From NCBI GenBank assembly GCA_015068245.1, contig SVKU01000001.1, positions 186,001 through 250,000 on the forward strand: DNA of 64,000 nt. The letters run 5' to 3'. Numbering within the stretch: the stretch's first letter is position 1; the number at the start of each line of letters is the position of its first letter. Shown here piece after piece: positions 1 through 64,000 of this stretch. This stretch comes from Oscillospiraceae bacterium (GTDB lineage Bacteria; Bacillota; Clostridia; Oscillospirales; Oscillospiraceae). A program made the translations under genes and the position numbers. The notes beneath the pieces were generated by a model. It saw only the letters and a program-made list of their open reading frames with translations. It ran no database searches and had not been told where the DNA came from.

Positions 1-225
1 ACACTTTCCACAGCCTGCACAAAGGTCAGTGTTTATTGAAGCCTTTTTCGAACCCATATAGACAGTTTTATGTCCCACTGAGTCAAATGATGAAACCAAA
101 TGGAGATTGGGCGCATCAACATCGCAATCCGCAAAAGCTTTGGCACCTGAAAAGCCAATGAAAGCAGCGGCAGTGGTAGTCTTGCCTGTACCGCCTTTAC
201 CGCTGAGTATAAGCAGTCTTTTCAT
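1..225 (-). CDS. MinD/ParA-like P-loop ATPase with ferredoxin domain (partial, runs off left edge)
   Basis: Only the first 75 codons lie in the window. They open with a deviant Walker A motif, SGKGGTGKTT, at residues 8-17, followed by an ADCDVDAPNLH stretch typical of the MinD/Mrp group, and reach the start of a ferredoxin motif (CAGCGKC) at the edge. The ATG overlaps the TGA of the upstream ATPase gene as ATGA, so the two are translationally coupled. Paired MinD-like ATPases carrying 4Fe-4S inserts next to NifX-like proteins are known from anaerobes and are usually linked to metal-cofactor or Fe-S handling; the exact substrate is unknown. The missing C-terminal part lies outside the window. 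Confidence 0.85.
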   Translation of the reverse strand, partial: MKRLLILSGKGGTGKTTTAAAFIGFSGAKAFADCDVDAPNLHLVSSFDSVGHKTVYMGSKKASINTDLCAGCGKC

Positions 226-1055
226 ATTTCGGCCTCCTCTTCAATGCGTTTAAGGAGGTCAGTGAACATACTAAAAACTCCGTTATCTTCCCGCACAGCA
301 ACTTTACCTGCGGAACACAGGGAAGCTGTTTGTTCACTGAATGGTATTCGCATCAGAATGTTAATGTTATTATCTTTACAAAACTGCTCAAGAGGTGCGT
401 AAGCTGAAGTTTCTTTATTAATGACAACACCACATCTTTTGCCAAGCAGAGTTACCAATTCATAAACCATTTTAAAATTGTGCAGTCCAAATGCAGTTGG
501 TTCCGCAACAATAACACAATAGTCTGAATCCATGACGCTCTCCATTACTGAACACCCACTGCCGGGCGGGCAATCAATTACAATAAGAGTGTCATTCTGG
601 TGCTGCAATGCCTGTGAAATCACTTTAACACCTGATGCCTCACCTGTATCAAGTATTCCGGTTACAACAGTTACATTCCCTGATACCCCTGTTTCAACAA
701 CACCAATGTGTTTTTTGTCCTCATATATTGCGTTTTCCGGGCAGAGCACTAAACAGCCTCCACAGCTGTGACAAAGCTGCGGGAAGAATCTTGGCTTGTC
801 CTTTATAAACAGGACTGAATTGAACTGACATACTTCTGCACATTTTCGACAGCCAATACACTTTTCAATGTTGAATCCGGGAATCATTGTGAAAACATCT
901 TCTGCAACTACATTCTGAGGCTTTAAAAAAAGATGACCATTTGGTTCCTCAACATCACAGTCGATATATGCAGCTTTAGACGATGCGGCAGCCAGATTGA
1001 CTGATACAAAGGTTTTGCCTGTACCGCCTTTTCCACTGAGAACAGCAAGCTTCAT
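222..1055 (-). CDS. MinD-like ATPase with inserted 2x[4Fe-4S] ferredoxin domain
   Basis: A 277-residue protein with a Walker A motif GKGGTGKT at residues 8-15 and a MinD-type IDCDVEEPN stretch near 31-39. A bacterial two-cluster ferredoxin domain is inserted after it, with cysteines at 66, 69, 72, 76 and 95, 98, 101, 105, enough for two 4Fe-4S clusters. A switch II type IDCPPGSG follows. The family (P-loop ATPases of the Mrp/NBP35/MinD superclass with ferredoxin) is thought to act in Fe-S or metal-cofactor assembly or transfer. It overlaps the NifX-like gene upstream (ATGA) and the second, similar ATPase downstream (ATGA), so all are read from one transcript. The two ATPases may act as a heterodimer, which is inference. 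Confidence 0.9.
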   Translation of the reverse strand: MKLAVLSGKGGTGKTFVSVNLAAASSKAAYIDCDVEEPNGHLFLKPQNVVAEDVFTMIPGFNIEKCIGCRKCAEVCQFNSVLFIKDKPRFFPQLCHSCGGCLVLCPENAIYEDKKHIGVVETGVSGNVTVVTGILDTGEASGVKVISQALQHQNDTLIVIDCPPGSGCSVMESVMDSDYCVIVAEPTAFGLHNFKMVYELVTLLGKRCGVVINKETSAYAPLEQFCKDNNINILMRIPFSEQTASLCSAGKVAVREDNGVFSMFTDLLKRIEEEAEI

Positions 1056-1408
1056 AAAATCCCTATATAACCTCCGTGAAATGATGTAAGCTCTTCCAGC
1101 TTACCGGCTTTAAACGCAGAAATATTATCATCTGCAAATTCATATGCAGACTTGAAAATCTGAATTTCCGCTGCTTTCATAACTTCCGCAGCGTTTTCAC
1201 CGCATCGCTTTGTGATCAGAACATCAGCTTCAGCGTCAACAACACACTGGGCAGCTTTCATACCTGCTCCCCCCTGTGCCTCTGCACCGGGATTGGGTAA
1301 AAAGCTTTGTTCTCCGGTTTCAGTATTACACACCAGAAACAATGGTGTTCTGCCAAAAGCAACACAAACACTCTTTTTATCGTCATCAACGGGAATTGCG
1401 ATTATCAC
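1052..1408 (-). CDS. NifX/NifB-C-terminal-like dinitrogenase Fe-Mo cofactor biosynthesis family protein
   Basis: A 118-residue single-domain protein of the NifX/NifY/VnfX/NifB C-terminal family. It starts MIIAIPVDDDKK, has the central glycine-rich GGAGMKAAQ segment and ends in the helix-turn region around KAGKLEEL. In nitrogen fixers this fold binds FeMo-cofactor precursors. In non-diazotrophic anaerobes the stand-alone copies usually lie beside MinD-like ATPases, as here, and their cargo is unknown. No nif structural genes are in the window, so nitrogen fixation should not be inferred. The gene overlaps both neighbours by 4 bp (ATGA). Confidence 0.88.
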   Translation of the reverse strand: MIIAIPVDDDKKSVCVAFGRTPLFLVCNTETGEQSFLPNPGAEAQGGAGMKAAQCVVDAEADVLITKRCGENAAEVMKAAEIQIFKSAYEFADDNISAFKAGKLEELTSFHGGYIGIL

Positions 1409-1776
1409 TGCATACCCTCCTTAATTTCACAGGCTCTTCGATGTTTTCTGCAGCCGCCGCAGGCACAGTATGTCTCTTCACCACTGCAAAGCTGATATTC
1501 TCCGCCTTCAATTCGCAATGTCAGCCCCATAACCAAAGCACGGGCAACTTTTCTTCTGGCATTGTTATAAATCTGCTGCGCAGTGGTTCTGGCGACTTTC
1601 ATATATTCACTGCACTGTTCCTGTGTAAAGCCTTCGTTATCAATGAGCCGTATAGATTCATATTCATCGACGGTCATAATAATGATTTCGTCAGACACCT
1701 CATCAGTATTAACAGGTGCAAACTGGTTGACTCTTGGCAGGCAGCATACTTTTCTGCATTTTCTGGGGCGCGGCAT
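1405..1776 (-). CDS. DUF134 family (UPF0251) DNA-binding regulator
   Basis: A 123-residue protein beginning MPRPRKCRKV, the hallmark of the DUF134/UPF0251 family. A sigma-70 region-4-like helix-turn-helix occupies roughly residues 40-95 (ESIRLIDNEGFTQEQC, then ARTTAQQIYNNARRKVA). The rest is cysteine-rich: two cysteines within the first dozen residues and a CACGGC cluster near the C terminus, so it may bind a metal or Fe-S cluster. It is the first gene of a four-gene overlapping operon with the NifX-like protein and two MinD-like ATPases. The three repeated sites around the promoter just upstream suggest that it regulates its own operon (inference). The start has GGAGG about 6 nt upstream. 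Confidence 0.88.
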   Translation of the reverse strand: MPRPRKCRKVCCLPRVNQFAPVNTDEVSDEIIIMTVDEYESIRLIDNEGFTQEQCSEYMKVARTTAQQIYNNARRKVARALVMGLTLRIEGGEYQLCSGEETYCACGGCRKHRRACEIKEGMQ

Positions 1777-1797
1777 AAGCGTCCCTCCTTCTGTTTA

Positions 1798-1865
1798 TGG
1801 CATATGTCACTTTAATTATACAAAATAATTGGCATATGTCAATAATAAAAATGACATATGCCAAT
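1798..1865 (-). promoter_or_regulatory. Promoter with three operator-like repeats for the DUF134 operon
   Basis: Read on the minus strand there is a consensus promoter: TTGACA (1837-1842), a 16-bp spacer and TATAAT (1815-1820). The 11-bp motif GGCATATGTCA occurs three times: at 1799-1809, at 1831-1841 overlapping the -35 box, and inverted at 1852-1862 upstream of it. The last two are extended as ATTGGCATATGTCA-type arms. Sites upstream of, over and downstream of the core promoter are what one expects for a repressor, most simply the DUF134 protein encoded next. Confidence 0.8.
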
Positions 1866-1868
1866 TAT

Positions 1869-3194
1869 TCAAATTACTACACTGATATTTTCGATACCGT
1901 AAATATCAAAAAGCTTTAAAGCTTCTTCTGTTACAACTTCTCCGGATACAACGATCGGTATAGCAGGAGGACAAGATACAGTAGGTGATGCACAAATCCT
2001 GCCAATTGAGTCTTTTGCATTGAGTATTTCCTGTTTTGAAAATACAGCATCACGAACGGACATTACTCTTTCACCATGTGGTATTGCCAAAGCGCCGTCA
2101 TCATTATACGGAAGCTTATTTTCACCCAAAGCGAACATCAGCTTATCAAAATCATTCATACTGTTTTCAACAGACACCATAAGGACTAAATAGTCGTTAT
2201 CAGCATACTCGCATTCAATGCAGTTTGCTCTTAAGGAATCTGCCAGATCTGAGCCTTTCATTCCAAAAGGAGCTTTAATGGTGAGTTTCAATGGATCGGA
2301 GTCAATAGTCTCCCAGCCGGCTCTATTAAGCTTTAGTCTTAAATCATCAAGCACATTCACAGTACTCCTAAGAGAATTGCGAAACTCACCTGCAAGATAG
2401 TCATTGCACATATCCAGTGATGCCAATATAAGATACGAAGGGCTGGTGGAGCCAAACAAACTCATAGCAGCCTTTGCATCGAGATTCATCAGGTTTTGTG
2501 ATTCCTTATGAATATGCAAATACGCTCCACCGGTTAGAACCGGAAGTGTCTTATGCGCAGAATCACAACAGATATCAGCACCAAGATCCATCGGATGTGA
2601 AGGTTCAGGCAAAAAATGCAGATACGCACCATGAGCATTATCAACGGCAAGAATCGTTCCGTACCGATGGCAAACATCAGCCATGGTTCTGATGTCCAGC
2701 ATTCCACCTAAATAGTCAGGACTTGTAAGATAAACAGCTGCAGGTGGTTCAGGCAGCGCAGCCAGTGTATTTTCAAGCGTTTCCGCAGAAATATGGCAGC
2801 TGCACAACGAATCAGACTTACTACCCGGCAACAGCCATACAATATTCAAATCAAGCAAAGCAGCAGCGTAAATAAAAGATTTATGTACGTTTCTGCCGGC
2901 CACAATAGTTGCGTTTCTGCCGGCCATCAATGCCAGATACAACATAGCACGAATACACTGACTGGAGCCTTCGGTAGAGTATAGAGTTTTTCCGGAACCA
3001 AAGAGTTTTGAAGCATTGACTTCACTTTCGTCTATGATGCCATTTGCTTCATACAAAGCGTCTGCACCTTTTATCTCGGTTATGTCAAAAGGTTCCGGCC
3101 CCAGAAAGGCATTTCCTTTATGACCCGGCATATGAAATCTTGTCATTTGTGCAGACCGATACTCAAATAAAAAATCAGCAATCGGTGTTCTCAT
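1869..3194 (-). CDS. Orn/Lys/Arg decarboxylase family PLP enzyme (short form)
   Basis: A 441-residue fold-type-I PLP enzyme of the ornithine/lysine/arginine decarboxylase group. The DNAHGAYLHF motif (PLP-binding Asp and His) and SAHKTLPVLTGGAYL, with the Schiff-base lysine, are both present. It lacks the N-terminal wing domain of long enterobacterial decarboxylases and matches the short Firmicutes form (B. subtilis SpeA/YaaO type). The likely reaction is decarboxylation of arginine or lysine to a polyamine precursor; the substrate cannot be told from motifs. Its ATG overlaps the TGA of the SCIFF maturase (ATGA), so it is translationally coupled to that gene. Confidence 0.88.
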   Translation of the reverse strand: MRTPIADFLFEYRSAQMTRFHMPGHKGNAFLGPEPFDITEIKGADALYEANGIIDESEVNASKLFGSGKTLYSTEGSSQCIRAMLYLALMAGRNATIVAGRNVHKSFIYAAALLDLNIVWLLPGSKSDSLCSCHISAETLENTLAALPEPPAAVYLTSPDYLGGMLDIRTMADVCHRYGTILAVDNAHGAYLHFLPEPSHPMDLGADICCDSAHKTLPVLTGGAYLHIHKESQNLMNLDAKAAMSLFGSTSPSYLILASLDMCNDYLAGEFRNSLRSTVNVLDDLRLKLNRAGWETIDSDPLKLTIKAPFGMKGSDLADSLRANCIECEYADNDYLVLMVSVENSMNDFDKLMFALGENKLPYNDDGALAIPHGERVMSVRDAVFSKQEILNAKDSIGRICASPTVSCPPAIPIVVSGEVVTEEALKLFDIYGIENISVVI

Positions 3195-4579
3195 TTTTCG
3201 TCAGCCATAGCAGACTGAGCAACTTTTATCATTATAGCACATTCGATGCGCTTGCGGAACAGTTCGCAACCTGCTTCATATACACCCTTAATGGATCCGG
3301 TAGCGTGGTATGCATTAGCAGCGCATCCACCGGAGCAGTACAATTTTGCCCAACAGTCTTTACATTCTTCCCTGGCGTAAGCGTTGCAGCTTCTGAATTC
3401 GTCACGAAGCTCATCATTGGTAACGCCATTCCAAACATCACCAAGCTTATAGCTTTCCTCACCGACAAACTGATGACAGGGATACAAATCTCCCCATGGA
3501 GTGACTGCCATGTACTCTGTTCCGCTTCCGCAGCCGGAGATGCGTTTGTAAATACAGGGGCCATTTGTCAGGTCAAGCATGTAGTGGTAGAAAGTAAATC
3601 CTTTGCCTTCTTTTTCACGTTTAAGCATTTCCTTTGCCAGAATTTCGTAGTGTTCCTTGACGATTTCAAGATCCTCTGCAGTAAGAGCAGAAGGATCATC
3701 GGGAGAACATACAACAGGTTCCATACTCAGTTCGGTAAACCCAAGGTCTGCCATATGGAAAACGTCTTTAGTGAAGTCGGGGTTTGCATGGGTAAAGGTG
3801 CCGCGCATATAATACTCTTTGCCCTCTCTGGCCTTAACGAGTTTCTGAAACTTGGGCACAATTCGGTCATAGCTTCCGTTACCTGCATAGTCAACACGGG
3901 TACGGTCATTGATTTCTTTGCGACCGTCAAGACTGAGGACTACGTTTGTCATTTCCTTATTTGCAAATTCGATAACATCGTCATCAATCAGCATGCCGTT
4001 CGTGGTGAGTGTGAATCTGAAATTCTTTCCTCTTTCCTTTTCCACACTGCGTGCATAGGCAACAAGCTGCTTGACAACTTCCCAGTTCATAAGCGGTTCG
4101 CCGCCAAAAAAGTCAACCTCAAGATTGGTTCGGGTTCCTGAATTGTCCATCAGAAAATCCAGTGCCTGTTTGCCAACTTCAAAGCTCATCAACGCCCTGT
4201 CACCATGGTATCTGCCCTGACTTGCAAAGCAATAAGAGCAGTTCAGGTTGCAGGTATGGGCAACATGGAGGCACAAAGCCTTGATTACATTGCCGGAACG
4301 TTCTTTGAATGTGCCGGCAAGATCAGCAAAAGAATCGGGAGTAAACAGCTTTCCCTGCTGTTCAAGATATGCAACATCTGCTATACAAAGGTTGATTTCT
4401 TCTTCTGTTACATCTTCCCTATCACTGTATTTATCCAAAATCTTCTCAACAATTTCCTCATGGTGATTATCCTTATACATCTCAATAATGTCATAAGCCA
4501 CCTCATCAACCACGTGAACCGAACCGGAGCAAGTGTCGAGCACAATATTGAAACCGTTGAGTTTATACTGATGAACCAT
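3191..4579 (-). CDS. scfB: Thioether cross-link-forming SCIFF peptide maturase (radical SAM/SPASM)
   Basis: A 462-residue radical SAM enzyme. The cluster-binding CxxxCxxC motif (CNLNCSYC) is at residues 110-117 and is followed by a glycine-rich FFGGEP motif. The C-terminal SPASM domain carries auxiliary-cluster cysteines (GCGSGTEYMAV, YPCHQF, CKDCWAKLYCSGGC, AGCELF). An N-terminal RRE-like segment precedes the core. This is the SCIFF maturase family, which links Cys sulfur to a neighbouring residue of the SCIFF peptide, encoded just upstream. I start at MVHQYKLNG because AGGAGG lies 8 nt upstream; the ATG 24 nt earlier has no such site. Confidence 0.94.
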   Translation of the reverse strand: MVHQYKLNGFNIVLDTCSGSVHVVDEVAYDIIEMYKDNHHEEIVEKILDKYSDREDVTEEEINLCIADVAYLEQQGKLFTPDSFADLAGTFKERSGNVIKALCLHVAHTCNLNCSYCFASQGRYHGDRALMSFEVGKQALDFLMDNSGTRTNLEVDFFGGEPLMNWEVVKQLVAYARSVEKERGKNFRFTLTTNGMLIDDDVIEFANKEMTNVVLSLDGRKEINDRTRVDYAGNGSYDRIVPKFQKLVKAREGKEYYMRGTFTHANPDFTKDVFHMADLGFTELSMEPVVCSPDDPSALTAEDLEIVKEHYEILAKEMLKREKEGKGFTFYHYMLDLTNGPCIYKRISGCGSGTEYMAVTPWGDLYPCHQFVGEESYKLGDVWNGVTNDELRDEFRSCNAYAREECKDCWAKLYCSGGCAANAYHATGSIKGVYEAGCELFRKRIECAIMIKVAQSAMADEK

Positions 4580-4605
4580 CGGATTATCCTCCTGTTTACA
4601 CAAAG

Positions 4606-4634
4606 AAAAGGTGCAACTGACGGCTGCACCTTTT
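4606..4634 (-). terminator. Attenuator-like hairpin between SCIFF peptide and maturase
   Basis: A perfect 10-bp stem (AAAAGGTGCA at 4606-4615 and its complement at 4625-4634, 9-nt loop) followed on the minus strand by a U-rich stretch. It lies between the SCIFF stop codon and the maturase ribosome-binding site. It would act as a partial terminator, giving more short peptide transcript than enzyme transcript, an arrangement common in peptide-maturase operons. Confidence 0.7.
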
Positions 4635-4650
4635 CCAGTAATAGATTATC

Positions 4651-4800
4651 TTACTTGTTGGTGTTTTCGCACTGCTGGTTAGCAACACCGCAGCTGGTCT
4701 TGCAAGCGGACTGGCAAGAAGTCTGGCATTCACCGCAGCCACCGTTCTTAGCGCTTTCACACATATTTCTGGTTTCGAGGGTTTTAATTCTTTCCATCAT
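4651..4800 (-). CDS. scfA: SCIFF ranthipeptide precursor (six-cysteine peptide)
   Basis: A 49-residue peptide ending CGECQTSCQSACKTSC and then GVANQQCEN, the near-invariant SCIFF signature. The N-terminal ERIKTLETRN is the conserved leader. The family is the substrate of the maturase encoded 72 bp downstream and is found almost throughout Clostridia; its biological role is unsettled. Two adjacent ATGs are possible (4800 and 4797); GGAG lies 5 and 8 nt upstream respectively. An extra cysteine about 13 residues from the N terminus gives seven cysteines in total instead of six. Confidence 0.93.
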   Translation of the reverse strand: MMERIKTLETRNMCESAKNGGCGECQTSCQSACKTSCGVANQQCENTNK

Positions 4801-4867
4801 TATAACTCCATTCGATTTGATTCTTGTTAGCGACCGGGACCAATCCACAGTCGGTTTTTCTTCCTAT

Positions 4868-4896
4868 AAGTTATCATATCACAAGCTTTAAGTCAA
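4868..4896 (-). promoter_or_regulatory. Possible promoter of SCIFF operon
   Basis: On the minus strand TTGACT (4891-4896) and TAACTT (4868-4873) are separated by 17 bp, about 70 nt upstream of the SCIFF start. The -10 box is a weak match, so the position is tentative. Confidence 0.4.
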
Positions 4897-4933
4897 GATA
4901 TGGAACTGTCATTTATTCAATATCAAAATCAGA

Positions 4934-4962
4934 TTATATTCTTCCCGCTTTTTGCATATAGT
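4934..4962 (+). promoter_or_regulatory. Sigma-E-like sporulation promoter of spoIIID
   Basis: TTATATT (4934-4940), a 14-bp spacer and CATATAGT (4955-4962) fit the B. subtilis sigma-E pattern (kmATATT, N14-15, CATACAnT) with one clear mismatch in the -10 box. It sits about 30 nt upstream of the proposed spoIIID start, and spoIIID is a known sigma-E target. Confidence 0.6.
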
Positions 4963-4991
4963 CTAACGAAGAAGCTTTGGGAGTGGTGTTA

Positions 4992-5240
4992 TTGAACGCA
5001 AGCATAGAGCAGCGAGCAATGGATCTTGCAGCGTACATAATTGAGAACAGAACAACAGTCCGAGCTGCAGCAGCCCATTTCGGTATCAGCAAATCTACGG
5101 TGCACAAGGATATTTCTGACAGGCTTAAATACATCAATAAGCCAATGTATATACAAGTTAAGGAAATACTGGAAATAAACAAAGCCGAGCGCCATCTTAG
5201 AGGTGGTATTGCAACAAGAAAGAAATACAAGGGTGAATAG
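4992..5240 (+). CDS. spoIIID: Sporulation transcriptional regulator SpoIIID
   Basis: The protein contains TVRAAAAHFGISKSTVHKDI, the characteristic helix-turn-helix of SpoIIID, followed by VKEILEINKAERHLRGG, which is nearly identical in the family. From the TTG at 4992 it is 82 residues, close to the usual 85-95. This start has GGGAG 8 nt upstream; an in-frame TTG at 4977 would place that site inside the gene. SpoIIID acts in the mother cell after engulfment, downstream of sigma-E, and switches the programme toward sigma-K. Its presence is good evidence that the organism can sporulate. It stands alone and is followed by a strong terminator. Confidence 0.93.
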   Translation: MNASIEQRAMDLAAYIIENRTTVRAAAAHFGISKSTVHKDISDRLKYINKPMYIQVKEILEINKAERHLRGGIATRKKYKGE

Positions 5241-5242
5241 AA

Positions 5243-5275
5243 AAGTGCCATCGCAATTGATTTGCGATGGCACTT
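5243..5275. terminator. Bidirectional hairpin between spoIIID and DUF1540 gene
   Basis: A perfect 14-bp stem (AAGTGCCATCGCAA at 5243-5256, complement at 5262-5275) with a 5-nt loop lies between two converging genes and can serve both. Confidence 0.85.
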
Positions 5276-5280
5276 AAAGT

Positions 5281-5457
5281 TTACTTCCTCTCGAAGCTCA
5301 TGCAATCGGTGCACTGCTTGACCTGAGGGTCAGCTTCATGAGTACCTACAAGGATCTTGCTAAGAGTGCAGTAGTTTTCCTTATCACTGTGGTATGCGCA
5401 CTGATGCACAGTACATTCGATGTTGCGGTTTTCACCGCAGTTGCAGCTAATGTCCAT
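5281..5457 (-). CDS. DUF1540 domain-containing small Cys-rich protein
   Basis: A 58-residue protein with eight cysteines in a pattern typical of DUF1540 (ISCNCGENRNIEC, HQCAYH, YCTLSKILVGTHEA, KQCTDCMSF). The family is widespread in spore-forming Firmicutes and is thought to bind metal; its function is not known. The start at MDISCNC is chosen because GGAGG lies 8 nt upstream. It converges with spoIIID and shares a hairpin terminator with it. Confidence 0.85.
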   Translation of the reverse strand: MDISCNCGENRNIECTVHQCAYHSDKENYCTLSKILVGTHEADPQVKQCTDCMSFERK

Positions 5458-5540
5458 TATTAATACCTCCAAAAGATAATGGCAAACGACAATTTACCTG
5501 TTATAGTTTGCTCATTAATCGCAAAGGTATTCATAACTGC

Positions 5541-6005
5541 TTACTTAATACTGTCAATATAGTCAAGCATATTCTGCGCATCATTGTCAGGCTTGACCTT
5601 CATGTCAATTTTTTCAATTAACCCGTTTTCGTCAATAAGAAAAGTGGAGCGAACAACACCCATGGAAACCTTACCGTAATTCTTTTTCTCCTGCCACACT
5701 CCGTAAGACTGTATTGCAATCAGTTCCGGATCTGAAAGCAGAATAAACGGCAGTTCATACTTCGCAGCAAACTTCTGATGAGATGCCTGTGAATCCTTAC
5801 TTATACCGATAACAACAGTGTTTCTCTTTGCAAACTCAGGAAAAAGTGCTGCATAAGCCTGTGCCTGACGAGTGCATCCGGGAGTATTGTCACGAGGATA
5901 GAAATATAAAATAACCTTTTTACCTGCAAAATCTGAAAGACTGACAGCGTTGCCGTCTTTATCAAAAAGGGTAAACTCGGGTGCTTTTGTGTTTATCTCA
6001 GGCAT
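5541..6005 (-). CDS. bcp: Thioredoxin-dependent thiol peroxidase (BCP/PrxQ-type peroxiredoxin)
   Basis: A 154-residue AhpC/TSA-fold protein. The peroxidatic cysteine lies in YFYPRDNTPGCTRQA. The E. coli BCP resolving cysteine five residues later (TPGCTxExC) is not present here, as the chain reads CTRQAQAYA, so this is either a 1-Cys form or uses a different resolving thiol. It reduces hydroperoxides with thioredoxin-type donors in the cytoplasm. GGAGG precedes the ATG. It is a single gene between DUF1540 and yebC. Confidence 0.92.
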   Translation of the reverse strand: MPEINTKAPEFTLFDKDGNAVSLSDFAGKKVILYFYPRDNTPGCTRQAQAYAALFPEFAKRNTVVIGISKDSQASHQKFAAKYELPFILLSDPELIAIQSYGVWQEKKNYGKVSMGVVRSTFLIDENGLIEKIDMKVKPDNDAQNMLDYIDSIK

Positions 6006-6076
6006 AGTATTACCTCCGATGTTTTTTCTTTATTCTACCGCAAAAATGGTAAAAGTAAAGTGATGTGGTCACAAAA

Positions 6077-6102
6077 AAAGGCTGCCAAAATGACAGCCTT
6101 TT
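6077..6102 (-). terminator. Rho-independent terminator of yebC
   Basis: A stem AAAGGCTG/CAGCCTTT followed on the minus strand by a run of seven T, directly after the yebC stop codon. Confidence 0.85.
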
Positions 6103-6111
6103 ATTAAATAA

Positions 6112-6843
6112 TTATTCGTCCCAGTTGTGCCAGACGTTCTGAACGTCGTCGTTATCCTCGAGCATATCAACCAGCTTCTGCATGTTCTTGATATCGTCTT
6201 CGTTGGACAGTTCAACGTAGTTCTGGGGAACCTGCTCAACCTGAGCGGAAACAAAGGTATAACCCTTTTCGGTCAGGGCAGCGGAAACAGCGTTGAAGTC
6301 AGCGGGATCGGTGTAGATGGTGAATACGGTTTCTTCAGCCTCGAAGTCGGCAGCGCCGCAATCGAGAGCGTCCATCATGACAGCGTCTTCTTCGTATTCT
6401 TCTTCCTCATTATCGATTACGATAACGCCCTTTTCGTCAAAGGACCAGGCAACACAGCCGGAAGCGCCGAGACCTTTGCCGTACTTATCGAAATAATGAC
6501 GCATTTCGGAAGCTGTACGGTTACGATTATCGGTCATGGTTTCAACAATAACAGCAACGCCGTTGGGGCCGTAGCCTTCGTAGGTAATGCTTTCGTAGCT
6601 GGAGGTATCACCGGAACCGAGACCTTTTTCGATGGCTCTCTTGATGTTGTCGTTGGGCATGTTGGCAGCCTTGGCTTTAACGACTACAGTAGCCAGTCTG
6701 GAGTTATTGTTGGGGTCACCGCTGCCGCCTTCTTTAACAGCAACAATGATCTCACGGGCAATCTTTGTAAAAGCCTGAGCTCTTTTGGCGTCCTGTGCGC
6801 CCTTAGTTTTCTGAATATTATGCCATTTGGAATGACCGGACAT
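6112..6843 (-). CDS. yebC: YebC/PmpR family protein
   Basis: A 243-residue protein beginning MSGHSKWHNIQKTKGAQDAK, the invariant start of the YebC family, of standard length (about 240). The family was annotated as a DNA-binding regulator; recent work on YebC/YeeI/TACO1 indicates a role in translation of proline-rich or other difficult stretches. The C-terminal third is rich in acidic residues, as usual. It is monocistronic with its own terminator. Confidence 0.95.
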   Translation of the reverse strand: MSGHSKWHNIQKTKGAQDAKRAQAFTKIAREIIVAVKEGGSGDPNNNSRLATVVVKAKAANMPNDNIKRAIEKGLGSGDTSSYESITYEGYGPNGVAVIVETMTDNRNRTASEMRHYFDKYGKGLGASGCVAWSFDEKGVIVIDNEEEEYEEDAVMMDALDCGAADFEAEETVFTIYTDPADFNAVSAALTEKGYTFVSAQVEQVPQNYVELSNEDDIKNMQKLVDMLEDNDDVQNVWHNWDE

Positions 6844-6899
6844 TATATTTCAACCCTTTCTGAGCAATTTTCGCAATATATTTTAGCATATATAACGCA

Positions 6900-7550
6900 T
6901 TATAGCAAGTTTTTTAAGCGTTTTGAAATTTCTTTAGCAGCTGTTTTAACAAAGTCGTCCATTTCCGACTTGGTCATGTATCTCCCAGTTCGACCTGTTT
7001 CAAAGTCATTTTCATTGTAAAAGCGTTGGATATTACCCATTTGCAGCATTATTGCGCCTTCGGGATAAAAGTCCAAAGCAGACTGGTCAATATCAGTCAC
7101 CGAACAAACAGCCCTATAACCACTGAAGTTCGGGTTTTCCACCAGATAATCGTGATCAAGACCATACCAGTCTTTCTTAACATTTTTCCAGAACAATTTC
7201 TTATCTGAAATCAGTTCATCTGAAAAACTTTTTTTTACAGGAATTGCCACAAGATAACTCCACAGCAAATCCGTATGCAGGTGGCAGTAATAACCAAGTA
7301 AAAAGGATTTATGTATTTCTTTGCAGTCTGCCACATATTCAGAGTAAAAGCGTTCGGGGTCAGCAGAAGCTTTGCCTTCTCCGGAAAGAAAATGAGTAAC
7401 TTTCTGCGGCGGCTCGAAATGGTTGTCCTCTCCGGTCGGAATCCCGCAGTCCGGCGCAAGGTTACCAATATAAAACTTTTCCACATCCAAGTTGGGAAAC
7501 TGCTCAAGAATCAATTGAGCAACCCGTAAATGTACTATCCAACTGGCCAT
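6900..7550 (-). CDS. Zinc-dependent phospholipase C-like family protein
   Basis: About 216 residues starting MASWIVHLRVAQLILE, then YIGNLAPDCGI, the pattern of the PF00882-type zinc-dependent phospholipase C/hydrolase family. Candidate metal ligands (His near residues 6 and 50, Asp in NLAPD, HLHTD and GLDHD) are present. There is no signal peptide, so it is likely cytoplasmic and of unknown substrate. The ATG at 7550 lies one base after the TGA of the NIF3 gene, so it is coupled to it; another ATG nine bases upstream is possible. Confidence 0.72.
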   Translation of the reverse strand: MASWIVHLRVAQLILEQFPNLDVEKFYIGNLAPDCGIPTGEDNHFEPPQKVTHFLSGEGKASADPERFYSEYVADCKEIHKSFLLGYYCHLHTDLLWSYLVAIPVKKSFSDELISDKKLFWKNVKKDWYGLDHDYLVENPNFSGYRAVCSVTDIDQSALDFYPEGAIMLQMGNIQRFYNENDFETGRTGRYMTKSEMDDFVKTAAKEISKRLKNLL

Positions 7551-7551
7551 A

Positions 7552-8319
7552 TCACACATGATATCGTGCCAGCTCGTTCAAAGCAGACGAGGCGGCAACA
7601 TCAAGTTCGGGAAATGCTTCCTCAAGTTTCTCAACAATAACCGGGACAATAAGGTTTTCGGTGCTGAAATGACCTGCGTCAACAAGATTGATCCCGAAAA
7701 CTTCGGCTTCAACAAAAACGTCGTGTTTAATATCACCCGTGATCAAAGTATCACAACCATTCTGAACACAGTAACTCAGATAGCCTCCGCCGCTTCCGCA
7801 TACAGTGGCAATTCTTTTAATAGGTCTGCCGGAATCGTAATAACGCAGTCCCGATGTATTCAAGGACTTTTTGATTCGAGGGAGAAGTTCAACCAGAGAA
7901 ACGCTCTCAGCAAGTTCGGAGATACGTCCTCCTTCTTCAGACAAAGGCAGTGAATCTCCAAACCCAAGAACTTCAGGCAGCGTTTGATCTACACCATCAG
8001 GTGCAAAATCAAGATTTGTATGCATACAGATCGCAGCGATTTTGTTCTCAGCCAAATATAGGGCACGCACAGCGTCTGCATTATATTCCGTAACCGAGGT
8101 GATGGGCGAAAAAATCACAGGATGATGAGCTACTATAAGCTCCGCACCGATTGCAGCAGCCTCTTCCATTACTCCTTTGGTTATATCAAGTGCAACAAGG
8201 ATTTTTGAAACCGTTGCATCAAACCTGCCAACCAGCAAACCTACGTTATCCCAACTCTCGCAAGACTCAACAGGCGCCCAGGCGTTCAAGTATTCAAAAA
8301 CATCTCTGATTTTAGTCAT
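7552..8319 (-). CDS. NIF3-like dinuclear metal-center hexameric protein
   Basis: A 255-residue protein of the NIF3/YbgI/YqfO family. SCESWDNVGLLVG near the N terminus and ELIVAHHPVIFSPI, with the paired His metal ligands, are both clear; the C-terminal half has GHFSTEN and a further metal-site glutamate. The family forms a hexameric ring with a two-metal site and has been proposed to act as a GTP cyclohydrolase I type 2; the true role is unsettled. It overlaps trmK by 8 bp, the usual trmK-NIF3 pairing in Firmicutes. Confidence 0.93.
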   Translation of the reverse strand: MTKIRDVFEYLNAWAPVESCESWDNVGLLVGRFDATVSKILVALDITKGVMEEAAAIGAELIVAHHPVIFSPITSVTEYNADAVRALYLAENKIAAICMHTNLDFAPDGVDQTLPEVLGFGDSLPLSEEGGRISELAESVSLVELLPRIKKSLNTSGLRYYDSGRPIKRIATVCGSGGGYLSYCVQNGCDTLITGDIKHDVFVEAEVFGINLVDAGHFSTENLIVPVIVEKLEEAFPELDVAASSALNELARYHV

Positions 8320-9004
8320 GGCAGATTTTCCTTTTCATTTCTATTACTCCTTCCAAAGCCTGTCGGAAGAATTCGCATCGTTCAACATCGTGCGCTTTTG
8401 ACGAAGCTGCTGTACCTCGGTATGCGTCTTCCAATATCCCCTCTATCCTGTTAAGATATTTCTCAAGAAGAGGGTCTCCTGAAACAAGTAAAGCGGGACT
8501 GACATATGTTTCGGCAGGAGATGGCAAATACACATTACCCGGTCTTGCTTCAATCACATTGTACATTAATCCCGAATCCATTACAAGCCGTTCGGAAACT
8601 ATCTCCATGCCATTGGAATAAAGAAAGCTTCTGAGTTGATCGGCTTTTGATGCCGGATTCAAAATCAAACGTTTTTTCAATGACCACGGTGAATCTGAGA
8701 GTATGGTGGAAATAACTTCACCACCCATACCGCAAATTACTATTTCATCAACTTCGGATTCTTCGATATCAGCCAGCCCATCGCACAAACGAAATTCGAT
8801 TTTTTCATCAACACCAAATCTCTCTGCATTGTCCATGCCTTTCTGCAGCGGACCTGGTCGGATATCAGAAGCAATTATTCTTTTGCAAACATCATTTTCT
8901 ACCAACCAAATGGAAAGATACCCATGATCGCAGCCAACATCAGAAATACAGGAGCCGGGTGTAACAAACGAAGCCACCATAGCAAGACGATCAGATAAAT
9001 GCAT
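8312..9004 (-). CDS. trmK: tRNA (adenine(22)-N(1))-methyltransferase TrmK
   Basis: About 230 residues from MHLSDRLAMVASFV. The Rossmann SAM-binding motif ISDVGCDHGYLSIWLV is followed by IASDIRPGPL, and EIVICGMGGE is the catalytic-loop equivalent of the TrmK (COG2384) family. It makes m1A22 in tRNA. I start at the internal ATG because GGAGG is just upstream; the longer reading adds ten poor-quality residues lying inside the terminator of the previous gene. It heads the trmK-NIF3-PLC-like operon. Confidence 0.92.
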   Translation of the reverse strand: MHLSDRLAMVASFVTPGSCISDVGCDHGYLSIWLVENDVCKRIIASDIRPGPLQKGMDNAERFGVDEKIEFRLCDGLADIEESEVDEIVICGMGGEVISTILSDSPWSLKKRLILNPASKADQLRSFLYSNGMEIVSERLVMDSGLMYNVIEARPGNVYLPSPAETYVSPALLVSGDPLLEKYLNRIEGILEDAYRGTAASSKAHDVERCEFFRQALEGVIEMKRKICHD

Positions 9005-9021
9005 GAGTCCTCCAATAAAAT

Positions 9022-9047
9022 AAAAGGCGGTCAAAGGACCGCCTTTT
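9022..9047 (-). terminator. Terminator between DUF1858 gene and trmK
   Basis: A perfect 11-bp stem AAAAGGCGGTC with a 4-nt loop, followed on the minus strand by TTTTATTTTATT. It closes the rpsB-tsf-DUF1858 transcript. Confidence 0.9.
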
Positions 9048-9055
9048 AAGATAAA

Positions 9056-9259
9056 TTACTTATCAGCAAGAAAAGCGTTCAGCTCTTCAAGGAAGCTGTC
9101 GCAATCGATACCGTGAACTTCACAGGCCTGCTCGATGGTTTCGCCTCTGGAAGAGGGGCAGCCAAGGCAGTGCATACCGATGGACAGGAAGAAAGGTGCG
9201 GTTTCGGGAGCGATGTCCAGAACGGAACCGATGATGGTTTCTTTAGTAAGCTGAGCCAT
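9056..9259 (-). CDS. DUF1858 domain-containing small protein
   Basis: 67 residues, with IGSVLDIAPETAPFFLSIGMHCLGCPSSRGETIEQACEVHG split across the typical DUF1858 layout: a helical sensor-like start and a conserved GMxCxGC motif. The two cysteines (HCLGC) could bind a metal or form a disulfide. The family often occurs with hybrid-cluster or redox proteins; the function is unknown. The start is set by GGAGG 8 nt upstream. It lies 25 bp after tsf and before a strong terminator, so it is probably cotranscribed with rpsB-tsf. Confidence 0.85.
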   Translation of the reverse strand: MAQLTKETIIGSVLDIAPETAPFFLSIGMHCLGCPSSRGETIEQACEVHGIDCDSFLEELNAFLADK

Positions 9260-9284
9260 TATAATATCCTCCAAAAATGAGAGA

Positions 9285-10220
9285 TTACTTCAGGCCTGCG
9301 GCTGCAGCGACTTCAGCGGCGAAATCGTCTTCTTTCTTTTCGATGCCTTCGCCCTTTTCGAAGCGGGTGAAGCCGAGAACCTTGATGGAGCCGCCAAGTT
9401 CTTTAGCGACGTTAGCTACATGACCTTCAACAGAGACCTTGTTTTCCTTAACAAAGGCCTGCTGCAGGAGGCAGTTTTCTTCGTAGTACTTGCCGATACG
9501 ACCCATGACCATCTTTTCGATGATGGCATCGGGCTTGGGCTTGGCAGACTGTTCGTTTTCCATTTTAGCCTGAGCAAGGAGAACTTCTCTTTCCTTGTCG
9601 AGGGTTTCCTGGTCAACCTCAGACTTATCGCAGAAAGTGGGACGCATAGCAGCAACCTGCATAGCAATGTCCTTACCGAGTTCAACAACAGTGTCGTTTC
9701 CGGCGATATCGTCGGAAACTTCCATGTTTACGAGAACACCGATCTTGCCGCCCATGTGGACGTAAGCAACGGTCTTACCGGTTTCGTAACGAGCGAAACG
9801 ACGGAGCTTCAGGTTTTCGCCGATAACAAGGATCTTTTCCTGCAGGGTTTCCTGAACAGTCAGTTCGCTGCCGGGATACTTGCAAGCCAGCAGAGCATCG
9901 ATGTCGGCAGGATTTTCAGCAGCAACAACAGCTGCCAGATCGTTACAGAAAGTGGTGAAAACTTCGTTTTTTGCAACAAAGTCGGTTTCGGAGTTAACTT
10001 CGATCATAGCACCGACGTTACCATTAACAACAGCGGCAACAACACCTTCAGCGGCGATGCGGCTGGCCTTCTTCTGAGCAGCGGCAAGACCTCTTTCGCG
10101 GAGGTAGTCAACAGCCTTGTCCATATCGCCATCGGTGGCGGCCAGAGCTTTTTTGCAGTCCATCATACCTACGTTGGTCATTTCACGCAGGCGTTTTACA
10201 TCTTGAGCGGTGAATCCCAT
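9285..10220 (-). CDS. tsf: Translation elongation factor Ts
   Basis: A 311-residue EF-Ts. The N-terminal UBA-like part has VKRLREMTNVGMMDCKKAL, and the core contains IEVNSETDFVAKNE, the TDFVAKN motif that contacts EF-Tu. It exchanges GDP for GTP on EF-Tu. It follows rpsB as in nearly all bacteria, with a GC-rich hairpin between them. GGAGG precedes the ATG. Confidence 0.97.
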   Translation of the reverse strand: MGFTAQDVKRLREMTNVGMMDCKKALAATDGDMDKAVDYLRERGLAAAQKKASRIAAEGVVAAVVNGNVGAMIEVNSETDFVAKNEVFTTFCNDLAAVVAAENPADIDALLACKYPGSELTVQETLQEKILVIGENLKLRRFARYETGKTVAYVHMGGKIGVLVNMEVSDDIAGNDTVVELGKDIAMQVAAMRPTFCDKSEVDQETLDKEREVLLAQAKMENEQSAKPKPDAIIEKMVMGRIGKYYEENCLLQQAFVKENKVSVEGHVANVAKELGGSIKVLGFTRFEKGEGIEKKEDDFAAEVAAAAGLK

Positions 10221-10267
10221 TGATATATTCCTCCAAATTAAGAATTGTATACGTTAATAATCAATAA

Positions 10268-10292
10268 GGCGCCCGCAGGATCTGCGGGCGCC
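10268..10292 (-). terminator. GC-rich hairpin between rpsB and tsf
   Basis: An 11-bp stem GGCGCCCGCAG/CTGCGGGCGCC with a 3-nt loop lies just after the rpsB stop. The T-tract is weak (TTATTGATT), so it may be a partial terminator or a processing signal that tunes tsf relative to rpsB. Confidence 0.7.
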
Positions 10293-10302
10293 GAAAAGCC
10301 AA

Positions 10303-11043
10303 TTATTCGGCAGGAGCGGCCTCTACTTCGACCTTCTCTTCTTCAGCAAGAGCGATTTCTTCGCCCTGCTTGCCCTCAGTAACAGCGTTGGCCATGGTAG
10401 CGGAAATGAGCTTGATGGCGCGGATAGCGTCGTCGTTGCCGGGGATGACGTAATCGATCTCATCGGGATCGCAGTTGGTGTCGACGATAGCTACGATAGG
10501 AATGTGCAGCTTGCGGGCTTCGGCGATAGCATTGCGTTCCTTGCGGGGGTCAACGATGAACAGAGCTCCGGGAAGCTTCTTCATGTTCTTAACGCCGCCG
10601 AGGTACTTTTCGAGCTTGGCGATTTCGCCGGTGAGCTTAATGACTTCCTTCTTGGGAAGCATTGCGAAAGTACCGTCTTCTTCCATCTTGCGCAGCTGAG
10701 CAAGACGCTCAACACGGGTACGCATGGTCTTGAAGTTGGTGAGCATGCCGCCCAGCCAACGAGCGTTGATGTAGTACATGCCTACGCGCTCGGCTTCTTC
10801 CTTGATGGCTTCCTGAGCCTGCTTCTTGGTACCAACGAACAGGATGGTCTCGCCGTTGGCGGCCAGATCACGAACGAAGGAATAAGCCTCTTCCAGCTTC
10901 TTAACGGTCTTCTGCAGGTCGATGATGTAGATACCGTTACGCTCAGTGTAAATGTAGGGTGCCATTTTGGGGTTCCAGCGGCGGGTCTGGTGTCCGAAGT
11001 GGACGCCGGCTTCCAGCAGCTGCTTCATAGATACTACTGCCAT
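10303..11043 (-). CDS. rpsB: 30S ribosomal protein S2
   Basis: A 246-residue S2. It contains [22 protein letters not shown] near the N terminus, [10 protein letters not shown], and [15 protein letters not shown], all signature stretches of the family. The C-terminal tail is acidic. AAGGAGG lies 9 nt before the ATG. It is first in the rpsB-tsf-DUF1858 operon behind a leader of about 110 nt. Confidence 0.98.
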
Positions 11044-11195
11044 TTTTAATTTCCTCCTTAAGTTTGACCTCCGCCTGACTCATCCCTTGAACCAAACATT
11101 AAATGCCACTTAAGTTCAAGGTCTCCAGACGTGAGTATTGTCGGGCGGCAAAACCCGAGCCGAATTATATTAACATAATGATATGCTAATTTCAA
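11044..11195 (-). promoter_or_regulatory. rpsB promoter and structured leader
   Basis: On the minus strand TTGAAA (11190-11195), 17 bp and TAATAT (11167-11172) form a promoter. The transcript leader has a stem CCTTGAAC/GTTCAAGG (11114-11121 with 11085-11092) and an alternative GACCT/AGGTC pairing that competes with it, then AAGGAGG and the rpsB ATG. Ribosomal-protein operons often use such leaders for autoregulation; I cannot assign this one to a described family. Confidence 0.55.
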
Positions 11196-11214
11196 GTACT
11201 TTTTTCAAGTAAAA

Positions 11215-13734
11215 TCAAAAACCTACTGCACTTTCGGAAGTTCTTCCCGATTCAGAGCCATATTCACCGCCAAGAGAATCAATGACTTCCTGTCGACGGT
11301 CTTCATCTTCCTCTTCGGTATGCTCCTGTCCTGCCAGTATTGCCTCTATTTCCTCAGGTGTAAGTCCTTCCTCGTCTTCTTCCTGATCAGGTTCCGATTC
11401 ATCAGGTTTATGCAGTTCACATTCTTCTGCAACAGGATTCTCTACGCCATAGGCTGCAGGGTAATTCCCCGGCTCAATTTCGTCATAGTTATCACCAACC
11501 ATATACTGTTCATCGAGCACAACGATTCCGGACGTTGGGAACTGACGCAGGTAATTAACAAGCGAAGAAGCAGTTTTTGCAACACACTGTTCTGTGTGAA
11601 GCTGACCACTTTCTGCGCAGATATCTACCCTGACATGACGGTCACAGTATTCCTCAGGGACATCTTCAATATCGATCAACGCAGTAGACTGTCTGCTTCC
11701 GCGAACATCACGACTGCAAAGTTCAGTAGCAAGAAGTCCGCTGTCCAGGCAGTATGTAACCTCTACCATTGAAGCCGGTTGGTAGAAGTCTTTGTATGGT
11801 AAACCTTCGTGAGCCTGTTCCATAACAAGTCTCCACAAAGTTGCAGCGGGGTTAACGGAGGTATCTGATAGAATGATTTCCTCCTGACTGTCGTATCCTA
11901 CCCAAACTGCTGCACAATAATACGGAGTGAATCCGCAGAACCATCTGTCATAATCATTGCTGGTAGTACCTGTTTTGCCCGCAACAGGCATGCCAGGCAT
12001 CGCAGCATCGGTGCCGGTTCCGTATTTAACAACATTTTCCATCATGTTGGTAAGGTAATATGTTGTTTTTTCCTTCATGGCTGTGTTGCTGACAGTTGTG
12101 TTGTCAAGCACTACTTCACCCGAAGCGTCCAATACTTTTGTATAGGTTCTTGATTCTCTGTAAATTCCTTTATTGGCAATAGCTTCATATGATTCAGCCA
12201 TCTTCTTAACTGTAACACCATTAGTAAGTCCACCGAGAGCCATCGGAGCCACGTTTATATCGGACAATGTTCCGCTGCTGATTTCTTTGGCAGCAACAAG
12301 ATCAAAGCCAAAACCGCCGGTAAGGTAGTTAAAACTGTATTCAGGTGTAAGCTCAGTAACAATCTTTGCTGCTATAGTATTGGTTGAATACGCCATAGCA
12401 TCGTTTACCGTCATCAACCCACGATAAGTCCGATCGTAGTTCTTTGGCCACGGATCACCATTGAATGTAAGAGGTGTGTCATCATAGACAGTAGCAGGTG
12501 TAATGATTCCCAGATCGAGCGCAGGTGCAAAAACAGAAAGCGGTTTTATGCACGAACCCGGTGAACGCAAGCTCTGGGTAGCACGGTTAAGAGTAAGGCT
12601 GCCTTCCTTTTCACCAAGTCCTCCGCACATTGCAACAATGTCTCCCGACTTGTTGTCGATAACCACCATACCAGCTTCAAGTTCCTGATATGTTCCGACG
12701 GGTTTGGGAAGGCTGTTTTCGTTATAGAAAACCTCTTCAATTGCACGCTGAATATCTACATCGACAGTGGCATAGATAGAATAGCCTCCGGAATTTACCA
12801 TTTGATTGACAACATTATAAGAGTAACCGGTAGCATCCATCATATCACTGACTACATCACGAATGACCTGATCAACAAAATAAGAGTAGACAGCACCGCC
12901 GGAACTCTCTTCTCCGACAGCTTTCTGAAATACCAGTTCTTCAGCAACCGCCTCATCATATTCAGCCTGAGAGATATAGCCCTGATCGAGCATTGCGTAC
13001 AGTACATTCAGCTGACGTTCTCTGTTTTTTTCCGGATTGATGTAGGGGTCGTATATGGAAGGGTTGTTAGTGATGCTTATCAGGCTGGCACATTCCGCAA
13101 GCGAAAGTTCAGAAACATCTTTACCGAAATAAGACAGGGACGCTGTATATACACCATAGGCACGTTGGCCAAAATAGATTGTATTGAGATACATTTCGAG
13201 AATATCGCTTTTGGTATATTCCTGTTCAAATTCCAATGCCTGAAACATTTCCACCAGTTTCCGGCGAACAGTAGCCTCTTCCCTGCCGGTAGTGTTTTTA
13301 ATGAGCTGCTGTGTGATCGTTGAACCGCCGAAAGTATCACGCATACCGATAAACATGTTTACAAAGGCAGCTGAAGTACGGTACCAGTCAACTCCGTTGT
13401 GTTGGAAGAATCTTTTATCTTCAATGGCAACTGTAGCAAAAATAAGGTCTTCCGGAAGATCCTCATACTCTGTCCAAATTCGGTTTTCGGAGCCGTAAAG
13501 CGTCTGCAAAACCTTATAGTCACCAGTATTCCTGTCCTGATAATAAATAACCGAAGTCTGATTAAGCGCAAAACTGTCATAATCAAAGTCCAGTTGAGGT
13601 TTAAGAAAGGTTTTGACATAAACGGCAAAAATACACGCGAATATCAATGCAGACAAAAAGCATACTAATGCTATCGTTCCAATTATTTTACCGGCTTTTT
13701 TCCAGCCAAAACGTCGAGAAATATTTTTACTCAT
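11215..13734 (-). CDS. Class A penicillin-binding protein (transglycosylase/transpeptidase)
   Basis: An 839-residue bifunctional peptidoglycan synthase. One membrane anchor spans about residues 17-40. The GT51 transglycosylase domain follows with ATVAIEDKRFF (catalytic Glu 105), FGGSTITQQLIKN and EFEQEYTKSDILEMYLN. The transpeptidase domain has SPGSCIK (Ser 394, Lys 397), STN (450-452) and KTG (587-589). The last about 80 residues are very acidic and probably disordered. It polymerises and cross-links peptidoglycan outside the membrane. GGAGG precedes the ATG. Monocistronic. Confidence 0.95.
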   Translation of the reverse strand: MSKNISRRFGWKKAGKIIGTIALVCFLSALIFACIFAVYVKTFLKPQLDFDYDSFALNQTSVIYYQDRNTGDYKVLQTLYGSENRIWTEYEDLPEDLIFATVAIEDKRFFQHNGVDWYRTSAAFVNMFIGMRDTFGGSTITQQLIKNTTGREEATVRRKLVEMFQALEFEQEYTKSDILEMYLNTIYFGQRAYGVYTASLSYFGKDVSELSLAECASLISITNNPSIYDPYINPEKNRERQLNVLYAMLDQGYISQAEYDEAVAEELVFQKAVGEESSGGAVYSYFVDQVIRDVVSDMMDATGYSYNVVNQMVNSGGYSIYATVDVDIQRAIEEVFYNENSLPKPVGTYQELEAGMVVIDNKSGDIVAMCGGLGEKEGSLTLNRATQSLRSPGSCIKPLSVFAPALDLGIITPATVYDDTPLTFNGDPWPKNYDRTYRGLMTVNDAMAYSTNTIAAKIVTELTPEYSFNYLTGGFGFDLVAAKEISSGTLSDINVAPMALGGLTNGVTVKKMAESYEAIANKGIYRESRTYTKVLDASGEVVLDNTTVSNTAMKEKTTYYLTNMMENVVKYGTGTDAAMPGMPVAGKTGTTSNDYDRWFCGFTPYYCAAVWVGYDSQEEIILSDTSVNPAATLWRLVMEQAHEGLPYKDFYQPASMVEVTYCLDSGLLATELCSRDVRGSRQSTALIDIEDVPEEYCDRHVRVDICAESGQLHTEQCVAKTASSLVNYLRQFPTSGIVVLDEQYMVGDNYDEIEPGNYPAAYGVENPVAEECELHKPDESEPDQEEDEEGLTPEEIEAILAGQEHTEEEDEDRRQEVIDSLGGEYGSESGRTSESAVGF

Positions 13735-13857
13735 GGATACCCTCCAAATGGTCGGGGTTTGAACCGACCCCCAAAGCTAAACCTGCTATTTAGTATAGCA
13801 CAGATTGTCAATTATATCTAACCGAAAATGGGGCAAACTGTCGTTGAGGTGTAATTT

Positions 13858-14133
13858 ATGAATATATTCAGAACCGTAATGATACTTGTTCTTCTCTTTG
13901 GCGTTCTTCTGATCACCGTTTCTGCGATTGCAGGACCCAAAGATAGTTTCACTTTAAAGACAATCGACTCCTATGTTACCGTATTCAGGCAGGGCGATAC
14001 TTCTTCGCCATATATGACAACTCAGATAAATGAACGCTCACTTCCGGAAACAGATCGTTTGCTGCTTTCAATAGGTATAAATGTAGACAGCGAATATGAA
14101 CTTTGGTCTATTTTGGAGGATCTGGGTTCATAA
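13858..14133 (+). CDS. Small secreted or membrane-anchored protein of unknown function
   Basis: 91 residues. Residues 1-24 form a hydrophobic signal or anchor (MNIFRTVMILVLLFGVLL, ending AIAG); the rest is a short soluble domain (TIDSYVTVFRQGDTSSPYMTT) with no family I recognise. GAGGTG upstream supports the start. It is divergent from the penicillin-binding protein gene, but no functional link is shown. Confidence 0.65.
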   Translation: MNIFRTVMILVLLFGVLLITVSAIAGPKDSFTLKTIDSYVTVFRQGDTSSPYMTTQINERSLPETDRLLLSIGINVDSEYELWSILEDLGS

Positions 14134-14228
14134 TGTGTTTTAAAGACAGATGATTTTGCTTGATTTATTATTGTACTCGGGTTATTATAAAACTATAAAA
14201 TACTAACTGATAAGGAATGGTAAAAACG

Positions 14229-14507
14229 ATGAGCGAAGAATACGGAAGTGACTTCATCCAGATAGTTGACGAAGAAGGAAACGAATACGACCTTGAGGTA
14301 CTCGACACTCTGGAATACAACGATACCACCTATATGGCTCTCATTCCTGCCGGAATGGAAGAGGAATCTGATGACGATGAACTTATCATACTCAAGGTAA
14401 TAATCGAAGACGGAGAAGAGATCCTTTCCACTCCCGATGATGACGACGAACTGGATAACGTATACAATATGTTTATGGATCGTCTCTTTATCGAAGAAGA
14501 TGAATAG
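14229..14507 (+). CDS. DUF1292 domain-containing protein
   Basis: A 92-residue acidic protein: FIQIVDEEGNEYDLEVLDTLEY and a following YMALIPAG fit the DUF1292 (YrzB-like) family, with its run of acidic residues and ILKV/EDGEE strands. The family is common in Firmicutes beside yrrK/yrzL and has no known biochemical role. The start at MSEEYG is preferred; the ATG 12 nt upstream touches the AAGGA site directly. Confidence 0.88.
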   Translation: MSEEYGSDFIQIVDEEGNEYDLEVLDTLEYNDTTYMALIPAGMEEESDDDELIILKVIIEDGEEILSTPDDDDELDNVYNMFMDRLFIEEDE

Positions 14508-14551
14508 TCGAATTTTATAGGCGACTTCCATAACAATCCACTTAATCACAG

Positions 14552-14580
14552 TTGATTTTTTGGTTGTTATGTGGTATTAT
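14552..14580 (+). promoter_or_regulatory. Promoter of 6S RNA gene
   Basis: TTGATT (14552-14557), a 17-bp spacer and TATTAT (14575-14580) lie just before the predicted 5' end of the 6S RNA. Confidence 0.75.
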
Positions 14581-14586
14581 CATTAC

Positions 14587-14790
14587 AACAAACCCTGCTC
14601 TGTTCGTGACGAGCCCATTTAAACCCACATTATATTTTAGGGACGACTGAAACTCTTCATTCGGTTTGCAGGCCTCCCGGCACGCTTCCGTGCCGGATGT
14701 TGGAAGCAGTAAAGACTGAAGGCGTCGACCCACCTGCGCGGATGTGCAGGTTATAACTGGGTTCGCACGGCAATAGCGGGGCTTTATTTT
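14587..14790 (+). ncRNA. ssrS: 6S RNA (RNA polymerase regulator)
   Basis: A 200-nt non-coding, GC-rich block in an AT-rich gap with its own promoter and a T-rich end. The 5' end CCCTGCT (14593-14599) pairs with the 3' end AGCGGGG (14775-14781). Inside the closing stem lie TGTTCG on the 5' side and GGGTTCGCACGGCA on the 3' side, which resemble the conserved ends of E. coli 6S RNA. The top is a perfect 8-bp hairpin (14677-14696, CTTC loop). A long, largely double-stranded rod with a central open region is the 6S architecture, which mimics an open promoter and binds the housekeeping RNA polymerase. The exact ends are approximate. Confidence 0.8.
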
Positions 14791-14936
14791 TGGTAAATAA
14801 TGCAAATTTGTCGGATTTTTCATTAAAACAAACTTTACACTTGAAACATCATGCGACATAAGTTATAATTAGCGAATGTGAAAATCGCTATAAGCGAATA
14901 TGTACAGCTCATTGATAAGAGAGGAATGAATCACCC

Positions 14937-16463
14937 ATGAGTGCATCCAGAGAAAAAAGAAAACGCCGCGAAGAGCGTGCAGCCGGTTTCGGCGTCGAGT
15001 CCACTTCCAAGAAAGGCTTGACCGCAAAACAGAAAAGCGTTTTGACCTCGGTAATTTCCATTGTTATTGCCATAGCAGTATTTGTGGTTATCGTTGCCAA
15101 CTCCGGTATTATCCAGCAGAAGGCTGTTGCCGTATCTGTCGGTTCCGAAAAGGTAACTGCTGCAACATTCAACTACTATTATAAAGACGCATATTACAAC
15201 TTCCTGAACACCTATGGCGATATCGCCGGATACTTCTTCGACGCTTCCCTGCCACTTGAAGATCAGCAGTATTCTGAAGATCAGACCTGGGCAGATTACT
15301 TTACCGACACAGCCGTTGCTTCCGCTGAACAGACCATGATTCTCAGCGCTGCAGCAAGAGAGGCCGGATTTGAACTGTCTCAGGAATCCATCGATACCAT
15401 CGATTCCAGCCTTGAAACACTCGAAGCCAATGTTCAGTCTGTAGGTTACGCCAGCGTAAAGTCTTACCTCAGCACCTACTATGGTAAGGGTTGCCGGATC
15501 GACAGCTATCGTTCTTATCTTGAAGACAACTATCTCGCTTCCGAATATGCTGCCAGCATCACCGACGGCTTTACCTATGCCGACGACCAGCTTGGTGAGT
15601 TCTACGAAGCCAACAAAGATACTTACGATACCGTAGATTTCCGTTACTTCACCGTCAATGCCGAAACCGCAGCTGAAGATGATACAGATTTCGATGCAGC
15701 TGCAGCTCTCGACGACGCAAAGGCTATTGCCGACTCCATGGCTTCTCAGTCCCAGGGTAACGAGCAGGCATTCATAGATCTTGCCCGTGAAAATGCTCCC
15801 GAAGGTTCTGAAGAGCTTTACGAAGACGATGCATACACCCTTAACCGTTTCAAGACCAAAGCCAATGTCAATGCAGCTTACGCCGAGTGGCTTTTCAGCG
15901 CCGATCGTGTTGAAGGCGAAACCACCGTTATCGAAAACGGTACTACCGGTTACTATGTTGTAATGTTCCTGTCCCGCAGTGCCAACGATTACGATACCGT
16001 CAATGTACGTCATATCCTTGTCACTCCCGAATCCGACGGTGAAGATGTGGAGCCCACCGAAGAACAGTGGGCAGCTGCCGAAGAAATCGCCAACGACCTG
16101 TACACCCAGTGGCAGGACGGCGAAGCCACCGAAGAATCCTTTGCCGAGCTGGCCGATGCCAACTCCGACGATACCGGTTCCGTTGGCAACGGTGGTCTGT
16201 ACGAAGGCGTTTACATGGGTCAGATGGTCACCGAGTTCAACGACTGGTGCTTTGACGACGCCCGTGAAGTCGGCGATACCGAAATCGTTAAGACCAGCTA
16301 CGGCTATCACATCATGTACTTCTCCGGCTACGGCGATCAGTACTGGCGTTCCCTGGCCGATTCCGGTCTGCGCAACGAAGACTATAGTGCATGGTATACC
16401 GAAACCGCTGCTGATTATAATACCAACGTAAAATCCTTTGGTATGAGCTTTACCAGCAAATAA
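14937..16463 (+). CDS. Membrane-anchored parvulin-type peptidyl-prolyl isomerase (foldase)
   Basis: A 508-residue protein. It has a basic N-terminal cytoplasmic stretch, one membrane segment at about 30-58, a SurA/PrsA-like helical domain and then a PpiC parvulin domain at about 345-470, starting VNVRHILVTPE and including GSVGNGGLYEGVY and TSYGYHIMYF. The extracellular part is strongly acidic. It lacks a lipobox, so it is a transmembrane rather than lipoprotein PrsA-like foldase. It likely helps secreted proteins fold outside the membrane. The stop overlaps the start of tcdA (TAATG). Confidence 0.88.
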   Translation: MSASREKRKRREERAAGFGVESTSKKGLTAKQKSVLTSVISIVIAIAVFVVIVANSGIIQQKAVAVSVGSEKVTAATFNYYYKDAYYNFLNTYGDIAGYFFDASLPLEDQQYSEDQTWADYFTDTAVASAEQTMILSAAAREAGFELSQESIDTIDSSLETLEANVQSVGYASVKSYLSTYYGKGCRIDSYRSYLEDNYLASEYAASITDGFTYADDQLGEFYEANKDTYDTVDFRYFTVNAETAAEDDTDFDAAAALDDAKAIADSMASQSQGNEQAFIDLARENAPEGSEELYEDDAYTLNRFKTKANVNAAYAEWLFSADRVEGETTVIENGTTGYYVVMFLSRSANDYDTVNVRHILVTPESDGEDVEPTEEQWAAAEEIANDLYTQWQDGEATEESFAELADANSDDTGSVGNGGLYEGVYMGQMVTEFNDWCFDDAREVGDTEIVKTSYGYHIMYFSGYGDQYWRSLADSGLRNEDYSAWYTETAADYNTNVKSFGMSFTSK

Positions 16464-17179
16464 TGAAATCTCAATATCTCAGAACTGCCATGCTTCTGGG
16501 AACAGAAGCTATAGAGATACTGCGTCGCCGCCATGTTGCCGTTTTCGGCCTTGGCGGCGTCGGCAGCTATTGCGTTGAAGCTCTTGCACGCTCCGGAGTT
16601 GGTGAACTCACCCTTGTTGATCACGATGTGATTTCAGAGACCAACATCAACCGTCAGCTTCAGGCGACTTTATCCACCGTTGGAAATCCAAAGGCATCGG
16701 AACTGCAAAAGCGGATTTTGGACATAAATCCAGATTGTGTTGTTCATGTAAGACAGGAGTTTTTCAATAAGGAAAATGCTGACAGTTTCTTTAGCTGTCG
16801 TTACGACTATATCGTTGATGCTATCGATACTGTTTCATGCAAACTGGATCTGATTCAGCGAGCCATTGAGGAAAACATTCCCATAATTTCTTCAATGGGT
16901 ACAGGAAACAAAACCGATCCAACAAAGTTTGTTTTTACAGACATTTCAAAGACGGAGTTTTGTCCTCTTGCAAGAATTGTCAGGAAAGAACTTAGAAACC
17001 GCGGTATTATTAACCACCGTGTACTATACAGTACCGAACCTGCCAGAGATCCGCTCCCTCTCGAGGAGCCGCCTCCCGGAAGAAGAAGTGTACCTGCAAG
17101 CGCTCCTTGGGTACCCGGTTGTGCAGGCATGATGCTCGCCGGTGATGTTATAATGTCTTTGATCGATCAAAACAACTAG
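16463..17179 (+). CDS. tcdA: tRNA threonylcarbamoyladenosine dehydratase (ThiF/MoeB superfamily)
   Basis: A 238-residue E1-like enzyme. The ATP-binding HVAVFGLGGVGSYCVEALA and LVDHDVISETNINRQ motifs and the DAIDTVSCKLDLI segment identify the TcdA/CsdL (YgdL) group, which converts t6A37 of tRNA to the cyclic form. The ATG overlaps the stop of the foldase gene (TAATG). Confidence 0.92.
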   Translation: MKSQYLRTAMLLGTEAIEILRRRHVAVFGLGGVGSYCVEALARSGVGELTLVDHDVISETNINRQLQATLSTVGNPKASELQKRILDINPDCVVHVRQEFFNKENADSFFSCRYDYIVDAIDTVSCKLDLIQRAIEENIPIISSMGTGNKTDPTKFVFTDISKTEFCPLARIVRKELRNRGIINHRVLYSTEPARDPLPLEEPPPGRRSVPASAPWVPGCAGMMLAGDVIMSLIDQNN

Positions 17180-17188
17180 ACGAATAAA

Positions 17189-17224
17189 ATCGCCTCTGCC
17201 GATAAAAATATCGGTGGAGGCGAT
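17189..17224 (+). promoter_or_regulatory. Strong hairpin sequestering the tauE ribosome-binding site
   Basis: ATCGCCTC (17189-17196) pairs with GAGGCGAT (17217-17224), CCGATA (17199-17204) with TATCGG (17209-17214), and the two in-between TG steps form tandem G-U pairs. This gives a 16-bp stem with an AAAA loop. The 3' arm contains GGAGG (17216-17220), the ribosome-binding site of the TTG-started tauE gene. There is no T-tract on the plus strand. On the minus strand it is followed by TTTTATT, so it may also terminate antisense transcripts. Confidence 0.75.
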
Positions 17225-17228
17225 AAGT

Positions 17229-17582
17229 TTGACCAAAAGATGGAAGTGTGTTTTGTCCGGTGCGGCAGCAGGAGCTGCAAACGGTTTTTTCGGGGCCGGA
17301 GGCGGAATGCTGCTGATTCCCCTTCTTACAGCATGGGCAAATGTCGACGAACGAAAGGCATTTGCCAACTCAGTGTTGATTATACTGCCCATGTGTATCG
17401 TTTCATCAATTATTTACTATTTCAGAAGCGGACTTGATCTTCCGGCTGCCGTGCCCTATTTGATCGGAGGTGCTTTCGGCGGGATCGTCGGAGGACTGGT
17501 TTTCAAGAAAGTATCTGTCAATCTTCTCAGAAAAGCTATGGGCATTCTCATCATATATGGCGGTGTAAGGAGCCTGATATGA
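17229..17582 (+). CDS. TauE/SafE family permease, N-terminal half
   Basis: About 117 residues with four hydrophobic segments. GAANGFFGAGGGMLLIPLL is the typical TauE/SafE (DUF81) first-repeat motif. Full members have about 250 residues and eight helices; here the two halves are separate genes. The TTG start at 17229 fits GGAGG 8 nt upstream, but that site is buried in a hairpin. The stop overlaps the next gene by 4 bp (ATGA). Likely transports sulfonates, sulfite or other anions; the substrate is unknown. Confidence 0.82.
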   Translation: MTKRWKCVLSGAAAGAANGFFGAGGGMLLIPLLTAWANVDERKAFANSVLIILPMCIVSSIIYYFRSGLDLPAAVPYLIGGAFGGIVGGLVFKKVSVNLLRKAMGILIIYGGVRSLI

Positions 17583-17938
17583 TGAATATTACATCTGTCA
17601 TTGCCGGTGCAGTCACCGGAGTATTGTCCGGCTTTGGTATAGGCGGCGGAACTCTGCTTATGATATGGATGACTCAGTTTGCAAACATAAGTCAAACAAT
17701 CGCACAGGGTATAAATCTGCTCTACTTCATACCCACATCAACCGCTTCCCTTATTGCACATTTCAAAAACAAGTTCATTGATCTCAGAACCGCAATACCT
17801 GCAGCAGCAGGCGGAGTAATTACCACAACAGCCGCTTCATGGTTTGCCACATCACTGGATGTTAGCCTTATGAAGAAAATCTTCGGGGGATTTCTGATTG
17901 CAGTGGGTGTATACGAATTATTCAGAAAAGTTCACTGA
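17579..17938 (+). CDS. TauE/SafE family permease, C-terminal half
   Basis: 119 residues, four hydrophobic segments, with GVLSGFGIGGGTLLMIWM, the second-repeat TauE/SafE motif. It begins inside the stop of the first half (ATGA), so the halves are made together and probably form a heterodimer. The 3' end overlaps ruvX, which is read from the other strand, by 7 bp. The reading frame is intact with a good start, so this is a two-gene design rather than an obvious frameshift. Confidence 0.82.
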   Translation: MMNITSVIAGAVTGVLSGFGIGGGTLLMIWMTQFANISQTIAQGINLLYFIPTSTASLIAHFKNKFIDLRTAIPAAAGGVITTTAASWFATSLDVSLMKKIFGGFLIAVGVYELFRKVH

Positions 17939-18348
17939 TTTTTTAAAAATCCAAGATACCCCTCAAGTATCAACGATGCCGCAACAGCATCGACCTTTTC
18001 CTTACGTTTCTTTCCGTGTCTTGAGTTCTCTGTAAGTATTCTGTGTGCATCAATGGTAGTGCGTCTTTCGTCCCAAAGCACCACTTCAAGTCCGGTACGT
18101 TCCTTAAGAACTTCTGAAAAAGCAGCACTCTTTTCAGCACGAGGTCCTGCCGTTCCGTCCATGTTTCTCGGATAACCCAATACGATGCGTTCAACATTTC
18201 TTGTTTTTACAAGTTCCACTATTTCACCCGCTGCTTTATCCGGGTTGTAGGACTGGACAACCATGGTTTCACCGGTAATGCTCCCGGTAATATCAGAAAT
18301 TGCGATGCCTGTTCTGGCATCTCCAAAGTCAATAGCCATTATCTTCAT
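17932..18348 (-). CDS. ruvX: Putative Holliday junction resolvase RuvX/YqgF
   Basis: A 138-residue RNase H-fold protein with MAIDFGDARTGIAISD at the N terminus (catalytic Asp), VLGYPRNMDG and VLWDERRTT, the family's other conserved blocks. Implicated in Holliday junction resolution and, in E. coli, in 16S rRNA maturation. The start is set at MKIMAIDFG, with AAGGA 9 nt upstream. It converges on the tauE pair with overlapping 3' ends. Confidence 0.94.
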   Translation of the reverse strand: MKIMAIDFGDARTGIAISDITGSITGETMVVQSYNPDKAAGEIVELVKTRNVERIVLGYPRNMDGTAGPRAEKSAAFSEVLKERTGLEVVLWDERRTTIDAHRILTENSRHGKKRKEKVDAVAASLILEGYLGFLKNQ

Positions 18349-18432
18349 AGAATTTTTCCTTTCAAACACAACATACTGATGATTATATCATTAATAGCTT
18401 AGAAAAACACTATATTTTTCCGAAAATAATGG

Positions 18433-18591
18433 TTGACCTTGCCCGATTGATGTGGTAGAATGGTTCTACCTGCGAAAATCAGGGCTTTATTTTTGTGCCC
18501 ATTTGCAGATTTCCGGTGAGCTTGCCCGGGTCTGCTATGCAGGGAGGCAATCGGGCTGATTTCAGCCAAAATATTAATAGGAGGTGCCGTA
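18433..18591 (+). promoter_or_regulatory. Promoter and leader of the rpmG-secE-nusG-rplK-rplA operon
   Basis: TTGACC (18433-18438), 17 bp and TAGAAT (18456-18461) form a good promoter. The leader of about 120 nt carries GC-rich pairing possibilities (GCCCG with CGGGC around 18526-18560, CTGC/GCAG within) before the AGGAGG of rpmG. No described riboswitch is recognised. Confidence 0.65.
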
Positions 18592-18741
18592 ATGCGAGTT
18601 AAAATCACTCTCAGATGCAATGACTGCAAGCAAAGAAACTACAATACCGTCAAGAACAAGAAGAATGACCCCAACCGTCTTGAAATGAAGAAGTATTGCA
18701 GATTCTGCCGCAAGCACACACTCCACAGCGAAACCAAGTAA
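18592..18741 (+). CDS. rpmG: 50S ribosomal protein L33
   Basis: A 49-residue protein reading [19 protein letters not shown], then [22 protein letters not shown] split over the family pattern. It carries two CxxC motifs (CNDC and CRFC), so it is the zinc-binding C+ form of L33. AGGAGG lies 7 nt upstream. The position just before secE and nusG is standard in Firmicutes. Confidence 0.96.
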
Positions 18742-18764
18742 TTTGACAGAAAGGTAGTGTACAA

Positions 18765-18986
18765 ATGGCTCAGGCAGAAAAGAAACCCGGCTTTATCAGC
18801 AAGGTAAAAAAGTACTGTCGTGAAATGAAGAGTGAGCTGAAGAAGGTCGTATGGCCCTCCAAGAAGCAGCTTCTCAACAACACAGGCGTCGTTGTAGTCT
18901 GCTCCATCTTTGTTGGTGCTTTCATCTGGATATTCGACGCTGTTGGCAGTCTGTTCGTTCAGGGTCTTATTTCCCTGTTCAGCTAA
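18765..18986 (+). CDS. secE: Preprotein translocase subunit SecE
   Basis: 73 residues, with the amphipathic helix CREMKSELKKVVWPSKKQLL followed by one membrane helix (VVVVCSIFVGAFIWIF), the SecE hallmark. It belongs to the SecYEG channel. It lies between rpmG and nusG as expected. Confidence 0.96.
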   Translation: MAQAEKKPGFISKVKKYCREMKSELKKVVWPSKKQLLNNTGVVVVCSIFVGAFIWIFDAVGSLFVQGLISLFS

Positions 18987-18995
18987 GGTGTAGAC

Positions 18996-19526
18996 ATGGC
19001 AGATAACGCTAAATGGTATGTGGTCCACACTTATTCCGCATACGAGAATACTGTTAAGGCTACCCTTGAAAAAATCGTTGAAAACCGCAAGCTTCACGAT
19101 TACATCCTCAACGTGTCTATTCCCATGGAAACCGTCACCGAAGTTACCGACGAAGGAACCAAGACCGTTGAAAGAAAAGTTTTCCCCGGATACGTCCTTG
19201 TCAAGATGATTCTTACCGACGAAACATGGTACATCGTTAAAAACGTTCGCGGTGTAACCGGCTTCGTAGGTTCCGGAGACAAGCCCACTCCCCTTACCGA
19301 CGAAGAAGTCGCTCAGCTTGGTGTTGAGAAGATCGAGATCGTTGTCGGATACGACGTTGGCGACAATGTTCGCGTAATAGACGGTCCTTTGACTTCTTTC
19401 TCCGGCATAGTCGAAGAGCTTTCCGTGGAAAAGAACAAAGTTCGCGTTGTAGTTTCCATGTTCGGACGCGAGACACCTGTCGAGCTCGAACTCGACCAGG
19501 TCGAACCCATTACCGTTTCAGAATGA
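18996..19526 (+). CDS. nusG: Transcription termination/antitermination protein NusG
   Basis: 176 residues. The NGN domain starts KWYVVHTYSAYENTV and contains FPGYVLVKM and VRGVTGFVG; the C-terminal KOW domain has DNVRVIDGPL and GIVEEL. It binds RNA polymerase and couples transcription with translation. It starts 9 bp after secE. Confidence 0.97.
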   Translation: MADNAKWYVVHTYSAYENTVKATLEKIVENRKLHDYILNVSIPMETVTEVTDEGTKTVERKVFPGYVLVKMILTDETWYIVKNVRGVTGFVGSGDKPTPLTDEEVAQLGVEKIEIVVGYDVGDNVRVIDGPLTSFSGIVEELSVEKNKVRVVVSMFGRETPVELELDQVEPITVSE

Positions 19527-19529
19527 TGT

Positions 19530-19655
19530 TTTAGCCCATCGGGCTTTGCATATCGGTCGCAGACTTTGTCTGCGGGTTCGTGGGAGGAATATTAAATTAT
19601 TCCGCCAAAAGGCGAAGAAGCATGGCTTCTTCCCATTACCACATTTTATCAGGAG
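19530..19655 (+). promoter_or_regulatory. Structured rplK leader
   Basis: The gap between nusG and rplK holds four consecutive perfect stems: GCCC-ATC-GGGC (19534-19544), CGCAGAC-TTT-GTCTGCG (19558-19574), GGAATA/TATTCC (19586-19603) and GAAGAAGC-ATG-GCTTCTTC (19614-19632), then AGGAGG. In many bacteria L1 represses the L11-L1 operon at such a leader; whether any of these stems mimics the L1 site of 23S rRNA would need structural comparison. Confidence 0.6.
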
Positions 19656-19664
19656 GTGCTTTCA

Positions 19665-20093
19665 ATGGCACAGAAGGTCACAGGTTATATCAAACTTCAG
19701 ATCGACGCTGGTAAGGCTACCGCTTCCCCTCCCGTAGGTCCTGCTCTCGGTCAGCACGGCGTCAACATTTCCCAGTTCATTAAAGACTTCAACGAAAGAA
19801 CTAAGGATCAGATGGGCTTTAAGATCCCCGTAGTCATCACTGTCTACGCCGACCGTTCCTTCACTTTCGTCTGCAAAACTCCCCCCACTGCTACCCTTAT
19901 CACCAAGGCTGCCGGCATCGAAAAAGGCTCCGGCGCTCCCAACAAGGATAAGGTTGGCTCCCTTACCCGCGCTCAGGTTCAGGAGATCGCTGAGAAGAAG
20001 ATGCCCGACCTGGTCAATGCATCTTCCCTTGAATCTGCTATGAATATGGTTATGGGTACCGCTCGTTCCATGGGCGTTACCATCACCGACTGA
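19665..20093 (+). CDS. rplK: 50S ribosomal protein L11
   Basis: 142 residues. [20 protein letters not shown] is the diagnostic N-terminal block; the C-terminal rRNA-binding domain ends with the ARSMG motif. The start is set at MAQKVTGY, with AGGAGG 8 nt upstream. Part of the GTPase-associated centre. Confidence 0.98.
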
Positions 20094-20109
20094 GTTAGGA
20101 GGGTAAACA

Positions 20110-20799
20110 ATGACTAGAGGTAAAAAGTATGTCGAAGCTGCAAAGCTTATCGACCGTTCCGTACAGTATGACGTAAACGAGGCTATGGGCCTTGTTATCA
20201 AATCTGCTCCCGCAAAGTTCGACGAGACCGTCGAAATCCACATCAAGCTGGGTGTTGACTCCCGTCACGCTGACCAGCAGGTTCGTGGTGCTATCGTTCT
20301 TCCCAACGGCACCGGCAAGACCCGCCGCGTTCTGGTTTTCGCTAAGGACGCCAAGGCTGATGAAGCTGTTGCCGCCGGCGCTGATTTCGTAGGCGCTGCC
20401 GACATGGTCGAACGCATCACCAAAGAAAACTTCTTTGATTACGACGTTGTTGTCGCTACCCCCGACATGATGGGTACCGTCGGTCGTCTCGGTAAGGTTC
20501 TTGGTCCCAAGGGTCTGATGCCCTCTCCCAAGGCCGGCACCGTCACCAACGACATCACCAACGCCATCAAGGAGATCAAAGCTGGTAAGATCGAGTACCG
20601 TCTCGACAAGACCAATATCATCCACTGCCCCATCGGCAAGGTTTCCTTTGGTCCCGAAAAGCTGACCGAGAACTTCGAAGCTCTCATCGGTGCTGTTATT
20701 AAGGCTAAGCCCGCAGCTGCCAAGGGTCAGTATATCCGTTCCTGCGTCGTCGCTTCCACCATGGGCCCCGGCGTTAAGGTCAACACTGCAAAGTTCTAA
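20110..20799 (+). CDS. rplA: 50S ribosomal protein L1
   Basis: 229 residues. [20 protein letters not shown] and the [18 protein letters not shown] block are diagnostic of L1. It forms the L1 stalk and commonly represses its own operon. AGGAGGG lies 7 nt before the ATG. Confidence 0.98.
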
Positions 20800-20810
20800 T
20801 TAAAACATGA

Positions 20811-20848
20811 TTTCATAAAGGCTGTTGTTTTCTTCAGCCTTTATGAAA
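20811..20848 (+). terminator. Hairpin after rplA
   Basis: A perfect 14-bp stem (20811-20824 with 20835-20848) follows the rplA stop codon. Only a short T-tract follows, so termination may be partial. Confidence 0.7.
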
Positions 20849-20863
20849 TTGTAAAAATAGCTG

Positions 20864-20892
20864 TTGACATATTATTGTTGACCTGCTATAAT
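20864..20892 (+). promoter_or_regulatory. Promoter of rplJ-rplL
   Basis: TTGACA (20864-20869), 17 bp and TATAAT (20887-20892): a perfect vegetative promoter. Confidence 0.9.
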
Positions 20893-20898
20893 ATTCGA

Positions 20899-21010
20899 GC
20901 GCCGTAGACAGCAGGAGGCTAAAGCCGTAACCGTAGTTCCTGCCGAGGAAGCAACACTTAACTTAACTGTTACTGTGTCCTCATGTCTTCTGGCGTGAGG
21001 ACACTTTTTT
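20899..21010 (+). promoter_or_regulatory. Ribosomal protein L10 leader
   Basis: The leader contains CAGCAGGAGG and TTCCTGCCGAGG, the pairing and kink-turn region of the L10 leader, and ends in a 9-bp terminator-like stem GTGTCCTCA/TGAGGACAC (20975-21004) with TTTTTT behind it. In the known mechanism the L10(L12)4 complex binds the leader and favours the terminator. Confidence 0.88.
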
Positions 21011-21038
21011 CATTCATCATCACGGAGGTGAAATTTCA

Positions 21039-21563
21039 ATGCCTAACGAAAAGATTCTCCAGTCCAAGAAGGAAATCGTTGATGCTCTGGCTGCCAGAAT
21101 GCAGAATGCTCAGGGCGGCGTATTCGTAGACTACAAGGGTATCACTGTCGCCGAGGATAACGAACTGCGTAAGCAGCTGCGTGAAGCCGGTGTTGAATAC
21201 ACTGTTGTTAAGAATACTCTTACTCGTCTTGCCGCTAACAAGATCGGCTACACTGAGTTCGACGAGCTTCTTAACGGAACCACTTCCCTCGCCACCTGCG
21301 AGTCCGACTGCATCGCTCCCTGCCGCGTCATCGGCGAATTCGCCAAGAAGACTGCCGGTAAGTTCGAGATCAAGGGCGGCTTCGTAGAAGGCAAGGCTCT
21401 GTCCGTTCCCGAGATCATCGAGATGTCCGCTCTTTCTTCCAAGGACGCTCTTCTGTCTCAGGTTCTGGGTACCTTCCTCGCACCCATCTCTTCTCTGGCC
21501 GTTGTTCTCGACCAGATCGCACAGTCCAAGGGCGGCGCTCCCGCCGAGGCTGCTGCAGAATAA
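21039..21563 (+). CDS. rplJ: 50S ribosomal protein L10
   Basis: 174 residues: GVFVDYKGITVAEDNELRKQ and YTVVKNTLTRLA are diagnostic. The C-terminal helix that binds L7/L12 dimers is present, ending in an alanine-rich tail. GGAGGTG precedes the ATG. Confidence 0.98.
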   Translation: MPNEKILQSKKEIVDALAARMQNAQGGVFVDYKGITVAEDNELRKQLREAGVEYTVVKNTLTRLAANKIGYTEFDELLNGTTSLATCESDCIAPCRVIGEFAKKTAGKFEIKGGFVEGKALSVPEIIEMSALSSKDALLSQVLGTFLAPISSLAVVLDQIAQSKGGAPAEAAAE

Positions 21564-21617
21564 TGCAGCTTGACTGCAATCCTATTATACTAAAATTATT
21601 TACGGAGGTTCATTAAA

Positions 21618-21995
21618 ATGGCCAGCGAAAAAATTACTGCCCTTATCGAAGAAGTAAAGACTCTTAGCGTTCTGGAGCTTGTTGAGCTCGTACACGCTCT
21701 TGAAGAAGAATTCGGCGTTTCCGCCGCTGCCGCTGCTGTTGCTGCTCCCGCCGCCGGTGCTGGCGAAGCCGCTGCTGCTGAGCAGACCGAGTTCGACGTC
21801 GTTCTGACCGAAGTTGGCGCCAACAAGATCAACGTCATCAAGGTTGTCCGTGAAGTTACCGGTCTTGGCCTGAAGGAAGCTAAGGAAGTCGTTGACAACG
21901 CTCCCAAGGCTATCAAGGAAAAGATTTCCAAGGAAGACGCTGACGCTCTCGTTGCTAAGTTCGAAGAAGCCGGCGCAAAGTGCGAAGTTAAGTAA
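21618..21995 (+). CDS. rplL: 50S ribosomal protein L7/L12
   Basis: 125 residues: an N-terminal dimerisation helix ([19 protein letters not shown]), an alanine-rich hinge and the C-terminal factor-binding domain ([20 protein letters not shown]). Standard partner of rplJ; followed by a strong terminator. Confidence 0.98.
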
Positions 21996-22011
21996 TTATA
22001 CTTGCATTATC

Positions 22012-22040
22012 AAAACTCCCGGAGTTATTCCGGGAGTTTT
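22012..22040 (+). terminator. Rho-independent terminator of rplJ-rplL
   Basis: A 12-bp stem AAAACTCCCGGA/TCCGGGAGTTTT with a GTTAT loop, then TTGTTTTTT. Confidence 0.95.
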
Positions 22041-22124
22041 TTGTTTTTTATATGTATATTTTGATGTCAATTTCATTTTTCCATCTTTGTACACCAAATC
22101 TTCACAAAAATCATCTTTTTATGT

Positions 22125-22153
22125 TTGCATATTGCAAATTTAAATACTATAAT
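22125..22153 (+). promoter_or_regulatory. Promoter of the moxR operon
   Basis: TTGCAT (22125-22130), 17 bp and TATAAT (22148-22153), giving a 5' leader of about 80 nt before the AAA ATPase gene. Confidence 0.7.
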
Positions 22154-22243
22154 GGACTCGTTATTTGTGCTTTTGTCCCTTTAGTATACGAAGAATCCTA
22201 AACATCACAAAAGCCTGGAATCATTGTGGGAGGTTTTTAATTA

Positions 22244-23236
22244 ATGGAAATTAAACAGATTAAGGTTATCGCTGACAAGATCAGAGACAATGTATCAAAG
22301 GTCATTGTCGGCAAGGAAGAAGAGCTTGACCTCATCATGGTCGGACTTTTCTCCAGCGGCAACATTCTGCTGGACGACGTACCCGGCACCGGTAAAACAG
22401 TACTTTCCAAAACTCTTGCCAAATCTGTGGACTGCGACTTCAAACGTATCCAGTTCACTCCTGACCTGCTTCCTTCCGACGTAACCGGTCTTAATATTTA
22501 TAACCAGAAGTCAGGCGAATTCGACTTCCGTCCCGGTCCTGCCTTTACAAATATAATGCTGGCTGACGAAATTAACCGTGCCACTCCCCGTACTCAGTCC
22601 TCTCTGCTGGAATGTATGGAAGAAAAGCAGATAACTGTTGATGGTGAGACTCGCAAACTCGACGCACCTTATTTTGTCATTGCCACTCAGAACCCTGTTG
22701 AATCTTCCGGCACCTTCCCCCTGCCCGAAGCTCAGATGGACCGTTTCCTTATTAGAATGAAACTTGGTTATCCTGTAGGAGCCGACGCAAAAAAGGTACT
22801 TGACCGTTTCAATGACGCCAACCCTTTCAACGATCTTGAAGCTGTTGTAACCAAAGACGAAATCATTGATATTCAGAATTCCTACGCTAAAGTTTTTGTT
22901 TCCGAACCTATTAAGGATTACATAGTGCGAATTGTTGATGCTACACGCAGCCTCGAAGACGTATCTCTGGGTGTAAGCCCCCGTGGTATGTTGGCAATGA
23001 TGCGTGCTTGTCAGGCTTATGCCGCAATTAACGGTCGTGACCACGTTCTTCCCGATGACGTAAAGCGTCTTGCCGAACCCGTTTTTGCTCATCGTCTTGT
23101 TCTTCGCAGCAGCTACGGTGCTTCCGAGAAGTCTGTTGAACTCATCGAACGTCTCATGGGACGTATAAATGCTCCCACTGAAGAACCCGGCGCAAGACTT
23201 TCTGAAGAAAAAGCCGAAACTGCCGAAGAAGAATAA
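22244..23236 (+). CDS. MoxR-type AAA+ ATPase
   Basis: 330 residues. Walker A DVPGTGKT (45-52), Walker B MLADEINRA, sensor 1 IATQNPVE and the DRFLIRMKLGYP arginine-finger region mark the MoxR/RavA family. It is followed by DUF58 and DUF4129 genes, the usual partners. MoxR ATPases are chaperone-like factors for maturation of surface or metal-containing complexes; the client here is unknown. Confidence 0.92.
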   Translation: MEIKQIKVIADKIRDNVSKVIVGKEEELDLIMVGLFSSGNILLDDVPGTGKTVLSKTLAKSVDCDFKRIQFTPDLLPSDVTGLNIYNQKSGEFDFRPGPAFTNIMLADEINRATPRTQSSLLECMEEKQITVDGETRKLDAPYFVIATQNPVESSGTFPLPEAQMDRFLIRMKLGYPVGADAKKVLDRFNDANPFNDLEAVVTKDEIIDIQNSYAKVFVSEPIKDYIVRIVDATRSLEDVSLGVSPRGMLAMMRACQAYAAINGRDHVLPDDVKRLAEPVFAHRLVLRSSYGASEKSVELIERLMGRINAPTEEPGARLSEEKAETAEEE

Positions 23237-23254
23237 TAAGGAGCTAATAATCTC

Positions 23255-24355
23255 ATGGGCAATATTTTCTGGATAATTATTGTCGTGGGACTGCTGTGTC
23301 TGCTGCAGGTTCGCTATTATTCTTCTGTTGGTTTCAAAAAGCTCAGTTATCGCAGGGCCATAAGCAGGAAATCTGTCTTTGAAGGTGACAAGCTGGAAAT
23401 GATTGAAACCCTCGTCAACAAAAAGCTGACTCCCCTGCCCTGGGTCCGTGTGGAATCTAAAATATCAAAATGGCTGCGCTTTAAGAATACCGAAAACCTT
23501 GATATAGCCGATGAACGTTTCCACAAAAGCGTATTCTTTATGAACGGCTACAGCAAGATTACCCGTCGTCATGAAGTCAGATGTCTGCGAAGAGGTTATT
23601 ACGACCTCTCCAATACATCAGTCACCATAGGCGACATGTTCGGTATGAACTCCATCGGCAAGGAATACACCGGCGACGCTAAGCTTTTCGTTTATCCCCG
23701 TCTTCTTGACTCCGACGCTCTTTCCAACGATGCGCTTAAATGGCAGGGTGATGTTGCCGTCAAGAGATGGATACTGCCTGACCCAATGTTGGTCAACGGT
23801 ATCCGCGAATACCAAAGCGGAGACAATATGCGGGATATCCACTGGAAAGCCTCTGCCAGAACTGGCGAACTGCAGGTCAAGACCCACGACTACACCTGCT
23901 CCCCTCGCGTTATGATCGTTCTCAACTGTGAACCGGAAGACAACTTCTGGGGCTACCTTACAGAAGAACAGGCCGAATCACTTGAAGGTTCTCTGCGTAT
24001 TGTGGCGACCTTTGCTCATTGGGCTGTTCACAGCGGCATCGACGTCGGTTTTTATACCAACGGTATGAATGCTCTTAACCCCAAGGAACCCATCGGTCTG
24101 AATGCCAACTGCTCCGAATCACATCTGGAATCCATATTCCAGATCCTCGCTGCACTGGTCATCAAACAGAATGAAACTATTCATCAGACTCTGGATCGCA
24201 TGATGGAAGACCGTGTCAGCAACTGCGATATTATGGTGCTTTCCACTTTCTGGAACGAGCAGTTGGAGAAGCGTGCCGATCATCTGCGTTCCAATACAAA
24301 TACAGTTACCCATATCCCCATCAGAAGGGAGGTCATTGATTTTGAGGTTCAATAA
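23255..24355 (+). CDS. DUF58 domain-containing membrane protein
   Basis: 366 residues with an N-terminal hydrophobic segment, a beta-rich region and the DUF58 signature EYQSGDNMRDIHWKASART, followed by a vWA-like fold. The family partners MoxR ATPases. The end of the gene overlaps the TTG start of the next by about 14 bp. Confidence 0.9.
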   Translation: MGNIFWIIIVVGLLCLLQVRYYSSVGFKKLSYRRAISRKSVFEGDKLEMIETLVNKKLTPLPWVRVESKISKWLRFKNTENLDIADERFHKSVFFMNGYSKITRRHEVRCLRRGYYDLSNTSVTIGDMFGMNSIGKEYTGDAKLFVYPRLLDSDALSNDALKWQGDVAVKRWILPDPMLVNGIREYQSGDNMRDIHWKASARTGELQVKTHDYTCSPRVMIVLNCEPEDNFWGYLTEEQAESLEGSLRIVATFAHWAVHSGIDVGFYTNGMNALNPKEPIGLNANCSESHLESIFQILAALVIKQNETIHQTLDRMMEDRVSNCDIMVLSTFWNEQLEKRADHLRSNTNTVTHIPIRREVIDFEVQ

Positions 24356-25676
24356 ACAAAGAGCACTGTTTGAGTGCATCAACCTTATCCTCTCAATCCT
24401 GTTTGTCTTCCCCCTGGCTCTGCTGTTTGAACGTATGTTATTCCCGTCATCTCCATTTATGGTACTGACAGCTTCCGCCTGCCTTTCGGTTATCGGTTAT
24501 ATCCTTGGCAGGATGTCCATGTACAAGACGGGAGAAATAAGCATTATTCTCTGTGCAATTGGTGCTGTGGGCATATGTGCGCTCATCTTGATAACAGCAC
24601 CCGGCGGATATCTGTTTTCAAGAATCTTTTACGCTCTCTTGTCCGGAGGAATGACAGTTCTGTTCTTCTTTATGGCAAGAAAAGCCGGTTATGTTGTTTA
24701 TGCGCCTTTTGCTGTTTTGGGAATTATTATCTATCTTCTCTGCATGATAGTATACAAGGCAGGCGAAATGTCTCCCGAAGCCAGCAATCTGACTAACTGG
24801 GCTGCAATAGTCTATTTTCTGCTTTCACTTTATGCCCTGAACGCCAAAGGTCTGCGCAAGAGTCTGCATAAAGGCATAGATGAAAAATCTGTTCACTATC
24901 CTGCGGGTATGCAGATGAATAACTTTATCATCATCACCGCCTTTATAATTCTGGCCATGCTGGTTTCCAACATCTATCCCCTGTTCAAGCTGTTCCAAAT
25001 AGCCTCAGTTTACTTTGTAAAGGGGTTTGGCACAGTATTCGGATTCATCAACGAACTACTTGACCAGCGTACAGGTAATCAGAAGCCTGTCGAGGACGAT
25101 ACTGCCACCGAGGTTGGTGCAAGCATCTTTGAAGATATGCCTGAAAGCAACATTACAATGCTTGAAGACATCATTTTCTTCACTGTTGTCTTTGCCTGTT
25201 TGGCAGGAATTGTATTTATTTTCCTGCGTTGGCTGTTCAAAAAAACCGGCAAGGGCATAAAAAAGCTTCCGGCGTTCATGAATAAGCTTCGTTCGATGTT
25301 TGATCCCGAAGGTGAAAGCGAATTCATTGATGAAACTGAAGACCTTTTTGACCTTAAAACCGTGCTTTCAAATATTGGCACATCCATTAGGGAAGCAGCA
25401 AAGAAGATCACTCAAAGGCCTGAAAAGATTGAGGATTTCCCCACCAATCGAATGAAAGTCCGATTTGCATATAAGGAACTGCTCAAAAAAGGTCAGGCAA
25501 AGTATCCTAAGGTGGTCTGCGAAACTCCAATCGAGTTTTACGAAAAAGAGCTGAAGGCTGATCCCGAGCTGATAGACTTCATACTTTACTACAACTACGC
25601 ACGCTACAGTCAGGACGATATTCCCGACCGGGCTGTGGAGTTGGCAAAGGAAGCCATGAAGACAAGAATACAGTAA
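24342..25676 (+). CDS. Multi-pass membrane protein with DUF4129-like C terminus
   Basis: 444 residues from the TTG at 24342, chosen because GGAGG lies 9 nt upstream. At least six hydrophobic helices lie in the first 215 residues and another around 300. The soluble C terminus (VRFAYKELLKKGQAKYP and ETPIEFYEKEL, then YYNYARYSQDDI) resembles DUF4129. In other MoxR-DUF58 operons the third gene carries a transglutaminase-like domain between the membrane part and DUF4129; no catalytic Cys-His-Asp set is visible here. Confidence 0.72.
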   Translation: MRFNKQRALFECINLILSILFVFPLALLFERMLFPSSPFMVLTASACLSVIGYILGRMSMYKTGEISIILCAIGAVGICALILITAPGGYLFSRIFYALLSGGMTVLFFFMARKAGYVVYAPFAVLGIIIYLLCMIVYKAGEMSPEASNLTNWAAIVYFLLSLYALNAKGLRKSLHKGIDEKSVHYPAGMQMNNFIIITAFIILAMLVSNIYPLFKLFQIASVYFVKGFGTVFGFINELLDQRTGNQKPVEDDTATEVGASIFEDMPESNITMLEDIIFFTVVFACLAGIVFIFLRWLFKKTGKGIKKLPAFMNKLRSMFDPEGESEFIDETEDLFDLKTVLSNIGTSIREAAKKITQRPEKIEDFPTNRMKVRFAYKELLKKGQAKYPKVVCETPIEFYEKELKADPELIDFILYYNYARYSQDDIPDRAVELAKEAMKTRIQ

Positions 25677-25677
25677 A

Positions 25678-25715
25678 AAATATCCCCGGAGACATTATAG
25701 TTTCCGGGGATATTT
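25678..25715. terminator. Bidirectional terminator between DUF4129 and HIT genes
   Basis: A 13-bp stem AAATATCCCCGGA/TCCGGGGATATTT between converging genes. Confidence 0.88.
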
Positions 25716-25717
25716 AG

Positions 25718-26119
25718 TTAGATCATTTTCAATTTGTTCCACATTTCTTCCAGATCTGCAGTGGCACATTCAAGCTTCGGCCAAGCACTTACACCATCGT
25801 CATTTTTGCGGGGTATGATATGAAAGTGGAGATGAAACACAGTCTGCTGAGCGCAGGCTTCATTTGCGTTGAGAATATTGATCCCGTCATAACCGAGAGA
25901 CATATAGTGATTTGCAACGGTTTTGATGGTCTTTGCCACATGAGCCAAGGTCTCATCATCGGCATCAAGCACATTTCTGCAGTGCTTCTTCGGGACAACA
26001 AGAGTATGGCCGTCAATATCCTTTGCTATGTCGAGAAATGCAAAGGTATATTCGTCCTCGTAGATTTTGTATCCGGGAAGCTCACCGGACACTATTTTAC
26101 AAAAAATGCAGTTATCCAT
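25718..26119 (-). CDS. HIT family protein (Hint-like hydrolase)
   Basis: 133 residues: CIFCKIVSGELPGYKIYED at the start and the catalytic triad motif HLHFHIIPR near residue 95. The family hydrolyses nucleoside phosphoramidates or dinucleotides. Its ATG overlaps the stop of the O-antigen-ligase-like gene (TAATG). Confidence 0.94.
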   Translation of the reverse strand: MDNCIFCKIVSGELPGYKIYEDEYTFAFLDIAKDIDGHTLVVPKKHCRNVLDADDETLAHVAKTIKTVANHYMSLGYDGINILNANEACAQQTVFHLHFHIIPRKNDDGVSAWPKLECATADLEEMWNKLKMI

Positions 26120-27720
26120 TAAACAAGTTCCCTTTCTTCGGTTGATTCTCCGTTTTTGAAGAAACCAATAAAGATTATCAGAGCAACAATACCCCAGAAA
26201 TACGCCATCATATACGGCTCTTCAAAGATATTCTCAAAATAACAATGCACAAGCACACCGCACAGGCCTGAGAACATACCTCCCGCAATATATCCCATAG
26301 GATCTTTTCTTGTCTTGCAGCGTGAAATGGAACGCAGGCAGTTATAAAGCATGCATAACAGAGTAATTAAAAATACGGTAATGCCGATGTAACCCATTTC
26401 GGTCATTATTTTGAGATAATAGTTGTCTACATAGCAGTAGCTTATCCACAGATAAGGCTTGAACTGCATTGCCACTGCACCGCCAAACATACCCAGGCCA
26501 AAACCAAACCAGGGGTTTGAGAAGAATGTCAGATACAGAAGCGCAAGAGCTTTTCGTCCCGCACGGCCACCACTCTGACTGGCAAACTTGAAATCATCGG
26601 TAAACAGAAAATCAATTCTGCTGGATACAGCCGGAATATTCAAGGCAATCAGTATTGCAAAAGCGCAAAGAACTAGAATCTTCTTATCGTTGATGAGTCC
26701 GAAAATGAACACTGCTATTGCCAGAGCAAACCATGCGCCGCGAGAGAGCGTAAACAGGCACGCAAAGCACATCAGCACTACGCAGCCCCACATTACAACT
26801 TTAAGCCTGTAATCCTTAAAATAATAGGCCAGAGAGGCAGTTATAGGTGCCATCAACGCCATGAAGTCACCCATAATATTGGGACTACCGAAGATCGAGA
26901 ACACTCGGGTTCTGATACCATACTCGGTGGAGGTTGTCCAACTGTCGGGTATGGGAACAGCCACGATATACTGATAAATGCCATGAAGCGCAATCAGCGT
27001 GGTCATAACAGTAAAGATACAACAGACAATGACCACGTCTTTCTCCTCCTGCACCAATCGAAGCACTACGAAGAACCACAGAATATACTGAACGGTTGCT
27101 CTGTAGCCTGCAACAGCAATATTGAAGAAAGGCGAAACAATGAACATTAGAGCAAGGCCCACACCCATGAAAGTAAGTATAGGCATATCCAGAGGCGATA
27201 CTCTGGGTTTTCTTGCTTTAACAGAGAAAATCAGATCAAGGACAAGATAAGCCACACTGCCAAGGAGGAATATCTCATCCCAAACAGAAGCAAGGAAACT
27301 GATACGAAGTACGTCTCTCAGTGCCCAGTCGATAGGCAAAAACAGAGAGAAAACAACAAGCAGTACCCTCTTCATTCCGGGTTCAAAAACTGCATTGCCA
27401 ACAAGGCTGTTTGAAATAATCTCGGATCCGGTCAATTTATGATATAACCGCCCCGGGATGCTGCTGTCCAGTATAGGACGCCACCGATCATGCAGGCTGT
27501 GGAGCTTATTATTGAAACGCTCACACCGGCCGTAGATCCTGCTGCAGCGAGTTATTCCTGCACTGCAAAGGAACAGTTTGTCCATTATTCTTTTCAGGAC
27601 AGACTTGCCATACATCTTTGAGAAAAAGCCGGTTATGCGAGCCAGCACAGAAAACTCATAGCATTTGGCGATAAATCTGACAAACCTTGCAACAAGACAG
27701 TTCAGTATTGCCGCGCTCAT
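26119..27720 (-). CDS. O-antigen ligase/Wzy-like polytopic membrane protein
   Basis: 533 residues, about ten hydrophobic helices after a basic N-terminal region of roughly 110 residues. The FTLSRGAWFALAIAVFIFG segment and the large loop before WFGFGLGMFGG match the Wzy_C/O-antigen ligase family, which polymerises or transfers lipid-linked glycans outside the membrane. It lies by surface-polysaccharide genes (GT4-CsaB fusion, glycosyltransferase), so a secondary cell-wall polymer is the likely substrate (inference). Overlaps DUF4330 gene by 4 bp (ATGA). Confidence 0.85.
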   Translation of the reverse strand: MSAAILNCLVARFVRFIAKCYEFSVLARITGFFSKMYGKSVLKRIMDKLFLCSAGITRCSRIYGRCERFNNKLHSLHDRWRPILDSSIPGRLYHKLTGSEIISNSLVGNAVFEPGMKRVLLVVFSLFLPIDWALRDVLRISFLASVWDEIFLLGSVAYLVLDLIFSVKARKPRVSPLDMPILTFMGVGLALMFIVSPFFNIAVAGYRATVQYILWFFVVLRLVQEEKDVVIVCCIFTVMTTLIALHGIYQYIVAVPIPDSWTTSTEYGIRTRVFSIFGSPNIMGDFMALMAPITASLAYYFKDYRLKVVMWGCVVLMCFACLFTLSRGAWFALAIAVFIFGLINDKKILVLCAFAILIALNIPAVSSRIDFLFTDDFKFASQSGGRAGRKALALLYLTFFSNPWFGFGLGMFGGAVAMQFKPYLWISYCYVDNYYLKIMTEMGYIGITVFLITLLCMLYNCLRSISRCKTRKDPMGYIAGGMFSGLCGVLVHCYFENIFEEPYMMAYFWGIVALIIFIGFFKNGESTEERELV

Positions 27721-28214
27721 TGAGGAACATCCAGGCTCATAACGATGCCTGTGACTTCAAAGTATCTTGTCTTGACGATATGCTCCTTGCCGAGACGAAC
27801 TTCCTGCGAACCTACAGGCAGGTTGACAGAGCCTTGGGGAACCTTGGCCTTGGCAGTAAAAAGAAGATCACACATGGTTTCATCTTCATAATAGACCACG
27901 TTGCCGAATTCATCTTTTCCCTCAGTGACATATCCAAGGAACTCAACATCGGTGAACTCACCGTCAACGTAAGTTCCGTTGGTCATAATGGTGGCAGGAA
28001 CGGTATCTTTAATACGTTCGTAAAGTTCAACGTCTACCTGTTCCACCTTAACGGTATATGTGATCTCCATATCGGCAGCTATGGCATCGGAAATCTTGTT
28101 GAAACCAATCTTCCAGATAACACCAGCCACAACAGCCACAATTACCAGAATAGCGATAAGGTCAACGACATTGATAATGCCAAAGAGCTTACCTTTTTCG
28201 TTAATGATTTTCAT
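27717..28214 (-). CDS. DUF4330 domain-containing membrane-anchored protein
   Basis: 165 residues: MKIINEKGKLFGIINVVDLIAI with one membrane helix at about 15-38, then a beta-rich extracytoplasmic domain (TYTVKVEQVDVELYERI). This is DUF4330, a family seen beside polysaccharide genes in Firmicutes. AGGAGG lies before the ATG. It heads a DUF4330-ligase-HIT operon. Confidence 0.85.
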   Translation of the reverse strand: MKIINEKGKLFGIINVVDLIAILVIVAVVAGVIWKIGFNKISDAIAADMEITYTVKVEQVDVELYERIKDTVPATIMTNGTYVDGEFTDVEFLGYVTEGKDEFGNVVYYEDETMCDLLFTAKAKVPQGSVNLPVGSQEVRLGKEHIVKTRYFEVTGIVMSLDVPQ

Positions 28215-28245
28215 ATTTACCTCCTGCGAGTCTTATAGGGTACGC

Positions 28246-28274
28246 TTGACCCATAACACCAAGTATTGTATAAT
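28246..28274 (+). promoter_or_regulatory. Promoter of the GT4-CsaB operon
   Basis: TTGACC (28246-28251), 17 bp and TATAAT (28269-28274) in the gap between divergent operons. Confidence 0.8.
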
Positions 28275-28324
28275 AAATTGTTCAATTTAACAAGATATAT
28301 AATCAAACTTTTGGGAGAATGTAC

Positions 28325-30553
28325 ATGAAGGTCGTCCATCTTATAAGCGGCGGCGACGTGGGCGGAGCAAAAACTCACGTCCATTCACTGCTAAAAGAAC
28401 TGAATAAGACCATTACTGCGGAAATGATCTGCTTTACCGATGGTCAGTTTGCCGATGAAGCAAGGCAGCTCGATATTCCCACCCACATAATCTCCGGAAG
28501 CTTTTTCTCAACTCTGAAAAACCTTACTGAGTTTATTACTTCCGGTGGATTTGAGATTATTCATTGCCACGGTTCTAAAGCGAATATGTATGGCGCTTTA
28601 CTCAGAAAAAAGCTTGGACTTCCGGTTGTGACCACAGTTCACAGTGATTACAAGCTGGATTATATGGGGCGTCCGTTCCATCATTTGACCTACGGAACCA
28701 TCAATTCCGTATCTCTGCGTATGCTTGATTATCGTATTGGTGTTTCCGACCCAATAGCGGATATGCTTGTTTCAAGAGGTTTTGACCCCCATACAACTTT
28801 CTCTATTTACAATGGTATAGACTATTCACTGAATCAACCATCCGTCTCAAGAAAAGAATTCTTTGAATCATTTGGATTTGACGTTTCTCCCGATGATGTT
28901 GTGTTTGGTATTGCAGCACGTTTGACACCAGTCAAGGATATGCCAACACTCATCAAGGCCTTCGCAAAAACTCACAGGGAATTACCTGACACCAAGCTTA
29001 TTATTGCAGGTGACGGAGAACAGCACCAGGAACTTTTTGATCTTGCTTCTTCGCTTAATGTGGCAGACAGCGTTTGCTTTGCAGGTTGGGTTACCGACAC
29101 TACTTCTTTCTACGGAGCTTTGGACGTCAATATGCTCACTTCCCTGTCTGAAACTTTCCCCTATGTACTGACCGAAGGCGCAAGAATGGGCTGTGCAACC
29201 ATCAGTTCTAAAGTTGGCGGGGTTCCCCTGCTTATCGACCACGGCGTCAACGGTCTGCTGTTTGACCCGGGCGATGTGGATACTCTCAGTACCCACATGA
29301 CGCTGCTTGCGTCTGACAGTGAACTCAGGGTAACTATGGGTAAACTGCTCAATGAGAAAGCCCGTAAGCTGTACTCCATAGAAACCACCGTTTCCCGTCA
29401 GCTGGAAATTTACAAAACCATACTTCGCAGAAAATCCGCTTCAAGCGAAAAACGCAGCGGTGTTCTCATCTGCGGAGCTTACGGCAAGGGCAATGCAGGT
29501 GATGATGCAATACTTGAAGCTATAGTAGCCGAAATGCGTTCCATCGACCCGGATATACCGATTTACGTTTTGTCACGCACTCCCGAAGCAACCAGTGTTT
29601 TTTATCGTGTACGCTCATGCCACACCTTTAATGTGCCGGGATTTTTACGGATAATGCGTAAAACCCGCCTATATTTAAGCGGTGGCGGCAGTCTTATTCA
29701 GGACGTAACCTCAACACGCTCACTGATGTACTACCTGTTCAGCCTGAAGTGTGCTAAAAAACTTGGCAACAAAACTATAATGTACGGATGCGGAATCGGT
29801 CCTGTTTCGATTCAAAAGAACAGAAAAAAAGCAAAAAAAATCATCAACAACTGTGCAGATATTATTACACTTAGGGAAAACAGTTCCCTCGATGAGCTGC
29901 GCTCTATGGGAGTAAACAAGCCGGAAATAATTCTGTCTGCAGACCCTGCGCTTACCCTGTCGCCTGCTTCAGACAGTGCTGTGGAAAGCTATCTTGTCAG
30001 CAACGGACTGGATCCCAACGGCAGCTTTATATGTTTTGCTCTTCGCCCCTGGCAGGGGTTTGAAGAAAAAATACCCTGCTTTGCTAATGCTGCAGACTAT
30101 GCATTTGAAAAGTACGGATTAATACCCGTGTTTTTACCTATCGAACCCGGTAGAGACATTCCTGCTGCACAAAAGGTATTGTCCGGAATGAACTCCGATG
30201 GATACATTCTCCAACGTCCCGCCAATGGCAGTATGGCTGTTGGTGTTATGTCCCGAATGAAAGTCCTCGTTTCCATGCGGCTTCATGCGCTTATTTTTGC
30301 AGCCGGCAGCGGGATTCCTCTGGTAGGTGTTGTTTACGACCCCAAGGTCAGTGCTTTTCTTGAGTACATTAACAGGGATATCTACTCCGATCTTTCCGAG
30401 CTGACAGATGATCTGCTCAAAGACGAAATAGACAAAGCTGTTGCCCTGGCAGATGAAAGTGATACACTTAAATCTGCAGTAGACAAATTGTTGGAAATGG
30501 AAAGTTCCAATACCGATGCAGCTGCACGACTGCTTGAAAGAAGGCAAAACTAA
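28325..30553 (+). CDS. Fusion of GT4 glycosyltransferase and polysaccharide pyruvyltransferase CsaB
   Basis: 742 residues from the ATG at 28325 (GGGAGA 6 nt upstream). Residues 1 to about 375 are a GT-B glycosyltransferase of family 4 (VVHLISGGDVGGAKTHVHSL at the start; ARLTPVKDM and SLSETFPYVLTEGARMG in the nucleotide-sugar site). Residues from about 383 form a CsaB-type pyruvyltransferase (GVLICGAYGKGNAGDDAILE, YLSGGGSLIQDVTS, VLVSMRLHALIFAA). CsaB adds pyruvate ketals to secondary cell-wall polysaccharide, the anchor for SLH-domain proteins. The fusion joins sugar transfer and pyruvylation in one chain. Confidence 0.92.
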   Translation: MKVVHLISGGDVGGAKTHVHSLLKELNKTITAEMICFTDGQFADEARQLDIPTHIISGSFFSTLKNLTEFITSGGFEIIHCHGSKANMYGALLRKKLGLPVVTTVHSDYKLDYMGRPFHHLTYGTINSVSLRMLDYRIGVSDPIADMLVSRGFDPHTTFSIYNGIDYSLNQPSVSRKEFFESFGFDVSPDDVVFGIAARLTPVKDMPTLIKAFAKTHRELPDTKLIIAGDGEQHQELFDLASSLNVADSVCFAGWVTDTTSFYGALDVNMLTSLSETFPYVLTEGARMGCATISSKVGGVPLLIDHGVNGLLFDPGDVDTLSTHMTLLASDSELRVTMGKLLNEKARKLYSIETTVSRQLEIYKTILRRKSASSEKRSGVLICGAYGKGNAGDDAILEAIVAEMRSIDPDIPIYVLSRTPEATSVFYRVRSCHTFNVPGFLRIMRKTRLYLSGGGSLIQDVTSTRSLMYYLFSLKCAKKLGNKTIMYGCGIGPVSIQKNRKKAKKIINNCADIITLRENSSLDELRSMGVNKPEIILSADPALTLSPASDSAVESYLVSNGLDPNGSFICFALRPWQGFEEKIPCFANAADYAFEKYGLIPVFLPIEPGRDIPAAQKVLSGMNSDGYILQRPANGSMAVGVMSRMKVLVSMRLHALIFAAGSGIPLVGVVYDPKVSAFLEYINRDIYSDLSELTDDLLKDEIDKAVALADESDTLKSAVDKLLEMESSNTDAAARLLERRQN

Positions 30554-31704
30554 TGAATCAGATAGTATGCATATCAACCTCTCCCTGGAAACCTCTGCCA
30601 ATGAGCAAGCAGCAAATACTGTCACGTATACCAGAAAGCGAAATTATCTACTTTGACCCTCCTGTGACATATCTCGCACCGCTGAAAGACAAGTCTGCAA
30701 AGCCAAAGCTGAAAGCTCATAAACTCCCGGCGGACAGGATCAGCGACCATATCGTGACTTATACACTTCCTCCGGTCATACCATTCTTCAATAAATGCCG
30801 ACTGATCAACAAACTGAATCAGAAAAAGCTGGCACGGTTTGTCAAAAAAAAGATGGTTCAGCACGGTTTTGATAATCCAATACTTTGGGCTTATTCTCAC
30901 ACCTGTGCAGATATTACCGAGCACATTCCCCACAGTGCGCTGGTATATCACTGTGTTGACCGCCATTCCGCATTCAAAGGTCTGATTGACCCCGTATTGG
31001 TAGATTCCATGGAATACGACCTTACCCGAAAGGCAGATATGGTATTCTGCACAGCAAAGGGGCTGCAGCAGCGCCTTCTGCCCTACAATGACAAAGCTGT
31101 TTTTATCCCCAACGGTGCCAACTATGAGCTGTTCTCAACAGCTTCCGTTGATCACCCCTGTCCGGATGAATTAAAAGACATTACCGGTCCAATACTGGGA
31201 TTTACAGGGGCATTACAGGAATGCATAGAATACAGCTTTGTTGCGTATGCGGCAAAAATGCGACCGGACTGGACATTTGTATTTATCGGAAACAGACTCC
31301 CTGCCGCAGATCTTTGCGGCATCGATTTCATGAGCAATGTGCGCTTTTTAGGTGTTAAGCCTCAGAGTCAACTGCCTCAGTACATTTCTCATTTTGATGT
31401 CTGTTTGAATCTTTTTAAGTCCGACGAGCTGACGAAAGACGTAAGTCCATTGAAATTCTACGAATATCTCTGCACCGGGAAACCCATCGTAACGACCCCC
31501 GAGCCCCAGCAGGTCATGGAATTTAAAGACTTGATATATGTTGCTGCCACAGCTGAAGAATTTGTTGAAAAATGTGAATCTGCCATAAGCAAAAGCACAG
31601 ATGAACAAAAGCGTCTGCGTATGGATGCCGGCAGGAGCTGCAGTTGGGATTCAAGGGCAAGTCAGTTTGTTTCAATACTGCGTCAAATGAATATTCTGCA
31701 ATGA
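30553..31704 (+). CDS. Glycosyltransferase (GT-B fold, TuaH-like)
   Basis: 383 residues, starting VCISTSPWKPLPMSKQQIL; VYHCVDRHSAFKG and the C-terminal DELTKDVSPLKFYEYLCTGKPIV (donor-binding E-x7-E region) place it among GT4-like transferases resembling teichuronic-acid TuaH. The start overlaps the previous stop (TAATG), so it works with the GT4-CsaB protein on the same glycan. Confidence 0.85.
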   Translation: MNQIVCISTSPWKPLPMSKQQILSRIPESEIIYFDPPVTYLAPLKDKSAKPKLKAHKLPADRISDHIVTYTLPPVIPFFNKCRLINKLNQKKLARFVKKKMVQHGFDNPILWAYSHTCADITEHIPHSALVYHCVDRHSAFKGLIDPVLVDSMEYDLTRKADMVFCTAKGLQQRLLPYNDKAVFIPNGANYELFSTASVDHPCPDELKDITGPILGFTGALQECIEYSFVAYAAKMRPDWTFVFIGNRLPAADLCGIDFMSNVRFLGVKPQSQLPQYISHFDVCLNLFKSDELTKDVSPLKFYEYLCTGKPIVTTPEPQQVMEFKDLIYVAATAEEFVEKCESAISKSTDEQKRLRMDAGRSCSWDSRASQFVSILRQMNILQ

Positions 31705-31739
31705 TTACCTTGACTAATTGTCAACGGATTTAAGTGTTG

Positions 31740-31775
31740 TTCCTTGTATAACCATACAAATTTGGAATTTTTATC
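31740..31775 (+). terminator. Weak terminator after glycosyltransferase operon
   Basis: TTGTAT/ATACAA (31744-31759) with flanking TTCC/GGAA pairing and TTTTTAT behind it. The rest of the 158-bp gap to purE holds no recognisable purine riboswitch. Confidence 0.55.
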
Positions 31776-31862
31776 TTAGTTTTCTTGCAAAGACACCGGA
31801 TTTGCTTTAAATTATAGTATATGTAATTATTAAAACTGACAATTCTTATTGGAGGAGTAGTT

Positions 31863-32357
31863 TTGAAAAAAGTTGCCGTAATTATGGGTTCAGACAGCGA
31901 TCTTTCTGTCATGAACGGCTGCATCGAAGTATTGAAGCAGTTTGAAGTTCCCTTTGAGGTTCGCATTATATCAGCACACCGCACTCCCAACACTGCCCAC
32001 GAATTTGCTTCCAAAGCAATTGAAAGCGGGTTTGGTGTTATCATCGCTGCCGCTGGCAAAGCTGCCCATCTTGGAGGTGTTCTGGCAGCCTACACAACTT
32101 TGCCCGTAATCGGAGTTCCCATCAAATCCTCCACTCTCGACGGGCTGGACAGTCTGCTTTCCATCGTGCAGATGCCCAAAGGCATTCCTGTAGCCACAGT
32201 GGCTATCAACGGTGCTGAAAACTCTGCACTTTTGGCTATCCAGATGCTTGCACTGTCTGACGACAGTCTTGCCATAAAACTTGCTGAATACAAAGAGAAG
32301 ATGGCTGCTGAAGTTGCGGCCAAAGACGAAAAAATCTGCCGGGAGGTAATGTCATGA
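31863..32357 (+). CDS. purE: N5-carboxyaminoimidazole ribonucleotide mutase PurE
   Basis: 164 residues: [27 protein letters not shown] and [15 protein letters not shown] are the class I PurE motifs. TTG start with GGAGGAG upstream. First gene of a purine cluster. Confidence 0.96.
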
Positions 32358-33397
32358 ACAAAAACAGCAAAAGCGAAAGCTACGCCGCTGCAGGTGTAGA
32401 CGTAACTGCCGGATACGAATCCGTTGACCGCATCAAGCCTTTGGTACAAAGCACATATATCCCCGGTGTTATTGGTGACCTCGGTGGCTTTGGCGGACTT
32501 TTTAAACCCCAGCTCGATGGTATTGAAGAACCTGTTCTGGTTTCCGGTACCGATGGCGTTGGCACCAAGCTGAAAATAGCTTTCCTTACCGATAAACACG
32601 ACACTGTTGGTATTGACTGCGTTGCCATGTGCGTCAACGATATCGTCTGCTCCGGTGCCAAGCCTCTGTTTTTCCTGGATTATCTTGCAGTTGGCAAAAA
32701 CTTCCCCGAACGTATCGAAAAAATCGTTTCCGGCGTTACCGAAGGCTGCCGTCAGGCAGGCTGTGCTCTCATCGGCGGTGAAACTGCCGAAATGCCCGGA
32801 TTCTATCCTATCGACGAATATGATCTTGCAGGTTTTGCTGTAGGTCTGATGGACAAGGCAAAGGTTATCGACGGAAGCACTATCAACGATGGTGACATTC
32901 TTATCGGTCTTGCATCTTCCGGTATTCATTCCAATGGTTATTCTCTGGTCAGAAAAGTTCTTGACGTCGAAAACCGTGACCTGGGTGAGTTTATCCCCGA
33001 ACTTGGTAAAACCCTTGGAGAAGAGCTTATTACTCCCACCCGCATCTATGTTAAGTCTATCCTTGGACTTATCGAATCCGGTGTTGCAGTAAAGGCCATT
33101 TCCCATATTACTGGCGGCGGTCTTTACGAAAACGTACCCCGCATGCTGCCCGACGGCATTGTTGCTTCCATCGAGAAAAAATCCATTCCCGAAAAGCCTA
33201 TCTTCACCCTCATTGCCAAAGAAGGCAATATTCCCGAACGTGACATGTACAATACCTTCAACATGGGCGTAGGTATGATAATCGCTGTTGCTCCCGAAGA
33301 AGCAGACAAGGCTGTCGAATTCCTGACTTCCGCCGGTGAAACCGCATTTATCGCCGGCAAGTGCGTCAGCGGAGAAAAGGGTGTTGAGCTTTGGTAA
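32354..33397 (+). CDS. purM: Phosphoribosylformylglycinamidine cyclo-ligase PurM
   Basis: 347 residues: [35 protein letters not shown] and [13 protein letters not shown] are diagnostic. It makes AIR from FGAM. The start overlaps purE (ATGA). Confidence 0.97.
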
Positions 33398-34017
33398 ACA
33401 TAGTAGTTCTTGTTTCCGGTGGAGGCACCAATCTTCAGGCTCTTATTGACGCTGAAAAATCCGGTCAGATAACCGGCGGTAAAATTACTGCTGTCATCTC
33501 CTCCAAACCCGGTGTTTTCGCACTTGAAAGAGCTTCAAAAGCCGGTATTCCCGGTCACGTTCTGGAACGAAAAAAGTATTCTGACAGCAACGAATACTGC
33601 AATGCACTGTTGAAGCTTCTTGATGAGCTGAATGCAGACCTGATCGTTCTGGCAGGCTTTATGACCGTACTTACCGCAGATGTTACCCGCAAATATGAAA
33701 ACCGTATAATCAATGTCCACCCTGCTCTTATCCCCTCCTTCTGCGGAGACGGATATTACGGACTTCGTGTCCATCAGGCTGCCCTTGACTACGGCGTTAA
33801 GCTTTCCGGTGCCACCGTGCATTTTGTAAATGAAAAAACCGACGGAGGCCCAATAATTCTCCAGCAGTCAGTACCGGTCCTTTCGGGCGACACTCCCGAA
33901 ATTCTCCAGAGACGTGTTATGGAACAGGCAGAATGGATATTGCTCCCCAGAGCCGTTTCCCTTTTCTGCGAAGGTAAACTTATAGTAAACGGACGTACCG
34001 TGGAAATAATCGATTAG
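33391..34017 (+). CDS. purN: Phosphoribosylglycinamide formyltransferase PurN
   Basis: 208 residues: [35 protein letters not shown] (catalytic Asn/His region) and [21 protein letters not shown]. Uses 10-formyl-THF to make FGAR. TTG start inside the last codons of purM. Confidence 0.96.
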
Positions 34018-34031
34018 AAAGGAATCTGATT

Positions 34032-35564
34032 ATGAAAAAGAGAGCTATACTCAGCGTTTCCGATAAAAGCGGAATTATTGAATTTGCAAAAGGTCTTGTT
34101 GACCTGGGTTTTGAAATCGTTTCAACCGGCGGCACAGAAAAAGCACTTAAAGATGCCGGACTGGAAGTTATCTCCATCAGCGATGTGACCAATTTCCCCG
34201 AATGTCTCGACGGTCGTCTGAAAACCCTGCACCCCAATGTACACGGTGGTCTTCTAGCCATGCGTGACAACGAAAAACATATGCAGCAGCTTGAAGAACT
34301 TGGCATCAACACCATTGATGTTGCCGTTATCAACCTGTATCCTTTCCGCCAGACTATCTCCAAACCCGGTGTTGCATTGGAAGAAGCTATTGAAAACATC
34401 GACATCGGCGGCCCGACCATGCTGAGAGCTGCCGCAAAGAACTGGAAAGATGTTCTGGTCATCACCGACCCCGCCGATTACAGCGTAGTACTTGACTCAC
34501 TTAAATCCGGCGAATACGACAGAGATCTCCACTTCAGACTGTCTGCCAAAGTCTTTGAGCACACCGCTCACTACGATGCAATGATAGCTGAATATATGCG
34601 TAAGCAGTTTACCGAAGAAATGCCCGAGCTTCTTACCGTAACCTACGAAAAGGTACAGGAGCTGCGCTACGGCGAAAACTCCCACCAGAAGGCAACCTTC
34701 TACCGTGAACCTTTCTTCAAGGAAGGCTCCATCGCCTACGCAAAGCAGCTTCACGGCAAAGAACTGTCCTACAACAACATTGGTGACGCCGATGCTGCTA
34801 TCGATATCGTTCGTGAATTCTCCATGCCCGCAGCTGTAGCTGTCAAGCATGCCAACCCCTGCGGCGTAGCCACCGGCGAAACCATCTACGAGGCTTATAC
34901 CAAGGCTTATGAAGCCGACTCTGTTTCCATTTTCGGCGGCATCGTTGCCCTTAACCGTCAGTGCGACAAGGCAACTGCAGAAGAACTTGCAAAGATCTTC
35001 CTCGAGATCATTATTGCTCCCTCTTTCACCGACGAGGCAATGGAAATCCTCACTCAGAAGAAGAATATCCGCCTTATGGAGCTTCCCGGTATCGACACTC
35101 CCAAATCTGCTGATATTATTCTCAAAAAGGTTTCCGGCGGCATGCTTGTTCAGGACTGCGACACTCTTCTTGGAGATGAAGAGCTGAAAGTAGTTACCGA
35201 CCGTGCCCCCACAGAAGAAGAACTTAAGGCACTGGCATTTGGTTGGAGAGTTGTTAAGCACACCAAGAGTAACGCCATCGTCCTCACCGGCGACAGCCAG
35301 ACCTACGGCGTTGGCCCCGGTCAAACCAACCGCATAACTGCTCTTGAACTGGCCATCAACTACGCCGGCGATAAGGCAAAGGGTTCCTGCATGGCTTCCG
35401 ATGCTTTCTTCCCCTTTGATGACTGCGTTGAGGCTGCTCACAAGGCCGGAATTACCGCTATCATTCAGCCCGGTGGTTCGATTCGCGACCAGGATTCCAT
35501 CGACGCCTGCAACAAATACGGCATCGCTATGGTCTTCACCGGCGTAAGACACTTCAAGCACTAA
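34032..35564 (+). CDS. purH: Bifunctional AICAR transformylase/IMP cyclohydrolase PurH
   Basis: 510 residues: the N-terminal IMP cyclohydrolase domain (ALSVSDKSG-like start [31 protein letters not shown]) and C-terminal transformylase domain ([28 protein letters not shown]). Last two steps of IMP synthesis. Confidence 0.98.
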
Positions 35565-35576
35565 GGAGTTATCCCA

Positions 35577-36830
35577 ATGAAAGTTCTTGTAGTCGGCGGC
35601 GGTGGTCGTGAACACGCCATCTGCACCGCCCTTTCAAAAAGCAACAAGGTCAGCGAACTTTACTGCGCTCCCGGCAATGGTGGTATATCCACCATTGCCA
35701 CCTGCGTTCCCATAAAGGCAACCGATATCGACGGCATTACTGCTTACTGCACAGAAAATGCAATAGATTTTGTTATGGTTGCTCCTGATGATCCACTTGC
35801 ACTTGGCATGGTCAATAAGTTGACCGAAGCCGGTATACGCGCTTTCGGCCCCACTGCCGAAGCTGCACGCATTGAATCCAGCAAAGCTTTTTCCAAGACT
35901 CTTATGAACAAATACGGTATCCCCACTGCCAAATACTGCGTGTTTGACAATGTCAACGATGCCATAAACTTTGTTGAAAAGCAGGGTGCCCCCATCGTCA
36001 TTAAAGCTGACGGTCTTGCTCTCGGCAAAGGTGTTATCATTGCTGAAACAGTAATGGAAGCTAAAACCGCTGTCATTCACATGATGGAAAACAAAGCATT
36101 TGGTTCTTCCGGAGACAAAATCGTCATCGAGGAATTCATGACCGGCCCCGAAGTTACCGTACTTTGCTTTACAGACGGAAAGAACATAGTTCCTCTCCCC
36201 TCCTCCCAGGATCACAAGCGGGCTTTTGATGGTGACAAGGGCCTTAATACCGGCGGTATGGGTGCTATCTCACCTTCGCCTTATTACACCGAAGATATTG
36301 CTCAGCGCTGTATGGACGAGATTTTCCGTCCCACAATTGATGCTATGGCCAAAGAAGGTTACCCCTTCAAGGGCGTTATATATTTCGGTCTTATGCTTAC
36401 ACCCAATGGCCCAAAAGTCATCGAATACAATGCCCGTTTTGGCGATCCTGAAACTCAGGCTGTACTTTCACTGCTTGACAGCGATATTATGGATATTTTC
36501 GAGGCCGTTGTAGACGGTACTCTGGATAAGATAAGTATTCGCTGGAAAAATAAATCTGCATGCTGTGTTGTTATGGCAAGCGGTGGATATCCTCAGAAGT
36601 ACAATACCGGCTGTCCCATCAGCGGTCTTGACGCAGTACCCGAAGATATCACTGTATTCCATGCCGGAACCAAGCTGGAAAACGGCCAATATCTTACCTC
36701 CGGCGGTCGCGTTCTCGGTGTTACCGCCCTTGGCGATGATCTTAATGCAGCAATTGCCCGGGCATACCACGGTGTTGGCTGTATCAGCTTTGATAACGCA
36801 CATTACCGCAAAGATATCGGTCGAAAATAG
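35577..36830 (+). CDS. purD: Phosphoribosylamine-glycine ligase PurD
   Basis: 417 residues: VLVVGGGGREHAI, the ATP-grasp core (PIVIKADGLALGKGVIIA) and VIEYNARFGDPETQ, the metal-binding PurD signature. AAGGAG upstream. purC, purF and purL/Q are not in the window. Confidence 0.98.
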   Translation: MKVLVVGGGGREHAICTALSKSNKVSELYCAPGNGGISTIATCVPIKATDIDGITAYCTENAIDFVMVAPDDPLALGMVNKLTEAGIRAFGPTAEAARIESSKAFSKTLMNKYGIPTAKYCVFDNVNDAINFVEKQGAPIVIKADGLALGKGVIIAETVMEAKTAVIHMMENKAFGSSGDKIVIEEFMTGPEVTVLCFTDGKNIVPLPSSQDHKRAFDGDKGLNTGGMGAISPSPYYTEDIAQRCMDEIFRPTIDAMAKEGYPFKGVIYFGLMLTPNGPKVIEYNARFGDPETQAVLSLLDSDIMDIFEAVVDGTLDKISIRWKNKSACCVVMASGGYPQKYNTGCPISGLDAVPEDITVFHAGTKLENGQYLTSGGRVLGVTALGDDLNAAIARAYHGVGCISFDNAHYRKDIGRK

Positions 36831-36855
36831 ACCATCATTGGAAGGATTGTAAACA

Positions 36856-38250
36856 ATGAAGAGAACTCTTGTATCTGAGATTTTTGCTTCACCCGAAGCC
36901 TTTGACAAAACCCAGATAACCGTTGGCGGTTGGGTCAGAACTATCCGTGACCTTAAATCCTTCGGTTTTATTGAACTTAACGACGGCAGTTACTTTAAAA
37001 ACCTTCAGGTTGTTTTTGAAGACGGCGTTGTTGAAAATTATAAAGAAATTGCTAAGCAGAACGTGGGCGCTGCCCTTGTAGTATCCGGCACACTGGTTGT
37101 AACGCCTGAGGCAAAGCAGCCTTTTGAGCTGAAAGCTTCCATCATCGATGTTGAAGGTGCTTCCTCTCCTGATTACCCCCTGCAGAAGAAACGTCACTCT
37201 CTTGAGTTCCTGCGCACCATTGCTCATCTGCGCCCCAGAACGAATACTTTCTCTGCTGCTTTCCGTGTACGCTCCGTAGCTGCTCACGCTATCCACACCT
37301 TCTTCCAGGATCAGGGTTTTGTGTATGTTCACACACCCATCATCACCGCCAGCGACTGTGAAGGTGCAGGCGAGATGTTCCGGGTAACTACCCTTGAACC
37401 CGCTGATCCTCCTATGACCGAGGACGGTCAGGTTGATTTCACCCAGGACTTCTTCGGCAAGCCCGCAAACCTTACCGTTTCCGGTCAGCTGAACGCAGAG
37501 AGCTTTGCCATGGCTTTCGGCAAGGTCTATACCTTCGGTCCCACTTTCCGTGCCGAAAACTCCAACACTCAGCGTCATGCAGCAGAGTTCTGGATGATCG
37601 AGCCGGAAATCGCATTTGCTGACCTGGAAGACGATATGGAAATGGCTCAGGCCATGATCAAGCATGTTATTGCAACAGTTATTGAAAAATGCCCTGCAGA
37701 GATTGAATTCTTCAACCAGTTTATGGATAAGGGTCTTATTGAAAGACTTACCCACATCGTAAACTCCGATTTCGCCAGAGTTACCTATACCGAAGCTGTT
37801 GATATCCTTGCTGCCGCAGGTGATGTGTTTGAGTATCCCGTATCCTGGGGCTGCGATCTGCAAACCGAACACGAACGCTATCTGACCGAAAAGCATTTCG
37901 GATGTCCTGTATTTGTTACCGACTATCCTAAGGACATCAAGGCTTTCTATATGCGCATGAACGACGATGGCAAGACCGTTGCCGCTGTCGACCTGCTTGT
38001 TCCCGGTATCGGCGAGATAATCGGCGGCAGCCAGCGTGAGGAACGTCTTGACGTTCTGGAGGCCCGCATGAACGAAATGGGTCTGAACCCCGAAGATTAC
38101 TGGTGGTACCTTGACCTTCGCCGTTACGGCGGCACCAAGCACGCCGGTTTCGGTCTCGGCTTTGAGCGTCTGGTAATGTATCTTACCGGCATCTCCAATA
38201 TCCGTGACGTTCTGCCCCATCCCCGTACAGTAGGCAACGCTGATTTCTAA
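36856..38250 (+). CDS. asnS: Asparagine-tRNA ligase
   Basis: 464 residues of the class IIb synthetases: an N-terminal OB-fold anticodon domain ([20 protein letters not shown]), motif 2 ([20 protein letters not shown]) and motif 3 ([13 protein letters not shown]). The Asn form is preferred over Asp because of length and motif 2. It follows purD by 25 bp and may be cotranscribed. Confidence 0.96.
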
Positions 38251-38274
38251 TCCCGCACCAAGGAATGATTAAAG

Positions 38275-39519
38275 ATGATCAAAACACCCTTTGTTAGTAA
38301 CGAACAGCTCAAAGAGATTGTTGCAAAATACCCGACTCCTTTCCATCTTTACGATGAAAAGGGAATCCGTGAAAACGCCCGCAGAGTTTATAAGGCTTTC
38401 TCATGGAATAAGGGATTCAAGGAATATTTTGCTGTTAAGGCAACTCCAAACCCCAGCCTTATGCAGATACTGCGTGAGGAAGGCTGCGGAGCTGACTGTT
38501 CTTCTCTGACCGAGCTTATGCTCTGCGAACGCATCGGTATCAGCGGTGATGAGATAATGTTCTCCTCCAATGCCACTCCCGTTGAAGATTTTGTAAAGGC
38601 TGCTGAGTTGAACGCAATCATCAATTTTGACGATATTACTCACATCGCCTATTATGAGAAAAACGTAGGTCCCCTGCCCGAAACTGTCTCCTGCCGATTC
38701 AATCCCGGCGGTTACTTCGAGCTTGGCAACACCATAATGGACTCTCCCGGCGATGCAAAGTACGGCATGACAAGAGGTCAGATGGCCAGCGCATTCCGTC
38801 TTATGATGGATAAGGGCGTCAAGCATTTTGGAATTCACGCTTTCCTTGCCAGCAACACCACAGCCAACGACTATTATCCCACGCTTGCTGCCCTGCTGTT
38901 CAAGACTGCTGTTGAACTTCACCGTGAGACAGGAGCGCACATCAAGTTCATCAACTTGTCCGGTGGCGTTGGTATCCCCTATCGCCCTCTGCAGGAACCC
39001 TGCAACATCGAGGCTATCGGCGAAGGTGTCCGTAAAGCATTTGAGGAAATACTTGTTCCCGCAGGTATGGGTGACATCAGCATATGCACCGAAATGGGAC
39101 GTTTTATGCTTGGCCCCTACGGATGCCTTGTTTCAACCGCTATCCACGAAAAGCATATTCATAAAGAGTACATCGGTCTCGATGCCTGCGCATGTAATCT
39201 GATGCGACCTGCCATGTACGGCGCATATCATCATATCACCGTTTCCGGCAAGGAAAATGCACCAAGTGACCATGTATACGATATCACCGGCGGTCTTTGC
39301 GAAAACAATGACAAATTTGCTATCGACCGTGACCTGCCTAAGATAGACATTGGCGACCTTATCATAATACATGATACCGGCGCCCACGGTCACTCCATGG
39401 GCTACAACTACAACGGCAAGCTCCGCAGTGCAGAGATTCTTCTTTGCGAAGACGGTTCAACCCGTATGATCCGCAGAGCCGAAACTCCCGAGGATTATTT
39501 TGCCACCCTTGATTTCTGA
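38275..39519 (+). CDS. Diaminopimelate decarboxylase family protein (PLP, fold type III)
   Basis: 414 residues: FAVKATPNPSLMQILREEG with the PLP lysine, INLSGGVGIPY, and a C-terminal ITGGLCENNDKFA with the catalytic cysteine. It belongs to the LysA/ornithine decarboxylase group, probably LysA for lysine synthesis. The sequence looks divergent enough to leave the substrate open. It ends the pur-asnS run, followed by a strong terminator. Confidence 0.85.
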   Translation: MIKTPFVSNEQLKEIVAKYPTPFHLYDEKGIRENARRVYKAFSWNKGFKEYFAVKATPNPSLMQILREEGCGADCSSLTELMLCERIGISGDEIMFSSNATPVEDFVKAAELNAIINFDDITHIAYYEKNVGPLPETVSCRFNPGGYFELGNTIMDSPGDAKYGMTRGQMASAFRLMMDKGVKHFGIHAFLASNTTANDYYPTLAALLFKTAVELHRETGAHIKFINLSGGVGIPYRPLQEPCNIEAIGEGVRKAFEEILVPAGMGDISICTEMGRFMLGPYGCLVSTAIHEKHIHKEYIGLDACACNLMRPAMYGAYHHITVSGKENAPSDHVYDITGGLCENNDKFAIDRDLPKIDIGDLIIIHDTGAHGHSMGYNYNGKLRSAEILLCEDGSTRMIRRAETPEDYFATLDF

Positions 39520-39526
39520 TTTATTG

Positions 39527-39560
39527 CGTCACCGCCCACCAACGGGCGGTGACGTTTTCT
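39527..39560 (+). terminator. Terminator of the pur-asnS-lysA run
   Basis: Perfect 11-bp stem CGTCACCGCCC/GGGCGGTGACG, 6-nt loop, then TTTTCTT. Confidence 0.95.
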
Positions 39561-39639
39561 TATACCGACTATACTGTCATTTTGAAAGATGGAATCTTGT
39601 AAAGATAAGTAACTTTGCTGACATTCAAAATAAAATTGC

Positions 39640-39675
39640 ATAAAAAAGAGCCGATGCAGTTTCCTGCATCGGCTC
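39640..39675 (-). terminator. Terminator of solute-binding protein gene
   Basis: Perfect 12-bp stem GAGCCGATGCAG/CTGCATCGGCTC, followed on the minus strand by TTTTTTA. Confidence 0.95.
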
Positions 39676-39686
39676 AAAGTATTTAC

Positions 39687-41459
39687 TTACTGCTTTTCAG
39701 CCCAGCGGTCATAAGCAGCCTGCTGGATCTCGAGGCATTCTTCGAGGCCAACAGCATATACGCTCTCAACAAAGGAATCATAATCGTCAAGAGACTTGGT
39801 GCCCATAATGAACTGGGTGATGTTTTCCATACACATAGTTTCAACGTCAGTGTAAATGGCGTTCAGTCTTTCCTGCTCTTCGGAAGTCAGGGAAACTTCG
39901 GAAGGAATCTTGAATGCATCATCCATGCCGGTGTTCCAGATTTCGGGAGCAGCAACGTCTTCTGCGGAGTAAGCGGTATCCATAGCGTGGGAGTCAACTA
40001 CGCAGCAGATGGTGTTGTTGGAAGCATAGACCAGCAGAGCGTCACGGACGGAGACACCGGGAGTGTTCAGAACCATGTCGGACAGGCTGGGATTGCCGTT
40101 TTCATCGTATTCGAGGCCACGGCCTTCGATGCCGTAGTTAGCCAGCAGAGAGCCTTCCTCGGTATACCACCAGTCAGCCCATTTGGCAGCCAGTTCGGGA
40201 TATTCGCAGTTGGTGGAGATACGGAAGCCGTTGCCTGCGCTCTTCTTGCTGTAGGTGGCGAAGTGGTTGATGCTGTCTTCGGTGGCGTGAGCGTCGTAGG
40301 TAGCTTCAGCCCAGAAGCCTTCAACCTCGCTCAGAGAGTTGTAGTTGCCGATGTTGCCCTTATCGGAGAACCAGATACCGGCCTGACCGCTCTGGATCTT
40401 CTGACCATACTGGGGGCTGTTGAAGTTGGAGTTGATGGAGATGAAGTCCTTATGGATAAGGCCTTCGTTGTACCACTGGTTAACAAGGGTCAGATAATCC
40501 AGGTAACCGGGTTCAACAACGCCGTACTTGATGGTGCCTTCTTCAACGTACCAGGGAGCAACACTCATGGGAAAGTTGGAGATATAGCCGTTGACGCCGA
40601 AAGCGGAGCAGATGAAGTTGTCCATGGCGCAGCCGTTGGAAGCCAGTACCAGAGGCTCTTCAAGACCAAACTCGGTCTGGAAAGCCTTCAGAACGTCGTA
40701 CCACTCGTCGATGGTGTAGGGCTTTTCCATGTCCAGCTTTTCAAGCAGGTCAACACGGATCTGGGGACCATAGGAACCAAGCCCGTTCTCGGTAACAACA
40801 GCAAGGAAGCCGGGCAGATAGCCGGCATCAGTCAGAGCGGTGTTGAGCAGCTCGTCATCAGTGGAGAGAATCTTATAGTAGTTGGGAGCGTACTGAGCAA
40901 CCAGATCACGAACATCAAGATAGATGTCTTCTTCGATGGCCAGTTCGTCGCCGCCGGTGTAGTTCAGGCCCCAGCCAACAAGGTCGGGATAGTCGCCGGA
41001 AGCCATCATAATGTTGAACTGCTCTGAAGAAGCAGAGGTGGACAAAGGCATGTAGTTCATGGCAACGCCGGTAACTCTTTCAGCTTCCTGATAAATGTCG
41101 CAGTCAGCCATGCCTTCAGGATAGCTGGCAAACAGAGGATCGGGGAAAGTAGCGGCCAGAGTGATCTCTTCGCTGCCGTCAGACAGAGGCAGAGTCCACT
41201 GTTCAGGCTGTACGTTTTCGCCAAAGGTAGCGATAGCGAGAGCGGTGGGGCCTTCGCCGTCAGCCACGGGTTCTTCGGGAGCGGCTTCCTCTTCGGGAGC
41301 AGATTCTTCAGCAGGTGCGGATTCCTCTGCAGGAGCAGATTCTTCGACAGGTGCAGAAGACTCAGCGGGTACTTCTTCGGTCTTGCTGCCGCAGCCGCTC
41401 ATAACGGAAGCGATCATAACAAGAACAAGAAGAAGGGCAATGAGTTTTGTGTTTTTCAT
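39687..41459 (-). CDS. Extracellular solute-binding lipoprotein (orphan)
   Basis: 590 residues: a lipoprotein signal with lipobox SVMSGC (Cys 23), then a low-complexity linker of repeated EESAP units (about 30-70), then a large ABC solute-binding fold of the family that binds oligosaccharides or peptides (LipO-like). Trp-rich patches such as AAKWADWWYTEEGSLLANYG fit carbohydrate binding. No permease or ATPase gene is next to it, so it must work with a transporter elsewhere. It lies alone with its own terminator. Confidence 0.88.
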   Translation of the reverse strand: MKNTKLIALLLVLVMIASVMSGCGSKTEEVPAESSAPVEESAPAEESAPAEESAPEEEAAPEEPVADGEGPTALAIATFGENVQPEQWTLPLSDGSEEITLAATFPDPLFASYPEGMADCDIYQEAERVTGVAMNYMPLSTSASSEQFNIMMASGDYPDLVGWGLNYTGGDELAIEEDIYLDVRDLVAQYAPNYYKILSTDDELLNTALTDAGYLPGFLAVVTENGLGSYGPQIRVDLLEKLDMEKPYTIDEWYDVLKAFQTEFGLEEPLVLASNGCAMDNFICSAFGVNGYISNFPMSVAPWYVEEGTIKYGVVEPGYLDYLTLVNQWYNEGLIHKDFISINSNFNSPQYGQKIQSGQAGIWFSDKGNIGNYNSLSEVEGFWAEATYDAHATEDSINHFATYSKKSAGNGFRISTNCEYPELAAKWADWWYTEEGSLLANYGIEGRGLEYDENGNPSLSDMVLNTPGVSVRDALLVYASNNTICCVVDSHAMDTAYSAEDVAAPEIWNTGMDDAFKIPSEVSLTSEEQERLNAIYTDVETMCMENITQFIMGTKSLDDYDSFVESVYAVGLEECLEIQQAAYDRWAEKQ

Positions 41460-41487
41460 TTTTTCACCTTCTAATGTATTATAAAAA

Positions 41488-41502
41488 CCGGAAATAGTCC
41501 GG
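41488..41502 (-). promoter_or_regulatory. Small inverted repeat upstream of solute-binding protein gene
   Basis: CCGGA-AATAG-TCCGG, 29 bp upstream of the ATG and just upstream of a TATAAT-like box (minus strand). A possible operator; weak evidence. Confidence 0.35.
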
Positions 41503-41670
41503 AATTTATTCTAAAACAGCATCAATTATGTAATTATTATTTCAATAATGTTACACCAGAGAGAATAATATCATAACTAACTTTTCAAGTCAACTTTTCG
41601 TTGAAAACACATTGCATTCTTTATTTTTTGCACACATTTATTCTCATATTAAACAAAACGATAATACACA

Positions 41671-41699
41671 TTGACTAAAATAACCAACAGTTGTATAAT
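41671..41699 (+). promoter_or_regulatory. Promoter of beta-helix-like protein gene
   Basis: TTGACT (41671-41676), 17 bp and TATAAT (41694-41699), 40 bp before the ATG. Confidence 0.85.
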
Positions 41700-41739
41700 A
41701 TTTTCATCTAAAAATATTGAATTGAAAGGAAGTTTAATT

Positions 41740-43128
41740 ATGCCAAAGCTTAAAGGTATAGCACCGGAAATAGTCGAACGTATCCCCTACATTCCTCTTG
41801 GACCCGAAGAATGGTTCAAGGAAATGGGTATTGAAGATAAGGGCGGCCCACCTCCCATGGGTGCAGGTCCCGTTATGAAGCCCACCGTTTACGTCAAAGA
41901 CGGCAAGCTCTGCTCCGAAGGCGCAAACATCGAAACCCTTTACGGCGGCGAATTTGAAGACAAATGTGCAAAGGATCTGCGCATCGTTTCTTACGACGGC
42001 ATGGTAGGCGGCATCTTCTGCGAAGGCGCAGACACCGATTACACCGTTGAAGGCGCAGTCATCTCCCTGTCCGGTGACGGCAGCGGCCTTGGTGAAAAGA
42101 GTGCAGGTGCGGGCGTCAGCGGCAATGCTACTCTGACCCTGAAAGACGTACTTATCGACGTTACCGGTCTGAGCCGTACTTGTACCTCTGCCAGCGGCAA
42201 CAGCGTACTTAAAGTGTATGATTCTGTTCTTGCCTCCCACGGCGCTCCCTACGGCAAGGACTGCCCCGGTGAAGCACCCAAGACCTCACCTCCCGCAGCT
42301 CTTGAAATCGAAGGCAACAACCGTACCCACTGCACCATTCAGCAGTCTTACAGCTATTTCTATAACAGTCTGATCACCTGCGACGGCTGGGCTGCCCTGT
42401 CCACCGACGCTTCCGCCGGTTTTGTTTACCTCGAAGCCAACGACTGTAAGGTCGTTGCCACCAAGAGCGGCTACGGCTGTTACGCCGACTGGGGCTGCCA
42501 CGACGTATTCAACAACTGCTTCTTTGACGTAGCCTGCATGGCTGCCATCATGGCAGGTGAAGCTTCCGTCACCTTCAACAGCTGCGAAGCCAAGTGCGGC
42601 AGCTACCTCGGTCTTATCCACTGCGTAATGGGCCGCCATACCGAAGTTGGCGAGTTTACCGTTACAGACAGTAAGATCAAGACAAAAAAGGAAATATGCA
42701 TTGTTAAAAGTCAGAACGTCATTATCGACTTCAACAACTGCGAACTGCAGCCTGAAAACGGTATCCTTGTCCGCACCATTAAGAATCCTGACCCCCATGC
42801 AACTCAGGTCAAGGGTCGTCCCGTATTTGGCGACGAGGTATGGTTTACCGACATGAACGCCAACGGCGATATTCTCCACGAGGACTACGAGCGCGAAATG
42901 CGTGTATATCTGACTTCCGCTGTCCTCAAGGGCGCTGTCAAGAATGCCACCATACTGTTTGACCTAGGCAGCAAGTGGTATGCCACCGGTGACTCCGAAG
43001 TTGTCATCGGCTGCGAAGTCGACGTCGCTCAGATCGACGCTCCCGCAGGTGTTACTATTACCGCAAAGGCAGCTGACGGTCAGGGCGAATATGACCTGGC
43101 TTCCGGCGGCAAGCTGATTGTAAAGTAA
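41740..43128 (+). CDS. Unknown Gly/Cys-rich protein, probable right-handed beta-helix
   Basis: 462 residues from the ATG at 41740 (AAAGGAAG upstream). There is no signal peptide or membrane helix, so it is cytoplasmic as encoded. After an N-terminal region rich in Pro and Gly (GGPPPMGAGPVM) the protein consists of short repeating strands of the kind GxAxxxxxDxxVxxxxS (for example SGNATLTLKDVLIDVTG, SGNSVLKVYDSVLAS, GEASVTFNSCEAKCG, EFTVTDSKIKTKK), which suggests a right-handed parallel beta-helix as in pectate-lyase-like folds. It has about 18 cysteines. I recognise no catalytic set and assign no function. Monocistronic behind a strong promoter. Confidence 0.6.
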   Translation: MPKLKGIAPEIVERIPYIPLGPEEWFKEMGIEDKGGPPPMGAGPVMKPTVYVKDGKLCSEGANIETLYGGEFEDKCAKDLRIVSYDGMVGGIFCEGADTDYTVEGAVISLSGDGSGLGEKSAGAGVSGNATLTLKDVLIDVTGLSRTCTSASGNSVLKVYDSVLASHGAPYGKDCPGEAPKTSPPAALEIEGNNRTHCTIQQSYSYFYNSLITCDGWAALSTDASAGFVYLEANDCKVVATKSGYGCYADWGCHDVFNNCFFDVACMAAIMAGEASVTFNSCEAKCGSYLGLIHCVMGRHTEVGEFTVTDSKIKTKKEICIVKSQNVIIDFNNCELQPENGILVRTIKNPDPHATQVKGRPVFGDEVWFTDMNANGDILHEDYEREMRVYLTSAVLKGAVKNATILFDLGSKWYATGDSEVVIGCEVDVAQIDAPAGVTITAKAADGQGEYDLASGGKLIVK

Positions 43129-43131
43129 ACT

Positions 43132-43240
43132 TTTTCTGTCATTTCGAGTGAGGCAACGCAGTTGGTGACGAGAAATCCCCTGCTGTTTGCGTATACCTTG
43201 GGGATCCTCACGTTGCTTCGCTCCTCAGGATGACAGAAAA
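43132..43240. repeat. Intergenic inverted-repeat element, copy A
   Basis: About 109 bp bounded by TTTTCTGTCAT (43132-43142) and ATGACAGAAAA (43230-43240). Inside are GAGAAATCCCC and GGGGATCCTCACGTTGCTTCGC. It has the look of the TGTCATTCTGAG-type short interspersed elements found in many gut Clostridia. A second relative is at 44778-44841. Confidence 0.75.
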
Positions 43241-43243
43241 CTC

Positions 43244-43272
43244 AAAGGCTGCATCAATCTGATGCAGCCTTT
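43244..43272. terminator. Bidirectional terminator overlapping the DUF1836 stop codon
   Basis: Stem AAAGGCTGCATCA/TGATGCAGCCTTT with a 3-nt loop. It closes the beta-helix gene (T-tract on plus) and includes the last codons of DUF1836. Confidence 0.85.
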
Positions 43273-43766
43273 TTGGTTTCAAAGCAATTATTGACATATA
43301 TAACATTGGACAAAGCGATAATTACACTTCTTAGCATATCCTTTTCATCGGTATCAGTTTGGCCGATTCTGTCTAAATTATCTTTAAGGCCGCTGATATA
43401 CCGAAGTATGTTCTCAAACTCACAGCAAAAATAGTCATAAGCAGTGGGCGCATCATACACCAGCTTCTGCATTGAAAACAGCTGAGTAATGTTTTCAATG
43501 GACAGCACAGTCTTTCCGATAGTCACAAACATCAGATAAGCGATCTGGTCTGCATTATACTGCTTCTTGACAGGCGCAGTAACCACGCCCTTTTTGACAT
43601 AGTTGCTGACCATGGACGGCGTTATCTCTGCCAGTCCTAAAGGTGTGATATACCCGTTTATATATTTTGTAACCTGATCAAGATACAGCCCCATGTTTGG
43701 AAGTTCATTATAACGCGGTAATCTGAAATCGGCAATTATAGCCGCAAAAGATTCTTTAATATTCAT
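43254..43766 (-). CDS. DUF1836 domain-containing regulator
   Basis: 170 residues: FRLPRYNELPNMGLYLDQVTKYIN, then ITPSMVSNYVKKGVV and KKQYNADQIAYLMFV match DUF1836, a MerR-like helix-turn-helix family of Firmicutes. It is divergent from degV with three copies of an AATCGGTTT motif in the shared promoter zone, so it probably regulates itself and degV (inference). Confidence 0.88.
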   Translation of the reverse strand: MNIKESFAAIIADFRLPRYNELPNMGLYLDQVTKYINGYITPLGLAEITPSMVSNYVKKGVVTAPVKKQYNADQIAYLMFVTIGKTVLSIENITQLFSMQKLVYDAPTAYDYFCCEFENILRYISGLKDNLDRIGQTDTDEKDMLRSVIIALSNVIYVNNCFETKKAASD

Positions 43767-43798
43767 GCCTCAATAATAATCCAATTTTAAAAATCTGT

Positions 43799-43884
43799 CA
43801 ATCGGTTTTTTGATAACCCTTGACACGATTTGGAAAAGCATATATAATAACAAATAGAGTAATCGGTTTTTCAAAAACCGATTA
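43799..43884 (+). promoter_or_regulatory. degV promoter with flanking AATCGGTTTTT operators
   Basis: TTGACA (43820-43825), 17 bp, TATAAT (43843-43848). A 25-bp perfect palindrome, TAATCGGTTTTT and its complement around a central C, sits at 43860-43884 right after the start point. A half-site AATCGGTTTTT lies at 43800-43810 upstream of the -35 box. The layout fits repression by the divergently encoded DUF1836 protein. Confidence 0.8.
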
Positions 43885-43917
43885 TGTGATTTACGACATC
43901 ATTTGTGTGAGGACTTT

Positions 43918-44757
43918 ATGAAATATAGAATTGTATCTGACTCTTCTTCGGATCTGCTTACTTTTGAAAACTGCGATTATTGCTGTGTCCCCCTGAAAAT
44001 AATAACCGATGAGAAGGAATATATTGACGATCATAAGCTCAATATTGACGAGATGATAGATGACCTGTCAAAGTACAACGGCACTTCTCACTCTTCCTGT
44101 CCCAATATGGAAGAATGGCTGGATTCCTTTGAAAATACAGACGGTGTATTCTGCGTCACCATTACCAGCGGGCTGTCCGGCAGTTATAACTCCGCATCAA
44201 TGGCAGTTTCCGAGTACCTTCAGAAAAACCCGGAAAACAATGCAGTAGTGCTTGACACCTTGTCTACAGGTCCCGAATCAGCTTTGATCATAGAAAAAAT
44301 CAGGGAGCTTATCCAGGAAAATCTTCCCTTTTCAGTGATTGAATCAAAGGTCAGAGAATACATGAAGTCTACTCACCTGATATTCTGCCTTGAATCTCTA
44401 AAGAACCTTGCCAATAATGGCCGGGTAAACAAGGCAGTTGCCAAGGTTGCCGGAATTATCGGCATACGTATTCTTGGAAAAGCAAGCAACGAAGGTACTT
44501 TGGAAATAACCAACAAGGTTCGCGGCAGCGAAAAGGTGCTTTCCGAAATAATCAAAAACATGAAATCCAGCGGGTTTATTGGCGGCAAAGTACGTATCCA
44601 TCATTGCCAGAACGAATCCGCCGCCTATACACTCCGGGACAGAATTAAAGACGCCTTCCCCAACGCATCAGTCTTTATTCAAAAAACCGGCGCACTGTGC
44701 AGCTTCTATGCTGAGTCCGGCGGATTACTTGTAGGCTTTGAAGGCGGAGTGAAATAA
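43918..44757 (+). CDS. DegV family fatty-acid-binding protein
   Basis: 279 residues: YRIVSDSSSDLL at the start, SHSSCPNMEEWLDSF, CVTITSGLSGSYNSA and LKNLANNGRVNK, all DegV motifs. DegV (FakB-like) proteins bind a fatty acid and present it to a FakA kinase. The fakA gene is not here. Start chosen at MKYRIVS with GAGGA upstream. Probably controlled by DUF1836. Confidence 0.92.
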   Translation: MKYRIVSDSSSDLLTFENCDYCCVPLKIITDEKEYIDDHKLNIDEMIDDLSKYNGTSHSSCPNMEEWLDSFENTDGVFCVTITSGLSGSYNSASMAVSEYLQKNPENNAVVLDTLSTGPESALIIEKIRELIQENLPFSVIESKVREYMKSTHLIFCLESLKNLANNGRVNKAVAKVAGIIGIRILGKASNEGTLEITNKVRGSEKVLSEIIKNMKSSGFIGGKVRIHHCQNESAAYTLRDRIKDAFPNASVFIQKTGALCSFYAESGGLLVGFEGGVK

Positions 44758-44777
44758 AGTATGTACAGCACTGCCAA

Positions 44778-44841
44778 TGTCATCCTGAGCGAATGCGTAG
44801 GATCTTTAAGATTCTTCGTCACTTCGTTCCTCAGAATGACA
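44778..44841. repeat. Intergenic inverted-repeat element, copy B
   Basis: 64 bp bounded by TGTCATCCTGAG (44778-44789) and CTCAGAATGACA (44830-44841), 11 of 12 bases complementary, with GGATCTTTAAGATTCTTCG in the middle. Shorter relative of the element at 43132-43240. Confidence 0.8.
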
Positions 44842-44869
44842 GCGCAATTGAGATGCGTAAATAGATGAT

Positions 44870-44891
44870 GATTTCTCACCGGTGAGAAATC
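44870..44891. repeat. 22-bp perfect palindrome
   Basis: GATTTCTCACC followed directly by its complement GGTGAGAAATC. It has no loop and lies between two repeat/hairpin elements; role unknown. Confidence 0.7.
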
Positions 44892-44944
44892 ACATAGTTC
44901 CCTACGCTTTTGCTTTCACCCTGAACCCGGATTGCAGGGAGTGA

Positions 44945-44987
44945 AAATCCCCATCTTGTTTTGCATTGCGTTACAAGATGGGGATTT
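44945..44987. terminator. 15-bp stem-loop in the degV-45 kb gap
   Basis: AAATCCCCATCTTGT (44945-44959) pairs perfectly with 44973-44987; loop of 13 nt. It could end the degV transcript or the converging gene at 45061. The rest of this 303-bp gap holds the repeat and palindrome above and no gene. Confidence 0.65.
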
Positions 44988-45060
44988 CTCTTCGCTGCTT
45001 ACAGCAGCTATCGGAATAACAGCACATTTGTTTGCGGAACGACAGCTTTTTCAATACACA

Positions 45061-45921
45061 TCATTTATACTTCACAGGTCTAAACATATCCACGATAATT
45101 TGCCGCAGAGACCGTTTATAAATTATGTACCTGTATTCATCGCGGATACCGCTTTCTTTGAGAGACCGGAACTGGGTCAAATTTCCATACAATTCCAGCC
45201 ACCGTTCCATACTTTCCTCATTCCAGATTTGCAGATACTCCTCATAAATCCGTTTTTCTTTCCGGGTTTCAAGTATAACACTCAAAACCATTATTCCAAG
45301 AATAAGACAAATACTGCCAATAGTTATTGCTCTCCATATCAGCTGCTCATTCAATGGATAATCTGCAGGATTCCATATACCATAATCAAAAATCTGCTTG
45401 TCTATGGATCGAATGACCTGCTTTGCTGATTTTTTGTTCAATACATTACCTGTCAATTTTTCAAACTCGTCTTGCAAACCCGATGATTCAATATAATTAA
45501 GATACATGCGTGCCAAAGCAGAGGTTTCGATATATCCTTCATATGTTCTGGTGCCAACAGTGATCTCGGTCTTTCTCCAGCCTCCGTGTCTCTTGTCCGA
45601 GAAAGACTGAAAGTTCAGTGTTATAGGCTCTCCTTTTCTGCCTCTTGCAACTTCTGCGTTCTCATTACCTTTATAAATCGGAAGTATATAAAGTTTCCAG
45701 TTTTTATCAGGAATTATCTCAACAGAATCTTCAACGCAGGGAATCTGAACCTTAACACCGAGTGACTCTATAAAATCTGCAACAGCCGACACATCATTGA
45801 ACTGCTGTTGATTACCATGGTCAAGAGGACTGAATTGAGGAACAAAGAAACTAAGGAAAACTGCCATACATAATACCACAACAGTTATCAACAGGAACGA
45901 GTAAATCAACGCCTTTTTCAT
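45061..45921 (-). CDS. Two-TM membrane protein of unknown function
   Basis: 286 residues: a membrane helix at about 5-28, an extracytoplasmic domain of about 180 residues, a second helix at about 213-235 and a basic cytoplasmic tail of about 50 residues (RKEKRIYEEYLQIWNEESMERW). I recognise no family. It has a CAATCGGTTT half-site (45951-45960) just upstream, like the degV operators. Lower GC than its neighbours by eye. Single gene. Confidence 0.7.
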   Translation of the reverse strand: MKKALIYSFLLITVVVLCMAVFLSFFVPQFSPLDHGNQQQFNDVSAVADFIESLGVKVQIPCVEDSVEIIPDKNWKLYILPIYKGNENAEVARGRKGEPITLNFQSFSDKRHGGWRKTEITVGTRTYEGYIETSALARMYLNYIESSGLQDEFEKLTGNVLNKKSAKQVIRSIDKQIFDYGIWNPADYPLNEQLIWRAITIGSICLILGIMVLSVILETRKEKRIYEEYLQIWNEESMERWLELYGNLTQFRSLKESGIRDEYRYIIYKRSLRQIIVDMFRPVKYK

Positions 45922-46023
45922 TGCAATACTCCTTTCTTTGCTTGGTATATCAATCGGTTTATATGAATAAAGTCTAACATTGTTATTCTTTCATGTAAAC
46001 AGCAAACCGACAAAAACCTAAAA

Positions 46024-46055
46024 ACAGACGCTGAAATGTCGTTTTCAGCGTCTGT
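46024..46055 (-). terminator. Probable terminator of the pyrH-polC operon
   Basis: 13-bp stem ACAGACGCTGAAA/TTTCAGCGTCTGT, 6-nt loop, followed on the minus strand by TTTTTAGG. It lies about 180 bp after polC, past a repeat. Confidence 0.7.
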
Positions 46056-46107
46056 TTTGTCGCATTATGGCAAGGTGTCGTTCTGTAGAGAAATCCCAGA
46101 AAAAAAC

Positions 46108-46222
46108 GGACACCCGAGGACGGGTGTCCCTACGATGTGATACGTTACGTTGTGCGTCGTAGGGAACGACGTCCTCGTCGTTCCGTTTGTAGAACGGCAC
46201 AAAGGTCGTTCCCTACGGCGCA
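46108..46222. repeat. Compound hairpin repeat element
   Basis: Three nested stems: GGACACCC/GGGTGTCC (46108-46129), GGAACGACG/CGTCGTTCC (46163-46184), and the outer arms TGCGTCGTAGGGAACGAC (46153-46170) with GTCGTTCCCTACGGCGCA (46205-46222; 17 of 18 pairs). Such TCGTAGGGAACGAC-type elements recur in intergenic DNA of gut Clostridia. It fills most of the 317-bp gap after polC; no gene is seen there. Confidence 0.75.
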
Positions 46223-46238
46223 ATACTCAACATATTAC

Positions 46239-49200
46239 TCAGAACAGTGTTATCTGGCTGGTATCGGGCATATCACCAAAGGCACCGGCTTCTTTAAGCT
46301 GCGCCAAATGGGTCTTGGAAACCTTGGGACATGCCAGACCAACTTCTTCGATGGAAATAAAAGTCTTGCCTTCCCTGCCGGCCACAAGGTCTCTCGCCGC
46401 AGTCTCACCAAGACCGGGAACAGAAAGGAAAGGCGGGATAAGACCCTTTTCAGTCTTAACAAAATCCACGGAATCGGACTTGTAAATATCCATCTTCTCA
46501 AAGGTAAATCCACGAAGATAAAACTCATAGCAAACTTCCAAAGTGGTGAGCTTGTCCTTATCATTGGCAGAAGCATTGGGATCGCTGCTGATTTTTTCTA
46601 TCATTTCAACGACGTGCTTTTTACCCTGGGTCATCTCAATACCGTCAAATGCCGGTGCTCTCTTGGAAAAATACGCAGCGTAGAAATCCAGAGGGCGATG
46701 CACCTTGAACCATGCAATTCGGAACGCCATAACAACATAGGCCACAGCGTGTGCCTTTGGGAAAAGGTACTGCATCGTGTTGCAGGAAGTTATATACCAT
46801 TCCGGCACGTTGATATCACGCATATCGTTTTCCCAGTCAGAGGTGAGCCCCTTACCCTTACGGACAGCTTCCATTATTTTAAAAGCTTTCATCTCATCCA
46901 TGCCCATGGAAATAAGGTAAAGCATAATGTCATCACGGCAGGCTATTACTTCGTCAACAGTAGCCGTGCCGGAGGAAATTAGATCCTTGTTGTTACCCAG
47001 CCAAACAGCAGTACCGTGGGAAAAGCCCGAAATCTTGACAAGGGTATCAAACTTATCCGGCATGGTATCAAGCAGCATCCCACGGACAAAAGAAGTTCCA
47101 AACTCCGGTATCGCCACAGCACCGGTAGGCCCGAGAATCTTGTCGTCCTCAAATCCCAGTACCTTGGAAGATGTAAAAATACTCATGGTATCGGGATCAT
47201 CAAGAGGTATCTTTGTGGCATCTATGCCAGTAAGGTCGCCGAGCATTCTTATCATGGTGGGGTCATCATGACCGAGAATATCCAGCTTCAGCAGGTTGTC
47301 TTCCATAGCGTGGTATTCAAAATGAGTGGTAACAATATCGCTGTTTACCGAATCTGCAGGATGCTGAGCAGGACAGAAGTCATAAATCTCTTTATTTCTT
47401 GGAATAACGACCATACCGCCAGGATGCTGACCTGTAGTTCGCTTGACACCAACGCAACCAAGGCTGAGACGGGTCGTTTCAGTCTTGGTGATGTCCATAC
47501 TGCGTTCTTCGGCATATTTCTGGGCGTAGACATAGGCAGTTTTTTCTGCCACTGTGCCTATGGTACCGGCTCTGAAAACATGGGTTTCCCCAAAAAGCTC
47601 CTCGGTATAAGCATGAGCCTTTGGCTGGTACTCGCCGGAGAAGTTAAGGTCGATATCGGGAACCTTTGCGCCGCCAAAGCCAAGGAAGGTCTCAAAGGGT
47701 ATATCAAACCCGTCCTTTTCATAGTCAGATCCACAAACAGGGCACTTCTTTGCAGGCAGGTCAACACCGCAGGCATAGCCCTTTGGCACGTCAAACTCTG
47801 TGTTCTTGCAGTTGGGGCAACGATAATGAGGCGGCAACGAGTTAACTTCTGTAATGCCAGACATATATGCCACCATAGAGGAGCCTACAGAACCTCGGGA
47901 TCCTACAAGATAACCGTCTGCATTGGACTTTGCAACAAGCTTCTGAGCGCTCATGTAGATAACATCGTAGTTACGTCCGATGATGTCTCCCAGTTCTGTT
48001 TCTATTCTTGTCTTTATAAGCTCCGGCGGATTCTCGCCGTAAAGACGATGCATTTTACCGTAAACAAGAGATTTTAGATCCTCAACGGAGTTTTCTATCT
48101 TTGGAGCAAACAGCTTCTGAGGCAGCGGTTCAATTGTTTCACACATATCCGCAATCAGATTTGGATATGTAACAACAACTTCCATAGCCTTTTCTTCGCC
48201 AAGGTAAGCAAACTCGTCCAGCATTTCCTGAGTTGTTCGAAAATATATCGGCAAGCTTTTATCTGCATCGGAATATCCGTTGGAAGCCAGCAGAACACGG
48301 CGATAAATTTCATCACCGGGGTCAAGGAAATGAACGTCACCCGTTGCAACTATAGGCTTACCCAGTTTGTCTGCCAAAGAAACGATTCGACGGTTAAAGT
48401 CACGAAGCTGCTCTTCGTCCTCAGCTTTGCCATCATTGATAAGAAACATATTGTTGCAAATAGGCTGAATTTCAAGGAAATCATAATATGACGCAATACG
48501 TTCCAGTTCTTCGTCGGAAGCACCGTCTACCATGGCAGAGAAAAGCTCGCCACTTTCGCAGGCAGAACCAACTATAAGTCCTTCCCTGTTTCTGTCAAGC
48601 ACGGACTTTGGTATTCTCGGCTTTCTGTAGAAATACTTGAGATGTCCAAGTGTTACAAGTTTATAAAGGTTACGCAGACCCGTCTGGTTCTTCGCAATGA
48701 GAATTATGTGTTTTGACGCCTGCTTCTGCATTTTGTCACTGTAAATCACATTGGCAACCGCAGAATCTATCTGACTTATGCGTGACACACCTTTTCGCTT
48801 CAGCATTTCAAAGAAAGGCTTTAGCATATATGCTACGGTTCTGGCATCATCTACAGCCCTGTGATGATTGAATGCAGGAAGTGCCAGGGTGTCGGCCACG
48901 GTGTTCAGTTTATGTTTTACAAGATCAGGCATGAGTTTCTGCGCAAGTATCAGCGTATCAACCGATGTAATTTCAAAATCAATAGCGCATTTCTCGCAAC
49001 CGCCTTTAATAAAGCTCACATCGAACTGCGCATTGTGTGCTGCAAGAGGACTGCTGCCGCAGAACTCAATGAAGGCTGCCAAAGCTTCGTTAAGAGAAGG
49101 GGCACCGATAAGCATCTCATCAGTAATACCGGTAAGGTCGATTATTCTCTGATCAAGCTTCCTGTCTATAGCCACAAAGGTCTGAAACTCATCAATTATC

Positions 49201-50498
49201 TCGCCATTTCTGCAGCGAACAGCTCCGATTTCGGTAATGGTATCTTTTTTAGGATCCAAACCTGTTGTTTCAAGGTCGAATGCTACGAATTCGTCATCAA
49301 GGTCAAAATCCTTTCTGCCGATGACAGCGCTGCGTTTTTGCATAGTGCGGCCATTGACATCGTCTACGAAATAACCTTCGCAGCCTAGCAATACCTTTAT
49401 ACCATTTTTCTTACCAGCCTTATATGCATCAGGGAAAGAGTGGACCACACCATGATCGGTAAGGGCAATGGCCTTATGTCCCCATTTTGCAGCGCGTTTG
49501 ACTATCTCTCCAAGATCAGTCAAAGCGTCCTTGGCAGACATTTTCGTATGCATATGCAGCTCTACTCGCTTGACTTCGCAAGTATCCTTACGTTCACTGT
49601 GTGAAGCTTTTTCAATGCTCTTTGGCTCGATAACAAGCTCTTCGGTGTATCTGTCTGACGAGACACGACCAAGGATTTTGACCCACATATCTTTTTTGAC
49701 ATTCTCCAGTATGGGCTTAAATCCGTCGCTCATAAACTTGGTTACTTTTACGCCGCCGGTATCGTCCATAACAGAAAACGAAATAACATACGCACCGTTG
49801 TTCCTGGTTTCACGATGCTCAACGGAAAATACCTTACCCTCAAAGATCACGGTTGAAAGATCAAAGGAAATCTCTCCGATATCTATCGGATCTCCCTTAA
49901 TTGGCTTACCAAATATAAGTGTAGATGCCTCTGCACTCTTGGCGGCCCTGGATTTATCCTCTGCCATCGCCTGCTGCTTCAGCTGTTCGGCGGCCTCAGA
50001 AATCATTTCATCGGTCATTTCCTTACCGGCAACAACCTCAAAACCATATCTTTTGCCAAAAAGCTGCTGAGCTTTATCACAGGCAGCTTTAATGTTCTTT
50101 TTAATTAGCTCCGCACCGTTATTCTTCAGCCGAATTATTACTGTTTCACCTGCAAGTTCCCATTGAGCATCTGCCAAAGACGACACTGCAGATGGACAAG
50201 CATCTATTATTGACTCTGCAAGTTCAGCAACTGCCTGTTCAAAATGGCTCTCGAGGTACTTTGGTTCAAGAACAAGCCTTTTCAGGCCGTATAGCTTGGC
50301 CAGTTCGGTTTTCAGCTTGTCCAGCGTGGCTGAGGGTATGTAATTTTTCGGTTCAATAACGGCGCTTATACGGCGTTTGGCAGGGTCAATGGTTGCCGAC
50401 TGTATAGTACAGCCGTCCAGAAGTGTTTTAATTTCTTCGGACGGCTTGTATTCATAAAACAGCGCCAGAAAATCCGGGTTGTTATTCATTCTTTTCAC
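46239..50498 (-). CDS. polC: DNA polymerase III PolC-type alpha subunit
   Basis: 1419 residues, the PolC length. An N-terminal domain and OB fold are followed by the PHP domain (LHMHTKMSAKDALTD), the inserted 3'-5' exonuclease (FVAFDLETTGLDPKKD), the rest of PHP, the polymerase core (SRGSVGSSMVAYMSG; the PDIDLNFSG catalytic Asp pair), and a zinc-binding CPNC/CPVC site. It is the essential leading-strand replicase of low-GC Gram-positives. It ends the long operon starting at pyrH; its start overlaps ispG by 17 bp. Confidence 0.97.
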   Translation of the reverse strand: MKRMNNNPDFLALFYEYKPSEEIKTLLDGCTIQSATIDPAKRRISAVIEPKNYIPSATLDKLKTELAKLYGLKRLVLEPKYLESHFEQAVAELAESIIDACPSAVSSLADAQWELAGETVIIRLKNNGAELIKKNIKAACDKAQQLFGKRYGFEVVAGKEMTDEMISEAAEQLKQQAMAEDKSRAAKSAEASTLIFGKPIKGDPIDIGEISFDLSTVIFEGKVFSVEHRETRNNGAYVISFSVMDDTGGVKVTKFMSDGFKPILENVKKDMWVKILGRVSSDRYTEELVIEPKSIEKASHSERKDTCEVKRVELHMHTKMSAKDALTDLGEIVKRAAKWGHKAIALTDHGVVHSFPDAYKAGKKNGIKVLLGCEGYFVDDVNGRTMQKRSAVIGRKDFDLDDEFVAFDLETTGLDPKKDTITEIGAVRCRNGEIIDEFQTFVAIDRKLDQRIIDLTGITDEMLIGAPSLNEALAAFIEFCGSSPLAAHNAQFDVSFIKGGCEKCAIDFEITSVDTLILAQKLMPDLVKHKLNTVADTLALPAFNHHRAVDDARTVAYMLKPFFEMLKRKGVSRISQIDSAVANVIYSDKMQKQASKHIILIAKNQTGLRNLYKLVTLGHLKYFYRKPRIPKSVLDRNREGLIVGSACESGELFSAMVDGASDEELERIASYYDFLEIQPICNNMFLINDGKAEDEEQLRDFNRRIVSLADKLGKPIVATGDVHFLDPGDEIYRRVLLASNGYSDADKSLPIYFRTTQEMLDEFAYLGEEKAMEVVVTYPNLIADMCETIEPLPQKLFAPKIENSVEDLKSLVYGKMHRLYGENPPELIKTRIETELGDIIGRNYDVIYMSAQKLVAKSNADGYLVGSRGSVGSSMVAYMSGITEVNSLPPHYRCPNCKNTEFDVPKGYACGVDLPAKKCPVCGSDYEKDGFDIPFETFLGFGGAKVPDIDLNFSGEYQPKAHAYTEELFGETHVFRAGTIGTVAEKTAYVYAQKYAEERSMDITKTETTRLSLGCVGVKRTTGQHPGGMVVIPRNKEIYDFCPAQHPADSVNSDIVTTHFEYHAMEDNLLKLDILGHDDPTMIRMLGDLTGIDATKIPLDDPDTMSIFTSSKVLGFEDDKILGPTGAVAIPEFGTSFVRGMLLDTMPDKFDTLVKISGFSHGTAVWLGNNKDLISSGTATVDEVIACRDDIMLYLISMGMDEMKAFKIMEAVRKGKGLTSDWENDMRDINVPEWYITSCNTMQYLFPKAHAVAYVVMAFRIAWFKVHRPLDFYAAYFSKRAPAFDGIEMTQGKKHVVEMIEKISSDPNASANDKDKLTTLEVCYEFYLRGFTFEKMDIYKSDSVDFVKTEKGLIPPFLSVPGLGETAARDLVAGREGKTFISIEEVGLACPKVSKTHLAQLKEAGAFGDMPDTSQITLF

Positions 50499-51537
50499 CG
50501 ATCATTCTATGTATTTCGATCATCAGTTCATCAGCCAAAGTGTCCTGAGGTACGGTTCGCAGCAGCTTTCCTCCTGCAAACACGGCGCCAACTCCGTCAC
50601 CGCCCGCAATACCTACATCAGCATGGGAAGCTTCACCCGGTCCGTTGACAACACAACCCATAACCGCAACGGTTATAGGCTCGGTAAAGCCTTCCAAACG
50701 CTTCTGAACGTCTTTGGCAAGTCCAAACAAATCAATCTTTGTTCTTCCACAGGTTGGGCAGGAAATGACTTCCGGACCGAATCTACGAAGTCCTGCTGCC
50801 GTTAAGATACGCTTGGCAGCAGCGATTTCCTTTACAGGGTCTTCGGAAAGGGAAACACGAAGGGTATCGCCTATTCCAAGGCACAAAAGGCCGCCAATAC
50901 CCATAGCCGATTTTACAACTCCCATCTCCTCGGTACCGGCTTCGGTAACACCAAGATGCAGAGGATAATCACTTCTTTCACTCATCAGCCTGTAAGCGGC
51001 CATAGTCAAGGGCACAGATGATGCTTTCAGCGACACACAGATATCGAAAAAACCCTGTTTTTCAAGCATAGCAATATGGTCAAAGGCACTTTCAACCATA
51101 GCTTCGGCAGTAGGACCGCCATACTTTTCAAGGAGGCGTTTTTCCAGGGATCCTGCATTGACACCGATACGGATCGGGATCCCCTTTTCGGCACATGCAT
51201 ATGCTACTTCCCTAACCTTACCATCATCACCGATATTTCCGGGATTGATGCGAATCTTGTCGATGCCGTTTTCCACCGCCTTAAGAGCAAGACGATGGTC
51301 AAAATGGATATCCGCAACAAGCGGCATATCCGTCATGGCACGAATCTCTTTAACGGAATCGGCTGCCCTCATATTTGGCACGGCGATTCGCACTATCTCG
51401 CAGCCCGCTTCCTGCAGCTGTCTGATTTGCTCGGCAGTACGGATAGGATCCTCAGTGGGTGTGTTGGTCATAGACTGAATGGATACAGGCGCACCGCCGC
51501 CGATTATGATATTTCTTACGTTTATTTGTCTGGTCAT
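50482..51537 (-). CDS. ispG: 4-hydroxy-3-methylbut-2-enyl diphosphate synthase IspG
   Basis: 351 residues: VRNIIIGGGAPVSIQSMTNT at the start, IRINPGNIG, and the cluster cysteines in SCPTCGRTKIDLF and VMGCVVNGPGEA, which bind the 4Fe-4S cluster. Penultimate step of the MEP isoprenoid pathway. It lies in one operon with dxr. Confidence 0.97.
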   Translation of the reverse strand: MTRQINVRNIIIGGGAPVSIQSMTNTPTEDPIRTAEQIRQLQEAGCEIVRIAVPNMRAADSVKEIRAMTDMPLVADIHFDHRLALKAVENGIDKIRINPGNIGDDGKVREVAYACAEKGIPIRIGVNAGSLEKRLLEKYGGPTAEAMVESAFDHIAMLEKQGFFDICVSLKASSVPLTMAAYRLMSERSDYPLHLGVTEAGTEEMGVVKSAMGIGGLLCLGIGDTLRVSLSEDPVKEIAAAKRILTAAGLRRFGPEVISCPTCGRTKIDLFGLAKDVQKRLEGFTEPITVAVMGCVVNGPGEASHADVGIAGGDGVGAVFAGGKLLRTVPQDTLADELMIEIHRMIGEKNE

Positions 51538-52598
51538 TATTTTAAACCTATAAGTTTCAGTATATCGTTAGCAGTAACCAAAAGCATCAGCCCCAACAGC
51601 AGGAAAAGGCCTGCCATATGGATATATCCCTCATATTTGGGATCCAGTTTGCGTCTGGTTATTCTTTCAATTAACTCTGTGATTATAAGGAAGAACACAC
51701 GGCCACCGTCCAAAGCAGGAAGCGGCAGCATATTCATTACAGCAAGGTTTACAGCTATGAAAGCTCCAAGGTATCCAACATTCAAAAACCCGATAGTGAT
51801 AGTCTCAGACTGAGTTCCAACTTCATTCATGGTATCGACAATACCAACAACTCCGGACATATCATTGAAGCCGGCGTTCCCGGAGATAAGATCAGTCAGT
51901 CCAAGCCTAACCATTTTTACAAAGTCCATGGCATTGAACCAGCTGTATTTTAAAACATTAAGGGCGTTTTTTTCTTCCACCCGCAGTTTCATACCAAACA
52001 GATGTTCCTGCTGACCTTCAACATCAAAATCCTGCTTGTAAATATGAAGTTCTTCGAGCAAAAGCGGTTTACCGTCACGAATAACTCTTATATCGTAATA
52101 ATCATCTTCAGAACGAGACATTACCAGATCAAAATCGCTGTTGGTCCAAATATGCTCGCCGTCTATTCCGACAATAGTGTCTCCGGGCTGAATACCGGAA
52201 GCTCCCGAATACTCTACATCACCGAGAAAACCATCTATGGTTCTGGTAACAAAGTAACTGTTATGACTGAAAATAATGCAAGCTATCAAGAAACCGGTAA
52301 GAAAGTTCATAAATGAGCCGGCAGCAAGTATTATAATACGTTTCCATGCACTTTGGGAGGTAAACGCTTTGGGATTATCAGAACTCTCGTCCTCACCTTC
52401 CATGGCACAAAAACCGCCAACGGGCAAAAGACGTAAAGAAAAAACAGTTTCATGCTTCGTGTTCTGATAAACAACAGGCCCCATGCCGAGAGCAAATTCA
52501 TTTACCTGAACGCCAAGAGACTTGGCTGCTATAAAATGTCCAAACTCATGCACAGCAATGAGCAATCCAAAAATGATTATCGCAAAAATTACAAACAT
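51537..52598 (-). CDS. rseP: RseP/SpoIVFB-type site-2 intramembrane metalloprotease
   Basis: 353 residues: zinc-binding HEFGH (17-21) in the first membrane helix, a PDZ domain at about 110-190 (GIQPGDTIVGIDGEHIW) and LDGGR in the third helix. Cleaves membrane-bound anti-sigma factors or signal-peptide remnants. The stop/start with ispG is TAATG. Confidence 0.95.
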   Translation of the reverse strand: MFVIFAIIIFGLLIAVHEFGHFIAAKSLGVQVNEFALGMGPVVYQNTKHETVFSLRLLPVGGFCAMEGEDESSDNPKAFTSQSAWKRIIILAAGSFMNFLTGFLIACIIFSHNSYFVTRTIDGFLGDVEYSGASGIQPGDTIVGIDGEHIWTNSDFDLVMSRSEDDYYDIRVIRDGKPLLLEELHIYKQDFDVEGQQEHLFGMKLRVEEKNALNVLKYSWFNAMDFVKMVRLGLTDLISGNAGFNDMSGVVGIVDTMNEVGTQSETITIGFLNVGYLGAFIAVNLAVMNMLPLPALDGGRVFFLIITELIERITRRKLDPKYEGYIHMAGLFLLLGLMLLVTANDILKLIGLK

Positions 52599-52612
52599 TG
52601 CAGATACGTTCC

Positions 52613-53764
52613 TTAATTGATATTGTCCGCAACAAAACTCCTTGCTTCTCTGTCAGCTTCAAGGATATCTTCTAAACCTGGATCAGCAACAAAAGTCACA
52701 TGCTCCATGGCTTTCCAAACCAGTCTGCCGATGTCATTGAAGCCAATCTTTCCACCAAGGAAAGCAGCAACAGCCACCTCATCGGCACCGTTCATCACAG
52801 CGCAAGCCGTACCGCCTCTGCTAGCTGCTTCAAAAGCTGCCGACAGACAAGTAAAAGTATCAGGGTCCGGTCTTTGGAATGTCAAATCACCGCAAGAAAA
52901 CAGATCCAGTTTACTTGCAGGGCCTGCAGTCCTGTATGGGAAAGTCAGCGCATATTGGATCGGCAGCCGCATATCGGCAGTACCGAGCTGAGCAATAAGC
53001 GACCCATCTACAAACTCCACCAAAGAATGTACAATACTCTGACGATGAACAGCTACCTCGATTTTTTCCAACGGCATACGATAAAGGCGCATGGCTTCAA
53101 TAACCTCAAGCCCCTTGTTCATCATGGTAGCAGAATCAATGGTTATTTTTTGACCCATGCTCCAGTTTGGATGTTTCAGTGCCATATCAACCGTTACATT
53201 CTCGAGTTCATCATAGCTCCATCCGAAAAAAGGTCCTCCCGATGCAGTGATAATGAGCTTTTCAACCTCAGTTCTCTTCCCCGAGTGCAAACTCTGGAAA
53301 AGTGCCGAATGTTCTGAATCCACAGGGATTATTTCCGCACCCATTTGCTCTGCCCTGTCCATTACCAATTCACCGGCACAAACAAGGGTTTCCTTATTGG
53401 CCAAAGCAATACGTTTACCGGTATCAATAGCGGCGAGTGTAGGTTTAAGCCCTATCATACCCGAAACTGCGGTTATAACTGTGTCAGCTTCCTCGATGGA
53501 AGCAGCTTCAATCAAACCGTCCATGCCGGATAAGACTTTAACAGAGGTGTCGGCAAGCTTTACTTTTAAATCATATGCTGCCTGCTCATCAAAAAGGACA
53601 GCAAGTTTTGGTTTAAACTTCCGAGCCTGAGCTTCAATCAGAGCAGCACCGGTATTGGCAGTCAGAGCCACACACTCATAACCAAGAGAGTCTATAACCT
53701 CAAGAGATTGCCGTCCGATCGATCCCGTTGAGCCAAGCAGAGAAATCCTTCTTTTTATACTCAT
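52613..53764 (-). CDS. dxr: 1-deoxy-D-xylulose 5-phosphate reductoisomerase
   Basis: 383 residues: NADPH site ISLLGSTGSIGRQSLEV, VDSEHSALFQSL, TASGGPFFG and DSATMMNKGLEVIEA are diagnostic. First committed step of the MEP pathway. Confidence 0.98.
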   Translation of the reverse strand: MSIKRRISLLGSTGSIGRQSLEVIDSLGYECVALTANTGAALIEAQARKFKPKLAVLFDEQAAYDLKVKLADTSVKVLSGMDGLIEAASIEEADTVITAVSGMIGLKPTLAAIDTGKRIALANKETLVCAGELVMDRAEQMGAEIIPVDSEHSALFQSLHSGKRTEVEKLIITASGGPFFGWSYDELENVTVDMALKHPNWSMGQKITIDSATMMNKGLEVIEAMRLYRMPLEKIEVAVHRQSIVHSLVEFVDGSLIAQLGTADMRLPIQYALTFPYRTAGPASKLDLFSCGDLTFQRPDPDTFTCLSAAFEAASRGGTACAVMNGADEVAVAAFLGGKIGFNDIGRLVWKAMEHVTFVADPGLEDILEADREARSFVADNIN

Positions 53765-53765
53765 A

Positions 53766-54578
53766 TCAAATCACCGCAGGCAGTACAGCCAGCAATATTT
53801 CCACCAAAGGAGCGGTAAAAATTACGCTGTCAAATCTGTCAAGAATACCTCCATGCCCCGGAAGCAGGCTGCCGTAATCCTTGATACCGTACTGACGTTT
53901 TATCAGCGAGAAGGAAAGGTCTCCGATCACGGATATAACCGAACCCACTGCGCCGTAAACAGCAAAGGCAAATACGTTGGTATTGATTCCCCAGATAAGT
54001 TCAGCCACGAAAGCATAGATAACGCAGCCAATAAGTCCTCCAAGCAATCCGCCTATGGCTCCCTCAACGGTTTTCTTAGGGCTTATCTCGGGAGCCAGTT
54101 TATGTTTGCCGAACAGCATACCGGCAAACAGAGCGGCAGCGTCGGCAATAAAAGCAATTACCAGCGGCAAAAGAATAAGCATTTCACCGTATTCCGCTAT
54201 ACGAAGCCGTACAAATGCTGATAGAAAATACGGTAAAAGCAAAGCTGAAAATAAAGCTGCGGCAACGTGGCCAAACTCTACTGACTTCTTAGAGAAAATT
54301 GCTTCAATGAAAAGAAGCAGGAACAGGCTGAATACAACCCACGTTCCAAAGATAGCAGGACTCTCCAGCCAACACCAGAACGGCACTGCAAAACTCACTA
54401 TCAGACAATAAACAAGTATTCTGCGATTACCTGCAATGCCAAGGCAGTTCATCAGTTCATATGTCGCTATAGTTGAAACAAGCGCAATAAGAAGCACAGT
54501 TACCCACACAGGCAAAAGATAGAAAGCAACCAGCAGAAGCGGTATACAAACGCATGCTACAAGTATTCTTGACTTCAT
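53766..54578 (-). CDS. cdsA: Phosphatidate cytidylyltransferase CdsA
   Basis: 270 residues with about seven membrane helices; the C-terminal signature SLIKRQYGIKDYGSLLPGHG, then GILDRFDS, is CdsA. It makes CDP-diacylglycerol. Start at MKSRILVA, with GGAGG 6 nt upstream; overlaps uppS (ATGA). Confidence 0.95.
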   Translation of the reverse strand: MKSRILVACVCIPLLLVAFYLLPVWVTVLLIALVSTIATYELMNCLGIAGNRRILVYCLIVSFAVPFWCWLESPAIFGTWVVFSLFLLLFIEAIFSKKSVEFGHVAAALFSALLLPYFLSAFVRLRIAEYGEMLILLPLVIAFIADAAALFAGMLFGKHKLAPEISPKKTVEGAIGGLLGGLIGCVIYAFVAELIWGINTNVFAFAVYGAVGSVISVIGDLSFSLIKRQYGIKDYGSLLPGHGGILDRFDSVIFTAPLVEILLAVLPAVI

Positions 54579-55309
54579 TTCACGCCTCCGAATCTCCTGG
54601 ATCTGCCTTGATACCACTCAATGGCACGGTCAATATCTGCCCCGGTAAAATCCGGCCAGAAACGGTCTGTAAAATACATCTCCGAATAAGCACACTGCCA
54701 CAGCAGGAAATTGCTTATCCTGTATTCACCGCTGGGTCGAATAATCAGCTCAGGATCAGGCACCCCTGCAGAATACAGATAGTTTGAAAAGACTTCCTCA
54801 GTTAGCTGCTCCGGATCACCACCGGCTTTCATATATTCTTTGGCTGCATGAACGATCTCGTCACGGCCGCCATAGTTAAGACACACGTTAACTTTAAAAC
54901 CGTCAATACGAGCGGATATGTCGTTTGTGCGTTCTATAAGGCTGCGCAGTTTATCAGACAAAGGCGTCGTGTCACCGAAAAAGGTGAGGTTGATGTTGTC
55001 CTCTTCCATTTTTTCGATGGCTTCATAAAGATAGTTTTCCAAAAGGCTCATAATAGCCGAAACCTCTTCCTGAGACCGTTTCCAGTTCTCTGTGGAAAAA
55101 GCATAGACAGTCATGTATTTTACGCCGATATCCTTCAAATATGTGGCAATAGTTCTAAAAGTCTCTGCCCCGGCAGCATGACCGGCAGTTCTTGGAAGTC
55201 CTCTCTTCTGCGCCCATCGTCCGTTACCGTCCATAATAATCGCAATATGGGCAGGCAGAGCATTTTTGTCAACCTTTGCTTTTATGTTCTTGTTTTTAAA
55301 CAGCTGCAT
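54575..55309 (-). CDS. uppS: Isoprenyl transferase (undecaprenyl diphosphate synthase)
   Basis: 244 residues: HIAIIMDGNGRWAQKRGLPR, YAFSTENWKRSQEEV and LIIRPSGEYRISNFLLWQ are the cis-prenyltransferase motifs. Makes C55-PP for cell-wall synthesis. Confidence 0.97.
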   Translation of the reverse strand: MQLFKNKNIKAKVDKNALPAHIAIIMDGNGRWAQKRGLPRTAGHAAGAETFRTIATYLKDIGVKYMTVYAFSTENWKRSQEEVSAIMSLLENYLYEAIEKMEEDNINLTFFGDTTPLSDKLRSLIERTNDISARIDGFKVNVCLNYGGRDEIVHAAKEYMKAGGDPEQLTEEVFSNYLYSAGVPDPELIIRPSGEYRISNFLLWQCAYSEMYFTDRFWPDFTGADIDRAIEWYQGRSRRFGGVK

Positions 55310-55374
55310 ATGCGGCTCCCCAAGTTGGTAATTTTATGCGCAAAATAGCGTAAATGCCAAGGCAACCGTAATCC

Positions 55375-55399
55375 GGCCCGGATCAGCTGTATCCGGGCC
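55375..55399 (-). terminator. GC-rich hairpin between frr and uppS
   Basis: GGCCCGGAT/ATCCGGGCC with a 7-nt loop in the 128-bp gap. No T-tract, so it is more likely a processing or stability element than a full terminator. Confidence 0.55.
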
Positions 55400-55437
55400 G
55401 AATTCCTGCCTTGACCAAATAAACTTAATTCGGGAAC

Positions 55438-55989
55438 TTAGATTTCCATCAGTTCCTTTTCTTTCTTGGCGCAAAGAGCGTCGATATCCTTGACATATTT
55501 ATCGGTTACGTCCTGAAGATCCTTTTCAATTTTCTTCAGATCATCTTCAGTAATAATGGACTTTTTCTTGTCGCCCTTGTAACGCTCAATAGCATCACGG
55601 CGGACATTGCGGATAGCAACTTTGGATTCTTCGCCATACTTTTTGACCTGTTTGGTCAGATCCTTACGGCGTTCCTCAGTCAACTGAGGGAAAGACAGGC
55701 GAATCAGACGTCCATCGTTCTGGGGATTGATGCCCAGGTCAGAAGCCTGAATTGCTTTTTCGATGCTCTTAAGAAGGGTGGTATCCCAAGGCTGAATGGT
55801 CAGAGTTCTGGGATCGGGGGAAGCGATAGTGCCGATCTGGTTCAGGGGAGTTTCGACACCATAGTATTCAACGGTTATACGATCGAGAACAGCGGCATTT
55901 GCCCTGCCTGCTCTGACGGCAGCAAACTGCTGACCGAGCACCTCAAGGGTCTTATCCATTTTGGAAGTATATTCTTTGTAATCTGACAT
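55438..55989 (-). CDS. frr: Ribosome recycling factor
   Basis: 183 residues: MDKTLEVLGQQFAAVRAGRANAAVLD, TIQPWD and RLSFPQLTEERRKDL are diagnostic. It splits post-termination ribosomes with EF-G. It starts directly at the end of pyrH. Confidence 0.98.
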   Translation of the reverse strand: MSDYKEYTSKMDKTLEVLGQQFAAVRAGRANAAVLDRITVEYYGVETPLNQIGTIASPDPRTLTIQPWDTTLLKSIEKAIQASDLGINPQNDGRLIRLSFPQLTEERRKDLTKQVKKYGEESKVAIRNVRRDAIERYKGDKKKSIITEDDLKKIEKDLQDVTDKYVKDIDALCAKKEKELMEI

Positions 55990-56706
55990 TTAAATTTCCT
56001 CCTTAACTATAGTGCCGATCTTTTCGCCCATAACGGCTCTGTAAATATTTTCAGGGTCACTGAGAGCGAAAACGATAATGGGTATATGATTATCCATAGA
56101 CAGCGACGTGGCAGTCGAGTCCATAACGCCAAGGTGTTTTGCAAGAACGTCATCATAAGTAATTGCGTCGTACTTTTTGGCATCGGCAACCTTTGCCGGG
56201 TCAGCATCGTAGACACCGTCGATATTCTTGGCGAGAAGAATGACATCTGCTTCGATTTCGGCAGCTCTCAAAACTGCGCCGGTATCGGTGGAAAAGAACG
56301 GATTGCCGGTTCCACAGCCAAAGATAACAACTCTGCCTTTTTCAAAGTGACGGATAGCCTTATTGCGGATATAAGGTTCAGCTATGGCTCTCATTTCGAT
56401 TGCAGTCTGAACTCTGACCTCAACTCCACGCTGTTCAAGGTTATCAGCCATAGCAAGGCAGTTAAGGGTCGTGGCCAGCATGCCCATATGGTCAGCACGG
56501 GTTCTGTCGGTCATTCCTACACCCTGCTTCAGGCCTCTCCAGAAGTTACCGCCGCCTACGACAATACCTACCTGAACACCGGAATCCACACACTTTTTGA
56601 TAACGTCACTAACTTTTCCGATAAACTCAAAATCAAGTCCGCTTCCCTTGCCGCCGGCAAGAGCTTCACCGCTTATTTTAAGCAACACACGCTTATAAGC
56701 TGGCAT
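55990..56706 (-). CDS. pyrH: UMP kinase
   Basis: 238 residues: [50 protein letters not shown] match bacterial PyrH. I start at MPAYKRV, with GGGGG 9 nt upstream; an in-frame ATG at 56715 abuts that site. First gene of the minus-strand operon that runs to polC. Confidence 0.97.
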
Positions 56707-56801
56707 CGGTCTCATCCCCCTTCTGTCTTCTTCTGATATTCTAATATAAACTGCGCAATTTTTAAAGTATAATTTTTATAATTTACATATTGTTTTTTTA
56801 T

Positions 56802-56830
56802 TTGCCAATCGGGAACATATAGTATATAAT
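56802..56830 (+). promoter_or_regulatory. Promoter of glnS
   Basis: TTGCCA (56802-56807), 17 bp, TATAAT (56825-56830), 50 bp before the ATG. No T-box element is visible. Confidence 0.75.
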
Positions 56831-56879
56831 AAGTTATTACTGTGTGAACAAAAGAAATCGATTAAGGAGTTAATATAAA

Positions 56880-58577
56880 ATGGCAGAAGAAGTCATTATC
56901 AACGAGTCTCCAAAGAATTTTATCCACGCTTTTGTCGAAGAAGATCTGGCACCCGGTGGACGCTGCGAAGGTATGCAGGTCCACACCCGTTTTCCACCAG
57001 AACCCAACGGTTATCTTCATATCGGTCACTGCAAAGCTCTTTGTATAGACTTTGGTACAGCTGAAAAATACGGCGGTATCTGCAATCTCCGCATGGACGA
57101 TACCAACCCAGCAAAGGAAGACACCGAATACGTTGACGCCATTCAGGAAGATATCCACTGGCTTGGTTTTGACTGGGACGACCGTTTCTTCTACGGTTCC
57201 GACTATTTTCCCGAAACCTATGAATACGCTGTTGAGCTTATCAAAAAGGGCTTGGCATACGTATGCCAGCTGACTCCCGAGGAATTCAAAGCCAACCGCG
57301 GTGATGTGGGCAAGCCTGCTGTCAGCCCCTGGCGTGACCGTCCCATTGAAGAAAGTCTGGATCTTTTTGAACGCATGAAGAACGGTGAATTCCCCGAGGG
57401 TAGCCATACTTTGCGTGCAAAGATCGACCTTGCGTCCGGCAACTTCAATATGCGCGACCCGGTTATTTACCGTATCCGTTACGTTGAGCATCACCGTCAG
57501 GGTACCAAATGGTGTGTTTATCCTATGTATGACTTTGCTCATCCCATTCAGGATGCACTTGAAGGTATAACCCATTCTCTGTGTTCCCTGGAATACGAAG
57601 ACCATCGTCCCCTTTATAACTGGGTCATCGAAAATGTCTCCGTTCCCTCCACTCCTCGTCAGATAGAGTTTGCCCGTCTTGGCATAAACTACACTGTTAT
57701 GTCCAAGCGCAAACTGCGCCGCCTGGTTGAAGAAAATTATGTTTCCGGTTGGGACGATCCCCGTATGCCCACCCTTTGCGGACTTCGCAGACGCGGCTAC
57801 ACTCCCGCTTCCATCAAGAATTTCTGCGAACGTATCGGCGTTGCCAAGAACGACAGCACCGTTGAATACGCTTTTCTTGAACACTGTCTGCGTGAAGATC
57901 TGAACGCCACCGCAAACCGTGTTATGGGCGTTATTGATCCCCTCAAACTGATAATAACCAATTACCCCGAAGGTCAGACTGAAGAATTCTCTGTTGAAAA
58001 CAATCCCGAGGACGAATCCGCAGGCAACCGTATCGTAACTTTCTCAAGAGAACTGTGGATCGAACGGGAAGACTTTATGGAAGAACCTGTTAAAAAGTAT
58101 TTCCGTCTGTTCCCCGGCAATGAGGTTCGTCTTAAAGGCACATATATTGTTAAATGCACCGGCTGTAAGAAAGACGAAGATGGCAACATCATCGAAGTAT
58201 ATGCCGAATACGACCCCGAATCCAGAGGCGGCAACGCTGCTGACGGCCGTAAGATAAAGGGCACCATCCACTTCGTAAACGCTTCAGATGCACTGGATTG
58301 CGAAGTAAGACTTTATGAGAATCTGTTCTCCGTTCCCGATCCCGAAGGTCATGTAGACGAAGATGGCAACGAAATCGACTTTGTCAACTTCATCAACCCC
58401 GATTCTCTTAAAATCCTTACAGGCTGCAAAATTGAAAGCAGCGTCAAGGGTGTTACTGCCCCCGCCCACTATCAGTTCATGCGTCACGGTTACTTCTGCA
58501 TCGACAACGTAGATTCCACCGAGGATCACCTTGTATTCAACAGAAGCGTATCACTGAAGGACAGTTTCAAAAAGTAA
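56880..58577 (+). CDS. glnS: Glutamine-tRNA ligase
   Basis: 565 residues: class I HIGH motif in [17 protein letters not shown], the KMSKS equivalent [10 protein letters not shown], and the C-terminal anticodon beta-barrels ([20 protein letters not shown]). The [16 protein letters not shown] and [15 protein letters not shown] blocks mark GlnRS rather than GluRS. Direct Gln-tRNA charging is not universal in Firmicutes, many of which use GatCAB instead. Confidence 0.97.
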
Positions 58578-58580
58578 CAT

Positions 58581-58611
58581 AAAAGCCTCAGGCGATGTGC
58601 CTGAGGCTTTT
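58581..58611. terminator. Bidirectional terminator between glnS and dlt operon
   Basis: 13-bp stem AAAAGCCTCAGGC/GCCTGAGGCTTTT between converging units. Confidence 0.93.
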
Positions 58612-58615
58612 AGTT

Positions 58616-58774
58616 TTAAAACGCATTATAAACAAACGCAACTTCAGTCTGCTCAATAAGGGCAAACATAAGTATCAGCACCAACACCACGAATGCATAA
58701 AACAGTACTCTGCTCCAGCTGTGTGCGGCAAAAAAGTCACTTATCTTCGTAATAGAATTCACAAATTGCTTCAT
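58616..58774 (-). CDS. dltX: DltX-like teichoic acid D-alanylation small membrane protein
   Basis: 52 residues: an N-terminal amphipathic part (MKQFVNSITKISDFF), one membrane helix (VLFYAFVVLVLILMFALI) and the C-terminal motif EVAFVYNAF, matching the DltX end F-x-YN-x-F. The start lies inside the 3' end of dltD, overlapping by 38 bp in another frame, with GGTGG upstream. In B. subtilis and Lactobacillales dltX is the first gene of the operon; here it is last. DltX is thought to receive the D-Ala from DltC/B and pass it to DltD. Confidence 0.85.
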   Translation of the reverse strand: MKQFVNSITKISDFFAAHSWSRVLFYAFVVLVLILMFALIEQTEVAFVYNAF

Positions 58775-59939
58775 TGATATCCACCCATCCCAGCCAGCCA
58801 ATGTGCATAACGTCACAGAGGTAATAGCTGTCGTATTCCTTAGCGGTAAGGTCAAGATAGTCATAACCCGATTCATCGAGAATAGCACGAACATTGTCGT
58901 AATATTCCAAACGCTCATCGGCAGTAAATCCACAGTAGTCGCTCCATGCGCCATGGAGCGGAGTATGGACGAACAGAGCATCTATCTCGAATGTATCGCA
59001 CAACCATATAAGATTCTGCAAATCCTCATATTCCTGAGAGACAGAATACGACAGGTCAGCGTCCTTATTCTCCATTCGGGCAAGCTTCTTGCCAATATTG
59101 GTATTGTAATAGTCGTTGAGAATACCAAATTCATTATTGTCAGATTCCACAGCTCCAAGACCGATCATTTCCTGCCGGTAGGTATCCCAGTCAAAATCGG
59201 TCACAGCAGTACCCTTAACGTCCTCAAATCCCTTGATGACCTTGGATGCGGTAACATTGTCTCTGATGGTATACAGCACGCTTTCAAAGGCGTAATAGGG
59301 CTTCATCAACAGGTATCCAACAGCCGGAATATCCGTTCCGTTATTCAAAACCTGTTTAGCAAGTCTTCGTGAGCTTTCAAATCCGGGATCCTCATACTCC
59401 GACTCGTATAAATCAAAACAGTCACGAACCCGAGTAGACAGGAACAGTTTGCTCTCCTCAACCAATTCATCGGACATCATAGCGTCCAGATACTGCTGCT
59501 CGGAAAAGTTTGCAACAAACATATCCGGAGCAATACCGTCCTCGACAAAATGCTGGGGTGAGATCATAAACACGACCTTTTTACCCCTAAGGCTTTCACC
59601 GTTGCCCGCAAGAATAAGAGCATGGATAAGACTCTGACTTGAGCCTCGTCCCACGGTACAGACATCGAAGCCGAAATCATACTCTGTAAAAAAGTTTGCA
59701 GGATGAGACTTGATCATGGTTGTGCTCAACTCTGATGAGCCGAAAAGGAAAATTGTATCGTCCTCTTCTGCTGCACTTCTTATAATAGCCTCGCCTTTTA
59801 CTTTTTCACCGGTGTACTCATACCCTGATAAACTGGTGTACTCCGGCACAGCAGCGTTGGAAATACTCAAAACAACAGCCACAATAACAACCACAGCCAG
59901 AATAGAGCACAGAGTACTGAAAATTGTCCTTTTCATCAT
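58737..59939 (-). CDS. dltD: D-alanyl-lipoteichoic acid biosynthesis protein DltD
   Basis: 400 residues: an N-terminal membrane helix (about 5-28), then an SGNH-hydrolase-like extracellular domain with FLFGSSELS (catalytic Ser), GRGSSQSLIHAL and the late DVMHIGWLGW (Asp/His). It transfers D-Ala to teichoic acid outside the cell. Start overlaps dltC stop. Confidence 0.93.
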   Translation of the reverse strand: MMKRTIFSTLCSILAVVVIVAVVLSISNAAVPEYTSLSGYEYTGEKVKGEAIIRSAAEEDDTIFLFGSSELSTTMIKSHPANFFTEYDFGFDVCTVGRGSSQSLIHALILAGNGESLRGKKVVFMISPQHFVEDGIAPDMFVANFSEQQYLDAMMSDELVEESKLFLSTRVRDCFDLYESEYEDPGFESSRRLAKQVLNNGTDIPAVGYLLMKPYYAFESVLYTIRDNVTASKVIKGFEDVKGTAVTDFDWDTYRQEMIGLGAVESDNNEFGILNDYYNTNIGKKLARMENKDADLSYSVSQEYEDLQNLIWLCDTFEIDALFVHTPLHGAWSDYCGFTADERLEYYDNVRAILDESGYDYLDLTAKEYDSYYLCDVMHIGWLGWVDINEAICEFYYEDK

Positions 59940-60163
59940 ACATTTTCGACCATGGCAATCAACTTATCCATAGTGTTGATATCGTCACGAACAATCTCAG
60001 CAATGTTTATCTTCTTGCCAAAGGTCTCCTCAATCTTTACAAGCAGATGCACAACGCCAAAGGAATCCAGAATACCTTCTTCAAAAAAGTCGATATCATC
60101 AGTGATATCTTCGGGGTCAAAGCCGGAAACGTCGGCAATGAGTTCCTGCAATGTTTCTTTCAT
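59936..60163 (-). CDS. dltC: D-alanyl carrier protein DltC
   Basis: 75 residues; the phosphopantetheine serine is in EEGILDSFGVVHLLV. Start at MKETLQEL with AGGAGG 7 nt upstream. Confidence 0.95.
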   Translation of the reverse strand: MKETLQELIADVSGFDPEDITDDIDFFEEGILDSFGVVHLLVKIEETFGKKINIAEIVRDDINTMDKLIAMVENV

Positions 60164-60174
60164 TGTTCTTCCTC

Positions 60175-61308
60175 CTAGAATAATCTGCCCGAGAAAATGA
60201 GCATGCCGAAGCTGATAAGATGGAATGTGATAAGCGCCATTACAGGCCATGCCTTATCTTTCCGTCTTATTTTTTTATAACCTTTCCATTTGTGCTCAAT
60301 GACATCATTGGCACACATAAGTAAACCGTGATAAATGCCGTAAACAATATAATGCAACTCAAAACCGTGCCAGAATCCCATCACCGTCATAGTGATGATA
60401 TATCCGATATAGCTGCCCATATATATGTTTTTGAACCACTTTTTTCTGAGGCTGACAGCCGCAAATCTGGTGTATATATAATCTCTGAACCAGGTGGACA
60501 AGCTTATATGCCATCTTGACCAGAAATCTTTCATGTCCTTACTTATAAATGGCATATCAAAGTTTTCGGGTACTTTTACACCCATAATGTAGCCCGTACC
60601 GATAGCCATTCGGCTGTAACCGGCAAAGTTAAAGAACAGATAAAAGGTGTAAGCATACATATACTGCCAATGGTTGAATAATCCGGATTCGGGTATTTTT
60701 GACAGCCAGAGGGTGTTGATAAGGTTGCTTATGACCAGACCGTAAAAAACGCCGGTCATGAGCTTCCAAACACCTTTTTTGAAAAGATCAGAATACTGCT
60801 CACCGGAAATCTCAGCATTGATGTCGCCAACGAATCTTCTGTATCTGTCTATAGGTCCGGAAGATATGGTCGGGAAAAATACTATAAAATACAGCGTGTC
60901 AATAAAGCTGAGCTTTTCTATCAACCCGTCATAAGTTTCAATTACAATCTGAACCGACTTGAATGTCAGATAGGATATTCCAAGAAATCCAATTACGTTT
61001 TCTGTCAGTATTCCGCTGAGTTTTGACAGCACCAGCGGTGCTATTGAAAGAAAAACAAACAGCCAGCATAACAAGCAGTTTTTGCTTTTCTTTCTGATAA
61101 CAAAGTAAGCATAAAGAACTATAAGTTCAAACGCTATAAAGCCAATCAGAAGCCACTCATGCCCTCTGTCAAAAATGGCTGACAGCATAAACAGCGTGGC
61201 AATAATCCCCCAGTATTTCTGGTTTTTACCAAGAAAACCGAGAACGGCAGACACCACCAGAACAGCTGCCAAAATATAAAAGAACAATAATCCCTCGTAT
61301 GGTATCAT
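60175..61308 (-). CDS. dltB: D-alanyl transfer protein DltB (MBOAT)
   Basis: 377 residues, about 11 helices. The MBOAT histidine is in MGFWHGFELHYIVYG, and the FWSRWHISLSTWFRDYIY block is typical of DltB/AlgI. It moves the D-Ala across or at the membrane from DltC. 11 bp from both dltC and dltA. Confidence 0.95.
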   Translation of the reverse strand: MIPYEGLLFFYILAAVLVVSAVLGFLGKNQKYWGIIATLFMLSAIFDRGHEWLLIGFIAFELIVLYAYFVIRKKSKNCLLCWLFVFLSIAPLVLSKLSGILTENVIGFLGISYLTFKSVQIVIETYDGLIEKLSFIDTLYFIVFFPTISSGPIDRYRRFVGDINAEISGEQYSDLFKKGVWKLMTGVFYGLVISNLINTLWLSKIPESGLFNHWQYMYAYTFYLFFNFAGYSRMAIGTGYIMGVKVPENFDMPFISKDMKDFWSRWHISLSTWFRDYIYTRFAAVSLRKKWFKNIYMGSYIGYIITMTVMGFWHGFELHYIVYGIYHGLLMCANDVIEHKWKGYKKIRRKDKAWPVMALITFHLISFGMLIFSGRLF

Positions 61309-61320
61309 CAGTTACTCCGT

Positions 61321-62817
61321 TTACAATGACGCAAGCAGCGCCTTTTTATCCACCTTACCGTTGGCATTAGTGGGAAGTGACTCTTTAAGAACAAACTTTC
61401 TGGGTATCATGTAAGACGGCACAAGCTGTCCAAGCTCGGATTTCATTGCATTTATGCGTTTGAGCTTAGGCAAATCACTTTCACCCTCAGGCAGAATGAA
61501 TGCCACAAGGCTTTCAACCTTGCCGTCAACATACACAGGACAAACAGCCGCTCGTTTTACAGAAGGCAGCTTCATCAGGTTCTTCTCTATATCCTCTATC
61601 TCAATGCGGAAGCCGTTAAGTTTAATCTGAAGGTCGTTTCTTCCGCAATAATGAAGCATATCACCGGTCATATAGCAAATATCTCCGGTATTATATCCAT
61701 GCATTACTGTTCCGGCTGTCTCAACGTCAAAGAAAGCCTTTTCATTAAGATCCGGACGTCCAAAATATCCCACAGAAACACTGTTCCCAATAAGCTGCAA
61801 TTGCCCTTTTTCTCCACTGGCAACCACATTCCCCTCTTCATCAACGATTCGGGGCGTTATAGTTTCAAAGAATCTCCCTACGGGCAAGGGTTCCTGAGCA
61901 TCAGCCATTTCCCGGGTAATCTCAACCGAGGTAACAAAGACGGTAGCCTCAGTGGGACCGTAGGTATTCAAAACCGTTGCTTTGGGGAATCGTTTGATAA
62001 GTGATGCGGCAAGTTTGTTTGTCAGTATTTCGCCGCAGAAAAAAAACTTTCTTACTTCCGGCATGAGCGATTCATTGAAATCATCACTCATAACACAGAC
62101 TTCCGCATAAGAAGGTGTTGTCACCCACAGGGTCACTCCGGAAACTTTAAGAGCTTCAAACATCTCCTTGAAATTTTCGGTAGTCTTTTTGTCGATAGTA
62201 TAAAGCGTCATTCCAAGGCCAACAGCAACCCAAACGGCAATAACAGAAAGGTCAAAGGAATAGGAAACCGAATTCAGACACACTCCCCCATCACCGGTGG
62301 AGCAAATATCTTTAGCTGAAGCAAACATGTTTTCAAGGTTGCGCAGATTGATGGGTACACCCTTGGGTTTACCGGTGGAACCGGAGGTGAAAATCATATA
62401 GCAGGTGTCCTCAGGCTGTACCCAGTCAGACTCATCCGGTTCAAATCCATCATACCGCTTCATGAGTTGTTCCAGTTCATCGGGATGTAGGCCATCAACT
62501 CTGGTTCCGGTAAAGTCTACAATAACCTCCGGTTGGACATCGGCAATAACCTGCTCAAGCCTGTCCTGCGGAAATGAAATATCTATAGGAACATATGCTC
62601 TTGCAGCTTTAAGGCTACCGAACATGCAAGCCAGAAAATCAGCTTCCTTATGGCCATAGATAAGGACAGGCCGCTTACTGTCACCAAGACTGAGAAGATA
62701 GCCTGCAAAGGCACTGCTTCGGCGGTCAAGCTGCGCATAGCTCATGCTGCCGTCTTTGTGTATCACCGCATCTCTTCCGAGTTCAGCGCATCGCTTTATA
62801 CTTTCAAGAAGGAACAT
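61321..62817 (-). CDS. dltA: D-alanine-poly(phosphoribitol) ligase DltA
   Basis: 498 residues of the adenylation superfamily: MIFTSGSTGKPKGVPI (A3 motif), NTYGPTEATV (A5), YMTGDMLHYCGRNDLQIKLNGFRIE (A7-A8) and the last lysine in NGKVDKKALL (A10). Activates D-Ala and loads DltC. AGGAGG lies just before the ATG. Confidence 0.96.
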   Translation of the reverse strand: MFLLESIKRCAELGRDAVIHKDGSMSYAQLDRRSSAFAGYLLSLGDSKRPVLIYGHKEADFLACMFGSLKAARAYVPIDISFPQDRLEQVIADVQPEVIVDFTGTRVDGLHPDELEQLMKRYDGFEPDESDWVQPEDTCYMIFTSGSTGKPKGVPINLRNLENMFASAKDICSTGDGGVCLNSVSYSFDLSVIAVWVAVGLGMTLYTIDKKTTENFKEMFEALKVSGVTLWVTTPSYAEVCVMSDDFNESLMPEVRKFFFCGEILTNKLAASLIKRFPKATVLNTYGPTEATVFVTSVEITREMADAQEPLPVGRFFETITPRIVDEEGNVVASGEKGQLQLIGNSVSVGYFGRPDLNEKAFFDVETAGTVMHGYNTGDICYMTGDMLHYCGRNDLQIKLNGFRIEIEDIEKNLMKLPSVKRAAVCPVYVDGKVESLVAFILPEGESDLPKLKRINAMKSELGQLVPSYMIPRKFVLKESLPTNANGKVDKKALLASL

Positions 62818-62836
62818 AAAGACCTCCTAAATCAAA

Positions 62837-64000
62837 TCATTCCTCGGTGTAAACCGTTTCACCATCACACACATGGTAGTCATCGGACTCCCATGTATGG
62901 TGAGAAGCCATCTCTGCATCTGTCTTTGCAAATGCACCGCGATTGATACCAAGATTGGTATATTCAAACAGTGCATCATAGTGGTACCAAAGACCGTCTC
63001 CGGTGGTAGCAAGCACCCAGGAATGGTCAGACCAGTCACCGTAGTTAAGTGACAGACGATATCCCTGAATAAGCTCTGTCTCAACACCCAATCGATTAAA
63101 CAGCAGCGCATTGACAATGGCGAAATGTTCACAGGCGCCACGTCTTGTCTCCATAGTGTTCATGCCGTGTTCAATTACCAGTTCCTTGGTATAACCACGT
63201 GACAAGTCAATGGGTGTGGATCTATAGCGGATATTGACCTTGGTCCATGCGTAAACTTCCCACATTTTTTCTTCAAGAGTCATATCCTCGGTGCAGATTT
63301 CGGCAATAACTTCGTCCAGCATTGCATCAAGATCCTTGTCTCCGCTGGATATCCTGCCGCCGTCATAATTTGTTATAACACCGTTTTCATCGATGATCAT
63401 ATCATCTATCACGGTATTTTTGACCATAGCAAAAGTTTCAGGATCGAACCAATGTGCCTTGTCATCAAACTCAACAACACCGGTAAGAAGCACACCGTCT
63501 TCACCTGCGGCATAAACATTACCTTCTATTTCAGCAAGTCCGTTAAGAACAAGAATACCATCAGCATTGGCAACGAAATTCTTGCCCTCAAACAGGAACA
63601 GCCCCGTCTGGAGTATGCCCGCATCGTCAAAAATGTACTCGTAATCACCAATTATCTGACGTCCGGTAAGCATCTGTCCGTTTATATCGAAATAACATAT
63701 ATTACCGTTTACATGCTTGAACCCGCTTATCATAACGCCATCATCGCCAAAGAGATACTCAACGCCGTCTATTTCGACAAGTCCGGTAGCCATAACACCG
63801 TTATCGTCGAAATAGTATTCATCTTCGCCTACCATAACAAATCCCTTATACAGTTCTCCGCCTTCACCTACAAGGTAGGTCTTTCCAAGGATAACAAGAA
63901 AACCTGTCTCAGGACCGCTGTAATAGCAGCCGGGAGCATCAAAATACACATCCGGTGCCGAAGCAAAGCTGGATCCGGTCGCGTTTTCATTTATAATCGC
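62837..64000 (-). CDS. Surface protein with cell-wall-binding repeats and transglutaminase-like domain (partial)
   Basis: The reading frame is open to the right edge, so the N terminus (and any signal peptide) is missing. About 388 residues are visible. The first 210 are tandem aromatic repeats of about 20 residues (DEYYFDDNGVMATGLVEIDG type), as in choline- or glucan-binding cell-wall anchors. The last 160 are a transglutaminase-like cysteine-protease fold with Cys in RRGACEHFAIV, His in SDHSWVLA and Asp in WYHYDALF. It lies 19 bp before dltA with no terminator between, so it is probably cotranscribed with the dlt genes. Confidence 0.88.
   Translation of the reverse strand, partial: AIINENATGSSFASAPDVYFDAPGCYYSGPETGFLVILGKTYLVGEGGELYKGFVMVGEDEYYFDDNGVMATGLVEIDGVEYLFGDDGVMISGFKHVNGNICYFDINGQMLTGRQIIGDYEYIFDDAGILQTGLFLFEGKNFVANADGILVLNGLAEIEGNVYAAGEDGVLLTGVVEFDDKAHWFDPETFAMVKNTVIDDMIIDENGVITNYDGGRISSGDKDLDAMLDEVIAEICTEDMTLEEKMWEVYAWTKVNIRYRSTPIDLSRGYTKELVIEHGMNTMETRRGACEHFAIVNALLFNRLGVETELIQGYRLSLNYGDWSDHSWVLATTGDGLWYHYDALFEYTNLGINRGAFAKTDAEMASHHTWESDDYHVCDGETVYTEE

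Follow-up and report, generated by a model that had tools for sequence, protein, structure and literature searches.

Three copies of a 12-bp near-palindrome, TGRCATATGYCA, are woven into the promoter of an operon that begins with a DUF134 gene. From comparative sequence analysis we consider it likely, at roughly four chances in five, that these palindromes form an operator bound by DUF134, which would act as a local autoregulator and probably as a repressor. Comparative evidence supports the assignment of this candidate operator well for the DUF134 subfamily represented here (class A, defined below); for other members of the family it is suggestive. The three exact copies lie at 1798-1809, 1830-1841 and 1852-1863 of the window, that is, of the whole 64-kb stretch of DNA analysed. 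The original prediction had described three repeats within 64 bp on the DUF134 promoter, and GGCATATGTCA is indeed present without mismatch at 1799-1809 (+), 1831-1841 (+) and 1852-1862 (-), with no further mismatch-free copy in the window. The true unit is 12 bp long and, because it is a near-palindrome, the strand of each GGCATATGTCA match carries little meaning.

The layout of the promoter can be read directly. As had been proposed, it reads TTGACA-16-TATAAT, which is close to the sigma70 consensus. It lies on the minus strand, with the -35 box TTGACA at 1842..1837 and the -10 box TATAAT at 1820..1815, upstream of the DUF134 start codon at 1776. The putative operator site O1 (1852..1863, reading TGACATATGCCA on the plus strand) is upstream of the -35 box, O2 (1830..1841) overlaps this box and contains all of it except the first base, and O3 (1798..1809) begins 5 bp past the -10 box and probably covers the transcription start. 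Centre-to-centre distances are 32 bp between O3 and O2 and 22 bp between O2 and O1, or about three and two helical turns. With the -35 box inside a site and the -10 box at 16-17 bp from it, the geometry resembles that of a repressor. We infer that DUF134 would bind O1-O3, probably as a dimer, placing one sigma region 4-like helix-turn-helix (HTH) on each TGRCAT half-site. The bound protein would block the -35 box at O2 and the transcription start at O3, and O1, two turns upstream, may add cooperative binding. The predicted outcome is autorepression of the complete DUF134-NifX-MinD-MinD-NifX operon, with release when an Fe-S or Mo/Cu-type cofactor enters or leaves the cysteine set of the protein or, in other species, the fused NifX domain; the state of this cofactor would be the signal. 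DUF134 might instead bind these sites as an activator or mixed regulator, given that 19 of the 73 promoters scored carry a second site upstream, 22-23 bp from the -35 site, and that its sigma region 4-like fold may allow contact with RNA polymerase. We think this unlikely, since a site overlaps the -35 box, the downstream site probably covers the start region and the promoter is already near consensus.

Repeats could also arise by chance or from the base composition of an AT-rich promoter. When two mismatches are allowed, the 12-bp motif occurs 13 times against 9.2 expected, which is no significant enrichment across the whole window, and GGCATATGTCA occurs 26 times against 16.7 by chance, a slight excess. 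The significance therefore rests on the exact cluster. Only five exact TGRCATATGYCA-type sites exist in the 2.43-Mb genome (reversed pattern: 1), three of them in this cluster, and the other two fall within coding sequence, one in an oxidoreductase gene and one in an mraY-like gene. Moreover, tandem pairs of CATATG at such spacing (CATATGY-N13-34-RCATATG) are found in this genome at the DUF134 promoter only. The sole tandem pair of each of two other genomes, G077 (4.3 Mb) and G073 (3.1 Mb), is likewise just upstream of DUF134, and in G077 both of its sites are the genome's only exact sites. Other genomes contain a few additional pairs, some with palindromic or coding-like spacers, and reversed-pattern controls gave 0 to 4. 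Set against this exact cluster, its genome-wide rarity and its conservation across genomes, an origin by chance is scarcely credible, and it is refuted by the recurrence of the sites in independent genomes.

The first gene of the operon (1405..1776, minus strand) encodes a 123-aa protein with 74.1 bits to DUF134 (PF02001) against a cut-off of 27, and is the single DUF134 gene in the whole genome. It is followed on the same strand by a 118-aa NifX-type protein (Nitro_FeMo-Co, PF02579; 1052..1408; 63.9 bits) and a 277-aa MinD/Mrp-type P-loop ATPase with two 4Fe-4S ferredoxin motifs (222..1055; Pfam ParA, CbiA and Fer4). A further MinD-ferredoxin ATPase (287 aa) has only its start in the window (1..225, minus strand); the whole gene is at L175:7362-8225, and after it, beyond the window, comes the gene of another NifX-type protein (119 aa, L175:6988-7347). 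Directly upstream of the operon and on the same strand (1869-5240) are genes for an Orn/Lys/Arg decarboxylase, a SCIFF maturase and a SCIFF peptide, with SpoIIID on the opposite strand beyond the SCIFF genes.

For comparison, DUF134 genes were gathered by protein and not by DNA from 149 relatives, 398 genomes of the phylum, 148 genomes of another phylum and 80 close relatives from named genomes. DUF134 was above the family cut-off in 55/149 relatives, 261/398 genomes of the phylum and 45/148 genomes of the other phylum. Class A comprises the proteins whose helix is of the type [IV]ARTTVQ.IY, the window protein among them; the others, in which [IV]SR[PQ]TF.RI predominates, were called class B. 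A quick midpoint-drawn tree, many of whose forks are unresolved, splits class A from the rest (111 rows against 84). The class A alignment was used for a profile search of genome contigs, the mixed class A/B alignment being too divergent.

Sites of this kind precede the class A DUF134 genes of many other anaerobes. Allowing up to one mismatch, TGRCATATGYCA is found within 120 bp upstream of 76 of 109 non-redundant class A genes. The reversed pattern is found at none of the 109, and shuffling predicts 0.26 genes on average; the same test gave 0/27 in class B. Within 150 bp upstream the count is 76/111. The original prediction had turned on whether such repeats recur upstream of other DUF134 genes, and this is borne out, as 90 of 111 class A genes carry a site within 1 kb against one of 111 for the reversed pattern. 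The 1-kb count exceeds the 120-bp count because several operons have other genes ahead of DUF134, with the paired sites further upstream. At the remaining ORF starts of the same loci a site is present in 21 of 806 cases, and many of the sites away from DUF134 upstream regions are at the heads of operons near DUF134. The promoter arrangement is also shared: 84 class A sites contain TTGAC, with the -35 box inside the site, and in 65 of these a TATAAT-like box (up to one mismatch) follows at a spacer of 16 or 17 (28 and 37 sites, respectively), any other spacer accounting for at most 6. In the relatives, downstream sites begin 0-12 bp past the -10 box.

Tandem pairs of the class A type occur in 18 of the 55 relatives with DUF134 over the cut-off vs 8 of the 94 without it (Fisher p 0.0003). 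By coordinates, the pair is at the DUF134 locus in 12 of the 18 (G000, G007, G009, G014, G015, G032, G054, G062, G068, G073, G077 and G145), the DUF134 of G054 being class B. Among the eight relatives that have a pair and lack DUF134, the spacers are mostly GC-rich or palindromic. In Fusibacter, four sites in two pairs (L240:2380-2557) precede a NifX-MinD-MinD operon with no adjacent DUF134, and this operon is likely a member of the regulon in trans. A small glycine-rich ORF without a Pfam match separates the paired sites from DUF134 at L140:3678-3914, and similar spacing elsewhere suggests that a small gene of this type heads several class A operons. Propionispira arboris has two exact sites about 1.5 kb apart (L238:2270 and 3810) in near-identical contexts.

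When the full set of 256 palindromic 8-mers was ranked without bias, counting for each the DUF134 genes that have it within 150 bp, ACATATGT (32 genes) and GCATATGC (19) came first in class A, the next word reaching 4. In the other phylum GCATATGC led with 5, the next reaching 1. In class B of the Bacillota, GCATATGC and ACATATGT also came first, a lead that is weak taken alone, because at 5 genes each these words stand only just ahead of four AT-rich words with 4 each. Extended sites such as TTGACATATGTTCAA and TTATGAGCATATGCTTATAA are clearly palindromic, and the bases outside the CATATG core vary with the DUF134 subfamily, the class B-type form being TGAGCATATGCTCA as against the class A-type TGRCATATGYCA. 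At half-site position 5, G is present in 210 of 220 class A half-sites, whereas in the 32 half-sites from class B and the other phylum A is the commonest base (A 20, G 10, T 2; Fisher p ~1e-16, uncorrected for relatedness); L029 and L055, which have class A-like helices and sites and were part of the class B ranking set, were excluded from this count. The change of flanks is seen even within one intergenic region. The clearest example is L037, where two operons diverge: nearer the class A DUF134-NifX-MinD-MinD operon are class A-type sites (4113/4151), and nearer the class B DUF134 gene are class B-type sites (4282/4316) with TGAGCAT and TGGGCAT halves. The original prediction of an operator set tied to DUF134 genes is thus strengthened at the level of sequence, the sites being conserved upstream of these genes and their flanks following the subfamily.

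Paired upstream sites with 35-bp spacing precede the class B DUF134 genes of L207 and L021. In the sequence available within 1 kb upstream, RCATATGY is lacking at 43 of the 61 DUF134 genes of class B and at 17 of the 23 from the other phylum and, given also the weak class B 8-mer lead, the operator claim is firm for class A only. A search for a separate class B palindrome yielded weak candidates only (TTATG-N10-CATAA), which failed with more sequences. The Mailhella, Sumerlaeota and Mucispirillum loci (L157, L118 and L150) are on MAG contigs that may be binning errors, and were excluded as proof of spread beyond the Bacillota.

The pattern TTGAC-N4-GTCAA is the operator pattern of some Crp/Fnr regulators, and the class A site TTGACATATGTCAA fits it. 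The sites could accordingly be bound by a Crp/Fnr-family regulator encoded elsewhere, with DUF134 merely a member of its regulon. A cNMP-binding protein is encoded in all 41 genomes tested, and in three genomes an exact site, TGACATATGTCA (flanked, ATGACATATGTCAT), lies between a Crp-like gene and a YdcZ (PF04657)-type exporter gene (L235:2074, Clostridium carboxidivorans; L239:2504, Fusibacter sp. 3D3; L242:2015, Clostridium minihomine). However, an exact or one-mismatch site is absent at 30 other YdcZ loci, and the present genome has no YdcZ gene. Moreover, sites of the other phylum such as TTATGAGCATATGCTTATAA do not fit TTGAC-N4-GTCAA, the tandem pairs of G000, G077 and G073 are exclusively at DUF134, and flanks vary with the DUF134 subfamily, also inside one genome. 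We consider a Crp/Fnr regulator to be quite improbable and retain DUF134 as the probable reader of the sites. The likeness to Crp/Fnr operators lies in the similar palindromic half-site TTGAC; unlike them, the sites appear to track DUF134 subfamily and gene position and not Crp genes.

The gene adjacent to the operator belongs to the DUF134/UPF0251 family (PF02001) by the Pfam cut-off, and an HTH protein fits the role. The AlphaFold2 model of the protein (mean pLDDT 77.9; at least 89 by blocks over residues 31-90; below 50 in the C-terminal tail) shows a helical HTH whose similarity to sigma region 4 is of middling score. Residues ~14-86 of the model match region 4 domains with a Foldseek probability of 1.00 and E ~0.1, and the best VIA Z is 6.8, where a Z below 8 may mean merely a common arrangement. 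A sequence search for solved structures returned none for any DUF134 relative, the best hits (E 0.024 and 0.05) being other DNA-binding proteins.

Cys11 (107/111), Cys97 (106/111) and Cys109 (103/111) are near-invariant in class A, and Cys104 is present in 90. Cys11 and Cys97 are almost absent outside class A, and Cys55, Cys104 and Cys109 align with cysteines of most class B proteins also. DUF134-NifX fusions were detected by profile scoring in 39 of 109 class A proteins, and four were confirmed with Pfam. Four class A proteins have few C-terminal cysteines, all of them long. In L015, L019, L020, L038 and L186, C-terminal cysteines are few and a NifX-like domain follows almost directly (Pfam-checked in L020 and L186). 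It is plausible that the cysteine set or the NifX domain senses a cofactor, because the cysteines are conserved, two of them typical of class A, and because DUF134 is fused to NifX.

In the 5.39 million open papers searched we found no operator for DUF134/UPF0251, and papers containing GACATATGTC-like strings were, judged by title, unrelated. The site set gives DUF134, a family with no operator or function in the papers searched, a candidate DNA target, and the proteins of its putative regulon, NifX and MinD-ferredoxin, suggest a role in the handling of metal cofactors or Fe-S by anaerobes. More tentatively, and with some doubt on our part, the widespread DUF134 family as a whole might read an RCATATGY core with subfamily flanks through its sigma region 4-like HTH. 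At many promoters sigma region 4 and DUF134 would then take turns in reading TTGACAT, with the supply of Fe-S or Mo/Cu cofactor controlling their direct competition for the -35 box.

Lastly, the nearest functional parallel to the present system is the ORP (orange protein) operons of Desulfovibrio vulgaris (orp1/orp2, DVU2103-2109), where the proteins are alike and the regulation is of a different type. In these operons a Nitro_FeMo-Co protein is encoded next to MinD-type ATPases that carry two 4Fe-4S motifs (PMC6345978, PMC3897727), as in the operon described here, and MrpORP binds and transfers Fe-S clusters (PMC6345978). The equivalog model of the MrpORP fusion (NF041136) gave at best 45.6 bits among the proteins of the window against a cut-off of 450. 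The cognate ORP regulator represses its own promoter via palindromic sites (PMC3897727), as is predicted here for DUF134. However, that regulator is the sigma54-dependent enhancer-binding protein DVU2106, acting with IHF (PMC6345978, PMC3897727), whereas the present promoter is of the sigma70 type and the candidate regulator is a small DUF134 HTH protein, no DVU2106-type gene being adjacent to the operon at this locus. The DUF134 model also resembles the HTH domains of sigma-70 region 4, which read the -35 box, and the putative operator overlaps TTGACA. Unlike the sigma-70 factors, DUF134 has none of the other sigma regions.
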